NCBI RefSeq assembly: GCF_036785885.1
Contig: NC_092323.1
Span: forward strand, 3,202,501-3,266,500
Direction of reading: 5' to 3'
DNA length: 64,000 nt
Source: Coffea arabica
Taxonomy: Eukaryota > Streptophyta > Magnoliopsida > Gentianales > Rubiaceae
Shown: positions 1-64,000 of the stretch, one piece after another
Layout of the letters: each line of letters opens with the position of its first letter
How positions within the stretch are numbered: position 1 is the first letter of the stretch
The notes under the pieces: model-generated
Seen by the model: the letters and a program-made list of their open reading frames with translations, nothing else
Told to the model about the DNA's origin: nothing
Databases searched by the model: none
Position numbers and translations under genes: made by a program

Positions 1-159
1 TACCACCACATCTTTCCAGATAAAGAAATAAGCTGCATAAGTAGAGAAAAACAAAATTACTAAGAATTCATGAACATCCAGAAGGAAAATTTGGCAATTT
101 AAGAGCAGCAAATGATTTAAATTATTTGCTTCCTCCTTACAAAGATATCACAATCTAGT

Positions 160-292
160 GCCTAAAAGGCCTTAGTCTAGTGGCTAAGGTTGAAGCCTCG
201 GGAATTAAACATTTTGGGTTCAAATTCTCTTTTCCCTCCTTACTTCTTAAATCTCACCCCTCCCCTTGTAGGGAAAAAAAAAAATCACTTTA
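160..292 (+). repeat. tRNA-derived SINE-like fragment
   Basis: The stretch has a box-A-like segment (tagtctagtggctaagg) followed about 45 bases later by a box-B-like segment (gggttcaaattct), then a pyrimidine-rich body ending in an A-run near 280-292. That is the layout of a tRNA-derived SINE. I did not find a convincing target-site duplication, so the boundaries are approximate. The rest of the first 466 bases shows nothing else recognisable. Confidence 0.4.
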
Positions 293-466
293 TAGCACTT
301 CTCAAGCAACAATGCAGAACTAGATCTGTTAATCCTAAAACTAATACGTTGCAACTATTATTGATAGCTCTTTCCTTTTTCTTAGATTTATTCAAAATGC
401 TCATTACTTATTTATTCATACAAAATTCCGCATGTTTGGTTCAGGTATCCTTGTATACGATTCCAG

Positions 467-3168
467 CTATAACTTAAAAACCACATCAACGAAATTAAAT
501 CCAACCTGACGAGCAACCTTCACCAGTCCTCTGCTGTCACTGGTTGGTTCATTTTCTAAAGTACTACTATCTGCCACAAGCTCAATATCTTTTTGCTCTC
601 TGGACCTTCTCTTCATAGAGCTTTCCCTTAAGCTGCAGCCCTCAGCATGGTTGACCAAGGACCCATTCTTGCGCTTCCTGCTGAATGTGTATAAAAGGGG
701 GTTGCTGCTGTCAGGCGAACTGAGGAAGTTTTTGGTCAACTCAGATGCTTTGGCATTTCTCTTCTCAGAGGGAACAGAGTTCTCATTCTCCAACTCCATT
801 TCTGGAGCAACCCCAGTATGTTTCACCAACATTGGCTGATGTATCAACTTGGTCTCACTTTCCGCATCCCCATCAAAGCAAGAAGCTCCACCAGTTTTCG
901 TGCTACTAACAGTTGCAAAGGCTGCTTTACCCTTAGCATCTTCAAGCTCACCTTCATGTTTGACTTCTAAAAGATACTCACCAGATTGTGCACCACATTT
1001 ATCCTTTTGACAACATTCTTCAAATTGACAAGGATGAGTTCTAACTGGTCTACATGAGGTAGCAAAATCATCCCAATACTTGACTTTCCTTTTTCTAACA
1101 CTTCTGCGGACAAGTCGGTATTTTCCAAGTGGTGCTTTTTCTTCCAATTCAGAACCATTTTCAGTTTCAGTAATATTTTGATTTTTGGAGGAAGTACGTT
1201 CACTTTTATCCACATCCTTGCCAGAAATTGCGTAACTTTTGCACTGAGCAATCACTGAAGACATTCGTTGGGGCTTCACACATGGATTAGAAATGTATCT
1301 GCATCTGGAGGCTTTGGTTCTTCCATATAGAGTTTTCCTTCGACACAAATTTTGGATCTTCACAGGGCGATGCTTTGTGCCAATTTCTTCGAGGCATGGA
1401 GCTGCTTTGACAGTATTGGTTTTCCTTCTGCCACATAGAGTTCTCCTTCTGCGCAATTTTTGGACATTCACAGGTTGAACCTTTGTAGCATTGTCTTCGA
1501 GGAATGGAGCTTCTTTCATGATATTCTCAATTCCACTCGATTTTTCAGTTATGGAAGGCAAACTACGATTTCCTCCATTCCGTTGAATGATTGATATGCT
1601 TTTAGCCAGAGAATGTGAATCTTCTACCTGGCTCATTTTCTCATCCACCAACCCCTTTTCAATTGCATGGATTTTCTGAGTCCATGTATTCCTGTGCGAT
1701 TCAGGCTCTTTTTTTTCTAAGACAATATAGGCAAAAACAGGATTGTCCACAAGGCCATTATCAAATTGAGAACTTGATAACGCAGTTCCTATAAATGGAC
1801 TTGGACATTGATGAACACTCGTGCTTGGGTCCCAACTTGAAGCCTCTACATCAGAAGTTACAGATTTGGACTCAAACTCTGAGAAGGATATTTGACAACT
1901 AGACATGTCAACCATTTCATTTGGTCTCAAAGATTGCACGGGCTTACTTTTTGCATTATCTAACTGTTCGTGAACCTTGTCTAGTTTTGCTCTAAGGTCG
2001 AGTATCAGCCCTTCCGCTTCATCAAGCTGTAACTCAAGCTCCTGAATCCTCCTTTGCTGATTCGAGGATGCAACCTCTGCTTCTGCATTCTGCCAAAAAC
2101 AGAAAGAATGAATGCAAGCTGATTACCACAGAGAAAGACAACGATAGCAGCCAATTTGGCACAGATGCAAGGAGTAGTGGTTATTGTTCAAAGACAGTTG
2201 ACACGAAGAAAGAGCAGTTGTAGAGCAGCACTATAGGTGTCAACACAAAAATTCGGTGCTAACTTCTCTGTTTAGCCTAGCCTGATGGCAGTAGCAGCAC
2301 AAAATACGTGTGCTATTTAAAAAAAAAAAAAAATCATTTGCTTAATAACGTTATTAAAGGATCCTCCTGCTTAACGAACCTCTTTTTATTTCTGTTAGTA
2401 AAGTCAATCCTAAAAGAAAAAAAAATTAAAAACAGGAAATATGATGGTGCATAGCATGCCATAAATTTCAAAAATCCTTGCTATCTACTACCATGATAGC
2501 GCAACAAGCTGGACACAAGAGATGTGAGGAGGACATTTTCCTTTATTCTCTTAACTGGCAACAACTCACGATAGTAAGAATTTAACAAATTTTCCGGTTT
2601 AAATAGCACACGATGATATTGGAGGAAAGGCCAATGAGTCGCTCTCTTTCTATTGAGATTCAGAAAAGGAGAAAAAGAACCAGTTGTACAAATTACCAAA
2701 TACTGATCTTTATACAAGAAAAAATGAACGACCAACAACATTTTAAACAAAACTCCGACGCGCTCGGAATAGTCGAAATGCCACAATAATAAAGAAGGGA
2801 AAAAAATTGATGATAGGACTGGGATTCAAATATTTGGAATGAAGAAGTTTTTGAAAACAAAGGGAACCTTGTCTTCGAGCATCTGCTTGAAGCGAAGAAG
2901 CATCCGAAGTGCCTCCTCTTTTGTGCGATTCAGATCGTGCTCAAACATTTTAGCCTTCCGCTGCGCCGCCATTACTCTAGCTGCTGCCTCCTTCGCCGTA
3001 TTCAGTATCATCTCCGCGTAAGCCTTCTTCAACGCCACCATTTTCTACATTAAATTTGTAATCCATAACATAACACAGATAAAAAACGGCGACAGAAAAA
3101 AGAAATTTGATCACGCGAAATTATGCTACCTCATTTTCTTCCATGGCGATTGGAATAGTCCCAGCCAT
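467..3168 (-). CDS. Plant coiled-coil protein of unknown function (612 aa, 3 exons)
   Basis: I join exons 3130-3168, 2868-3044 and 467-2089; all junctions are GT-AG and in phase 0. The protein starts MAGTIPIAMEENEKMVALKKAYAE. Residues about 14-120 are strongly helical and charged, typical of a coiled coil, and split over exon 2 and the start of exon 3. The N-terminal block (KKAYAEMILNTAKEAAARV, then TKEEALRMLLRFKQM) looks like a conserved plant family that I cannot name. The rest is low complexity, rich in Ser, Lys, Arg and Glu, with basic patches such as RRRRTLCGRRK and KRRSREQK that could be nuclear localisation signals (inference). Residues about 265-335 hold two tandem copies of a 36-residue basic unit. 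The start is the ATG in the short first exon; a second in-frame ATG lies eight codons on. Function is unknown. Confidence 0.8.
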
Positions 3169-5317
3169 CGGCCGTTGAGAATTTCTCTTTTTTCTTTTTT
3201 CCGTTGGTTATTGGTCTTTTTTCTTTTATTTTTTTTGAAGGTTGGGAATACTCACCCTCCTCTCCTGTTGGGGTGTTTACTTACAGTCTCGCTCTCGTCT
3301 GTTCCGAAATAAGTCATTGGACTGGGTTGCCCCTGTGTGACTTTACAATGCCGGATTAGTCGGGTAGAGGAAAACGACACTGATGCAGATGGAATGTTGT
3401 CGTTTTGGCCTTCTGATACTAAAAATATGTCTTGGAAATTATTGATGGCCGGCGCCAGAAAATGGGGAAAAAAATATTTGGAGAACGGAAAAGTGGGTTA
3501 GAAAGCGCGGTTGAACCAATGACTTCGAAATTTTTAAAATTTGAAATCACAAATTTCACCAGAGGTGAGACGTGGCAGACGGCTAAATGGCTAATGACCT
3601 TAAGCCTGAAGCAGTGATACTCATTGTGGCCCGGGCTTCGTGAATTGGACAGGAGCACATGAACTTCGGGCCCCAATCCAAGACTGGTACTGTGGCGGCC
3701 GACTCCGTTGTGTGAGTTGGCCACCGGATGCAGGTTAGGGGCCTCAGGACAGCGTGGTGGTGCGCCAGCTGAATTGGCCGTGGGGTTTACTTCCATAGCC
3801 CCATTCTTGGGTCTCCCTTCGATATTCGTTAGCGTTCGAATCGTAGGTTAGTGTGTGATATATAGTATACATATCTTGCTAACTAGGGAAAAAAAAACTA
3901 TCTTGACAGAATTTAGCAGAACAATTGATCTAATACAAGATACATAAGCAGACTTGATCTACAAGCGATTAGGAGTACAATTTGATTATTAAAAAAAATA
4001 ACTAAGATGATTATACCCTTAAAAAAAATATGATCATTTAACATCTAAAGTAAGTGTTATTTCATTCCCATGAAAACTTAAAATTCTGAATTAATTACAG
4101 TTACAATTGTACTTAAAAGATAGAATCAATTTACGATACCTACTTTTCGTAAAATTGTTTGGATAGTAAACTATTTGTTAGATTTTATTTGTTTGCATCG
4201 TTAACACATTTTTTAATCATCTTTTTATCTCACATATATTATACTTTAAAAATACAATAAATTTTTTTTTTCAAAAAACTATCCCAAATAATCTACCATC
4301 CAAACATGCTATTAATACGATCTTTCAAAAAGCTACAAGCTAAAACAAATGGATGACCACTCTTTAAAACAACATGGACTGGGTTCTTCTGTACTCTAAT
4401 ATGTGCCGTAATATTACAAAGATTTTTTTTAAAAAAAAAAAAAAAGAGTTCGCTGCAATTTTTTCCCACAAAAAGGCAACTTTTATTTGGTTAACGTGTG
4501 GCAATTCAAGGGTCCAGTAGTAGGAGGGAGGGATGGATTGTATAGTTCGGGAAAATTGGGAGTATAAGTGATAGATTTCAAATTTAAATCCTCCAATTTA
4601 CACTTAATAGAAAAAAAGGGTTGGGTAGTAATTTAAAATTCTCACAAAAATGCATGCTTTTGTTATTGTGCATGCAAAACAACAATAAAATGGGATCATC
4701 AATAGGAAAATGTTATTTATACTTCTTTTTTTATTAATCACATTCTAATTATCATTTTAATTATATAATTTTCATTTATTAGATTATATGAAAGAACAAG
4801 TGGTGGAAGTGCAAATAACAAAAAAATAAAATACAAATAATATTTTCCTTACCAATATATATATATATATATATATTTATTTATTTATTTATTTATTTAT
4901 CATAATCAAGGACTTGCAAGCGATTGATTATATTTTTGGCAAACAAAGATTCATTCATAAAAGCAACTATTTACAGACTCAAAGAGTTGACCATCAAAGT
5001 TCAAACAATAGCCCATCACAAAACCAACATCTTAGTAATTAATAAAAAGAAAGAAAAGGAAAAAAAAAATGATAGTGCATTATTCTTTTTGGCCGGATGC
5101 GAAGGAAAGCGTTATTATTATTATTATTATTATAAAGGGTGTAACGTATAGCTACAATACAAATGAAAACGGACAAAGCCCTATCTTCACTTTTGCTAGC
5201 AGATGCCCTGGGAGCGTGAGGAAGTACGTGAAGCGAACATGTTCATCGTCCCGTGCTTATCAGGTCATCCATCGATGTCGCAGATAAATGTTGATTTCGA
5301 AAAATAACGCAACACGT
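3169..5317. other. Intergenic, AT-rich, with small repeats
   Basis: The 5' flank of the coiled-coil gene lies at 3169-3300. A segment near 3720-3890 has a box-B-like gcgttcgaatcgt and ends in an A-run, so it may be another SINE piece, but this is weak. A MITE lies at about 4156-4305. A (TA)n run followed by (TTTA)n occupies about 4855-4900, and a (TTA)n run lies near 5114-5134. I see no convincing gene; the short open frames here lack conserved features. Confidence 0.6.
4156..4305. mobile_element. Short MITE, TTTGGATRGTA-ended family
   Basis: The ends are inverted repeats: ttgtttggatagtaaactat at the left, and at the right a sequence whose complement reads gtttggatggtagattattt. It is about 150 bp, AT-rich and without coding capacity. 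Relatives with the same ends occur at about 11380-11526 and 51206-51346 in this window, and shorter-TIR cousins sit near 56.7 and 57.0 kb. A hAT-like origin is likely, but the target duplication is not clear. Confidence 0.6.
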
Positions 5318-5334
5318 TTGCAATAAAGAATAAA

Positions 5335-5582
5335 ACCAACTACTATAAAATAATTCGGCCACAAAAAGAGTTTTAAAACTTTATTTAGATGTAAGTTAAG
5401 GGATCGAATTCCTTAATTTGCATTCTAAAAAGGTTTTCTAAAATATTTCACTAGCAGGTGCGTAGGCACTCATCTGGATCAGTAGTGGTTCAATTCCTCT
5501 GGATTCTCCTTGGTTTCATTAAATTACCCTTCTGTCCATAGTATATAGAGTAGGTGTAAATCCATCGTGTCCGAAAAAAAAA
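5335..5582 (+). repeat. SINE with target-site duplication
   Basis: The segment is flanked by near-identical 17-base copies of ttgcaataaagaRtaaa (5318-5334 and 5583-5599), as expected of target-primed insertion. It contains box-B-like motifs (ggatcgaattcc and gtggttcaattcc) and ends in an A-run next to the right duplication. Its 3' part (agtatatagagtaggtgtaaatcc) resembles the tail of the SINE at 33991-34160, so both probably belong to one family. Confidence 0.65.
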
Positions 5583-5708
5583 TTGCAATAAAGAGTAAAT
5601 TTGTATTCGTTTTTATTTGTCAATAAAAAGGTGCATTCACATTTACTTAATGTTGTCGTAAAACATAATGGTCTTAGTTTAGCCGTTCTTTTTTTTTAAA
5701 CCTTAGTT

Positions 5709-6372
5709 AGGTTCCATTTGATAAAACTGAATATGAATTTTGAAGTCTGAATTCTGAAATCTAAATACTGAAACAATTAATTTGCTGAATTTTAAGTACT
5801 GAAAAAAATATATGAATGTCTGAATTTTAATGCTAAACCTATTTATATTGTTTAATAAATATTTATAGCTGATGCTTAATAAGTTTAATTTGACAATTTT
5901 GCCCTTATATCCTTTCATTAAAAAAAGAAATAGAATCTATGATTTAATTAGTTTAAAATTGTTAGGTATGAAAATGACAATATTTATTTTTAAATCAAAT
6001 TAATATAAAAGATGAAATATATTATATGAGTAGTATGGAGAAGATGTGAAAGTCATTAAAAAAGGGAAAAGGAGAAAAGAGAAACTAAAAATCGTTAGAT
6101 AGAGAATATTAAGTTGTTTAATTACATAAGAATTTTGAACATAGTTAACAAACAATGGTAGATTTGGTAGATAGGATAAGGTAGTTGAAGTAATTCTATT
6201 GATTCTTATCAAAATTAAGTATTCAGTTATGATTCTTGTGCTGAAAAAAATACACATAGGTTCAGCACTGCTTAACAAGTTCAGCAAATAGATTTTCATT
6301 TATCAAACAATCAAAACATCTGAATGTCTGAAAAAATTCAGATTCAACACTTTTTTATGTTATCAAACAGAC
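5709..6372. mobile_element. hAT-type MITE (about 660 bp)
   Basis: The left end reads aggttccatttgataa and the complement of the right end reads gtctgtttgataacat, giving imperfect terminal inverted repeats that carry on into loosely complementary subterminal ctgaat/attcag repeats. The same 8 bases, ccttagtt, flank both ends (5701-5708 and 6373-6380), matching the 8-bp hAT duplication. There is no transposase, so the element is non-autonomous. The short open frames inside it are not genes. Confidence 0.65.
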
Positions 6373-6380
6373 CCTTAGTT

Positions 6381-7055
6381 GAGAAAGCTATGTTCTGTGG
6401 TATAATTAAAATTTTATAACCTTAACAGGGTGGTGATGTTTTTCCTTGAGATTGCTTTTGTTATTTGTTTATTTCTGTGGGTTAATTTCCTACAAAATTA
6501 ATATCAGTCCTACGTTAATGAAGCATAACCCCAGACAGTTCTGCTGGTATGATTTCCGTGTAATTAGTTATAATTCAAACTCTTTAATTCTCGAGTCACA
6601 ATCCATATGGAGCCAAGTGATCAAACAAAATCGAAATGTCTACTTTTATCCCATCGATGAGCAAAATGGTTTCTAAGTAGTGCTGCGCGCGCGCATTTAT
6701 ACTAAAGCAACATAAAGATTGAGCATAGAAGTGCAAGACAGTTAGTTCAATAGATTGTAAACACAACTTATTTAAGCCTCCCATCCTTGATTCTTTTAAG
6801 CTAATTTTTTTTGTTTCTTTGAATATTCGTTAACAAAAAATTCAGGTATCATGAATATAATGTAGAGAAATAATTGTTAGTGCATATTTACATAGTAGAG
6901 TAATAAATTTAATTTATTAATAAGGAAAATCAGAAAGATCTCGCTTTAACGACCAGCTCTGAGATGATAGGACAACAGAAGCCCCCAGTATTTGAGACCA
7001 CTTTAAAGTCCCAAACAAATGTGCTACAAGTGGAGTTGGAGATGGAGGCAGCGAC
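6381..7055. other. Intergenic, nothing recognised
   Basis: AT-rich DNA with a short (CG)n patch near 6684-6693. I found no gene, RNA or clear repeat in this stretch. Confidence 0.5.
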
Positions 7056-7990
7056 GTACGTAGGATTTTGGTTTTGGGGGTGTGGGGCAAACAACGAGTA
7101 ACAAAAAATTATCAAAATTATCAAACAAATGATAAGTTCACTAACCTAATATCAAAGCTTTAAAATCAAAATCTAATAGATGATAACTAAACATTAAATG
7201 TTGTTAATAATAAGAAATAAAATATAAAGCAAATGATGAAAATTAACTCACGAAGCAAAGATATAGCTCTGTTTGGATTGGTTGTTTTTTGCGTTGTTTT
7301 TTAAATATTTTACTGTAATAATGTAGGTAAAAAACTTTTACTGTAGATGAAGTTTTTTTTTTTGCTTTTTGAGGTTGTTTTTTTATGTTTTTAGTGTTGT
7401 TGAAGTTGTTTTCCGTATTTTTTAGGTTGATTTTTTTTTTTCTGTATTTTTGGTGTTTTTGAAATTATTTTTATTTGTATATTACTGTAATATTGTATAT
7501 GAAAACTTGTTTTTCAAAAAATGACCAATCTAAACAAAAATATTAACTAAACTCAACATATAGACATTAACCCTATACAAATAACATAAAAATTCCAAGA
7601 CACAAATTTAGATTAAGAACAATAGACAAATTCATAATCATAAATAATCTAAATCGCAAATTTAAAATAAATGTATCTAATGATTATGAATCAAAACATA
7701 ATGTAATTGTAATGGAAAAAAATTGACTTGCTTTGAAAAAAATGAAAATTTTAGGTGTTTGTTTTTAACTAATACATCAAGTCAATCACGTATAAACATA
7801 ATTATAAATATGATTAAATTTCCTTTTATTTGTCAAATATTTGTTTCCTTACCTTAACTAATGTAAGAATACATTAAAGTTATAATAACGACATTCAGTA
7901 TATATAAGGAAACTATAATGAGTTATTATTAAAACAAGTTTTTATAGAGAAATTAAAAGAAATAAACATGTTAATTAATGAAAATTCATG
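7056..7990 (-). mobile_element. Older repeat element, inverted copy of the 40.8-42.0 kb element, split by a MITE
   Basis: The reverse complement of this stretch aligns, with many scattered differences, to about 40780-41965. Examples are the tracts running into atacgtgattgacttratg, and those ending gataattttttgttactcg. The left part (7056-7265) and right part (7540-7990) match adjoining parts of the other copy. The roughly 270 bp between them is a MITE absent from the other copy. The element has no open reading frame and its superfamily is unclear. Confidence 0.6.
7266..7538. mobile_element. MITE nested in the older element
   Basis: Inverted terminal repeats: ctctgtttggattggttg at the left, and ttttgtttagattggtca as the complement of the right end. 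The interior is T-rich with ttactgtaat motifs, typical of a plant MITE family whose ends read tttgttyrgattggt. The homologous element at 41 kb lacks this segment, which dates it as the younger insertion. Confidence 0.65.
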
Positions 7991-8039
7991 GAGTAAATTG
8001 ATAAAGTTCAAATTTAAATGTAATGCTCTATACCGAATA

Positions 8040-10432
8040 TCTATATCTATATAGATTTGAGAAGAGATTTTTAGCAACAAACCTTCCCACTCTCAACTCT
8101 ATTTTTTTTATCATTTTACATTTAATTTATTTCGTAAAAAATATCATGGGCACATCACACCCCCACGTTTCCCTCAAACAATAAGTTAACTCCAACTAAC
8201 ACTCCCACATTTTCCTCAAACAAGAAGTTAATTCCAACTAACACTCCTTACACACCTTACTTCAACTAACACTCCTCACACACCTTCCCACTACAATTAA
8301 AACTCTTCCAATCAAAAATTTCACTTACATTAAAACTCTTCCAATTCCATCATAAGATTGCGCAAAATCTATTTCCACTTCATGTTGGTATCCTTATTAG
8401 CCCTCAAATTCAATTTCACTCCACACACACCTTCCCAGTACAATTAAAACCCTTCCAATCAAGAATTTGCGAATTTGCCAACGCCATATATTGTCGTTTC
8501 TACTATTCCAATGCCATAACCAATTCCCACTACCAATTCCATTTTTCTAGCATTTCACATTTAATTTAATTTATAAAATATATTCCTCTCAACTTCCACA
8601 TCCACTCTTCACATTTGAAATTGTTGGTTAATGTGCATGCTATCTTATTTGAACTTCAACCCATCACGTTTCCGATTGCCTTGCGTTATTTATGATTCTA
8701 CAACAATTAAAACTTCTATAAGACCATAAGAAGAGATAACAAATATAACATTCTTTCATGCTTTCTTATTAATTTAAATAAGTAAGATTATTTACACTCC
8801 ATTTTTGTTATTCACACTTCAATAATCATTTTGATCATATAATTTTCATTAATTAGACTATATGATAAAACAAATGATGGAATTGCAAATAATAAAAAAT
8901 CGAGTGCAAATAATATTTTCTTAAGTAAAAAGTGGCCCCCATGCCTTTCTAATTTAAAAAATTAGTGGCTCCGCTTATATGGGAATTTGGTTTGAAGTTT
9001 ATTAGTGAGAGGGTAAATAAAAAGAAAACATTGCCAAACTTAGTAAAAGTAAAAAAATAACTGATAATATTTTATCTTTAAGCTTAGAAATCCTAAGTAA
9101 AAGGGCAAAATTAAATAGAAAACAAAAAGGAAATAATGTCGTGGATTTAAAAAAAAATCAAGAATGGTACCATTCATGAAATTCAAATTATGAAATCACT
9201 AAATAAAAAACAAAGTACTACTAGCCTTTTAACGTGGAAATTTTTTTTTTTGAAATATTCATTTTTTGATAAAAAAAAAATGATAATAACAACGCCAATT
9301 CTACCAAATTTTTTTAAAAAAGTAATATTATAGTTTAAGAAAAAGATATAGAACATTCAACCTTAAAATACTACTTAATTTGTATATATCTGGCCCAAAT
9401 TTGACATTAGAATTGAATAAGAGTGCAAAACCCAAACACTAAAGATAACTTTTGGTATCATTAATTATTTTATGTATTCTTATTGCTGTCTTCATATGTA
9501 AATATGTATTTACTATGTTAAAATATATATATAGATACATTGATTATAGTACTTGAGAATATTATAGATATTATCAGTTTTTCATTTCCACTTTTAGATA
9601 CTAATAATTGCAACCATTGTAATTAATTTTCAATTTTATATTTTCATTATGATACGTAAACTAAAATATATTGGGTTGTAGGGATATGAATTTAGAGGTT
9701 AGGTATAGGGGAAGAAGGGAAGGAAGAAAATGGTGAGGCGTTAAAAAGTAGCAGGAAAGGTTGAAGAAGAAATATGAGTTACAAGGATGGGCGGAGAAGG
9801 TAAAGAAGAAGAAAGGGGATTACAGGAATATGACAGAAATGACAAAAAAATAATAATAATTGGGAGGATAGTACTATGATAAAAGATATGAAAGTCGTAG
9901 GAGGCATCTGATGACTAACTGGCGTATAAAAGAAGAGGGAAATGATGGTGATTTTTAATAATTTTGAGAACTCTAAAAACACATATTACGAAATTTTTTT
10001 TTTTAAATATACGTTAAAATTTATGAAAAATGCTAATCTAAATGCAATCAACAATTTTAGGGGCACAAGATAGGAGAAAGATTTTTTTTCTAAAAATGGA
10101 AGAAAATAAATTGGTTATAATTTATTTTTTTATATTATAAGTTTTGATATATGGGTATAACATAATATTTTTGTCGGATATTAATAAATTGATTTTTTTT
10201 TAGAAAACTCTTTTCACATTACTACCCAACCTAACCCTCTCATTTAATGCGTTAACAATTCTTTTATCATGTAAATCATTATAGATTAATTTTTTTAAAT
10301 ATTAAGCATACACTTCTTTAAAATTTTTAGTCTATATATATTTTTATTATTTTGTACCACAATATTTAAATATATAAAATATTATTCTGATTTAAAATAT
10401 AACTCCGTGCTATGCACGGGTCAAAATACCAG
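8040..10432 (+). mobile_element. Non-autonomous Helitron (about 2.4 kb)
   Basis: The left end begins TC (tctatatctatatagatttg) directly after an A. The right end carries a GC-rich hairpin (ccgtgctatgcacgg) about 10 bases before ccag and a following T. Helitrons insert between A and T without target duplication, start with TC and end in CTRR after such a hairpin; here the last motif is ccag, one change from ctag. No Rep/helicase frame is visible. The interior is AT-rich, with a purine-rich stretch at 9700-9990 that could be captured sequence, but I recognise no gene in it. Confidence 0.7.
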
Positions 10433-12533
10433 TTTGAACTGGGGCTGCTGCCCTGCCCCTACGTCCGTTGTTGGATAGGACATGGACTCTAGTTCATTGT
10501 TGATGTGGAATTGAGTCAACCTTCAAAATCTTCGACACTTCATCCAATGCCGGCTTTAGGAGCCGTCAAGGCACTAACTACTCTTATTACCTTTTCCATT
10601 TACAATCCATTCCACGCATAGCATTCAACTTATACGTCTTCATATATATTTTTTTATTAATTAATCTTTGTTTTTGGTATTTCTTTTATTATCACTATTT
10701 TGGTTTAATTTGGTGAAGGCAACTAAACTAAAAAGAAAATACAGCCTTTTCCCCAAATTCGTTTGAATTGCTATTGTCTCGATTTTTTTGGAGAAAAATA
10801 TGTTACAAGGATTTAATATATGTGAAGTATAAAAATAATTAAAAATATGTTCATAAAAAATATAAATATTTTTTTTAAAAAAATCGAAACATGCTGCTTT
10901 AACCATTCCAGATCAACGGTTGAAATTTTATCCGTCCCATACGTCTGTCCTGCGCATTACACATTCCCCACGTCGGACCGGAATTTAATTACATTAAACC
11001 TATGAAAAAGACCGGACACATGACACAGGAAAACCAGCAAAAGGAGACGCAACGGGCATTTAACAATAAAATAAATTAGTTTGGTATGCAATGATTTATA
11101 CCAAGCGTAAGAGTAGGCCCTCATTCAGAAAGAACATACCGTTGCTTTGTACATGCCGCTAAAATCCCCATCACTTAATACGTCTACAACAAAAAGTTCC
11201 TATAATTGATCAGAAAACACTAGAGAATTTAAATCAACAAATCCGAGATTAACTATTAAGCAAGGTGGAACTTCAAAAAAATAGAAACTTTGGATTTTGA
11301 TCCCCTCGACTCCTTTTCGATTTTTGAGTTCCACCATTCCCTTGTTAGAAGTAAAAAAAAAATTGCAAGCAGTATAGAGTTTGTTTAAATAATTTATTAT
11401 TTACACAAATATATTCGTTTGCATAATAAATATAATTTTTAATCATTTCATAATAAATATCTCATCAAAAAAGTACTATATAATATTTTTAAAAAATTAT
11501 TTCAAATAATCTCCTATGCAAACGCACTTAAATATGACTCGGTTTTGATTGGTCTATTTTTAAAAAATAAAATTTTCAAATACAATACTACAGTAATATA
11601 CATATAAAAACAACTCTAAAAACATTTTATTCATACAATATATAAAAAATAAACTCATAAATACACACAGAAAAAATAAATTCTACAACATTTTTCACCT
11701 ATCACCACTACTCAACACCACCGCCACCATCCTCACCTCACCGTCACCACCTCCCTCCTTTCGATCTGGTTGTGATATAGTCATAGTCAGATCGCAACCA
11801 AAAGGTTTGGAACATTTTGGTCGCGATTTAGCCACGACCAGGTTGACGGGGCCGCGGAGGGGGGGGGGAAGGGGAAGGGGAAGGCTGGGTGGAAGGGAAG
11901 GAGAGGAGAGGAGAGAAGAGGAGGATAAGGGAAGGGGTGATGATAGTAGGAGTGGTTTTGGGTGTAATATTAATTTTTTTAAAATATTTTAATTTTAAAA
12001 AATAATTTAAAATATATTCTAAAAATTCCTTCAAAAAATCTATAATAAAATTTTTTTATATACACTATTACAATCAAGTATTTTAAAAACACCTTAAAAA
12101 CACACAGGTAATGGTAAATTGGTAGTACCATTATCCATGATCCGATGTTTCGTGTTCGTCTAATGGTCAGGTGGACCACCAAGAGTAGTACCAGTCAACC
12201 CTTCCAATACCCAACCATCTCCGGTCAAAACATATACACCGTAATTGTCATCTGGAGTCTGGACTTGATATTTTATTATTCCATTATCAAACAAAATTCT
12301 CAGAAGTTAACATCTGCCCCCCACCCCACCGTGGGTCACCTTTTTCACTCAGCATATGAATACATTACCGAATGATGCAAGGACTATCTCCTCTTCATTT
12401 TACTAGTTCCACTTTATAGTGTAGCATTATTTTTCTTCAGTCCAATTTCCAAGTCAATGCCTCCCAACCCACTTCCCCTTTGAACCTTCAAAACCCTAAT
12501 CTCATCTTCTTCGATTTCGGCCCCCACATCCCA
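10433..12533. other. Intergenic upstream of the BIR2-like gene, with MITE and foldback repeats
   Basis: Contains a MITE of the tttgga family at about 11380-11526. A foldback-like element lies at about 11540-12110, where a pyrimidine-rich arm (11700-11760) is followed by a purine-rich arm (11860-11940). The promoter and leader of the receptor gene lie just before 12534. I see no other gene. Confidence 0.5.
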
Positions 12534-14348
12534 ATGGCCGAGTCTTCTCCCAAGCTAATCAGCTCAATTTTGCTGATATATTTAGTAACCATTTCCAATC
12601 TGGGCAAATTTGTTATTGCTGAAGATGATGTCAAGTGTTTACATGGCGTGAAGAGCTCGTTGAGAGATCCGGATGGGAGGCTCAGCCTATGGAACTTCTC
12701 CAACTCATCTGTGGGCTTTGTCTGCGATTTCGTTGGCGTTTCCTGCTGGAACCCCCGCGAAAATCGCCTCATCAGCCTCGAGCTTCGTGAGATGAACCTC
12801 TCCGGTGGAGTTCCGGATGCTTTGCAGTATTGTCACAGCTTGCAAACTCTCGATCTCTCCGGTAATGACCTTTCCGGTCCTATCCCGCCCCAAATTTGTG
12901 ATTGGTTGCCTTATTTAGTTACTGTAGACTTATCTGGCAATGCTTTGACCGGTACGATTCCGGAGGATCTTGTTAAATGCTCTTATTTGAATAGTTTGGT
13001 GCTCGATGATAATAAGTTGTCCGGAAACATTCCTTATCAGTTTTCCACTTTGGGTAGGCTCAAGAAATTTTCTGTTGCCAATAATGGTTTGTCCGGTAGG
13101 GTTCCCTCTTTTACAGCTGTTGGTGTGGAGCTTAATTTTGATGGAAACAGCGGTCTTTGCGGTGGGACCTTAAGGAAATGTGGCGGGTTGAGTAAGAAAA
13201 ATTTGGCAATTATTATTGCGGCTGGTGTGTTTGGAGCTGCTGCATCTATGTTGTTGGGTTTTGGGGCATGGTGGTGGTATTTCACAAAGTCTGGCCCGAG
13301 GAGAAGGAAGGGAGGATATGGAATTGGAAGGGATGACTCCGATAGTTGGGCTGAGAGGTTGAGGGCTCATAAGCTAACTCAAGTTATGTTGTTCCAAAAA
13401 CCACTCGTGAAGGTTAAGCTGGCAGATTTATTTGTTGCTACGAATAATTTCAGTGCGGAAAATGTCATTTACTCGACTAGGACCGGAACAACTTATAAGG
13501 CTGTTTTAAGGGATGGGTCTGCACTTGCCATCAAGAGGCTTAGTACGTGTAAGATGGGTGAGAAGCAGTTCCGGATGGAGATGAATAGGTTAGGCCAGCT
13601 CAGGCATCCAAATTTGGTCCCACTCTTGGGGTTCTGTGTGGTAGAGGAGGAGAAGCTTTTAGTCTATAAGCACTTGTCAAATGGGACTTTGTATTCATTA
13701 TTGAGTGGAAACGCAACTATTTTGGATTGGCCGACTAGGTTCAGGATTGGTTTAGGTGCTGCAAGGGGGATTGCCTGGCTTCACCATGGTTGCCACCCCC
13801 CAATAATGCATCAAAACATTAGCTCCAATGTTATTCTACTTGACGAGGATTTTGATGCTAGGATAATGGATTTTGGCTTGGCAAGGCTCATGACTTCATC
13901 AGATTCAAATGAAAGTAGTTTTGTCAATGGAGATCTAGGTGAATTTGGGTATGTAGCACCAGAGTACTCCAGCACATTGGTTGCGTCTCTGAAAGGGGAT
14001 GCTTATAGTTTTGGAGTGGTACTTATGGAATTGGCAACTGGGCAGAAACCTCTTGAAGTTGGTTGTGCCGAGGAAGGATTCAAGGGGAACTTGGTGGACT
14101 GGGTTAATCAACTCTCCAGTTCAGGGCAGATTAAAGATGCAATTGATGGAACTTTACGTGGGAAAGGCCATGATGAAGAAATTGTGCAGTTTTTGAGAAT
14201 TGCATGCAATTGTGTGGTTTCTCGGCCAAAGGACAGGTGCTCAATGTACCAGGTTTATGAATCATTGAAGAGCATGGCTGAGAAACAAGGATTTTCAGAA
14301 CAATACGATGAATTTCCTCTACTTTTTGGAAAAAATGATGCTGATTAG
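12534..14348 (+). CDS. BIR2: BIR2-like LRR receptor pseudokinase (604 aa)
   Basis: A single-exon plasma-membrane receptor-like kinase of the BAK1-interacting (BIR) family. BIR2 and BIR3 hold the co-receptor BAK1 in check in immunity and brassinosteroid signalling (family knowledge). Visible parts: signal peptide about 1-29, a Cys-capped LRR block of about five repeats (about 30-215), a transmembrane helix about 223-250 within a stretch matching BIR2 closely (SKKNLAIIIAAGVFGAAASM), and a kinase-like domain about 300-590. The glycine loop is degenerate (STRTGTTYK). Lys334 of the AIK motif and the DFG triplet (446-448) remain, but HRD is HQN (426-428), so the catalytic Asp is missing, as in other BIR2 proteins. 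The start is the ATG at 12534; an upstream extension of the frame has no ATG. A CLE peptide and a methyltransferase gene follow, as in Arabidopsis. Confidence 0.93.
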   Translation: MAESSPKLISSILLIYLVTISNLGKFVIAEDDVKCLHGVKSSLRDPDGRLSLWNFSNSSVGFVCDFVGVSCWNPRENRLISLELREMNLSGGVPDALQYCHSLQTLDLSGNDLSGPIPPQICDWLPYLVTVDLSGNALTGTIPEDLVKCSYLNSLVLDDNKLSGNIPYQFSTLGRLKKFSVANNGLSGRVPSFTAVGVELNFDGNSGLCGGTLRKCGGLSKKNLAIIIAAGVFGAAASMLLGFGAWWWYFTKSGPRRRKGGYGIGRDDSDSWAERLRAHKLTQVMLFQKPLVKVKLADLFVATNNFSAENVIYSTRTGTTYKAVLRDGSALAIKRLSTCKMGEKQFRMEMNRLGQLRHPNLVPLLGFCVVEEEKLLVYKHLSNGTLYSLLSGNATILDWPTRFRIGLGAARGIAWLHHGCHPPIMHQNISSNVILLDEDFDARIMDFGLARLMTSSDSNESSFVNGDLGEFGYVAPEYSSTLVASLKGDAYSFGVVLMELATGQKPLEVGCAEEGFKGNLVDWVNQLSSSGQIKDAIDGTLRGKGHDEEIVQFLRIACNCVVSRPKDRCSMYQVYESLKSMAEKQGFSEQYDEFPLLFGKNDAD

Positions 14349-15782
14349 TTCCATTTTTACTGTCAAAAGAAAGTCTTAGAAGCAAAGGAAGATTGGCACT
14401 TGCATTGCAAAAACTAATTTTTGCATTCGAGGGTAAATTCACCTGTGCTTGCAACACAAATTGAGTGGTATCCATTTTTATTGGCTTCCAGAGTATGTTC
14501 CCTGTTGTCAAATATAGCTGTATAATAGGATAAACTGCTTAAACTGTACCACAAGATCCTCTTCGTCCAAAAATCTGTTGTATGGGAAACTACTGGTTCT
14601 TGATGATTGTAATATGCTCATTTACCTATAGCCCTGAACTTTACATTGTAGATTACTAATGAAACTTGGACATAGTTGCATGACTGTCAACCGAATTCCC
14701 AGCTTTTAAGTTTTCAAGTAATATTGACTCTTTATTACATGGTGAAGCGTCCTTTCTTGCTCCAGGCACAAACGGGGTACTGCCAATTGGTAGTCTCTTA
14801 ATCTGGCAGCTACTAGTTCATGCTGTTTAGATGGTTCACTGCCATTTTAGTGTGTGTACTCTGGCAGGAGTTGGCTTGCAGTTGCTTGATTAATTTTGTT
14901 GCTTGTTATGGTTTGCTTTCTTAATTCTTCTGCAACTTTTAATCTGAAATATCCTTATGCTCAATTTGCTGCAAACATAGCATGATGGTTGGAGTTCAAT
15001 CTGAGAAATTGTGCTTGGAATATATTGTTTGGTGATGGTGACCGTGATTGGTTTTTTTTTGGTTGATAAGTGCTCATAAGATATAACCCTTGTGCTTATG
15101 ATAGGAATAAGAAACACTAAGAGTTCAATGCAATATGTTTTGATGCCTATCAACTTAAATCACATGACTGTTGTTCTTCCGGCTGCGGAAAATTATCTGT
15201 GCTGCAGAAATATGATCAATCTTTAGTATGATTGGCCTATTTTAAGCTCTGTATCATGCTGCGTTCATGTTGTGCAGTAATTGTATAAGATTTTCAGGCC
15301 TGTGTTGCTGTACTTGATTTCATACAGCCTTGGTAATTCTCTCGTTCATTAGATTTGTGAATGTGGATGTATGTCCTTCTGTGGTATTTATAATCTTTGT
15401 TTGTAGCAATAGTATTATCCTTCTATGCTGGGTTGTAGCTTTTACTCTTTTGCCTGTTTGAGTTTTTTGTACATTATATTCATGGGTTTAGGTAATGAGA
15501 GGTTGAAAGACTGTTAAATCTGGTATGTTGCTTAGTTCCAATCATGTACCTGTTAAATCTGACGTATAAACTGCGAAGAGACCACAACTTTTGTAAGTTT
15601 GCCAGTTCATCGTTCTGATTAAGTTTCATGGCAGATTTCCAGTTCTCTTAGTTTCCGTATCCTTTTCTATCTGCGAGGTGGGAATTGCCCTACCACTAGG
15701 CTGGCAAAAGGACTATCCTGGATTTGCTGCATTTTGTTGGATTTTTGGATCCATTTCCATTAGTAACTCAGACTCTAGCCGG
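14349..15782. other. 3' flank of the BIR2-like gene
   Basis: Probably the 3' UTR of the receptor gene followed by T-rich unique sequence. No open frame with conserved features and no repeat was recognised. The length of the UTR cannot be judged by eye. Confidence 0.4.
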
Positions 15783-16072
15783 CTGTCTTTTTCCGATGAC
15801 TGAGAAACTCAGACTTTTTCGTTACTAAAGTTGACCTGCGAGAAACCTTCAAAAGCCGGCAACTTTTGAAGGCTCCCGCAGACCTTAATAAACCCAAACC
15901 CCAAACCCCCCCGAACCGATGTGGGATAGAAACCCCACAGGGGTGCCCCGCTGCTAAGAAGTAAAGACCCCCCAGACACCCACTGAAATGGAGAGATCAC
16001 CTCCCCGAGGTTTCTGTCTTTTTCCGATGACTGAGAAACTCAGACTTTTTCGTTACTAAAGTTGACCTGCGA
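15783..16072. repeat. 59-bp perfect direct repeat flanking a 172-bp promoter-like insert
   Basis: Bases 15783-15841 recur without error at 16014-16072. Between them, 15842-16013 begins gaaacct and ends aggttt(c), a short inverted repeat. It also holds a 10-bp hairpin (ccttcaaaag / cttttgaagg). On the minus strand it carries atcccacatcggt followed about 24 bases later by tttattaa, like the USE plus TATA pair of plant snRNA promoters; similar modules also occur in small LTR-type (TRIM) elements. Its nature is unresolved. Confidence 0.6.
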
Positions 16073-16099
16073 CTGGCTAGATACAAAAATGTCAATTAT

Positions 16100-16435
16100 G
16101 TTAACATGTTCTGCAACTTTTCTTGATGTTTGCACATCCCAAATGCAGGGCCTTAAAAAGTTTTTGGGTAGCGGGCAAAATGGATACTATGATAGTAGAA
16201 CCTTCTGACCTTGATAGTGAGCCCAGAAATTTTAGTAGAGCCTTGTAGCCTTGATGGTGAACACAGAAAATTTCTAGCAAAGCATGATAGTCAAAATTCA
16301 TGAATTCGATTCTTTTATTTAATTATGGAGGGTATTGGTTTAATCAAGGATCGAGGTTCTAACTTTTCCCAGGCAGTATGTCAAAGATTCGGTAGCGGCC
16401 ATGGCGAGTAATATTGCCAACTGAAACGAAATTTT
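16100..16435. other. Intergenic with degenerate 42-bp tandem repeat
   Basis: Around 16185-16275 a unit containing ccttgatrgtgaac/gcccagaaa is repeated twice with differences. No gene was recognised. Confidence 0.4.
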
Positions 16436-16439
16436 AGGC

Positions 16440-16582
16440 CATGCTTGGATTGCTTGTTTCCGTCGGAAAATATTGTCGTTTTTCGTGATCACATTTTCCT
16501 ATCACCTTTTTCCCTCACATGTATCAAATCGCTACAGTAATTTTTCCATGAAAAATGACGGAAAATGCAATCCAAACACAAC
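16440..16582. mobile_element. Short MITE (about 145 bp)
   Basis: Inverted ends: atgcttggattgcttgtttc at the left, and tgtgtttggattgcattttc as the complement of the right end. Both continue inward into matching ccgtc..aaaat motifs. It is AT-rich and has no coding capacity. Confidence 0.65.
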
Positions 16583-17097
16583 CTTATTTTATTTTATTTA
16601 AAAAATGCTTGTTTGATAGTTCAAAAAACTCGCTTCAATGCTCGTAATAGCTAGGCCGGGAAACCAATGGCGGGGGCAGCACAGCTAAAAGCGCCATTTC
16701 TGCACCAGTGTAGTTATAAAAGTATTGGGACATTCGATGATTGCGGGAGGCCAGCCAGCCTTAGAGGCTAGAGCCCTAAAGGCGTAGGAAAACAGTTACT
16801 AGTATTACATCAAAAGCAGGATTGCGGTTACTTTTGGCAGCATTTGCGAGTCTCTTTGACCTTTATGCAATTGTTCGTGGCAACGAGCCCACGAGGAAAG
16901 TGGCCCTTTGCTCTTTGTCTTTGGGGGCCTTTACCATCTTTTTGGTATGTACTCGAGAGCATGCTTTGCTTGTGTGTGTTCCGGTTTTGCACTACATCTT
17001 AGCCGAGTTGGTGGAGAAATCAGCGAGCGTCTCCAAAAACTTTGCGCAAAAAAGAGGCATCACAATTCACAACGAATCATAAATCATAAAAAAAAGG
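16583..17097. other. Intergenic, nothing recognised
   Basis: Mixed-composition DNA. The short open frames have no conserved motifs, and I see no RNA gene. Confidence 0.4.
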
Positions 17098-17247
17098 ATT
17101 AATCTTTTATATATTGATAGTGTGTACACCGTCAGCGTCGTATGAACAATAACTATGCGAAATTTGAATTTGAAATTTAACTTTTACACACATGTTATAA
17201 ATCTAACGGTGATAGTGTATATACTGTCAGTGTATATAAGATTTACT
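17098..17247. mobile_element. Short MITE, attaatctt...gtatataca family
   Basis: The left end contains attaatcttttatatattg, and the complement of the right end contains gagtaaatcttatatacact. Internal subterminal motifs (gatagtgtatatactgtcag) are near-palindromic. Relatives occur at about 53070-53215 and inside every unit of the 55.2-58.9 kb array, so the family is abundant here. Confidence 0.6.
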
Positions 17248-17751
17248 CAAAAAAAAAAGTTAAAAGACTTGATACCAAAACTTTTTCAGCGTTAGGTTTC
17301 TGTTTAAAGAATTCATTTGACCACTTGATCCGGTAAAATTGGAAGTTCAGTAATATTTGGTGTAGATGGTTTACTTTAGGTTTATTTAGTGTCTGCTTCG
17401 AGACTGAGAATAATAATTTTTTTTTGGAACTGGAGATAAAATTAAAATAAAAAAAAAGACAGATTTTTTTTCTTCTTTTTGTAATTATACAAAAATCAAT
17501 TCGATGATCTAACGGGAGACCGGGACTTGAACTTAAATATTAAGTCTGCAGAAGTTCTTCGCCAGTCATATGACAGAACAACTGTACAAAAACCATTCGA
17601 GGAACAAATCTTGCTCCTAAATTAGAAACCGCCTATTGTATGTAGGAGTAATTAACTCCAACTGTTAGCCAAGATTTGCTCTAATACTAGTAGGTACTTA
17701 GCGCAGATTTGTTTGAATGAGATGATCTTTTCTATCAAAAAAAAAATAAAA

Positions 17752-17797
<46 letters not shown>

Positions 17798-19292
17798 GCA
17801 AGTTAACTACTGGTGCCCTTTGATTTCGGAAGAGACTGATTGTTCAATGGCAGCAAGTTAGTGTTTGTAGAGAAGGCAGGAAATAGGATTCTGTCTCTCA
17901 ATCAAACGCACGAGCATGAGCCAACAAAAAGGCGTCCTAATTTGAATCTCAGTCACTTTAGACCGGTCTTTACTTCTTGAAACAATCAAAATCAAGAACC
18001 GAAAAAGAAGCAAAGAAAGATGAAGAAAGCAAAAAAAAGGGAGAAAAGAGAAGGGCAGGGAGTTGCTTTGTTTTCACTGTCGAGAGAGACTCTGGTAAAT
18101 AAAATAGCGTCCGTTAATAAAGTTGTTATCAAGAAAATCCAATGGAGGAGCTATAACATGTTTCACCATATACGTAACCCTCTTTTTTTTAACCTCATTC
18201 CCCACTGGACAAATCTCTCAGCACTCATCAACAAATTTACACTATGCTTCACCTAAAAAAGCTTTTATGTACAACAGACGGAAATGGTGCATTAATTGGC
18301 TAATAATCTAGGAACCATCATATCACACGATTACGGCCAAAAAAAAAGAAATTTTTTTGTTTATCCAGAAAAGAGCACTTTTTAGAGCTTTAACCCGAGC
18401 AGGGCGCAAATGCTTTATTTGGGGAACACGAGCCACTTAAAAACAAAAGAAAGCCAATCCAATCGAAAAGCAAAAGACAAATCACCCTTCAATCCATGCA
18501 TGATGCATGCCTACACAAACACATTGTCCTATGACACCTTTCTTGAAATATGCTTCATTTCTCCTGCAATGTTTTTTGCGGATGAGAATCTGTCAATCCT
18601 TCCTGAAGTTGAGGCATGAGAATACCCTTCAGAGGTCTTTCACAATCCATCTAGTTTAAAAGTACCATGTGCTGGAGAAGCTTGTGTGAATACACACACT
18701 GATTAGGATGCTCTAAAACAAAAAATATTCTCAAACAGCATTCCCAAGAAATTTTTGCTCATATATGATAGCAGCGAAACTTCAGCATGCCTTCATCCAC
18801 TTCTTTCCAATTCTCAGTATTATACATCATACAACAATGATGTGAGTTTAGGCTGCCCAACAAGTCAAACTTCAATTTGAAAATATCCTAAATCAACAGC
18901 AAAGATGGAACGCAGTGTCGCGGAAAAGCATTTTCTTCCACGACTAAGCCAAAGGGATTTCTGAATCTTCTTAAACTTTTTGACGTTTTTGCTCAACTAG
19001 GTGGTAGTCGGGAACTTCTGGCTCTCCTAAAGAGACGGAACATAAAAGATCAGATAGACAAAGAGTAACCGAGACCACCTCGTATAATTTTGCATGGAGG
19101 AGTTGAACATAAACTTAAAGGATCGGCCTCAAATCATTTCACGATCATATTGAAAGTGATTAGACAACCATACAATCACACTTGTTCGAGGTTTCAGAAG
19201 GTTTCCAACACTTGAGTCAGTCAACAAACTCTATAACGTTGTTGCACAGCCAATAAAGAGGTTGACAAGGGAATTAAGAGCTGCATATTATG
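17248..19292. other. Intergenic with long (TA)n run
   Basis: A (TA)n microsatellite lies at about 17756-17790. The part nearest 19292 is probably the 3' UTR or a downstream exon of the CLE gene, which is on the minus strand. No other gene was seen. Confidence 0.4.
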
Positions 19293-19583
19293 TTAGTTAA
19301 GAGCTGCATATAGAATTTGATACCTGTTATGGATGGGATCAGGTCCGGCAGGCACTCTTCTCTTGCTCACAGAAATGTACTTGGGAGGACGTCGAGGAAG
19401 ATAACGGCTTCTACTTGCTATCAGCGTTAAAATGCTAAGGTTTCTGGTGGATGAAATTCTTGTTGCTGCCTTATCAGAGGCATTGTTGGCTACTATGCTA
19501 AATAACAAGAACCATAAGAGTAAGACAGCAGCAAACACAACAGCTCCAGCTGTAGCCCGCAAAGCCCTACCACTGCCACGCAT
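19293..19583 (-). CDS. CLE25: CLE25/26-like CLAVATA3/ESR-related peptide precursor (96 aa)
   Basis: A secreted peptide-hormone precursor. Residues about 10-32 form the hydrophobic signal segment. A variable linker follows, and residues 75-86 read RRVPAGPDPIHN, which fits the CLE dodecapeptide consensus RxVPxGPxPxHN. The preceding ISVSK and the PDPIHN ending match CLE25 and CLE26 best. CLE peptides are processed, may be hydroxylated and arabinosylated at prolines, and are perceived by LRR receptor kinases; CLE25 has roles in phloem and in root-to-shoot drought signalling (family knowledge). The frame runs ten residues past the motif to a stop, but a good splice donor (acag/gtatca) sits just after HN, so the true C-terminus may lie in a downstream exon I could not fix. 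Its position between the BIR2-like and methyltransferase genes matches Arabidopsis CLE25. Confidence 0.88.
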   Translation of the reverse strand: MRGSGRALRATAGAVVFAAVLLLWFLLFSIVANNASDKAATRISSTRNLSILTLIASRSRYLPRRPPKYISVSKRRVPAGPDPIHNRYQILYAALN

Positions 19584-19770
19584 TTTTATAACTTTTCAAT
19601 CCTATACAATCTGTACCCTGCCAGATAGTTTGTTACCAGAAAGAAGGAATCCAACCATGTCGATTTTATGACAAAGGATTTCTAGTCGGAGCTATAAGAC
19701 AAACTCGAGCACCAGAAAGGATGAAAATAGGTTGGGGTGGTCCGAGTGGAGCAGAGCAAGGCAATGCGAG

Positions 19771-19786
19771 TATAAATATATATATA
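19771..19786 (-). promoter_or_regulatory. Probable TATA box of the CLE gene
   Basis: On the minus strand the sequence reads tatatatatttata, about 190 bases upstream of the CLE start codon. It is the best TATA-like element in the upstream region, but AT-rich runs are common here. Confidence 0.35.
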
Positions 19787-19799
19787 CACGAACCTCTAA

Positions 19800-21325
19800 G
19801 TAAAAATGTGAGGAAACTTTTGTCTTAAGACAGGTCTCTCCAAACATAAAGCCGTAACAAAACAAAAGAATATACGGTACTGAACTTTAGATTATGTGCT
19901 ACATATCTTTTTCGGCTAGTGAATTTTATGTTAAATACCATTGAAATTCCAGCAGGAAAACACTTCTGTAGCTTGTTGCAATATCCAAAGGTTTGCTGCA
20001 TCGATTTGCTTTAAATGTATTGGTCCACCTCGGAAATCTTTACTTTGGTGCGCACATTTTCATGCAGCAGCCAAATGGGACCTCACTACCTCCCTACTCC
20101 CCTTAATGCTTACATAGTCCTGAATTTTAAAAGAACCAAGAAAATGATGCATGGAAGCCAAAAAAAAAAGATATAGAATCTCGTGCCTGATTTCTAGAAT
20201 TAATGTGAATATCGCAGTTTTGCGGACCATCGTGCTTAAAAGAGTTCATTGCATAAAATAGACGTATAAATGTATCAGGCCTGAACTGGAAAGGAGAAAT
20301 GGGAGTTGAGAGCCCATCAGGAATCTGGAAAGAATTGATACCGAGAAGAAGATGGCAATGATTATTTTGATTGCACCATGTGCTTTATATTGCCACTGAA
20401 TTACGACAAGAATCTACGAGCGTAAAGCACAAATGACACAAAGTCTAAAGTTGCTCTGCTTTAAGCTTAAAGACAACATATTGCCATTGAATTATAAGAA
20501 TCTACGATCGTAAAACACAAACGACAGTCTAAAGCTGCTCGGTAGTATGAAATTTCACAATTTGGTTGTTGGCTAGTTCTTTCATGATTCACGCAGAGAC
20601 TTGGAACTTTTTATCTTTATCATCTTGGAATAACATAAAGAAAGGATTTCTCCAATGTAACTCAAGGTATCAGAAAGAATGGTCCAAACTCCGTTTTCAA
20701 AAAACATGCCACCTCAAGTTTTTGAAGTTCATCCAAGGAATTGCCTACAAAATCTCAGCAGTGCATGAAAGGGTCTACCGGATCATCATTAGTTAATAAA
20801 CGCTAAGGCCGCCTTTCTTTTGTCTCCTGTGATGCGAATATTCACTTTATCTAACCCTCCAACTCCGGCCAACTAAAAATTAGGTTAGAAGAAGAAGTTT
20901 TCTAATGACTCTGTCATGTACCCGGACAGAATGGCGACATTAAGCAAACAGCATAATATCCAACAGACCATAACCCAACAAATTTAGATCGACAACAACT
21001 TCCTGTAAACTTGTATCATATCATTGAACTGAAATAACAGTTGTCAAATCACCATAGAAAATATCCAAGTTCTTGTCTGAATTGACGTTAGAGATTTTGA
21101 TTATAGAAGAAGGCTGAACTACAAAGATTACCAAGTTTAGTTTACTAGTAGCATTTCATTAACATCTCTTGTTTTATCTACATCTGAAAGGAGAGTTGAG
21201 ATGGAACAAATCAAATGGTCAGGTTAATTTACAGCTAACGCGACATGTCACTGCTAAGAAATATCAGACTACGTGGTCTTTAGCACAAAATAATAATAAT
21301 CCAGCCACAAAACCTACTTCCATCT
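19800..21325. other. Intergenic between CLE and methyltransferase genes
   Basis: Promoter side of the CLE gene and 3' side of the methyltransferase gene. A degenerate direct repeat sits near 20345-20540 (attgccattgaattayaagaatctacgatcg is the recurring theme, with variation). No gene was recognised. Confidence 0.4.
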
Positions 21326-24300
21326 TTATGATAAACCCATAAGTAAGCTGTCTGACTTTCTCCTCTTTTGCGCCCAATTTGGTCCATATATAGCAAGATG
21401 TGTCCGACCAAACCTCCGATCAGCTATCTGCAATTTGTGATCGTTTAAGGTAAACCCGTTATTAATTAACATAGTAGCCAACATACAGATGAGGCAATTT
21501 AGAAGGAAAAAAGCATAGGGTGAAGTAGCATGCAAAGGTTCTAGCCGATACATGATAAGTATTTTTAGGTGTTCAGCTGACTAAAAAGAGACTAGTGCAG
21601 GCAGGCGTAAGGGAGAGTATAGGAGTTTATAAATCATTAGAATAGCCTCATCTCAGATTAGTTGAGTTTTTAGGTGAGATGGTTCTTATTAATCAGGAAA
21701 AATTAATCAACCAAAGCTTATCTAAAATACCTTAGTGAGGCAACCACATGAATCAAGCATGTCAGTTTTCAAAGGGTATTCAACTACCTACAAAAGAATA
21801 AGCATTTTGTTAGATATTAATCAATCAAACCACTGAGGGACAAAACTTACTTTTTATATGCAATTAACTTACAATAAATGTGTCCTCTCCAATTACGGAT
21901 GAACTTGAAATTTGGTTCATCAATACCCCATAATCTACTGCCATATATGGGGGTGTAACACTTACATAATCAAATGGCGCACGTTTACCTGGGAAAAAAA
22001 ATCTAATCGTAAAGTTCCAGAAGGTAATAATAATCTTCTCATGTAAAGAAAAACAGGAAAAATGAGGTTTGATGAAGCTGACCGTAATTGAGAGACTCAA
22101 AGCTCCTGACTACATATACAAACATGTCTTTTAGGTGTACATCAAACGAACCTTCATTGCTACGGCTTCTAATATATGCGCATATACAAGATAAAGATCT
22201 TATTTAAAGGAGTCCAAAAGCATGAACTCTATTCTATACGATATGCAGAAGGCCAAATTAATAATTTAAAAAGGATAAGATCTGGAAGGTAGTATAGAGA
22301 AAAAAGTTCAATCAGCATGACAACTAGATTTTCAATTCTGTGAATCCAGAAAACAGCATACCAGCAAATTGTTCTGCCCTTTCCAAGAAATCCTCCACAC
22401 GGACAGGATGTATGGTTGATACATCAAGGAAACCAGTCCACTGTAAATTTGGTCGTAGAACATCTGAGACAACCCAAGGATCCATCTCAACAAAATGGGC
22501 CTGGGATTTGCAAATTAAGAAAAGAGAATAAAGGGAAGAGTGAAGAGGACAGGAAATAGCAATAGGTTGCGGAACACACTGTAAAACAATCTAACTGAAA
22601 GATGGTATATGAAGTTAAAATCTAACTGCTTAAAGTACCAGCATAATGCTGCATCTTCATGCAGATGTTAATTACCAGCTAAAAGAGAAGAAAATAATGT
22701 AATGCTATAGAGTTAATTGTCAGCTTTCAAATTAATAATTAAATTAAGTGTTACTGGCTCTAATGATAACCTCTGAGCATCCTCTACTGATAGCTTCAAT
22801 GCCAACAGATCCTGTACCACTGTATAAATCTAACCAACGACCAGGCCGTAGAGATGCAGGGCTACCACCAGCCGCCTGAAGAAGAAGAAAGAACAATTTG
22901 TTTACAACATTATTCTGTTAACAACAGTAGCATTCACAGATTTGAAAGACTACAAGGATTCCAAAATTTGAACAGAATCCATGATAATGAAACAAGCACC
23001 TGTAAAATGGCAAATGCAGCAGCCTTCACCACTTCCATCATTGGGCGTACATCCATGCCTTTCGGTGAAAGTAATTTTTTCCTTCGAGCTTTTCCTGCAA
23101 GCACCTAGTAACCAATGAAGTTTGTATAAGATTTCAAATACGGATGACTATGCCTAAGCACCTAATTTCAAGAACATGATTTGTAAATTGAACCATACTT
23201 CTTCTAAGGGTGGAGAAGGGCATAACATGCCAAAGAAATAGAAAATAATAATAATAATAATAAAAAGAAGCACTTGTATTTAAATCTCAAACATTTCAGT
23301 AGTTTCTCAAACAAGTGTCAATTGACAACCTTTTTTCAGGGTCCAAAAGATTGAAGCTAGACATTATTGTCTATCATGCAGCATAACATATATAAGCATC
23401 ATATTTGTTAACCTTTTCCAGGAAATAATTCATTTTCCCATTTACAAATTACTTGACAAAAAAAAAATAATAGGAGCAAAGAATTTAGTGCATTTTGGTA
23501 AGGAGTTAATTGTACATAGAAAATGAACTTCATAGCATCTAACACTTAATCTGCGTATCGCATATGTTCAGGAGACAGAAACAAAAAGCCGCAATAAAAG
23601 TTAGAATTGTGAACTTTATGAGTAGACGAATATCATCAACCAGGAACTGGTTCTGGTCTTTTGTTAAGATATCGAAGCAATGCAATTACCTGATATTCAA
23701 TAGTGCAACTTTGCACATCCATATCTGCTCAAGCCATACTTGCTACAAATTAAGTACTTCGGCGTACAAATAAAAAATTGTAAATACCTGAAGCAATTTA
23801 TGGGTTTCCCTTGGATGCTTGGGTTCCTCTGTGATTTCCTGCCTTCCGTTTTCTCCCGTCTTTGCCTGCCCTTTTCTCCTCTTCCTCTATGAAACCAGGA
23901 AACCACACGTCAGAACCTAGAAACTTTAACAGGGCTGTTATGAAGGTTATGAGACAAAACTTATGGGGACAAGTACAAAACATTTTTTTTGGGGGGGTGG
24001 GGGTGGAATTAAAAGAAAAAAGGGACCTGTGGAGATGAATGGGGTAAAAACTCGTCAGGATTGAGACCATATTGTTCAAGAAACTCTCTTTCCTTCTCAA
24101 TTTGGAGTCGACTTTTAGATTCTAACAACACCAGAAAAACAAAGGTTCAATAGTACTTATTAGCTTTCAATACATAATTGTCAAAAAAAAAAAGCCAGCA
24201 ATAATTAGGTAAAAATGGAAGAAACAGATGGATCAAGTGCGGAAAACGAAGGAAGGCAGCTACTGTTGGAGTAAGAGAGGGTGATAAGGCATGAGTTGCG

Positions 24301-24429
24301 GCGCATGCTGGCTGTGAACGGGAAATGACTGCAACCAAGATGGAAGCACGGTGTATTGATGTTGAGGCGGAGAGGAGAGAGGAATGGAGGTGTTGCTGTT
24401 GCCAGGTGACCAAAACTTAAGGCCGCCAT
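21326..24429 (-). CDS. RsmD-like rRNA (guanine-N2) methyltransferase, probably plastid (327 aa, 9 exons)
   Basis: Exons: 24264-24429, 24027-24121, 23788-23886, 23000-23104, 22771-22875, 22362-22500, 21873-21988, 21731-21787, 21326-21427. All junctions are GT-AG and the frame closes over 984 bases. Residues 1-60 are Ser/Thr-rich with few acids, typical of a chloroplast transit peptide (inference). The SAM-binding motif I is LDLYSGTGSVGIE (170-182), followed by an acidic post-I strand HFVEMD (192-197). The catalytic (D/N)PPY motif is present as TPPY (248-251). The family methylates a guanine of small-subunit rRNA in bacteria (RsmD, G966). A position downstream of BIR2 and CLE25 fits Arabidopsis At3g28460 (from memory). 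The start is the ATG giving a transit-peptide-like N-terminus. Confidence 0.88.
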
Positions 24430-24681
24430 CTCTCAAGCCCACCACCACCGCTGCTACATCTGCGACTACCGCTGTCAGCTGTACTAAAACCCGCAGGATT
24501 TTGGCGCTGGCCGGAATGGATTACTCGCTACTCATTAGTCACTAGTCAACTAGTCACTTGTCAGTCACTCCTATTTTTTTTTTTTTTTTTTTATCCTATC
24601 CTTTTCTTATTTAGTTTCTCGTTTTACCCAGAAATTTTGGTGCCTCTTAATCTTATCATTTGGGCGCCCCCACGAACGATA

Positions 24682-24699
24682 ATGGGCCTGGGCCCTGGG
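24682..24699. promoter_or_regulatory. Double Site II (TGGGCC) element
   Basis: The sequence atgggcctgggccctggg lies about 255 bases upstream of the methyltransferase start. Paired TGGGCY Site II boxes are typical of plant promoters for ribosome and translation genes, which fits an rRNA-modifying enzyme. Confidence 0.5.
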
Positions 24700-26464
24700 T
24701 ATCGCCTCTTCTCAACCGTCATTGAAGGCGTAGGAATCGTCGAACACCTAACAACGCCTTTAATCAATTACTACTACTAATATTTAACAATAGTGACCCC
24801 TCCTGATTAATCTCTGTGATTGAATAATAAGGACAGTCCATTATTACATTTGGTGGTGTGGCCCCCCAGGATTTATTTATTTAAGAATTAAACGCTTGAA
24901 CCTGGCTGTTGTGCCCGCAAAATTGCAACTAAATACTCCAATATTGTCCACGCCTCCAAAATTTACTGCTCAAAGCGTTAGAATTGACAGGACGCAATGA
25001 ACCACGCCTCCAAAACCACCACAAACACAGCATGATGGTCTTGAGACAAACCACTCTGACGGCTATGCCGACAAACCAACCCTCTTTTTATTTTTTTTTA
25101 ATATCTTTTGCATTATTATTAGATGCAAAAGTGGCAATTATCAATATTGATCTCTGATTGACACAACAATGAAAGTTTTGGAGGTTACAAAATGAATTAG
25201 TTAGCATTCCAATCTCGCTCGCAAACTTTTTATCAAGTTTTTTTTTCCTTTGTGTGTCATAATAATATTAAATTGTTTTCGAGATCGAGGATAACTCTAA
25301 TAATTAGACTGAATTATATGTTTAGAAAGAAAAAAAAAAGGCCGAGTTTTCATAGTTCATCACACGCACAAGCAAAATCCTAGCCCCTGCTTCCACTAAA
25401 GTAGTTCAGTGATAAATGAACTCTTAACACTCATTTGATTCTGAATTTGAATCTTACCCTGAATTTAAACCCTCGTGACTCATTTGGGATGCGTCGCGTG
25501 AGGTCGTGGCGTATTCCAGCTACTCAAATTGAAACATGTTACGAGTTACCAAAAAAAAGAATCCTAACCCATTCAAGCCTTCGTATCCTAATCCTAAAGG
25601 GAAGGACGGACCACAACAACGCAAAACACAACAGGGAGTTCAACATCAATCAGTCGTGGAAAAAAAAAAAAAAAAAATCAGTCGTGGAAAGTGAAAACAA
25701 CTCAATCCGTCAATCGACGCGTCACGCAGTTCCTGTTCCCACTATACTCTCTTCTCTTTTCCTCACCTCACGCTCTCCACCAGTATGAGGACACCTTTAC
25801 GCGCATTGGACGGCTGCCGTGTCCAGGGCGAATATCCGTAAATCCATCTGCGCGTGATCTTTACATCTTAACCAATGTGTAGTGCAGTGTGTGGTGTGTA
25901 CCATATTCCGTTTTCAACTGCATCCACGTGGCAATGGCAGTGACAAAAAATGGGAGCCGGAAGCCTACTCCGCCTGAAAATGTCAGAAAATGTCAGAAAA
26001 AAAGGGAGAAAATGTCAGGAAAAAAGCCTACTCCGCCAGCCTGGAAGAAGCTGCGTACGCTTATTGCCATGCTAACTTCCCAAGTCATCCATGTCCTTCG
26101 AATTCGTTGACCAATCAAAACCAAAAATCTGGCTTAATCAATAATTAGGCCCTACTGGTACAAGTGTATTTGTATCAGACAACTATGGGACTATGATGAT
26201 CATTATAAAGTTGTCGGCTTGTCCCCAAAATTAACGAGTTGTTGTTTAACTTTACCCTCCAGTTCCTTCAAAAAAAAAAAAAAAAAAAAAAACTTTACCC
26301 GTTTGGTACAGGAATTGAGAAAATCCGGAACTAGTAGTAAGTATCTAGCACGTATATAGTCAGAGATAATTTCTACTTAATAGATAGTGGGGTGGGAAGT
26401 GGGAAGGGTATTGTCCTGGTTTCCATTTTTTGTTGATCGGTTGTCTCTCAGGACAGACTACAGA
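24700..26464. other. Intergenic between divergent methyltransferase and DUF1336 genes
   Basis: Shared upstream region of two divergently transcribed genes. It contains homopolymer A-runs near 25660 and 26272-26291. No gene, RNA or clear transposon was recognised. Confidence 0.5.
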
Positions 26465-29400
26465 ATGGGAGCTTGCGGATCCAAACCCTGCAAGTGTTTA
26501 GTGGGTGGATTGAATCTTAGAAGAAAGGGTCGTCGGATTGGGAGGCCAAGGAGAAGAACCAAGACTCAATCTCTTTCAAACAAGCTCAGCAAGGTTGAAC
26601 CTTCTCATTCTACGGATCTTCCTCACCGCAATCCCACATACCAAGGTACCAAATCTATTTCCCCTTTTTCTTTTCTTTTTTTTTCCTTCACATTGTGTGA
26701 AGTCAGAATCATGGTCGGTAGTAGCTGCGTGTCTTTTTCTTTCTTTGAATTGGAGCTGGGGCTGGTGAAAGACAAGATTATCGACATTAATCTGCCTTGC
26801 TTCTATGCATTGGGCTACTTTAACTAATCTTGTCCTGGATTGACGAGGAACTGGATATTGAAAGCATAGCGTTCTGCTGAGCAACTATTTAATATATCTT
26901 CACATAGCATTATCTCCCCCCCCCCCCCCTTTGGACTTTTAGGTTATCTTTAGTTCTCCTGATCATTATTCGGGTATAATGGTCTTCTACATTGTAAAAA
27001 GGACTTGCTGATATGCAGTCGCTTTTCGCTGTTTATTGTCTGTTAACTGACCTTCTCTATGTCCCTTCTCAAGTTCTGAGTGTTGTACTTTGCATGTGCT
27101 TATTTTGGTCCTTCTGCGCTTGGCAGGAAAATCTGAGGCTTGGTTTGAACCAGACACAGTGATTGATTCTGATGGTGATGATGATTTTTATAGTGTTCAA
27201 GATGGTAATTTCCTTGAACGTTTTTGGAAATGAGTATCAATTTGACGGTGTGATTTCTAGTTTTCCAGCAATCAACCTGTTGGATTTCTAATTTCTGTTA
27301 TGTATGACTTCCCTGAGCTGCAGATATGTCTCAAATTGAAAGTGGATCCTTGTCAGACGTTGTTACTCCAAGATATTCTGACAACAGGCATTTTAACGTG
27401 GCTTATCCCTCTGACCCTGAAGTGAAGCCAAGTGGGACATCATCCAGCAACTTGGAAGCTAATACGGCTAAAGAAGATTCTGCTCGAGAAGGGAATATGA
27501 ACAATGCTCAGCTGCAAGCTGATGATCATCAGGAGCAGGCAAAGGATCAAGCTCATTTTGATATAGTCTCTTCTCATTCCGTGGATAGAAGTGCTGTAAA
27601 AAGTGAAACGGCAAAGTTGCACAATTGTGGACCTCAAGCTCATAACTGTCTGCCTTGCCTTGTTTGTTCTACCTCCCGAGAAGAGAAGACGGCAAAGTCA
27701 TTAGCCCCTCATTCAACAAATTTCAAGAAAAGATCATCTTTTAAGCTTTCATTTAAACGCCGAGAAGGACAAGCTAGTTCTGCTTTATGTAAGTATTATT
27801 GTCAACACTTTCTCATCCTTAGTCAGGAGTTAGCACTGTCACTGTCTATTTCCCTACAGGAAAAAATTTACTAAGAATCCTCGTAGGTTGTAAAATGATG
27901 AGCAAATCTTGTAGTTTCCTATGGCCAATCCAGTGTTTAAGTATTTACAAGCACCTTGATGACTTCTGCCCTGATATCCACCTCTCCCAACACGGCTCCT
28001 GTATGCTTTGTTGCTTTGTAAGTGGTCTTGTTTGACTTAGTAAGCCTAATTTCCACTTTATTATTTCAGTGTCGCCAAGGGCTACTGTTCAAAGACCTTT
28101 AGCTGGTTCTCAGGTTCCGCATTGCACAGCTGAGAAAAGAATTTCCGAATGCTGGTCAGAGGTTGCTCCCAATACTTTTAGAGTTCGTGGACAGAATTTT
28201 ATGAGGTAAGAGCACTTGATTTTCAGACTCAACAATTTAACATTCCAGATAACTGAACTTGCACAAGTATGGTAACTTTCATTGCAAGGTCTAACAAACT
28301 TTGGATTTCTTAACCGATTTCGGCTCCTTTATTCTGGTATATCTATTATGGTTAGTTGATGTGTCTGCCTGACCTAATTCTTTCACAGGGATAAAAAGAA
28401 AGAATACGCTGCAAACTATGCAGCATTTCATCCTTTTGGTGTCGATGTATTTTTGTCTCCACGGAAAATTGATCATATTGCACGTTTTGTGGAACTTCCT
28501 TCAATTGATTCAGTTGGGGAAGTTCCTCCAATTCTTGTTGTAAATCTTCAGGTATGTATTTCCTTTGTACTTGTGGTTGTTGAAGTAGTTCTCTGCAAAT
28601 TGGAATATTGAAGTAAATGTTGGCTGCTCGGAATTTACATACGCATTCTTATTCTGTATAACTGTGGTTTTACTTTTCCTATTTGTGTGGAAGAAAGTGT
28701 TTTGAGTTGGCATGGAATATTATCTCAATCTGACATTTCTCTGCCTTTTTAATTTGAACTTTCGCAGATACCACTGTACCCTGCAACTATTTTTCCAAGT
28801 GAATGTGATGGAGAAGGCATGAATTTGGTTTTCTACTTCAAGATTTCTGAGAATTACTCGAATGAACTTCCAGTTCAATTCCAAGAAAATATCAGGGTAA
28901 GTTGGATGAACTTAGCTTCGTGCAGCTGGTTTTTGCCATTTATTTCTTTGAGTATGGCAACAATTTGGCAGTTCTAATGATTCCTTTTGTCTAGAAATTG
29001 ATTGTTTTTGCTGCATCATTCCATTTGTTATACCAAAAATAAAGAACCTGATCTTCTTGTTAATTGGTCTTTTGTGGTATAGAGGATAATTGATGGTGAA
29101 GTTGAGAAAATCAAAAGCTTTCCTCTGGACACAAATGCGCCATTTAGGGAAAGATTGAAGATTTTGGGCCGACTGGTGAACATGGAAGATCTTAACTTGG
29201 GTGTGGCTGAAAAGAAGCTCATGATCACCTACAATGAAAAGCCTGTTCTTTCACGTCCTCAACATGAATTCTACTTGGTAAGGATTATCTTAAAAAGCTC
29301 TATGACACTTGATACAGTCATCTTGTTGTTCTGCTTCCTAGACAATGCAATTCATATTCTGGTCCTAGAAGTGAAAATTTGGATCTGCTGTACTGTTCCA

Positions 29401-29963
29401 TTTAGCATGTCTTTACAGATTTAACGTAGATTATCCTAATGGTCTCCTTTTTAGGTGTTAAACAGTGATTTATTTTATAAAATTTCAATTTGTGATCCTC
29501 TTGCTGTAAAAAAAAAAAATGCTGTTGACTCTTTTGCTCCGTCTTGATGCTTTCGCTCATACTAAATAAAAACATTTTAGGCGCAGAGCAGCTACTAAGG
29601 AAAGTACAATGCAAGTCATCCATGTATTCTAACTGAAATAATTGGCTTTGCAAATTGTTTCAGGGAGAAAACTACTTTGAGATTGATTTGGACATACACA
29701 GGTTTAGCTACATTGCAAGAAAGGGTTTTGAAGCATTTCATGACAGACTGAAGCAGTGTGTTTTTGATTTTGGTCTAACAATTCAGGTAGCCTCTACAAT
29801 CCTTTGCAAGCCAGAATGTGCTCTTTGGGTCCATAGCTGACATTCTTAAAATTGTGAAAACTTGATGCAGGGTAACAAGGCTGATGATTTACCTGAGCGT
29901 ATATTATGTTGTATACGGTTAAATAAAATCTGTTATAGTAATTACAACCAACTGAGCGTCTGA
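26465..29963 (+). CDS. DUF1336 / EDR2 C-terminal domain protein (520 aa, 9 exons)
   Basis: Exons: 26465-26645, 27127-27204, 27324-27788, 28070-28205, 28389-28551, 28768-28896, 29083-29277, 29664-29786, 29871-29963. All are GT-AG and the frame closes over 1563 bases. The N-terminus [11 protein letters not shown] fits N-myristoylation at Gly2 with nearby palmitoylatable Cys, so the protein is probably membrane-anchored (inference). Then come a basic patch ([13 protein letters not shown]), a KSEAWFEPD motif and a disordered acidic/serine stretch. The C-terminal half is a DUF1336 (EDR2-C) domain beginning near [16 protein letters not shown] and including [13 protein letters not shown] and [24 protein letters not shown]2 is a lipid-binding negative regulator of defence and senescence. 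This short type lacks the PH and START domains, and its own role is not established. Confidence 0.88.
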
Positions 29964-30859
29964 CTTAACAGAGCCAACCAAAGCTGCAATTTAGTGAGGG
30001 GAAGAACCATTCCCTGAGCCAGCTTTACAGCCCTCAAGGCTATCATTTGAATAGGTTACTGATTTGAGTGTACAGATAAAGCATAAATTTGAATGCAGTG
30101 AATAAGAAAAGAATTCATCAAATTTTGGTTAACGTAAAAGCTGTTGTCGATTCATGATTGGTACTGTTATCCAGAATATTCCAAATTGCTTCAAGGCTAT
30201 CATTTACTGGTTATGTGCTATGTAGCCAAGACGAAATGAATTTTTGGCGCCCTGTCTTGAATAAAGCTTTAGGGATCATCAAATGGTGGAGAAAAATTTG
30301 ATGGTTTAGCTAATTACAGGGCAAGCATAACTTGTTGCAGAACCGGAAAATAATTGGTGGCTTCTTGGTTTCAATTGCGATGACCTAATGCGGGTGAATC
30401 GGAGAAAAGATTAGAAGAAAATTCAGGCAGAAGAAGAATCTGATCTCCGGCTATGCGCTATATTGTTGTTTATGACATTATAATGCTTCTTATCGACTAA
30501 ATTGCTCTTGAATGAACGGAAAACATGACAGTAAACCAGCATGGCAAAACCGACTCCCCATCTTTGTGGTACATGCATCACCAAGAGCGTGGTGGTGTGA
30601 CTAATTTGGAGGAAAATACAGAAAAGAAAGTCTTAATGAGGGGGAAAAATCAACATATGGCTGATTGGTAACCCAGATAAGATAGGAGATTCATTTGACA
30701 ACGAGCAAGAATTCAACCATGCACCGAATAACAGAGAAGGATAAGGGGTTAGTAATCAACCTATCATTCCTGTAAATGATTCAGAAAAAAGATTGAATGC
30801 TGAGATATTCCATTTAGGACAAACACTCATAATTTAGGAAAAAAAAAAAAGAAGAAGTG
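29964..30859. other. Convergent 3' region
   Basis: Lies between the ends of the DUF1336 gene (+) and the small MASS-like gene (-). It presumably holds both 3' UTRs. Nothing else was recognised. Confidence 0.4.
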
Positions 30860-31150
30860 CTAGGATGCACCAGAAGGCCGCGCGCATGAGCCGAAGATGG
30901 CACCAATAGAACACTTTCGAACCTTATTTGCTTTGGGTGCGGCCGTCATATCGGCGAAAAGGGCAGGGCGTGAGTTACCATCAATGTGGTTGTGGATGGA
31001 TCTGTTCTGTTGAACCTTTTCATGATCAGTCCCATTAGCCTCCGGCTCACAACCCACCTTTATCTCTCGCCCGGCAAGCCTGTTGTCCCAAATGCGGCCT
31101 GATGATCCTTGTCGCCGAAATGAATAGGATGATCTCTGCAATGTACTCAT
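30860..31150 (-). CDS. Small MASS-like (At1g80180-type) protein (96 aa)
   Basis: Single-exon protein starting MSTLQRSSYSFRRQGSSGRIWDNR. The block LQRSxxSFRRQGSSGxxWD is the hallmark of a plant family of small proteins annotated as MAPK kinase substrate proteins (MASS; At1g80180, At1g15400 and relatives), which act in MAPK-linked stomatal and stress responses (from memory). The C-terminus has the short conserved Cys-containing tail (VRKCSIGAIFGSCARP) that ends such proteins. There is no transmembrane segment. A CT-rich and (GT)n leader lies just upstream at 31196-31225, with a TATA-like tatataat on the minus strand near 31254-31262. The length fits the family. Confidence 0.65.
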   Translation of the reverse strand: MSTLQRSSYSFRRQGSSGRIWDNRLAGREIKVGCEPEANGTDHEKVQQNRSIHNHIDGNSRPALFADMTAAPKANKVRKCSIGAIFGSCARPSGAS

Positions 31151-31977
31151 GGATTAATCAATGGACTTTGGCTTATCCACACACAATATCTCTCTTTGGT
31201 TGTGTGTGTGTGTGCCTCTCTCTCTCTCTTTTTTCCCTCCTGTAGATGGGGCTTATTATATCATGATAAATGTTTTTTTTTTTTGGCATTCTTCTTGTTA
31301 ACTAACTACGAAAACGGTTTTTATTTATTTATTTATTTATTTTCGGAGACGACAACTATTGTATAACCTATCTATTTTAAACTATGAAAACGGTTTTATG
31401 CACAAGGCTTATTTTGTCTTTCCATCTTACGGTTGGCAGTGCGGTTGGAGTTTGTCATTGACTAGTAGCAGCAAGGCTTAGGGCAGCCTTGTTTTGTTTC
31501 GTTCGCATGCATGTGCGGTGTATGTAGGTAGTCCCTTCGGCTTCGGGTACCACATCATGCTTAAATTATCTATCGAGTCCTCGGTGGAGAATTCGTTGAT
31601 TTATGGTGATATTAATTAAATCAAGTGGTCTTATTACATACTCCATTTTACTTCAAGCGAACGTCATGAAAAATATGGCTTGCGATGTAAACCTATCAGG
31701 AGATGGAACCATAGGTGCTTCTCGAGTCTGGAACTGGAAGGGAATTAATTACGTGGGAAAATTGTAGCAGCCTTTGTTTCCGATGAATGAATGCACGAAA
31801 TTCCAAGAGATTAGAAAAGACTACAAAAAGAGATCGATTGGAGTATGCATGAAATGCGCGATCTTTTGAAACATTTGCCCTCTCGCTCGACTAATTCCAC
31901 GGAATCTCAGAGTTCCTTGGTCATCTGCAAGTCAACATTTATTCTAGTAACTTCTTCATTTTAGGGAATTTTCAGAG
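31151..31977. other. Intergenic, promoter of MASS-like gene and 3' side of MYB gene
   Basis: Holds (GT)n and (CT)n runs at 31196-31225 and a (TTTA)n run near 31320-31340. A degenerate repeat of the phrase aactaygaaaacggtttt occurs near 31300 and 31378. No other gene was seen. Confidence 0.4.
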
Positions 31978-33397
31978 TCAGTAATCACAGAATCCATCCA
32001 GAAGCTCAGGAAATTCCAGCTGCATCTGTCTGTCACTAGCCAGAATGGACTCCAAGAATGAATCAGCAGCAGATGAAGAAGATTCCATATAGCGCATTGC
32101 TTCTGGTTCAGGTTTTAGCCCATAACAGGACACGCCAGCCTTGTCATTTACTTCGTTTTCAATTATGCTGGTAGCAGCATGCAGGGGCGTCTCTTCCTGC
32201 ACCACTGCCGAAGAAATATCATCCGGTGAGGAAATCCCTCGGATTTTGTAATCTTCTTCATTTTGTTCTATACCCGCGGAAGGAAAAGGGTCAACAAGGA
32301 TTGTTTCATTCCAATTAGAAGGAGAAGAGGGTGATTTTTGAAGCTGAGGTGGTTCACAAGGAAAAGACTGGGAGCCAAAATTCATGACGCTGCTCGAAGA
32401 TGATGGAGATGAAGTTGAAGGGGAGATTCCACCGAGTAAATGTGGCAGAATTAAAGTTTCTTGGCCGTTGATTTGTAACTGTGATGCTGCCTGACCTAAA
32501 AAGTTGCCAGAAAGGGTCCGACCATATGGCTCAATGATTTGGAGGTTGTTGGCATTTGGAAATTTCTGAGGAAGTAAAAGGGGTTCTGGTTTTATTCTTG
32601 GTTCAGTGTTAAGAAGTGCATTCTGGTTTATTGTGCTCGGGAGATTACCAAGTTTTCCAAACTCAGTAAAAATCTGAGAGAAAGGCTTATGTGTTACTGG
32701 ATCTATGCCCATGTTGAAGAGCTTTTTCTTCAGCTTGGTGTTCCAGTAGTTCTTCACATCGTTGTCGGTTCTCCCAGGCAGCTGCTTTGCTATCCAAGAC
32801 CACCTACAACACGGAAGCATTGGGTTTCAAAGTGAGATCTCGTACGCCTTTTTAATGCCTTCTTCAGCGATGTCGGCAGTTATCTATATGGAGAAGCAGA
32901 AATCATTCCTTTCTGTGTTTCTTACAAATTTCGACCTACTTCACATTGAGTTTTCTAAGCCTAAATTTTTGCACGACAATTAGCAACAGAAGCAGCCAAA
33001 CGTGCTCTCCATTTTTCGCAATTTAAAAAGATGGAAACTTGCCTGCTACCTATAGTTCTGTGAAGTTCAAGAATGCATTCTTCTTCTTCAGGCGTGAAAT
33101 TGTCATGCTTTAGGTCAGGCCGCAGATAATTTGTCCATCTGAGCCTACAACTCTTCCCACATCTGTTGAGCCCTTTGAAATGAAACTCATCCAAACACAG
33201 TAAATATATGGACAGTTAATGTTGACTATTTAAAAAAAAAAAGGGTTCGTGAAAGCACATTTACCTGCTTTCTGAGGAACCAAAGTCCAGTTGCCAATAC
33301 CATGGCGAGATACGTACGCAAGAATCTTTGCATCTTCCTCAGGCGTCCAAGGGCCTCTTTTCACATTTGCTTTATCACAGCAGGGAGGTCTTCCCAT
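31978..33397 (-). CDS. TDF1: R2R3-MYB transcription factor, TDF1/MYB35-like (362 aa, 3 exons)
   Basis: Exons 33265-33397, 33043-33172 and 31978-32803; the frame closes over 1089 bases. Intron 1 is GT-AG; intron 2 uses a GC donor (agcag/gcaagt) with an AG acceptor, which is needed to give IGSR/WSWIA. R2 (about 14-61) carries [21 protein letters not shown] and R3 (about 67-112) [18 protein letters not shown]. After R3 comes [18 protein letters not shown]. The R2 and R3 details (ILAYVxxHGxGNWTLxPxKAGLNRCGK; DLKHDxF; HRxIGSRWS) match Arabidopsis MYB35/TDF1 rather than the related MYB80. TDF1 is a nuclear activator required for tapetum development and pollen (family knowledge). The C-terminal region is acidic and serine-rich, as in activation domains. 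It sits between the methyltransferase and P4H genes, as in Arabidopsis. Confidence 0.9.
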
Positions 33398-34618
33398 CGG
33401 GGCATAGACAGGTATGTGTATGCTATGCGAGTCCAGAGATTAGAGAGAGGAAATGGTGGGATTTAAGATCTTTAATTAATGAAATGGTGATGCAATTATA
33501 CAGCTTCCAAGAGTACGTTTCCAGACGAGCATTTAACAATTAAGGGGGCATGAAATGCATGCAAACAGGGCTCCCCATTTAACAACAAATGCATGATTTT
33601 CTCCATCAAAACAGTTTGACGTGACATGAAAAACAATGCTCACATCCCCCCTCCCTCTCTTCACGCACGCTCCCCTTCTCCCTCCATCTCTCTCTCTCTC
33701 TCTCTCAAATCTGCGTGGCTCACATATTACAAACCCTCGTTCTGGGTTTAATAGGATGATTCAATAAGCCTAAAAATGATGTTCCTATTCCATTTCAATT
33801 GGTGGCACATTAGTTTCTGGTAGCAGAACATCCACTGGTTTAAACCTGACATCATTCAGGCGTCTGATTCTGAACTCCGAAGAAGGTGAACTTGTAAATC
33901 TCGCATTTTCGAGTTTTCACATTTTCCCGTGCTTCATTCAGCTAGGAAATCAAACGTGCTAAAGCCAAACAGCAAGAACAAGAGAGGGAAAAACCAACTA
34001 CCCTCCTCTAGAGTAGTTGGCCACCACATATCCTTGTGAAGTGTGAGGTCAAAGGTCAAACCTTATCATATGATCCGATTATGATTCAATCCCCCCATAG
34101 TATAAATTAGAATAGGAGTAAGAATAGGTGTAGATTGTGACAATAGAATCCAAAAAAAAAAGAGAAGAGCAAGAGAGGGAAGCGCGTGTGGGGACCCAAA
34201 GATCAACCCAAACAACTACAGATTCACTTCAAACAACCTTAGGCTCCTAAAGTTGTGCACTTCGGGCCTCACAGGATGAACTGAGTTTGGCGTGCAACAT
34301 CCCACAACAAAGAAAAGCGCCATAGTACCAGTTAAGTATCAAAAGCATAGTGAAAAAGGAGGCAACAACAAAAACCTATTTCAATTCACTATAGAAGAAG
34401 ATGCTTCTGTATATGACAAATGGGGTAAGTCTGAAACAGTTAAGGGAACAAGTTTGACTGCTCTTCTTGTTCAGTAACTCCAGTACCCACACCTCAAGAC
34501 AAAAACGACACTACTTTTTCAAATGGTCGATCCGATCCATGGAGATATCCGAATGTTATATACAACCCAAGGATGGGGTTGATCTATAAATACCTCTAAT
34601 GATTTTGGGCTTCAGATT
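33398..34618. other. MYB promoter region with a SINE
   Basis: Upstream region of the MYB gene, with a (CT)n run at about 33688-33706, then the SINE at 33991-34160. The remainder is the 3' flank of the P4H gene. No further gene was seen. Confidence 0.45.
33991..34160 (+). repeat. SINE with 12-bp target duplication
   Basis: Flanked by caagagagggaa at 33979-33990 and 34170-34181. It contains a degenerate box B (gattcaatccc) and a tail (aggtgtagattgtgacaata) ending in an A-run. The tail resembles that of the SINE at 5335-5582. Confidence 0.6.
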
Positions 34619-37600
34619 CTAAGATGAGCAAATCTTACAGCTCTTTCTACAATAACCAACAGCCTCCTCAGAGCCCACCATATATAGAGGATTCTTCTCA
34701 CATTCACCTGAAGCAGCCCAGTGAGGGCAATTTGGATCCTTATCAACACAATCTTCACTAGTAGACAGCGCATCAAAAGACCTTACATGAATCCATTTTG
34801 TAGCAGACCACTTCTCACCTTCAATGACAGGACAGCTCCCATGCAAGCTCAAAGGGTCAGTCGTAGCATCAGGATGTAAACTGAAAAACAGCAGTGCATC
34901 ACCCTTCCTGGGTTTTACTGCAAAGAAAGACGTTCAGATGTTAATACTCGTGAATGTGAACATGTGCATACATGATACCTATTGGACAACTCTATTCTTG
35001 AAATATATAACTCGAAAACCAAATATAATGTAGATATGATAGAATCTGTGCCCTTTTCCCTTTTTCAAGTAGCTATTTGGGATATGAGAACACACTACAT
35101 ACTAATTGGATGCAACAAATCTACCAATAATTTCCAGATATTTAACATTGTCCTTACCAGCATAGCCATTTTTAGCACAATCAGACCAATCATCATCACC
35201 CTTTGGTTGAGTTTCCTTTTTCTGAAAAGTTTGACAGACAGACTCAAGGACATTGCTATCAAAAAATAACTAGAGAAACAGATAAAACAGGTAAACCATC
35301 CAACAGTTTCATTACCTCTGAACTAGGGAAAACTGTTTCGCCACCTTTTGCAACATCAGATAAATACATAAGCACGGTTGCTACTCTATGACCACCCAAT
35401 TTCTGATTTTCCTTGTCATGAAAATAATCAAAATGTGGCTCATACTTTTGTCCATGCTCATAATGTAGTATTTGCATAGCTTCCCCATTCTCTGTATACA
35501 AATTCGACTAACAATGAGATTTCTTCCTTTTCAACTAATAGTAAATAATTGCAAAAAAGAAGCAAATTACCTACAGGAAGGAATGTCCAAGAAGCAATCT
35601 TAGCCTCGACACCAGCAACAATGTCATCCTTTTTAAAATAGGAGAAAAATTCCATTAGATCTTTAGTTTCAATGATGAACTAGTTAGTTTAATACACTAG
35701 TAAAGTAATAACTGTTAAGGAAAAGGTATTTTCTGTAACAAACATGTTAAAAGATGCAACAAATTCAATTTAAACATTCATTAACTTATATATATTAGAC
35801 CAACCAAACTTGCAACTTCTTGCATCATAACAGCAAAATCACCACACAAAATGGTACAACAGTAGGGACTTTTGGGATGAAAATAAACAATTTATCAGGA
35901 CAGCATCCAGCTATAACACAACCTTGGGCTTTAATGCTCAATAGTCCTATCACAAAAAGCAAGAAGAAAACTGAAATAGCGCGAAATGCAGCTAAGAGCT
36001 AATGATACTTCTACCTCAGGATGCTCTTTAGGACAAAAACATCAGCAGTGAAGAGTTTTGACACAATGAAATGAAGGCAAAAATAGATGGCTGACTATAG
36101 AATTCCTCCATGTTTGTCCATTAATTAGGAAAAAGAATTACACAAGCAAGATTAATAAATTGTTAAAGATGCTCAAAGCAAGAAGCTTCAGAGCAATCAA
36201 GAAGATGTGGCAAGCACAGATCTAATCCATCATCTACAAGATCAGTTGCCACAAACTGTAGAGCAAAGGCAACCTACAAGTGAAATATTGTATTATGACT
36301 TGGAATACAAGCTCAAGCAACCAGATATGACTCTGCGCATTCACAGCATAGTAAAGTGGAGCCACAGAATAGTTGGTCCAAGTCTTAGGTTTATTGGTTG
36401 GCTCATAGAGCACCTGGTTATCACCCTTTGACTACTGAGAGGGGAAATTTTTGCTGCTTCAAGAAACCAGCCTGGCACAGACCCTCTACTCAAAAAACAT
36501 GTGCACGGGGCTTGCCAAGAGTTGCATGAAAAACCACCATCGGGGTCATACTTGACTTGAACACAAATATAATCGTGTTCAGCTTTTTTTGATGCAATAA
36601 AGTTAGCATTGGAATTATTCACAAACATATTCTATTCACCACAATAGTCAGCACCAATGACACTAAGTTCAAAGAAAAGCAAAACACATAGCTGGGACTC
36701 TGCCTTTTGCCAGGAGTTCAACCAAAACTTTGCCCAACCCCTGTCACCCTTCCTTTTCTCTCCCAAAAGTATTGCAAGGATCATGATGGTTCAGGTTTCG
36801 AATTCTGCAGAGCTTTTCAAAGGTTCTTCCAATCCTGGAGGATTAATCAAACGAAATGCCAAGGGAGATAGGAGAGGCATATATATATATATATATATTT
36901 TTTCCAGGCAGATTTTCCGGAAATGCTTCAAACCTCAGATATGGCTAGTAACTATAACATAAAAATAGCCGTTGCAATTGTCAGGAAGAAGATCTGAGAA
37001 ACTCTTAACATTATTTAGATGCAAAATATTCAGGTATTCCTTCTACAAGAAACAGCAACCAAGAAGCGATATCTCAACATTCTTTCAAAAGAAAATATAT
37101 TCCGGATATTAGTCTACCAGAAAGATAAAAGCACTGTGATAATTTATTCCTTCTGTTTGTTGCACACTAATGGGAACGTTAAGGGACTCAAATGGTCATT
37201 ACAGACGATATCTAGCTGACTGATAACTAGTAAAGAACGGGAATTTGCTAACCTGATGCTTCTTAAGGAACATGCCAGAACTTGTTCGAACTTCGCTCTC
37301 TATGCTCTTGCCAGAGTCATTGTCAGCCACCATGGATTTCTCCATCTTATTCTTAGCCTAGTCAAAACCACAGCCAACCAAACAGAAGTCAATTTCTCTT
37401 CCTAAAGGATCTTACATTTCATAAATGATCCCATTTCTTTTAGGCAGAAAACTTGCAGCTAAAGCAAAATGCACGAGTAAAAGAACCCAATAAGAACGAT
37501 AAATCGCACAGAAAGATCAAATTTCGATGGGTAGATGAATACTCAACACAGGACTGTTAAAAGAAGTTGCAATAGAACAAAAGGAGATAAAGACCAACCA

Positions 37601-38163
37601 GATTGATCATATGATCACACTCTTCATTTGTTAAGAATCCCCTATATATAAAAGCCCTGCAGATTTCAAAATTATCATCATTGTTCAGCCAAAAGAAAAA
37701 AGAACACCGGCCGGCAAGGACAATCTTATGCCTTCTATTCTTTTCTTGTCTCTTTTTACCATTTTGGGTGGGGGAGGGGGTGTGGGGGCAGCAGAAACAA
37801 GGATCGGCATCTGATGTGGATGGCAAGGCTTGTATATACAAACATATATACACTAACATGCATAAACGGAGGCAGGAGAAAACAAACCTGGGCTTCCAAG
37901 AGAGTTGGGTAACCCGGGTCAGATCAAGCGGAGCCGATGAAGCACCCGTCGCCAGCTTTACCGCCGACCCTTTTCTGATAAAAACAGTAAACAACATCAG
38001 GGATCAATCTGCACTCTCCAAGAGCAACAAATTGAAAACGGGCTGAAAATGCTTACAATTTCTTCCCACCACCCCAGCGGGAAAATTGGCCAGCGGAAAC
38101 AGACAGATCCGACGGAATCGACAACAAACATAGCAGAAGCAAAAGAATAACTCTAGACTCCAT
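34619..38163 (-). CDS. Prolyl 4-hydroxylase with C-terminal ShKT domain (317 aa, 8 exons)
   Basis: Exons: 38057-38163, 37888-37974, 37599-37656, 37253-37357, 35571-35628, 35316-35491, 35158-35221, 34619-34917. All are GT-AG and the frame closes over 954 bases; the fourth intron is about 1.6 kb. An N-terminal hydrophobic segment (about 4-20) anchors it in the ER or Golgi. The 2-oxoglutarate/Fe(II) dioxygenase core runs about 64-266: the iron ligands are His158 and Asp160 (PHFDYF) and His244, and the 2-oxoglutarate-binding residue is Lys254. A six-Cys ShKT domain fills 275-315 (Cys275, 282, 291, 308, 312, 315), as in Arabidopsis At3g28480 and At3g28490 (from memory). The enzyme hydroxylates prolines of extensins, arabinogalactan proteins and secreted peptides. 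Start chosen at the first ATG before the signal anchor. Confidence 0.92.
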
Positions 38164-38612
38164 CGAGAATGCGTTTCAACCTAAATCTTGACCCTGCCAA
38201 ATGGGATTTTTAACACTTATACACCAAAATGGAGCTGGAAATTATCGGTTTTTTTTGTTTTTTAATTGTCAGCGTCTCTTTAGCTGGGTGAATTGAGTTA
38301 AAACTGAAGCTGGAGTTTTTAAAAGGCGGGGGCAGGGGGGGGGGGGGTTGGGATGTTGTAAGGATGGATCTGCTCGTCAGAACACTCTTGATTAAAGTCA
38401 AAGCTCGCTCCACTGGTGGCAGTGAGTTAAATACGACTAGTCTTGCAACCTTTTATTCTACTACTGTACTTGTGGTTCTGGAATTTCAACGGATTGCCCA
38501 CAGGATTGTGCACTACCCGTTTCGGGGTTTGGTTGGCGAAATAAAGCGCGTTATGTCAAATTCCTTTCCTAGGTAGTAGTAGCAATTAAAAGAACACGAC
38601 GGTATCAGTAGT
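38164..38612. other. P4H promoter region
   Basis: Upstream DNA of the P4H gene with a G-run near 38333-38347. Nothing else was recognised. Confidence 0.4.
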
Positions 38613-38622
38613 AGTTCTCGAT

Positions 38623-39502
38623 AGGCCTGTCAATCGGGCCTAGTGAGCCGGGGCTTTGATGAGCTCAAACTCAACTCATTTAATTTGAATAATTTTCAGA
38701 CTTCGGGCTATGAGTTTCGGGTTCGTAAATGTGAAGCTCATACTCAACTCACATAATATTCGGGTTGTGAGTCTTAATCGGGCTTAGCCCAAGCTCACTT
38801 ATTACTCCTTAATTTTCTTAATATAATTACTATAACTATTAAGTTGTAAAACTAATTTAACATTTACAAGACTATAATATTAAAACTAAACATGAACAAA
38901 TAATAGTTCTTAAAACGTGTATAAACCAAAATTTTTTTAACAATATTTATATTTAATCTATTCAAAATGCATGAAAAATAGTAATAAAACATGCGATTAT
39001 AAGCCAATACATCTTTAAAAGTTGAAACTTTTTTTATAATTTTGTGATTTAAATCCAAATATGCTTGATGATTTTTGTGTTTGTAGACCAAAAAAAAATC
39101 AACCAATATTATGCCAATAAAAAAATTTACTCAACCAATAAGAAAAATTAGAGATTTAGTTATGCATTACCAATATTGGCTCTCAAGAAAGCTCATGAAA
39201 GAGTTTTTAGATGTATTTTTGTGTTTTGTAATTTATGTATATATTTAGTATTTAGTAATAATATATTTGGATATATAATTATACATAATATCAAAATATA
39301 AATATTATATATATATAGGTAATTAAAGGGCCGGGCCTATATCGAGTTTGAGCCTAATAAGACCCAAGCTCGGCTCACATTTAATTCGGGCCTAATTTTT
39401 AGGCTCAGGCTCAGACCGGCTCACTAAATGATCGGGCTCGTCGGGCTTTCTGTCGGGCCGAGCGAGCCGAGCTCGGGCTGGCCCAGCCCCATTGACAGTC
39501 CT
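38623..39502. mobile_element. Non-autonomous DNA transposon with 10-bp duplication (about 880 bp)
   Basis: The left end aggcctgtcaatcgggcc and the complement of the right end, aggactgtcaatggggct, are imperfect inverted repeats. The host sequence agttctcgat is duplicated on both sides (38613-38622 and 39503-39512). The subterminal parts are rich in gggct/agccc motifs and the interior is AT-rich without a transposase. A 9-10 bp duplication points to a Mutator-like element; a hAT origin (8 bp) is the alternative. Confidence 0.7.
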
Positions 39503-39512
39503 AGTTCTCGAT

Positions 39513-40763
39513 GGTTCTTGGCTTCTTGCATTGCCCGCTAAACAAATATAGCGATTTAATATATATAAAATAAATATATAATTAATAATATATTAATAAT
39601 AAATATAAAAAACTTTAATTTTTATTAAAAAAATAGCAATTCAAATAAGAACAGATGTCCAAACCATACACGTTGTGGGTCCAATAAAAGGGAAAAGTGA
39701 AAATAAAACCTAAAATCTAGGGGAAAAAAACAAAAATTTATGCCTTTGCATGGATTAGGTATTTTTGAAATGCTATCTAGTAACATTGTAAATAAAAAAA
39801 ATTTTACTATAATTACTTTTGAGGTATTTTAAAATTTTATTAAAGCATTGTTAAAAATTGAAAAAAAAAATCACCGCACAACACTATCCATCACCTCTCT
39901 GCCACTCCTATCTCCACCTCTATTGCCACTGCCGTCTCTCCCCTCTCTTCTCTCCCTCTTCCTTCTCCTCCTCTTCCCTTTCTTCTTCATCTTCCTCTCT
40001 CATTCCTTTCCCTCCCCTTTCTTCCCGCCCTAACTATGTCCTTCTCCCTTTCTTGCAGCTACCAAACTTCCCTACCCTTTTTCTAGCAAAAGTCGAAAAT
40101 GAGAGGAGAGAAAAGGGAAGGGAAGAAAGAGGAAGAGGAATGAGGGGGAGGAGGAAAGGTTAAGGAAAGGGAGGAAGAGAGAGAGAAAGAAAAAGGGTGT
40201 CAGAAGAGAAGGGAGGATGGTAGGGATGGTGGCGACAGTGGGTAGTAGTATGTGGTTAGTAGGAGGAGAAAATATAGTGAGATTTATTTTTATGTTTTTG
40301 TAAGCTTGTGATTGTGTATATTTTTTTAGTTTATTAGGGTAATCCACGAACAAAAAATTATATAATTTGTTATAAAAACAACAAATTCAAGTAGAGCCAA
40401 AGGTAGACGATAGGAGGTACCATTTGTGGGTCTTTCTATGCCTATGGTCCAATCTCCATCTCTTTTTTCTTCCGAAAGAAAAAACGTTGCCATCTCTTTT
40501 GGTGTCTTATCTTGTGAAAAATGTATGGTCCTCTAAATTTATATGGGATAAAAATTAAAACAAAATGAAAGAGTTAGCTCAACAGAACTTCATATCAATA
40601 TGGGAGTCACATATAGTGGTAATTTGACCGCTAGGCAAAGGGCTGATGGCTCTTTGGGATTGGTAATGGCCACATCAATATCATGTTGTTCATTTGTTTA
40701 CATCAATATAATATTAAAAATTCAATATGGAGTGTTAGATTTAAATTTGAACTCTATCATTTT
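39513..40763. repeat. Foldback-type repeat region
   Basis: An AT-rich start is followed by a long pyrimidine tract (about 39888-40040) and then a purine tract (about 40098-40240) that is roughly its reverse complement, with a 60-base centre. The flanks contain ttactgta-like A/T motifs. The same organisation occurs at about 11540-12110. Open frames through these tracts are low-complexity artefacts. No gene was seen. Confidence 0.5.
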
Positions 40764-41725
40764 GTCACCTCAACAAGTGTTTTTTTTTTATTAATTAACA
40801 TGTTTATCTTCTTTAATTTTTTTTTTCTAAAAACGTGTTTTATAATAGCTCATTCTAGTTTCCTTATATATACTAAATTTCATTATTATAACCTTAATGT
40901 ATTTGGTGTATCTTTACATTACTTAAGGTAAGGAAATAAAAAAATTGACAACTAAAGAAAAATTTTATCATATTTTTTAAATTTAATCACATTTAAAATT
41001 ATATTTATACGTGATTGACTTAATGTATTAATCAAACACCAACACTTAAATGAACAAGCATGGATCTTTCCCCAAGTTCATTCAACTTGTTTCAAGTATT
41101 CACTCTCCCCAAAACTCCATGTTTCAATTCTTTTATATTTTGATTCATAATCATTCATTATTTAGACACATACACGTATTTGAAATTTGTGATTTAGATT
41201 TTTTATGATTATTAATTTGTCAATTGTTCTTATTCTAAATTTGTGTCACCTCAACAAGTGTTTTTTTTTTATTAATTAACATGTTTATCTTCTTTAATTT
41301 TTTTTTTCTAAAAACGTGTTTTATAATAGCTCATTCTAGTTTCCTTATATATACTAAATTTCATTATTATAACCTTAATGTATTTGGTGTATCTTTACAT
41401 TACTTAAGGTAAGGAAATAAAAAAATTGACAACTAAAGAAAAATTTTATCATATTTTTTAAATTTAATCACATTTAAAATTATATTTATACGTGATTGAC
41501 TTAATGTATTAATCAAACACCAACACTTAAATGAACAAGCATGGATCTTTCCCCAAGTTCATTCAACTTGTTTCAAGTATTCACTCTCCCCAAAACTCCA
41601 TGTTTCAATTCTTTTATATTTTGATTCATAATCATTCATTATTTAGACACATACACGTATTTGAAATTTGTGATTTAGATTTTTTATGATTATTAATTTG
41701 TCAATTGTTCTTATTCTAAATTTGT
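40764..41725. repeat. Perfect 481-bp tandem duplication
   Basis: Copy 1 (40764-41244) and copy 2 (41245-41725) appear identical base for base when the lines are compared at offset 481. They lie within the element whose diverged inverted relative is at 7.1-8.0 kb; that relative has only one copy of this part. The duplication is therefore recent, or it is an assembly artefact. Confidence 0.9.
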
Positions 41726-42799
41726 ATTTTAGGATTTTTTTGCGTTAATTTGTATAGGGTTAATGTCTATTTATTGAATTTATTTAATGTTTATATGATC
41801 TTGGTCTGTGAGTTAATTTTCATCATTTGCCTTATTTTTTGTCTCTTATTATTAAAAATATTTAGTGTATAGTTATCATCTATTAAACTTTGATCTTAAG
41901 ACTTTGATTTTAGGTTAGTGTGTATCATTTGTTTTGATAATTTTTTGTTACTCGTTGTTTGATTGTTCGCCCCCCATAAATCAGAGATATCTATTCCTAA
42001 GAAAGACGAGATTTTGATAACATCAGGAGAATCAAGAAATAGCGAAGGAGCTCCTAATTGGAGATTTAGACTAATATTTGCAAGAATATCCATCCGCACA
42101 AACAATAACAATGCCTTCTAGAAATGGCTTAAACGGCATTATTATTGGTCTTCATTCAAAATTCCTCTTAACTTTCCATACCCAATTAAAATGACTATGA
42201 TCCTTGCCGTCATTCTCAGTAAAAGACGAATTCCTAGCAAACTCAACACATTTGAAGCAAATAAATAATTGGGATCGGTAAGGATGGATGATATCTGCAG
42301 TTATTTAGCTGTTGGATCATCTAGAAGAAATCCACGAGTCCCACTTAAAGGCCAGGAATCCCGTCAAAGACTCGCCTAAGTCGTCCCGACGATCCGCCAT
42401 AGATTTCTACGCTGCGAACTTCGAAATTCCTCCCTTCATAAAATATCTTTTGTGACGGTATGTAACATGAAATCAAGAAAGTTATGTCAACAGAGTAGCA
42501 CGGCTTCATTGGCATAATTCAATGAATCCAGTAACGTAGTATGAAATATACGTGATTGAGTATTTATAAGGTACGTTAATAGAGCCATTAATCTGTTATG
42601 TCAACCGCAGTAATCTGCTAAAGGCAGTGTACAAAGTATTTTGTTCTACTATAAGCAATTTACCATTTGTAAGTTTGATACTGCTACAGTGCTATCATTT
42701 CTCCGGTAAAACATATATTTTCAGGGGTTGGCTGATAATAATATTCTGTGAGAATTAGATGACCAGTATTATAAATTATATTGTGTACAATTTGCAGTT
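41726..42799. other. End of the older element, then GPAT 3' flank
   Basis: Bases 41726-41965 continue the element shared with 7.06-7.27 kb, ending near gttgtttg. The rest (about 41970-42799) is unique DNA downstream of the GPAT gene. No gene was recognised. Confidence 0.45.
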
Positions 42800-44451
42800 C
42801 TAGCAGCCCAGGATGTTTTTGGCTGCAATTGCAGGTTTATCGGAGACAGTTCCATCGTTTCCTGCCAATGCCGTGTACTTATCCTTCCTGGTGAAGCTGG
42901 TACACTCGTATGATAATGTTGAGGCAATCATCCTTTGTATATAATTAGCAACATCATGGCTTGATTTCCCGGCACCGCATGTCAGCTCTTGCGGTAATTT
43001 GTTCAAAAATGTCACTTCATAAACAGGGCTCGGATTCATGAAGAAGTAGAAAGGATCCAGTCCTTTCCACCCTCTAGCAGTCGTCCCATGAAACATGCTC
43101 ATTCTATTGTTCATGGCCACCGGCACCAGGTGGTCAGTTAATTCAGCAAACAATGCTGAAAATCTTAGTAAGAACGGTTCCCTGCATGTTGTCCCTTCCG
43201 GGCATATAGCCAAATCACCTTCTTCTAAAAGGTTCTTGATCATCTTGGCATCTTTAATGCGGTCGCGGTTAAGCCTGACGGTTTTGATTGGGGCTATGAT
43301 TTCTGAGAGGCGCGAGAGAGAGTATGTGACTGCTGGGATGGGACGGCCAAGTGCGGTGGAGAGAAAGATTGGATCAAGAAGAGTTCGATGTGAGCAAACA
43401 AACAGGACGCCCGTCTGGCCTGTTGATTTTTGGGCTGGTGGAGGTGGGATTCCTTTGATATTGACCCGGACTCCGAGTGCCCTGAATGCATAATAGACCA
43501 GTGGCATTGGCAGGAGTGCGCCGGCTGCAACGCGCAAGCAGGCCAAGGGGAAGCCTACTGGGATCCAGAGAATGGTTAGCAGTGCCATCAGAGGACTTGG
43601 TTTCTGGACAAGCCGCCCATCATGGAAGACTATTGGCTTAGGCAACTGGTCATGGCTCACTGGTTGGACTTTACGCTTTTTTGGGACAACATAGCTTTCC
43701 TGCGATGATGTCAACATTGATGTTATGAGCATTAGAAATAAGGAATTGTATAATTGATGCATGGTTTATCATTGATGCTTCTCAGTTTGTTTAGAGCAGT
43801 TGATCGTATTGGACAAACCTTGCACAGCTTCATGAATAGGAAATCGGTCTTCCGGTCTCCAAATCCAATTTCTGGAGCTGGTGCAGCATCGAAGGCCTTC
43901 TGAAGGGCCTCAGCTTTGTTTCTACCAACAAGTACTCCAGGACCATTTACAAGTCCTGTAGCTCTCCCCCTCCAGATTGATATCTCTGTTCCAAAAACCA
44001 TATCTGCACCTAAATAATCTTTGAGAGAGGCCTCAACCATAATCCTAGGATTTGCTGTTAGTACACATCTTTTCCCGCATGATGAAAAGACACGCCACGT
44101 TTCTGGATGTAAATCACTGGTATAAAATTTTGGTAAGACAGCACGTGCCACGGACTCGATATCTGAGACCTTCATCCCAGCAAATGTTGCGAATATTAGA
44201 ACGCGAATTCCTGCTGCCTCAGAGATGAAATAGTACAATATTGCAGCAATAGGAGAAACCAGAAGTAGGAAGAGAAGCCGAAGTATTCCACCAGCTTCAA
44301 AGGCTACAAGTGCAAAGTAAGGAAATGAGCTACTGCCTATGAGTAAAGTTCCATCGAGATCAGCAACTACGGTATGATTTTCGCGTCCGCTAGATTCACA
44401 CTGATCTATGGTTGGGAATTTATCAGGAGATTGTGCATCTGCGATTGCCAT
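42800..44451 (-). CDS. Land-plant sn-2 glycerol-3-phosphate acyltransferase (510 aa, 2 exons)
   Basis: Exons 43819-44451 and 42800-43699 with a 119-bp GT-AG intron in phase 0, the usual gene structure of the plant GPAT1-8 family. The N-terminal half is a HAD-like phosphatase domain with motif I intact (D31-L-D-G-T35) and motif III GDRKTD (198-203). The C-terminal half is a PlsC acyltransferase with H315-RTLL-D320 and EGTTCREP (379-386), then VPVAM. Hydrophobic segments lie around 40-75 and 247-280. The enzyme transfers acyl groups from acyl-CoA to the sn-2 position of glycerol-3-phosphate in the ER for cutin or suberin. An intact phosphatase pair suggests a monoacylglycerol product as in GPAT4/6/8, although other segments ([25 protein letters not shown]) look nearer to GPAT5/7. 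The exact subclade needs a tree. Confidence 0.9.
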
Positions 44452-45071
44452 TGCTATTTGCTAGGGACTAATGTGCTCCCTTGGCAGGTTAATCTGTATT
44501 TGTTGAGCACTGAAATTGCTACCTGGTGGACTTTATCAGAGATCTGTTATATATACTGGTGCCAAGAAAGTGTGCAATCTGATTTCATAACGAGACAAGT
44601 TAGTGGTTTATGAGATCAATGATTCTGCCAACATTTCCAAAGTTCTGCTTTCGAGTGCCTTGGAGTTAACGAGAAAGTCAATTCGCTTTGGTCCCAGCTT
44701 TAGATTGATGCCATTTTCAAATTATGGAGCATGAAACCTTAGTTCCATATGGCCAATTCACACATTTGGGCACCTGTTGCTTCTCACAATTACTATAGAC
44801 AAGGAGATCGGAGTTGGTGCGCATGCTGTGGTTTATGAGGATGATATTTACTCGGTCTTCATTCTATCAGTTGCATATTTTAGCAACTAGCATATAGCAC
44901 TACGTTTTGACCTGCTGAATTCGACTCAGCATCGCTCCAGTGCATTATTTTTTAAAATTGACAGGTATAGGATTGTATAAATAGGATTGTATAGCGCAAA
45001 ATACATCGTGAATACATTTTTTCCACTAGTAAATATTAGGAGCATTTGAATTGGCAACCCTCAGCAAAAAG
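44452..45071. other. GPAT upstream region
   Basis: Promoter side of the GPAT gene. Nothing else was recognised. Confidence 0.4.
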
Positions 45072-45621
45072 CAGGGGCGGATCTACGGTGGGGGCACGGG
45101 CCTCTGCTGCCCTCCTTAAATCTCTATAGTACTCATAAAGTTTTGATATAATATCAAGTATGTCTTCTGAAATTTTATATATCTATTGGTTTATATGTTT
45201 TTAAAGTTGGTTTTGATTTTGTTTGTTGTTACAATTATCGTAGAGAGGGCTTTTTCAGTTATGAATATAGTGAAGAATCGGTTACGAAATAAAATGGGAG
45301 ATACTTGGATGAATGATTATTTAGTTACTTACATTGAGAAAAATATATTTTGTGAAATTTAAAATGAGAAGGTTATAAACCGTTATCAAAATATGAAAAC
45401 TTGTCGTGAATAATTGTAAATGGTTTAATTTGTTATTATTACATTAATAATTTTGAGTTTTTGTTTTATATTTTTCATGAAATATATGCATCATTTATAC
45501 TTGTTGGTGAATACTTTTTTGGCTTAAAAAATTAGAAAAAGAGTAGGTAAAAAATTTTAGAATTACTTTTGCCCTACCGAAACTTTTTGCTAGTGAAAAT
45601 TTTTTTCTGTCTCCGTCACTA
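45072..45621 (+). mobile_element. hAT transposon remnant with transposase C-terminal piece
   Basis: The left end caggggcggatctac and the complement of the right end ctagtgacggagacag are degenerate inverted repeats. The 8-base duplication gcaaaaag lies on both sides (45064-45071 and 45622-45629), as hAT elements leave. Bases about 45240-45361 encode ERAFSVMNIVKNRLRNKMG and a following NDYLVTYIEKNIF, which is the C-terminal dimerisation region of plant hAT transposases, ending in a stop. The rest of the transposase is absent, so this is an internally deleted, inactive copy. Confidence 0.75.
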
Positions 45622-45629
45622 GCAAAAAG

Positions 45630-46746
45630 TTTCACAAACTGGCCTTGTTGACTAAATGGTAAGCTACAACATTGACATCATACTTTATAATGGAAAATAC
45701 TACCAAGTATTTGGGTAACTTTGAGTGTGCAGGTCTACTTGTATAGTCATATTGGTAATACATAATATATAGTAATAAAAGTGATGAAAAGCGAGCGTGT
45801 GTGTGTGTGTATAGTATATTGCAAATATGCTCATTGAAGAATTCTTGTCAAGTCTCATCGTCCAGCTCGCTGGCGTTTGTCTCATCTTTTATGCCGTGAA
45901 GGGCAAAGCGTGAATTTCAGTTTATCTTATGTTATTCATTTTATTCCAAGTACTTATATGCATGGCGGACAAATTCAATGATTTTGTTATTCTGATGTCC
46001 GTGCTCTACAAGGCGTGGTCCATTTGGCAGCGGGTAAAAGTGCAGGTGATGGGAGATTGCAGAGATATAGTGGTGAGTTTACTTCGGCTTACGTCCAAAA
46101 GGTTCGATAATATCTGTAATTTTATTCTGCAAGGATCATTTGATTCTGTAATTTCAGTTCTGCGTTGGGATCGATGGGCCCGTTGATACGTACTTGAGAA
46201 TTTCGTTGGGTCAGATGAGCACACTTCCAGGCGTCAAGTACAATGATACATATAGATTCAAGAATTCAGAATCTTCTGAGACTCTGGACGGGAACTAAAT
46301 CGGGAAGGACGTCACTCAAAGAGGATTCATAAAGATTTTACGAGTCGCAATGACAAGCAAGATATACTAGTTAAAGATTGCTTTGCTGTTTTTCCAAGAC
46401 TAAATTGAGTGAGAAGTGGCAATGAAGTTGTTTCTAGGCATCTAGGTTGCTTGAGAGACTAGACTAGTTTCATAAACAAAAGTAGCTTCTTTTATATTAG
46501 CGTCCCACGTTAAAGGAAACATAATATGGTCACCGAAAAAAAGAAGAACAACTTTTCTGTGATTTCATTTCATTTACCTGGGCAGGACCTTGAGAAAGAT
46601 GAAAAGATCACTTTGATACTCAAGAGGCTAGAAAGTAGAAGCTTCTAAACAACAAGAAGGTGACATTGAGGGATATAAATACAAATCGGTAAACAAAATT
46701 TACTTGCCTCAAGGACGAGAGCCGCAATCTATCCAGCCAAAATTGA
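45630..46746. other. Intergenic, D6PK-like gene 3' flank
   Basis: A (GT)n run lies near 45797-45811. The part nearest 46746 should be the 3' UTR of the kinase gene. No other gene was recognised. Confidence 0.4.
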
Positions 46747-48911
46747 TTAGAAGAATTCAAAATCTAGGTAAGGGCCAGAAGATCTATCGGAGTCAGAAGT
46801 TCCTTTGTCATTTGAAGGCAAGGGTGGCTTGAATGTCTGATTCCAAAACGCTAGATCTACAGGTCTGGGAATTTCTGGAGGTTGGGTACTGCGGATGAGA
46901 GCCCAATTAACACCCTGAAAGAATGGATGTTGTTTTATCTCTGTAGCGCCTTTTTTAAACCCTAATCTTTTCTGGGGATCCTTAGCAAGCAGGCCACGGA
47001 TCAGATCCTTTGCAGCAAAACTAACTGTGGGACTCTCGGGAAATTTTAAGGGCTGGCCTACAACGTTAAATAATGTCTCTCTGTTTCCGTTTCCTTTAAA
47101 TGGAGTCTTTCCATGAAGCAACTCGTACAGAAATATTCCAAAGGTCCACCAATCAACAGCACTCCCGTGACCATCACCTCTAATTATTTCAGGGGCTAAA
47201 TATTCATGTGTCCCGACAAATGACATGGATCGTGCTGCAGTTGGCTCTGCAATGAGCACCGGCAGTGAATCCGAAGCAACTGCAGGCGTACATTCTCCTC
47301 GCAATTTTAATGTTTTGGAGTTGAAAAGACTAGGCCTAAAACAAGAGGGCTGGAAGCAAGAAGGTTCTACACAAACTGGTAACTTGCATGCTGGATCAAT
47401 GCATGATGGCTGGATACAGTACGATGAAATTTTACAAGACAGTTCAGTGGTGGAACTAACCAGGGTTGGACTAACATGGCATCTCAATGATAAATCAAAG
47501 TCTGACAGCATGATATGACCATCTTCCCTCACCATGACGTTTTCAGGCTTCAAGTCCCTATAGACCACTCCCATCATGTGCAAGTATTCTAGGGCAAGGA
47601 GCACTTCAGAAGCATAAAACCTGCCAATATTCGAGTAAAATAAGTTGTCAATGAAATGTCTAAAAGTCGCATCATTCAAATTCTAATAACCTGAGACTAT
47701 GCTGCAATATTGAGGGTTAAAGGAAACTCTTTGCAGCACGAGTTCATTTCACACTTGCAAGTGTTTCAATTTCAACCTTTAAGTTTCTAAGAGTATGATA
47801 GTATAGGAGCCAGGGGTTCAAAATATAGTGATATTACTCGCAAGTAGGAGTATATTGTAGGCACATAACTCAACCAAATGATGCAACTTATATGGTGATA
47901 CATCTAACTTCAAATGAATGTCTAATGTCCCCGTATAGAACAAGGTGTTTTGAGAGAAACTAGCATGAAACAGAAGACTTTTCCCAATCAATCTCCCATA
48001 AGACCAGATTTACCACCTCGAGAGTATGGTGTATATATGTAAAAGAATCACTCAGCTTCTCGTTTCCTCTAGAAGAGTGCTAACACCATACACTTTCTAG
48101 CCAATTGCACTAATATCTAATGACAGTGAAAACTTGACCAAAAAGGGCGACTAACAAGAAGCAATTAGTTATACAATGATTCAGCAGTGAAGAGCTAACC
48201 TTGCAGCTTGCTCAGTAAAATGCCTGCCTGGTTGACGCTGCCTAAGCAAATGCAGATCCCCGCCGCTGCAAAATTCCATTAGCAAGCACGAAAATTTCTC
48301 TGTTTCAAAATGTGAATAAAGGGATGGAAGAAAAGGATGGTCCAATAAACCCAATATTTCCCTCTCAGTTTGAGCTCTCACCAGCTTCTTCCTCCCGGCT
48401 AACGTCCCTTTATCCATTACTTTCATTGCAAACAAACATTTCATCCCTCTTAACTCCGCCAAGTAAACGCTCCCAATATCCCCAAATCCCAATTTCTTCA
48501 ACAGCCTAAAATGCCCCAAGCCCAACTGACCATCTCTAGCAAGCACAGATTGTATTGCGTCCCAGCGGATGTCGTTACCCTTATGAGGTTTGGATGGGCA
48601 ATAGCTTCTAAAAGACTAAAACTAGCCTCATTTACGTCTATGCTGTTACAGTAACTAGAGGAACTCAAACTACTCTTGCCACTCTCAACACATTCCCCAC
48701 CTTTATTCAATTCAACATCTATAGAGACCATTTCTTTCTCCTCAAGTTGATAGTCACTCAATTTACTTCCTACGCTGGTAGTACCAGAAACCGTGACGGT
48801 ACTACTAGAGAGTTCCATGCTAGTACTGCTATAGATGCTAAGGTCTTGAAAACTGACCTTGGTGGCATCGGCTTCACCATATATGGTGCCATCATTCGTT
48901 AGTTTGCTCAT
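46747..48911 (-). CDS. AGC VIIIa kinase, D6PK-like, with an apparent one-base frame disruption
   Basis: Exon 1 is 48200-48911 and exon 2 is 46747-47620, joined at A/R-FYASEV by a GT-AG intron of 579 bp. The kinase has [13 protein letters not shown] and YRDLKPEN, then DFD in place of DFG, the AGC VIII hallmark. An insertion of about 80 residues with repeated CxxPxC motifs follows before [14 protein letters not shown]. The C-terminus LDFEFF is the PDK1-binding PIF motif. D6PK-type kinases sit at the plasma membrane and phosphorylate PIN auxin exporters (family knowledge). The N-terminal frame (MSKLTNDGT...[21 protein letters not shown]) and the kinase frame ([20 protein letters not shown]) do not join: exon 1 is one base short of the length its splice phase needs, with the switch near 48606-48620 in a ttttag tract. 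It may be a pseudogenising indel, a strain allele or a sequence error. Confidence 0.85.
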
Positions 48912-49552
48912 GATTGAGAGATATAAAGGGCAGTACAATGTTTGACGAAACGCCTCAGAGAGGGCGTTTTGGTTTTAGGGGGTGAGTTTAAAGTAGAGCA
49001 AAGGGAGGGAAAATGGGGTTATGCGGTCAAAATGGGGATTTGGCGACGCCGAGGTGGTCAAACAAGTGCGAGAGAGAACCTCGGGCGCCAAGTCAGAACA
49101 CGAGAGAGAGAGAGAGACAGATGGAGAGAACAAGAGAGTCAGTGTGGGACAGCATAGGGACTTAAAAAGGCAGGCTGGGTTCAAATTTGAAACGGGGCGT
49201 GAGTTTGGTGAGAGACCCAATGAATGAGTTGGGTTGGAGTTTGGGTCCTCTCTATCGGCTCTCGTTCGTTCTCGGATGGTATCCAAAGATCTCCCAGATA
49301 AAAACATCCGGAGGCCCATTAAATACATTACACAGATACAGAGAGAGCGAGAGAGAGAGAGACACGGGGGCCTGGGGGCTTGAGAAACGCTTCTTCTTGT
49401 AATCGAGCTTAGACTTAAATTACAACCAGCCAGTGCTAATTTAGCTGTCACACGTAGGAAAAATTGCATTAATCTTCCTTCAACAAAAAATAAAAGCTTC
49501 CTTCACATATAGCTGATGTGAATGAAGACGAACGGCTTTAATCCTTAACATA
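48912..49552. other. Upstream region of the kinase gene
   Basis: Contains (GA)n-type runs at about 49100-49130 and 49338-49362, as often found in plant 5' leaders. No other gene was seen. Confidence 0.4.
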
Positions 49553-49880
49553 CTCCCTCCGTCCCACTTTGATCGTCCTGTATTTCTTTTTCATCTGTCC
49601 CAAATTGTAGTCCACTTTCCAATTGAAGAATGTAGTTGTATTTTAATTTTCATAAAATACCATTATTTAATGTAAGTAGTTGTTACTATAAACCTATCCC
49701 ATTTAATGAGAGTTGATTCTTTTTTTACCATCAATTCAAGTTTCCATAAAGTTGTACCATATTTAATGTGAGGGTATTTTAGGAAAATAGCAATCTAAAT
49801 TACTTTTCCAACAAAGTTAACTATTTTTTCTTAAACTGTGTGAAAAAAGAAATAGGACTATCAAAGTGGGACGGAGGGAG
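49553..49880. mobile_element. Stowaway-type MITE (about 330 bp)
   Basis: Begins ctccctccgtcccactttga and ends with its complement (tcaaagtgggacggagggag), flanked by TA on both sides (49551-49552 and 49881-49882). These are the diagnostic ends of Tc1/mariner-derived Stowaway elements. No transposase is present. Confidence 0.92.
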
Positions 49881-49882
49881 TA

Positions 49883-51764
49883 TAAAATATGCTCGTTTTT
49901 TGTGCTCTAACATCTTTTCAGGCTAATTTTGGCCGAAATAAGCTATGGTCCCATTACATGCTCTATATTTAAAGGGTAAATTTGACGAATCCTTATTTTA
50001 TTGATCCAAATGTAAAAGACCAAAATTTTTAATCAAAGCACTTAACAAAACGAAAAAAGAAAGGGAATAACACTCTAAAGTATCCTTCTCTCTTTCAGAT
50101 CTAAACTCTAAAGCAACTCCCTTATTTCTTCAAAGCTAATACGATTTCCTTTGTTCTTTTTTTTTTTTTTTTTTTTGAGAGGATGACACAAAATCTATGA
50201 TCGATAATTAATTCCTTCTTAGAAGGCCAAAAACCTAAAATTTATTGCGTTCCTTAAAAATTAGCTGCTTTGGACATGGCAAAAAGGTGCTGGGCCATTT
50301 AAATGTTATTTTTTTCCCTTAAATATCAAATGATGCTATTTTTTTCCTTTCTATTAAATGTTATTTATTTTATTAAATCAAATGCTATTTTACTTAATAT
50401 ATTGATGTTTCTTACATGTCCATTTCATGTGAATTATAACCCAATCAGGTATTCATTTGACAATTGGACTGTGTACAAATTATTTGCCTACTGTATATGT
50501 TTAATAGAGTTCACATCTTGTATTCTTAGGCATAATTTTAATTACTATAAAATTTCATGCAATTAAATGACTTGGAAAATAACAAATATCAAGTTGTAAA
50601 CAAATTTTAAATTTTTTTTTGGTAATTTTGAATAAATTGATTTACTATAACGAACATTTTGTTAGTCCGAAATCTACAAACCAACACCTTGTAAATCTAA
50701 ATTAATATTATTGCACTCCTAAATAAAGGCCCTAACTCCACCAATGATTCTTGCCCTACACATGAAACATTCCCAAATGTGATATTTTGTCTACACCCTC
50801 GAAAAAACATTGACCCTCAAAGTTTTAGGTGTGCTGGAGTGTGAAAACAAGATGGGAAGAGCCAAATTGATTTGGCATTGTCATCATCGACCTGGCTAAA
50901 TTACTAACCCTATGATTTTCGATTACGTTTTAAGCAAATTTGTATGAAGCTGAAGTTCGAAGGCAGCATAAAGCGTAAATTCCCAACAAAATTAACTGTT
51001 AGCAAAAGCTACTAGAAGATTTTAGCATTCGAGATACTCGCACGTTATCCTTATTATTTAATGGAATAAGCGAAAAAAAAAAAAAAAGCATGCCGCATAC
51101 CACACAATTTCACTAATCCTGTCCTCCTGAGTCCTCCTATCTAATGAACTCTACTAATCTTTGGTTCCAGCCACCTCTAGGAGAGATAACACTGGAAATT
51201 TGCACAAATTTGGATAGTGAATTATTCACACAAATTTTAGTTGCTTATATCATCAACACATTTTTATTTCACATATATCAGATCAAAAAATTGTTACAAT
51301 ATTTTTGTTTAAAAAATACCCGCGCTAAATAATCTACCATCCAAACACACTCAATGGCACCGTCTAAAGTGCAATTTTAGCCCAACAAAAAACGAAGGTG
51401 AAGGAAGTGTCCTGATTGCTACTTTCTGAAAATCCCAGATGATTTCTTCTGACTCCTAATTAATCAAGTGATGCAAAATTCTGCACAAGCTACAAAAAGA
51501 GTCAATTATTTCTCCTTTTGTTATTTTAATTTATTGCCCCGTGAATTCTAGTATTGGCCTTCTATTTAGAACAGACAGTAGCAGGGGAAAAAAAAAATAG
51601 AAGACGTACCAAGAAGAGATAGTAGTAGAATGGAGGGAGATTACAATACACACGTATGGTAACCCTTGCTTTCTTCTCCTTAAAGACTGAATTAGTTTGA
51701 AAACGTGAAGTACAATCAAAGAAGTCCAGGCATAAAAGTTTGATTAATACATTCACTTGTTAAC
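49883..51764. other. Intergenic, AT-rich
   Basis: Holds poly-T near 50158-50176, a loose repeat of aaatgctatttt near 50300-50400, and the MITE at 51206-51346. No gene was recognised. Confidence 0.45.
51206..51346. mobile_element. Short MITE, TTTGGATRGTA-ended family
   Basis: The left end aaatttggatagtgaattat and the complement of the right end tgtttggatggtagattatt match the MITE at 4156-4305. About 140 bp, non-coding. Confidence 0.6.
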
Positions 51765-51772
51765 TATAAATA
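51765..51772 (+). promoter_or_regulatory. TATA box of the thaumatin-like gene
   Basis: The sequence tataaata lies 50 bases before the start codon at 51822, leaving a leader of about 20-25 bases. This is a good fit in position and sequence. Confidence 0.6.
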
Positions 51773-51821
51773 CAAACCAAAAGCAAAAACTCGTATTGCC
51801 TTTCATCGTGTTGAAATCAGA

Positions 51822-52724
51822 ATGAAGTTGTGCAGTACATTTTCGGTTTGGATTCTCGTCCTGCTATGCCACCGCATATCATCTGGTAATATATATATAT
51901 ATATATGTATGTATATACAGTAATTCGTTTCCTAAGCTCTTTCTTTTTTTTTCTTCTTTTGCATCGTTTATAGTTCAACGTAACCCACAGGCAGTAGTGG
52001 AGTTGTGGAAGCATGCACATTTTACGTGAGCAACAAGTGCCCATTTCCCATATGGCCTGCCACTGCCCCGAACCAAGGCTTTCCAGTCGTAGCAAACGGT
52101 GGCTTCTATCTTCCATCCGGGAGACTCCGGAAATTCCAGGCACCTGGAGATTGGAGTGGCCGCATCTGGGCCAGAACAGGCTGCAATTTCGACTACTCCA
52201 ACGACGGACGAGCCTGCGAAACAGGCGACTGCAACGGCCGACTCGAATGCACCGGGGCGATCGGCGTTCCTCCGGTGACGCTAGTAGAGTTTACGTTGCA
52301 GGTTGACAAGAGGCAGCCGAGTTTCTACGACGTAAGTATAGTGGATGGCTACAACCTCCCTGTTTCAGTGACCCCATATCCTACAGCACCAAAATGCTAC
52401 ATCGGAGGGTGCTTCTCAGATATAAAAATGGAGTGCCCTCGGGAGCTGGCGGTCCTGAATGAGCTCGGACAAGTTGTGGCTTGCAAGAGTGCATGCTTGG
52501 CCTTCAATGAGGATCGTTTCTGCTGCAGAAAGAAATATGGGAGTCCAGCAACGTGCAAGCCCGACGTCTACTCCAGATTCTTTAAGGCTGAGTGTCCCTA
52601 TTATTTTAGTAAACCCTTTGATACGCCTTCTCCCTTGGTTAATTGCCCTGCAGATCAGTATATCATCACCTTCTGCCCGGATGGATGGGGTGCTCCTGCA
52701 ACTTCCCTAATTATGTCTACATAG
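51822..52724 (+). CDS. Thaumatin-like protein (PR-5 family, 265 aa, 2 exons)
   Basis: Exons 51822-51885 and 51991-52724, with a GT-AG intron of 105 bp containing an (AT)n run. Exon 1 encodes the signal peptide (MKLCSTFSVWILVLLCHRI). The mature part has the thaumatin fold signatures: CTFYVSNKCPFPIWPA at its N-terminus, TGDCNGRLECTGAIGVPPVTLVEF in the middle, YDVSIVDGYNLPVSVTP, and CRKKYGSPATCKPDVYSRFFKAECP, then FCP near the end. There are many paired cysteines consistent with the eight disulphides, and acidic residues (TGD, VDG) at the usual cleft positions. Such proteins are secreted, bind or cut beta-1,3-glucan and are induced by stress and fungi (family knowledge). The length and the single phase-1 intron after the signal peptide are normal for the family. 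Confidence 0.92.
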
Positions 52725-53536
52725 GGAAAGAAACCCCTTTTTAATCCTCAGCACTTCCCCTTAATTGCTTCAAACTCCATCCGAGTCGCAAATTTAACTA
52801 CTACTGTTTACGAACCTCCTACTCCTAATTTTTATTTTGATAGAACTTGTCCCTTTTTATGTATCCTCCTCATTTCCAGTTCACACATGATGATTGAAGC
52901 TTCGTTAATTACAGGAATTTTACTCCCGTGGTCTCTCCATTCTCTAATTTCATTTAAATATCTTCTTTTTGATGACCAATGCTAAAAAAATTTTCTCATA
53001 GCAGTATTATAAAAAATTTATAATCAACTGACACGGGCTGGTAAACATGGAGATAAGCCTTATAAATTAGGATTAATCTTCTATACACATTCATCATTAG
53101 ATGCATGACACGTAATCTGAATTTGAATTTGAAACTCAAATTTTGCACATATGTCGTATATCCAACCGTATAATGTATACACCATTAGTGTATATAAAAT
53201 TTACTATATAAATTATGGCAGGCATGTTGATTTGGCGGTGTATAATCTGAACGCGTGTCTGATTAGACCAATAGAATGAGGCTTAAAGCAAGATTTTTGT
53301 CAAGCACATTTGAGTACGTGTATTTAAAAGCACGCATGTGTGATTTTTTTTTTTTAAATATAATTAGTTGTGTAAAGCAATCAATAATTCGGTACCGTCC
53401 GGGCCTGAGCTTAAATTTAACAAAATTGAATGGGTATGGGTTCGGCTTAAATAATGCCTCAAATTACTCCTGGACCTAACTGCCGGACAGGGATAAACGA
53501 GGACTTGTGCATTCAAATACTCCACTTAATTGCTCG
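52725..53536. other. Thaumatin-like gene 3' flank and a MITE
   Basis: Contains the 3' UTR of the thaumatin-like gene and the MITE at 53070-53215. No other gene was recognised. Confidence 0.4.
53070..53215. mobile_element. Short MITE, attaatctt...gtatataca family
   Basis: The left end reads gattaatcttctatacacat, and the right side has gtatacaccattagtgtata followed by aaaatttact. It matches the element at 17098-17247 and parts of the units at 55.2-58.9 kb. Confidence 0.55.
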
Positions 53537-53686
53537 AGCCCAATATGAAGCAGCAGCCCAACCCCCGATGGTATTAATGTATTATTAGGGTTATCACATT
53601 CACAAGTCACAACACCAGCCGCCGCTGTGGATTAGAGGTTTTCTGTGATTACGGCCGTCAGAACCCTATCCCTGACCCTATAAAAA
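53537..53686 (+). promoter_or_regulatory. Site II / telo-box / TATA promoter of the snoRNA gene
   Basis: Two Site II elements (TGGGCT on the minus strand, at 53537-53542 and 53555-53560), a telo-box (ttagggtt at 53585-53592, the complement of AACCCTAA) and a TATA box (tataaaaa at 53679-53686) follow in this order. This is the known promoter layout of plant ribosomal-protein and polycistronic snoRNA genes. It predicts a start near 53712, about 145 bases before the first snoRNA. No protein frame follows. Confidence 0.6.
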
Positions 53687-53856
53687 CTGGTCGGTGCAAT
53701 TATAGTCTCTTCAGATAGCTTGATTTTATTCTCTTCTCTAGTTCTCTTCCGATCATCCATTTGCGTTTCAAGCAGGATCTCCAAACAGCTTAATTTCAGC
53801 TAAATACGTGTTTGTTTTCTTGCCTAGTCCATTCCATATGTTTTCAGTTTTGTTGA

Positions 53857-53946
53857 ATCGAAATCATCTGATGAGAAGAAAACTGCAACAATATGAAACT
53901 TTAAAGTCCATGATTCGTTTGTATTTAAGTCTCTGATGATTTCGAT
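53857..53946 (+). ncRNA. Box C/D snoRNA, predicted guide for 18S rRNA
   Basis: A perfect 12-bp terminal stem (atcgaaatcatc / gatgatttcgat) brings together box C (ctgatga, 53868-53874) and box D (ctga, 53933-53936), which are 58 bases apart. Inside, aactgcaacaa (53881-53891) precedes a D'-like atga and can pair over 11 bases, plus a G-U, with 18S rRNA at TTGTTGCAGTT, just upstream of AAAAAGCTCGTAG. The five-base rule points to a U there, which by my count from memory is near plant 18S U615. A C'-like box (catgatt) lies at about 53909-53915. Box C begins with C instead of a purine. It shares the transcript with the U18-like snoRNA downstream. Confidence 0.7.
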
Positions 53947-54055
53947 ATCTCTAACGGAGAGATTGTACCTTTTTCCCCTTTTTTAAAACAGTTTTGTGAA
54001 TCTAATGTTATCCCATTTATTTCCTTTGTCTTTGTTGTTTTGTAAAACTGGGGAA

Positions 54056-54134
54056 GGGGAGATGATGATACTCTTATATGGTCCGTGTTTCTGAATTTTC
54101 TGTGATTGAGAAACACAAGCACTCTCTGATCCCC
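54056..54134 (+). ncRNA. U18: Box C/D snoRNA U18 homologue, 25S rRNA guide
   Basis: All parts of a C/D snoRNA are visible in 79 bases: terminal stem gggga (54056-54060) with tcccc (54130-54134), box C atgatga (54062-54068), box D' ctga (54091-54094), box C' gtgattg (54102-54108) and box D ctga (54126-54129). The sequence before D' (tggtccgtgttt) pairs over 12 bases with the conserved 25S/28S segment AAACACGGACCA, exactly as the U18 snoRNA of animals and yeast does. It therefore directs 2'-O-methylation of the adenosine in that segment, with fibrillarin, in the nucleolus. The guide before box D (acaagcactct) has no target I recognise. Confidence 0.85.
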
Positions 54135-55214
54135 TGTGCCTTTAGCTCTCGCGCACTTTTTTTCTTCTTTTTTTAATTATTCTGGTTCCCCTTTTTCTTT
54201 TCTTATTTGTTTTTTTCTGAAATTTGTGGTAATTGGCATGGGAAATTGATTGTTGTCTGGGCTCTGTGATTACGATGCCTAATTAATTACAGTAGTTAGG
54301 CACTATACGCTATTCTGATCTTAAAACATGAGTAGATATGTTTTGTGTATGAGAGCTTTTACCATGTGTTTTCGTTTTAGCTGAATATTCCTAGGTTAGG
54401 TGGAATCGATGTGGTTCTGCCTAATTGATTTTCAGAAACCAATCAAGCATTTGTTGTTTTGGCTTTTGTTTCTATAGCAATTCTGCTCCTGCTGCGAAAC
54501 ATCTGCTATGATGATACATGAAAAAATTCACATGTCAGACTTCAGAGATTTCGGTCTATGAGAAGAATATTTCATGTTTTCTGAGCTGACGAGTTGTTGA
54601 TTCAGATTGGTGCTTAGCTGTTGGTGTCAACGTCTACCGCTGTGGTAGAAATTGATCACTGATTTGATGAGATATACAGAAATTTTACTGCCTTTGGTGT
54701 GACGTAGGAACTGAGATAACGAGACCTTCAATTGTATTTTCTTCTTCTTCTGCACATCCGTTAAAAAACAACCCATTTAATTTAGATGTGATTTGTTTAC
54801 TGAAGTAATGTATTTAAAACACATCCCACAAAATGAACCGAACCTGTCTGTATTCAGAATGACTGGGTGCTTCATCTTTTGAGGATCTGGAGGCAAAATT
54901 GGATACAGGGAATACAATTTTCATTTTTGTTGGTTTGGGCTGTCTTGAAACTTTTTATTATTGGACAGAACTTTAAAACCTTTAACTCGCCAAGCTGGAC
55001 AACAGCAGTCCATTCCTTCACCGGGAAGTGAAAAAATTAGCAGTTCAGTGTTTTGTTATTCAAAAAAGGTATACTTCAATGGAGAAAGTAATGCACGGAA
55101 GGATGAGTAATAATTGTAAATTAAGCTCAAGAGAGTGACGATGCTGTAAAAAAATGAGTTAGAGGAAGTATTTGTCATGTGATGCATTTAACTCGTTCCC
55201 CATTTTTTTTTCCT
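54135..55214. other. Downstream part of the snoRNA transcript or intergenic
   Basis: Unique sequence. A hairpin (tgcctaa / ttaggca, about 54274-54307) is visible. Two further C- and D-like box pairs near 54508 and 54664 lack terminal stems and were not accepted. No protein frame was seen. Confidence 0.4.
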
Positions 55215-55658
55215 TCGTTGAATGTACATTTAAACTCGTTCCTCATTTTTTTCCTCCTCCTCTTTTGATAATTGGTTGTGTTCTATATATATAGAGCAAG
55301 GGTGTGTTTGATAAAATTCAAATCCAAAAATTGAAACTAATCTAATAGATCATTTAATTTTGGAAGTAAGTTTTGCCTAGAAAATTCAGTATTATTTAAT
55401 TAATTTAAATGTTCAATTTGGATTGAATTAGGTTATCAAAGAGAGTCTAAATGCATGACACATATATAAAATTTGAATTTTAAATTTAAATTCAAATTAT
55501 GTGTTGTGCATGCAATGGTAAAAATGTATACACTATCCGTGTATATAAAATTAATCTATATATATATATATAGGAATTTTTTGCGTCTATAGAATATATC
55601 CTTTTTATTAAGGTCACGATGTCTATGCATTATTTACAAATAATTGTTGCTCTAAAAT

Positions 55659-55725
55659 CTATATCTATATAGATTTGAGAAGGGTTTTTAGCAACAAGCT
55701 TCCACACACTTTCCCACTCTCAATT
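55659..55725 (+). mobile_element. Truncated Helitron 5' end
   Basis: After aaaa the sequence reads tctatatctatatagatttg and continues agaag..tttttagcaacaa, matching the left end of the Helitron at 8040 for about 60 bases. It then passes into another array unit. No Helitron 3' hairpin was found downstream in the window. Confidence 0.6.
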
Positions 55726-56698
55726 AAACTCGTTCCCCATTTTTTTCCTCTCTCTTTTGATAATTGGTTGTGTTATATATATATAGAGTAAGGGTGTGTT
55801 TGATAAAACTGAAATTTGAAAATTGAAATTAATCTAATACATCACTTAATTTTGAAAGTAAATTTTGTCTAAAAAATTTAGTGTCACTTAATTAATTTAA
55901 ATGTTTAATTTTTGACTGAACTAGTTTATCAAATAGAACCTAAATGCATGACACATGTATGAAATTTAAATTTAGATTATGTGTTGTGCATTCAATGGTG
56001 AAAGTATATATATTGTTAGTGTATATATATATAATTAATCCATATATATATATATATAGGAATTTTCTGCGTCCAAAGAATATGTCCCTTTTATTAAGGT
56101 CACGATGTCTATGCATTATTTACAAATAATTGTTCCTCTAAAATACTTTGAAAATTACAGAATAGGCCATGTTACATCGACTTGAATTGGAAAACAAGAG
56201 ACGAGTCATCTTACCGAGCTAGATCAACGTACCTATTCAACCTCTAAAAGCAAACAAGTGCCAATTACATCTTAGAAAATCAAGACCGTTTGAATTATTC
56301 TTTTTGTCGACCTGGATTTGACCAAATTTTAATAAGTTTTTAGTAACATTTTAGAAACTTTCAAACACTTAACATCCCACCATAATGAGGCAAAACAGAC
56401 AACATATTCAAAATCTAATTTTTCAAATATAATTTTACAATAATATATAAATAAAAATAATTTTAAAAACACCAATCCATTTAAAATCAACTCACAGATA
56501 CAAAAAAAAAAAAAATTAACCACTTCTTCTTCCATCACACATCACTACCCATTGATGGCGACCATCTCTCTTTCTCTCCATACTAGAAACCCTCTCACTC
56601 TTCTCCTCCATTTCCATTTGTGACTAGCTTCTTGTTGTTATCAGATGACTGGGTTGCGATCAGAGGGCCGCAACACCTCGAAAAACAGGTAATCCATG

Positions 56699-56851
56699 AG
56701 TTTGTTTGGATTGCAAGATTTTCAAATAAAAATTTCAAAATTTGTTTTGCTTGCATCATACACACAATTTTCAACCACCTTTTTATTTAATATATATTAT
56801 ATCATAAAAAGTGCTACAGTATTATTTCAAATAATTTCCTATCCAAACAAA
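56699..56851. mobile_element. MITE inserted in the array's second unit
   Basis: Ends gtttgtttggattgcaag and, as the complement of the right side, ggtttgtttggataggaa. The sister unit at about 57965 lacks this segment. Confidence 0.6.
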
Positions 56852-56999
56852 CCCCGTATTATTGCGATCAGATTAAATTTTGTTTCGAAAATTCAGTGCC
56901 ATTTTATTACTTTAGATGTTCAATTTTTTGTTATCAAACGGTTTGAATCATTAATTCATTAAATTTAAATGCTGAAGTGGGTTATCAAACAAGCTTGGT

Positions 57000-57163
57000 T
57001 TGTTTGGATTGAGCATTATTTCTCCAATTTTATTTGGTTACATCATCATTACAATTTTCAATACACCTTTTTATCTTCCCTATTACCTTTTTATCTCACA
57101 TACATCACATCACAAAAAGTGTTACAATAGAAATATCCCAAATAACTTACAATCCAAACAAAT
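57000..57163. mobile_element. Second MITE inserted in the same unit
   Basis: Ends tttgtttggattgagcatta and, as the complement of the right side, atttgtttggattgtaagtt. The sister unit reads straight from atcaaacagg into gtctaaatgc, which shows the insertion. Confidence 0.6.
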
Positions 57164-58925
57164 CTAAATGCACGACACATATACAAATTTTGAATTTCAA
57201 TTTTAAACTCAAATTATATTTGAAATTCAAAATTTGTGTCATGCATCCAATGATGAAAGTGTATATACTGTCAATGTATATAAAATTAATCTCTCTATGT
57301 ATATATATTTGAATTTTCTGCATCTATAGAATATGTCATTCTTATTATGGTCACGATGTCTATGCATTATTTACGAATAATTGTTCCTCTAAAATACTTT
57401 GAAAATTACAGAATAGGGCACATTACATCGACTTGAATTGGAAAACAAGAGACTACTCATCTTACGGAACTTGATCAACGTACCTATTCAACCTCTAAAA
57501 GCGAACAAGTGCCAATTACATCTTAGAAAATCAAGACCTTTTGAATCAGCTTTTTTGTTGACCTAGACTTGACCAAATTTTAATAAGTAAGTTTTTAGTA
57601 ATATTTTAGAAACTTTCAAACACTTAACATCCCACCATAATGAGGCAAAACAGATAACATATTCAAAATCTAATTTTTCAAATATAATATTATAATAATA
57701 TATAAATAAAAATAATTCCAAAAACATCAATCCATACAAAATCAACTCACAAATACCCAAAAAAAAAAAAATTACCACTACTTCTTCCATCACATAACAC
57801 CACCCACTATCACCACCACCACGGCCACCATCTCTCTCTCTCTCTCCTTCCTCCTCCATACTAGAAACCCTCTCACTCTTCTCCTCCAATTCCGGTCGTG
57901 ACTAGCTTCTTGTTGTTATCAGATGACTGGGTTGCAATCAGAGGGCCGCAACACTCCTAAAAACAAGTAATCTATACTTTTGCAATTAGAGTAAGTTTTG
58001 TTTAGAAAATTCAGTGTCACTTTATTAATTCAAACGTTCAATTTTTAGTTATCAAACGGTTTGAATCCATTATTTCATTAAAATTAAGTGTTGAACTGGG
58101 TTATCAAACAGGGTCTAAATGCACGACACATATACAAATTGTGAATTCAAATTATGAAATTCAAAATTTATGTCATGCATCCAATGATAAAAGTGTATAT
58201 ACTCCTAATGTATATAAAATTAATCTATATATATAGGAATTTTTTGCATATAGAGAATATGTCCTTTTTATTAAGGTCACGATGGCTATGCATTATTTAT
58301 GAATAATTGTTCCTCTAAAATACTTTGAAAATTACAGAATAGGCCATGTTACATCGACTTGAATTGGAAAACAAGAGGCTAGTCATCTTACCGATCTAGA
58401 TCAACGTACCTATTCAACCTCTAAAAGCGAACAAGTGCCAATTACATCTTAGAAAATCAAGACCGTTGGAATTATTCTTTTTGTCGACCTAGATTTGACC
58501 AAATTTTAATAAGTAAGTTTTTAGTGACATTTTAGAAACTTTCAAACACTTAACATCCCACCATAATGAGGCAAAACAGATAACATATTCCAAATATGAT
58601 TTTTCAAATATAATTTTACAATAATATATAAATAAAAATAATTTCAAAAACACTAATCCATACAAAATCAACTCACAAAAACAAAAAAAAATAAAATAAA
58701 ATTTACCACTTCTTCTTCCATCACACATCACTACCCATTGCCGCTACTGTCACAACCACCATCTCTCTCTTTCTCTTGGTTTTCCTCTCTCCCCATCCTT
58801 CCTCCATTCTAGAAACCCCGTCCCTCTTCTCCTCGGCTTCCGATCATGACTAGCTCCTGGTTATTATCAATGACTAGTTGCGATCAGAGGGCCGCAACAT
58901 CTCAAAAACAGCTAATCCATACTAA

Positions 58926-59745
58926 TTTTTCTAGTCTACTAATATGCAAGATTTGACATATTCAAATGGAACAAAATTTCGAGACGGAAGCTTGAATGAT
59001 TCAGGAGTTGGGGTCAACGGTTGACCGACTGTGGAGGAAGTCAAATCAAAACTGAATTCATTCACATTAGTATTATAATCCGGACCCGCCACTTTAGTTG
59101 TTAAGCTCCAACTCGAACCAACTATTATAGCTGGTCTCGGATCAGACGCAGATTCTACGTACTGCTTCTGACGTGAACAATGATCCACTTGCCAATTACA
59201 AAGTTCACCCGTCATTGCTGTCCGTGACCCGGGGCTTGGTCTCCCCGCTCATGTGCTTCTTCCCTAATTGGAGTATTTTTTATCTTTTCACACGTGGCAA
59301 ATCATACACATATAGAACACGTGCATTAAAATTTAAAGGTCCTGCGCTAATCGCACGCCACTTCAGCAGCTTCCTTTCAAGGGAACTCAGTCTCGTGGGT
59401 TAGATTAGACCCCTACAGTTTAGAACAAAGTTGAATGCATTGCACTTTGTCATACGTCGTCCTAGTCCCGGCATCGTATGGTAAAAAAAATATATATATA
59501 TATATATTTTGTAGGTGTGAATCGCCAAGCCCAGCATTGAACAACTTTGAGCATGCGGACTCCATGGCCAAAACGGTCAAATCACCTTCACCTTCGGCTC
59601 TCACTCAAATTCCACCGCGGAAAAGAGAGACGATTACGTATGGACAATTTACCAGTCTTAACATGCCGTTGACGGTTTTCGCTTTCGATCCCCACTCTTT
59701 TTCGGGGGATCATATATACATTTTTTTAAAAAAACTTTTTAACCC
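58926..59745. other. Upstream region of the first miRNA gene
   Basis: Unique DNA with an (AT)n run near 59490-59507. A 94-codon minus-strand frame at 58931-59215 has no recognisable motif and was not called. Confidence 0.4.
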
Positions 59746-59752
59746 TATAAAT
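59746..59752 (+). promoter_or_regulatory. TATA box of the first miR3627-like gene
   Basis: The sequence tataaat lies about 130 bases before the hairpin, predicting a start near 59776. This is a normal distance for plant MIR genes. Confidence 0.45.
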
Positions 59753-59874
59753 GTGGGCAGACTGAATGTGAATGGGCATCCAATTGAACAAAGGGTAATA
59801 AGCATACTTAAGGAGGAGTTGTGGGAGTCTTCTTTTCTTAATACACTAGCAGCAAATTAAGAGAATAAGAAGCT

Positions 59875-59980
59875 GTGGGAGTCTTCTTGTCGCAGGAGAT
59901 ATGGCACTTGTGCTCTTTGGGGGCTCGGCTCTGCCACATTCACACAAGTGCCATTCACCGCGACAAGAAGGCCGCAATTT
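59875..59980 (+). ncRNA. MIR3627: miR3627-like microRNA precursor, locus 1
   Basis: A hairpin pairs cttcttgtcgc with gcgacaagaag (11 bp) and atggcacttgtg with cacaagtgccat (12 bp), with a small internal loop between them and a 33-base terminal loop. The 5' arm carries TTGTCGCAGGAGATATGGCA (59887-59906, mature end about 59908), which matches miR3627 of grape and apple as I remember it except for one or two bases near the middle. miR3627 belongs with miR391, miR4376 and miR5225, whose known targets are type IIB calcium pumps of the ACA10 group. The miRNA* would be at about 59945-59967. The pairing meets the usual plant criteria of few mismatches in the duplex. Confidence 0.82.
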
Positions 59981-62900
59981 CTTTAAACTCCAGCCCAGCC
60001 ACTTGCTTCCTGCTTCGTCGATCGCTTCTAATTGTCTACATGGTTCCTTCCAGTTCCAGTTCCAGTTCCAGTTCCAGGTGAATGAATATTTATAGGCAAT
60101 GTCCAGTGTCTTTACCAGTTAAATACATGCTTCTTCTGCATTTCAGATTTCATGCGCGCGATCATATTCATATTCATATGTAGTCTTTTAGATGGATGGG
60201 ATCGATGCATGCATTCTTCGAGGTAAGCACGTGAAGAGACTTTAATTATGTCAATCCAATTCTGAGTTTTTATCCTTTTTTTCTTGAAATGCATGATTAC
60301 ATTTACATCGTACAATTTACATGTCACGTTTCGGATTTACGAGTACGAAAGAAAGGTATTTTTTTGCGAGTTCAAGAATTTGTTTGGCTTTTCCTTTAGA
60401 GCCAGTAATCATCATAATTTTAACTGGCTGTGTAAGAACTAGAAGGATTTATCCACCGCTCTTCTGAGTCTTCCCGCTCCAACTCCATCGCTCCCGCTAG
60501 AACTTGCAGCAACGCCCGGAACTGCGACGTATTGCTCATCAAGACAAGCATGAAAGAAAGGTATGTGCCATTTATTTTATCTCAATTTCTGTTGATAAAA
60601 GTAACATGGATGGATGGATGGTAACGAGGTTAATGATCCTCATGCTACCATGCACGAACCCATAGCCCCTATGCTTCCAAAATCTGATTTAGTCATCGGG
60701 ATCTGCCAGCCATAGCTTGAATTCATGTATTGAATCAATCATAATTCTGCAGCCCCAAAAATTCTTCGTCCTTTTACTCCCATTACCATGCATCTATGCG
60801 CTATTATTTGTCTATGTCAAAATCAAAATTTCCGGTCAAGCGCGGTTGTCCGACAATCAGTGCGCACGTATTGGCCGTTCTTGCCTTGCCTGGAAGTTCG
60901 CTTGGTGGCTCAAGGAGTCCCGTCCTGATGCCCACCACTTCCATTTCACCGCTCTTTCTCTTTCCTCTTTGCAGATGATTTCAAGAAAATTACATAGAAA
61001 GAACTAAATAAAAATCTAACTTAATTTCTTTGCAGATGATTTTAAAAATTACATAGGAAAAATTAAATAAAAATCTAACTTATGACTAATACGGCAATAA
61101 CACAAGAATCCCAAAAGAATTAATTGAAAAAAAAAAAAAAGAGTTCATATCCATTTCTAACCTTGCTGACATTCACGTTAAATCTCCAAAATGCAGAAAA
61201 CTGAAAAAGTACTAAAACATCTTGACAAACGATTCGAAGCCACTGGAGACCCAGTTTAACAGTATCGGATCTAGGCTCCGCCTCAGACGTTTTTCTCAAG
61301 CCGTTCCTCATTATACAGACTAATCAGCCTTCAGTTTCTTGACTTCTTCATGTTTTCTCCCTTCTGTGCAACCTATAATTTCCCCAAGTCCTTGGAAGTT
61401 CCAAGCTTGCTCCGCTATTGAGCATCATAACATACAAGATTGGCCTTTGAGTGTGAGTTTTCCAACGGATGATGATATATTTCTCGACCCTTTTTGAGTC
61501 TTTAACGAGGCTGGAGTTGAGCAAGAATACCCGCAAGAGTTAAGTCTGATGGGTCCAGTGCACTACTTTTCAAAATTATGACCGGCTCTAAAGGACAATA
61601 TCTGCTGTTTAGGCAAAATGAGCTTTGGAAATCAAATGATAACAGCTGTACAGCATCAGAGCTTCATCTGCTATAGTATTACGGTCTCAACAAGTGACGT
61701 GGGACGACATATGATGGCGCCACGGCTGCTGGAATAAGAAAGGGGCCAGCTGCTGTGTCTCATGCAATGATTGTGCAGGTGACAGCGAAGTAATTCTTAC
61801 TTTTACCATAAACAAAGTGCAACTCGAATGGTTACTGAAAAACAGTTGCTGACTGACCTAGGTACTACCTGGTCGACGCGGTGGCATTCAAGAAGCTGAA
61901 ACCTCTCACAATCGCTTCGCTCAGTCTCACCGTATTCAGGAGAAAATGGAATCTTACAAATTTTTTTTCTTTTCAGAAGTAGCAATGACGGTTTTACTGT
62001 CCAGGTCCAGAGAACCGCAGCCATATGCAAGAAATTCCCTTCCAGCTGACTCCCTGCTTTCCAGCTTCACCCAAGGAGTTAGTCTAAAGAAAATTGCTAG
62101 TCTCTTCCAAGATTACCGAATGACTCGAGGCGGCTAGTTATATGGAACAAAATCGAACGTCATCTGGCTAGTTATATACAACAAAATTGAACACCATGTT
62201 GCTTTTTATGGTCTGCTTGTTTTGATGAGCAGGCAACCGCAATGAAACGAAATGTTGTGATATTTTGAGAAGCAGCAGCAGATGTATAGACATATCTTTC
62301 GTACAACCAATCTTCACGAGGGAAAGGAAGAACCATGACATTTAGTGTATAAAAAAAAAAAAGAAAAAAAAGGAGACTTGCGCTGTAGCATGGAGTGCTT
62401 ACGATTAGCGGCAACGTATGATGAATAATGATATTCATTTAGTAAAAAGGAGAAATAAAATTCATATAGAAAAGACGTGTATTCACATTCCTTTATAAGG
62501 GAGTTAACGCCGAATCACTATTGATAAAGCAGCTTGGAGTAATGGGCGCTATTCCCTAATTATTGGCTGCAAAATGAAAAGCAAATTCTAATGCTGTGCT
62601 TACCAAAAAAAAAAAAAAAAAAAAAACCTAGGTCGTACCACGTATTTGCTGCAAGAAGACGTGACATGCGTATTTATTTATTCATTCCTTTTCTTCCAAT
62701 GAAGAGAAAGGCAGTTTGCATATTACAACGCCTTTTCATTAATTAGACTTCTTTAGCAACACGACTTTCACTTCAAAATCAAGAAACTCTCAAGAAGTTG
62801 TACCGAAGTAACGTGAAATCGGGTCAAAAAAGCAACGACTTTCAAGCAATGATACAAATAATAATGGTTAGCGGACGGTATACAAGTGGAATTCGCAATT

Positions 62901-63158
62901 CCAGAAGTTCATTCAAATTTGTGGAATGAAGACTCCCTACCGTGCACCTTCTAGATAGTCAATTGTTCTCTTTCGAAACAAAGTCTACAATTTGTGGAAA
63001 TAACAGGAATTTTGAAGAGTCTGTGTGTGTCATAATGAAGTATTGTTAAAAGGTTGCTTTCCACAGAACGAGAGAAGAAAGAGACTAAGACCACTTTTTC
63101 TACAATTTTTTGTTTTCTTTTGGGAACAAAAACGACCAACAGCATTGGGAGTTGGATC
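59981..63158. other. Intergenic between the two miRNA loci
   Basis: May include the spliced remainder of the first primary miRNA transcript. A (TTCCAG)n hexamer run lies at 60047-60077. A 60-bp unit starting ctttgcagatgattt is repeated at about 60967-61024 and 61027-61083 with a few differences. Poly-A runs lie near 61128 and 62605-62627. No protein gene was recognised; the short frames lack motifs and codon structure. Confidence 0.45.
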
Positions 63159-63165
63159 TATAAGT
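63159..63165 (+). promoter_or_regulatory. TATA-like box of the second miR3627-like gene
   Basis: The sequence tataagt lies about 60 bases before the hairpin base. Position and sequence fit a MIR gene promoter. Confidence 0.4.
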
Positions 63166-63221
63166 ACCGGGAGGGAGGAGAGTAGCTGGATTGAATTTGA
63201 AGCAGCGCAAAAGCCCGCAGG

Positions 63222-63362
63222 AGTTGGGGGACTCGTGTCGCAGGAGGAATGGCACCTGCTGTGGTTACAACATAGTGATAGTACTCTATGTACTTAGTCA
63301 GTAGCAAGTAGTAATATGGATATGCAAGAGCCATTGCTCCTGCGACACAATGCCCTACAACT
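63222..63362 (+). ncRNA. miR3627/miR391-superfamily precursor, locus 2
   Basis: A 141-base fold pairs agttggggg..tcgtgtcgcaggag with ctcctgcgacacaa..gccctacaact. The 5' arm has TGTCGCAGGAGGAATGGCAC (63236-63255) and the 3' arm GAGCCATTGCTCCTGCGACA (63328-63347). The two arms pair with about two mismatches over 20 bases, so the duplex is near perfect. The mature sequence is related to locus 1 (TGTCGCAGGAG then ATGGCAC) but differs in the middle, so its targets could differ. The terminal loop is about 70 bases. Confidence 0.82.
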
Positions 63363-64000
63363 TCTTTCCTGCTCCCCTTATTTCACTGATTCCATACTCG
63401 TTTGCAACATTCTTGCCAAAATTCTGGTATAATTCCTGATCGCCTAACTATATTTTGGCGTCTTTGGGTTGTGGTATCACGTCCATTCAAGCCTACCAGC
63501 TACATACCAGCTAAGTTAGATCTGGAGGCGAGAATTGGGGTAATTAACTATCATCAATTTTGTTAATTGCTTAACCCAAGAAGTTGGGGTGGTAGAAACT
63601 AGTAGTTAACCATCAATCATATGCCCACCGGCCGTCGCTCCCAATCAGCTCATACAACCTTTGACCGATTTATCCCGGCGCAGCCCACCATAGTCCATTA
63701 GAATAGTAAAGGGGTTTTATTTACATGGGCCTCACAAGTTAGGCGTCTGAGTCCTACTCTTTTTTTTTTACCCTAATTTGAATGGCAGGGTCCACGTTGG
63801 AGAAGGATCAATGCAATAGACATCGAAGTCGCCATTGGAGACATTCGATATGCAGACCTGTCCACGCCAATCAATGATGGTGGTATGGCCCGAATTGTCT
63901 ACTTGTTTCCCTTTCTTTTTATTTTTCCAAATCGATGCCAAGCCAGAAATCAGTCTGCCAAACTGGCATGTTGCAACAGTTTGTCAAAAGAAATTGTCCT
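63363..64000. other. 3' flank of second miRNA locus to window end
   Basis: No gene, RNA or repeat was recognised in these bases. Confidence 0.4.

Follow-up and report, generated by a model that had tools for sequence, protein, structure and literature searches.

The window, i.e. the whole stretch of 64,000 nt that was analysed, is plant-like with 37% GC. Its open reading frames include those of an LRR receptor kinase, a MYB protein, an acyltransferase, a protein kinase and a thaumatin-family protein, and matches to C/D snoRNAs were also obtained. Two hairpins in it, designated H1 and H2, are candidate miR3627-type MIR loci. Both mature sequences listed below were predicted from the core motif, the predicted duplex and comparison with published matures.

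59745..59751, + strand: TATA-like CTATAAA, putative promoter element of H1, 142 nt upstream
59869..59990, + strand: H1, MIR3627-like precursor hairpin
59887..59908, + strand: predicted H1 mature 5p, TTGTCGCAGGAGATATGGCACT, 22 nt
59949..59968, + strand: predicted H1 star on the 3' arm, 20 nt; the mature strand opposite has two single-base bulges
60087..60095, - strand: CTATAAATA, possible antisense promoter of H1, a full box about 127 nt from the far arm of H1
63158..63164, + strand: TATA-like CTATAAG, putative promoter element of H2, 78 nt upstream
63212..63365, + strand favoured: H2, MIR3627/MIR5225-like precursor hairpin with a long loop
63236..63257, + strand: predicted H2 mature 5p, TGTCGCAGGAGGAATGGCACCT, 22 nt
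63328..63349, + strand: predicted H2 star on the 3' arm, 22 nt, its reverse complement also miR3627-like

A run of C/D snoRNA matches at 53861-54591 (+), with snoZ199 and snoR64 above and SNORD18 and U54 just below the gathering score, is probably a plant snoRNA cluster; tRNAs were not found in the window. The region 55227-58923, which adjoins the hairpin pair, contains direct repeats of 0.13-0.84 kb in several copies, 79-86% identical, with short open reading frames for similar peptides; the one scanned (57566-57901, -) gave no Pfam match. Between the hairpins, at 60966-61082, lies a tandem duplicate of about 58 bp with 90% identity. A protein-coding explanation of the locus was dropped, as the Pfam scan of two open reading frames near the hairpins (59435-59857 on the + strand and 58934-59248 on the - strand) gave no match.

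Core motif and folds of the two hairpins

The motif TGTCGCAGGAG..ATGGCAC occurs exactly twice in the 64,000-nt window, once in each hairpin. The pattern TGTCGCAGGAGNNATGGCAC was matched exactly on the + strand at 59888-59907 (H1) and 63236-63255 (H2), with a spacing of 3,348 nt. A third match, with one mismatch, at 63328-63347 on the - strand is H2's own other arm, and with as many as three mismatches allowed the window contained no further copies. At this tolerance shuffled sequence gave a mean of 0.02 matches, and none of 100 shuffles contained three or more. The sequence-only reading, which had placed a shared core ending in ATGGCAC on both 5' arms, was thus confirmed in this point. UUGUCGC, the first seven bases of the H1 mature, also opens the grape, cassava, trifoliate orange and cotton sequences as printed; the start of the H2 mature, in which the U before UGUCGC is absent, is that printed for poplar Ptc-miRn32. 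Two features of MIR3627 members were found in both hairpins, namely a mature on the 5' arm of the form UGUCGCAGGAG...GGCAC and a stable hairpin with few mismatches between mature and star (three unpaired mature positions per predicted duplex).

Minimum free energies were -56.5 kcal/mol for H1, vs -34.0 +/- 3.3 in shuffles (z -6.7), and -65.4 kcal/mol for H2, vs -44.1 +/- 3.8 (z -5.6). In neither case was an energy as low reached by any of 200 shuffles, so that the two long, well-paired hairpins for which folding had been proposed are present. Both are nearly self-complementary. In a z-score scan of 3,194 positions of a sliding frame, the 220 of lowest energy for their GC content were scored with 40 shuffles each; among the ranked loci the best H2 segment (- strand) was second and H1 sixth, tied at z -5.2. 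A lax filter for stability plus duplex was passed by 78 merged loci across the window, and the argument that hairpins are rare here was therefore dropped. Structure alone is not special in this window; what stands out is the family motif together with the hairpin. The hairpin with the lowest z-score of the scan (z -7.8, 20% GC) lies at 8761-8920 on the - strand and may be a small inverted-repeat transposon.

Family assignment, strand and putative promoters

A permissive Rfam search of 59700-63600 yielded six matches at E<=5, all of them to two families: MIR3627 was matched by either strand of each hairpin, MIR5225 by either strand of H2. The MIR3627 model (RF03600, gathering score 64, not reached) gave 26.9 bits (+) and 30.4 bits (-) for H1 and 35.8 bits (+) and 36.6 bits (-) for H2, the - strand scoring slightly above the + strand in both. 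For MIR5225 (RF03517, gathering score 72, not reached), H2 scored 34.3 bits (+) and 26.1 bits (-), and H1 had no match at E<=5. At the Rfam gathering cut-offs no miRNA was matched in the whole window. E values in the whole-window search were 0.11 (+) and 0.0098 (-) for H1 and 2.4e-4 (+) for H2; with 0.11 on the + strand, Rfam by itself is insufficient for H1. MIR3627 is the best Rfam family for each hairpin, and as the scores stay below gathering, the loci are labelled miR3627-type and not formal Rfam members.

The predicted matures were compared over 20 positions with nine published relatives, seven miR3627-type and two miR5225/4376-like. Some of these are printed as 'novel' in their source papers and were assigned to the family in this analysis. 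They are not independent, since they comprise six distinct cores (cassava, trifoliate orange and castor are the same, and the two cotton entries are identical over 20 nt). H1 and H2 each agree with the seven miR3627-type sequences at 17-18 of 20 positions. Where they have AUGGCAC, the two miR5225/4376-like matures, as printed, have AUGAUGC or AUGAUAC. Of the original description as two miR3627-type MIR genes, the candidate status holds by mature sequence, hairpins and best Rfam family, but the gathering score is not reached. Judged by sequence, H1 and H2 are supported as candidate miR3627-type MIR loci and are a sound annotation lead.

Both hairpins had been placed on the same strand. This is firm for H1, which is read on the + strand because 16-18 of 20 positions agree with the nine relatives there, vs 8-9 on the - strand. 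H2 is a near-palindrome with 15-18 agreeing positions on either strand; the strands tie for seven of the nine relatives, and the + strand is ahead by one position for two. Compared with the H1 mature, H2 agrees at 18 of 20 positions on the + strand and 17 on the - strand, and its fold energy is -65.4 kcal/mol (+) vs -61.0 (-). H2 was assigned to the + strand on account of its TATA-like box, its more stable fold and the slightly better match to H1. The + strand is favoured here rather than proven, and the - strand agrees with the family to about the same degree.

The TATA-like boxes that each hairpin was said to possess lie at plausible distances upstream, at 59745 and 63158. Of random + positions, 2.3% have CTATAA[AG] in the interval 30-150 nt upstream; because a laxer TATA pattern precedes 15.8% of them, each + box is weak evidence. 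On the - strand, CTATAAATA faces H1 and mirrors its + box, which makes bidirectional transcription of H1 possible. A box like it precedes 0.34% of random - positions at 30-150 nt, a figure uncorrected for the several boxes that had been looked at. Around H2 (62700-63950), the TATA patterns used had no match on the - strand.

Relation of the two copies

H1 and H2 were aligned segment by segment, with 500 shuffles each. No shuffle reached the score of the 5' (mature) arms (36, with 22 of 26 bases identical) or of the 3' (star) arms (26). The lower 5' stem was borderline (29 of 500), and homology was not significant on the promoter side (55), in the loop (190) and in the downstream flank (350). 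A gapped alignment of 59868-60016 with 63219-63392 reached overall significance (4 of 500 shuffles), for which the arms account. Of the 45 positions compared in a gapless juxtaposition of the 5' arms, 28 are paired in both copies; 20 of these carry no change, 2 a change on one side and 6 a change on each side. Pairing is confined to one copy at 15 positions and absent from both at 2. This covariation count is weak, since it depends on a gap-free alignment and each copy's own fold, and a third of the positions (15 of 45) are paired in a single copy.

As only the arms align beyond chance, we infer that a duplication would be old. An old tandem duplication, with both copies retained for the miRNA, is the best explanation of the sequences, with adjacency as the main argument and the shared core in addition. 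Local duplication followed by divergence, as initially suggested, thus stands as the best account of the arms, but the loop, promoter side and downstream flank are without significant homology. No tandem MIR3627 pair was reported among the literature matches listed (titles and beginnings of abstracts), and six core and star strings of H1 and H2 had no match in the main texts of papers. Linkage within the miR3627 group has a precedent at larger distance: the Amur grape table (PMC3353164) gives va-miR011 at 14:17492727 and va-miR041 at 14:17809215, 316 kb apart if these entries are read, as here, as chromosome:position. By sequence, va-miR011 was assigned here to miR3627 and va-miR041 to the miR5225/4376 branch.

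In all, H1 and H2 are probably a pair of MIR genes from the miR3627/miR5225/miR4376 group that arose by an old local duplication; each would have its own promoter and give a 5'-arm miRNA, with Ca2+-ATPases as likely targets. An explanation that we regard as rather unlikely is that H1 alone functions as a miR3627 gene (+ strand), H2 being a decaying copy, lying on the opposite strand or belonging to the miR5225/miR4376 branch. The tie of the H2 strands for seven of nine published matures, the MIR5225 score on the + strand close to that of MIR3627 (34.3 and 35.8 bits), the - strand position of the most stable H2 segment in the scan, the missing U before UGUCGC, the long loop and the symmetric duplex would all fit it. 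Yet on the + strand H2 has the core motif without mismatch, the AUGGCAC end, a TATA-like box (none being found on the - strand in 62700-63950 with the patterns used) and the more stable fold (-65.4 vs -61.0 kcal/mol), and its intact stem is unexpected for a decaying copy. The opposite-strand and miR5225/miR4376-branch variants overlap the explanation by two MIR genes, so that the probabilities expressed here do not add up to certainty.

The 3.3 kb spacing and the shared orientation, if H2 is on the + strand, make tandem duplication simpler than a rearrangement that brought together two older family members. The latter is improbable to us, even though the loop, promoter side and downstream flank lack significant homology and relatives on the same chromosome may be separated by hundreds of kb, as in the Amur grape table (PMC3353164). 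Very improbable is an origin of H1 and H2 as inverted duplications of transposon or target-gene fragments that produce siRNAs and not miRNAs. Such an origin would agree with the numerous hairpins in the window (78 loci) and the direct repeats adjoining the pair at 55.2-58.9 kb, but hardly with a family core that recurs at the corresponding place on the arms of two hairpins whose loops are unrelated, with significant similarity confined to the arms, or with the absence of further core copies when up to three mismatches were allowed across the window.

Predicted products, targets and related systems

On the preferred reading of H1 and H2 as a pair of MIR genes, RNA polymerase II would probably transcribe each from its own TATA promoter, and DCL1 would process each precursor to a 5'-arm miRNA beginning with (U)UGUCGCAGGAG. 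In the predicted fold of H1, mature bases 8, 11 and 14 and one star base are unpaired; read as two single-base bulges and one mismatch, these make the duplex asymmetric (22/20). The predicted H2 duplex is symmetric (22/22), the ends being predicted from the folds in both cases. Phased siRNAs are known to be triggered by 22-nt miRNAs or bulged duplexes, and the asymmetric H1 duplex is as expected for a 22-nt phasiRNA-triggering miRNA. With its 22-nt mature and 20-nt star, H1 would be predicted to trigger secondary phased siRNAs; the symmetric H2 duplex may yield a 21- or 22-nt product, and triggering may be weaker or absent. The printed star is one nucleotide shorter than the mature (21 vs 22 nt) in trifoliate orange Novel38 and two cotton entries, and miR4376 is reported to trigger phased siRNAs on ACA10 (PMC5902766).

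If duplex symmetry really differs between H1 and H2, they offer a natural comparison to show whether 22-nt phasiRNA triggering is decided by duplex asymmetry. A division of labour between the tandem copies may be imagined, although we hold it to be improbable: H1 would be the asymmetric, 22-nt, phasiRNA-triggering copy, perhaps with convergent TATA promoters that drive transcription of either strand, and H2 a symmetric, non-triggering source of 21/22-nt products. One miRNA core would then be delivered in a triggering and a non-triggering form by adjacent genes.

Plant miRNAs are recognised by precise mature and star small-RNA reads with 2-nt 3' overhangs. Reads from both strands would be no clean argument against MIR genes here, because H1 and H2 are nearly self-complementary and grape vvi-MIR3627 is described as not stranded, with abundant antisense transcripts and phased small RNAs (PMC6404619).

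By analogy with related miRNAs, transcripts of autoinhibited Ca2+-ATPases (ACA8/ACA10) would be the most likely targets. Reported targets are ACA10 in cassava (PMC4730657), ACA8 in Malus, listed there for miR3627 as well as miR5225 (PMC4523022), and Ca2+-ATPase10 in grape, in the 5'UTR intron region (PMC6404619). An amino acid transporter in apple (PMC3446319) and an AT-hook protein in Malus (PMC4523022) are also listed for miR3627, and 415 targets are predicted in peach (PMC5712094). The idea of a target in cis was dropped, as an ungapped scan of the window found no target-like site at score <=6 except the hairpins themselves. With H1 and H2, a miRNA group for which action on Ca2+-ATPase genes has been described in several plants gains two further candidate loci.

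The known system closest to the pair is MIR3627 (RF03600; grape, cassava, trifoliate orange, cotton, castor, poplar), whose printed 5'-arm mature UGUCGCAGGAGNNNNGGCRC is matched by H1 and H2. As in MIR3627, H1 also begins with UU at the 5' end, and its mature is predicted to exceed the star in length; H2 differs by its long loop, its symmetric predicted duplex and the lack of U at the usual first position. Both differ from MIR3627 in Rfam scores under the gathering cut-off and in occurring as two copies 3.3 kb apart. MIR5225/miR4376 (RF03517) has the same core; the two matures compared, as printed, end in GAUGAUGC or GAUGAUAC, whereas H1 and H2 read AUGGCAC as in miR3627. miR5225 is described as evolutionarily related to miR3627 and miR4376, with Ca2+-ATPase10 as a common target (PMC6404619). 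The wider miR390-miR4376-miR7122 superfamily (Xia et al. 2013, cited in PMC5902766) holds the miR4376-like miRNAs, and its 22-nt members are reported to trigger phasiRNAs. It differs in that, instead of Ca2+-ATPase, TAS3 is the route of miR390 action and PPR genes are the targets of miR7122 (PMC5902766).
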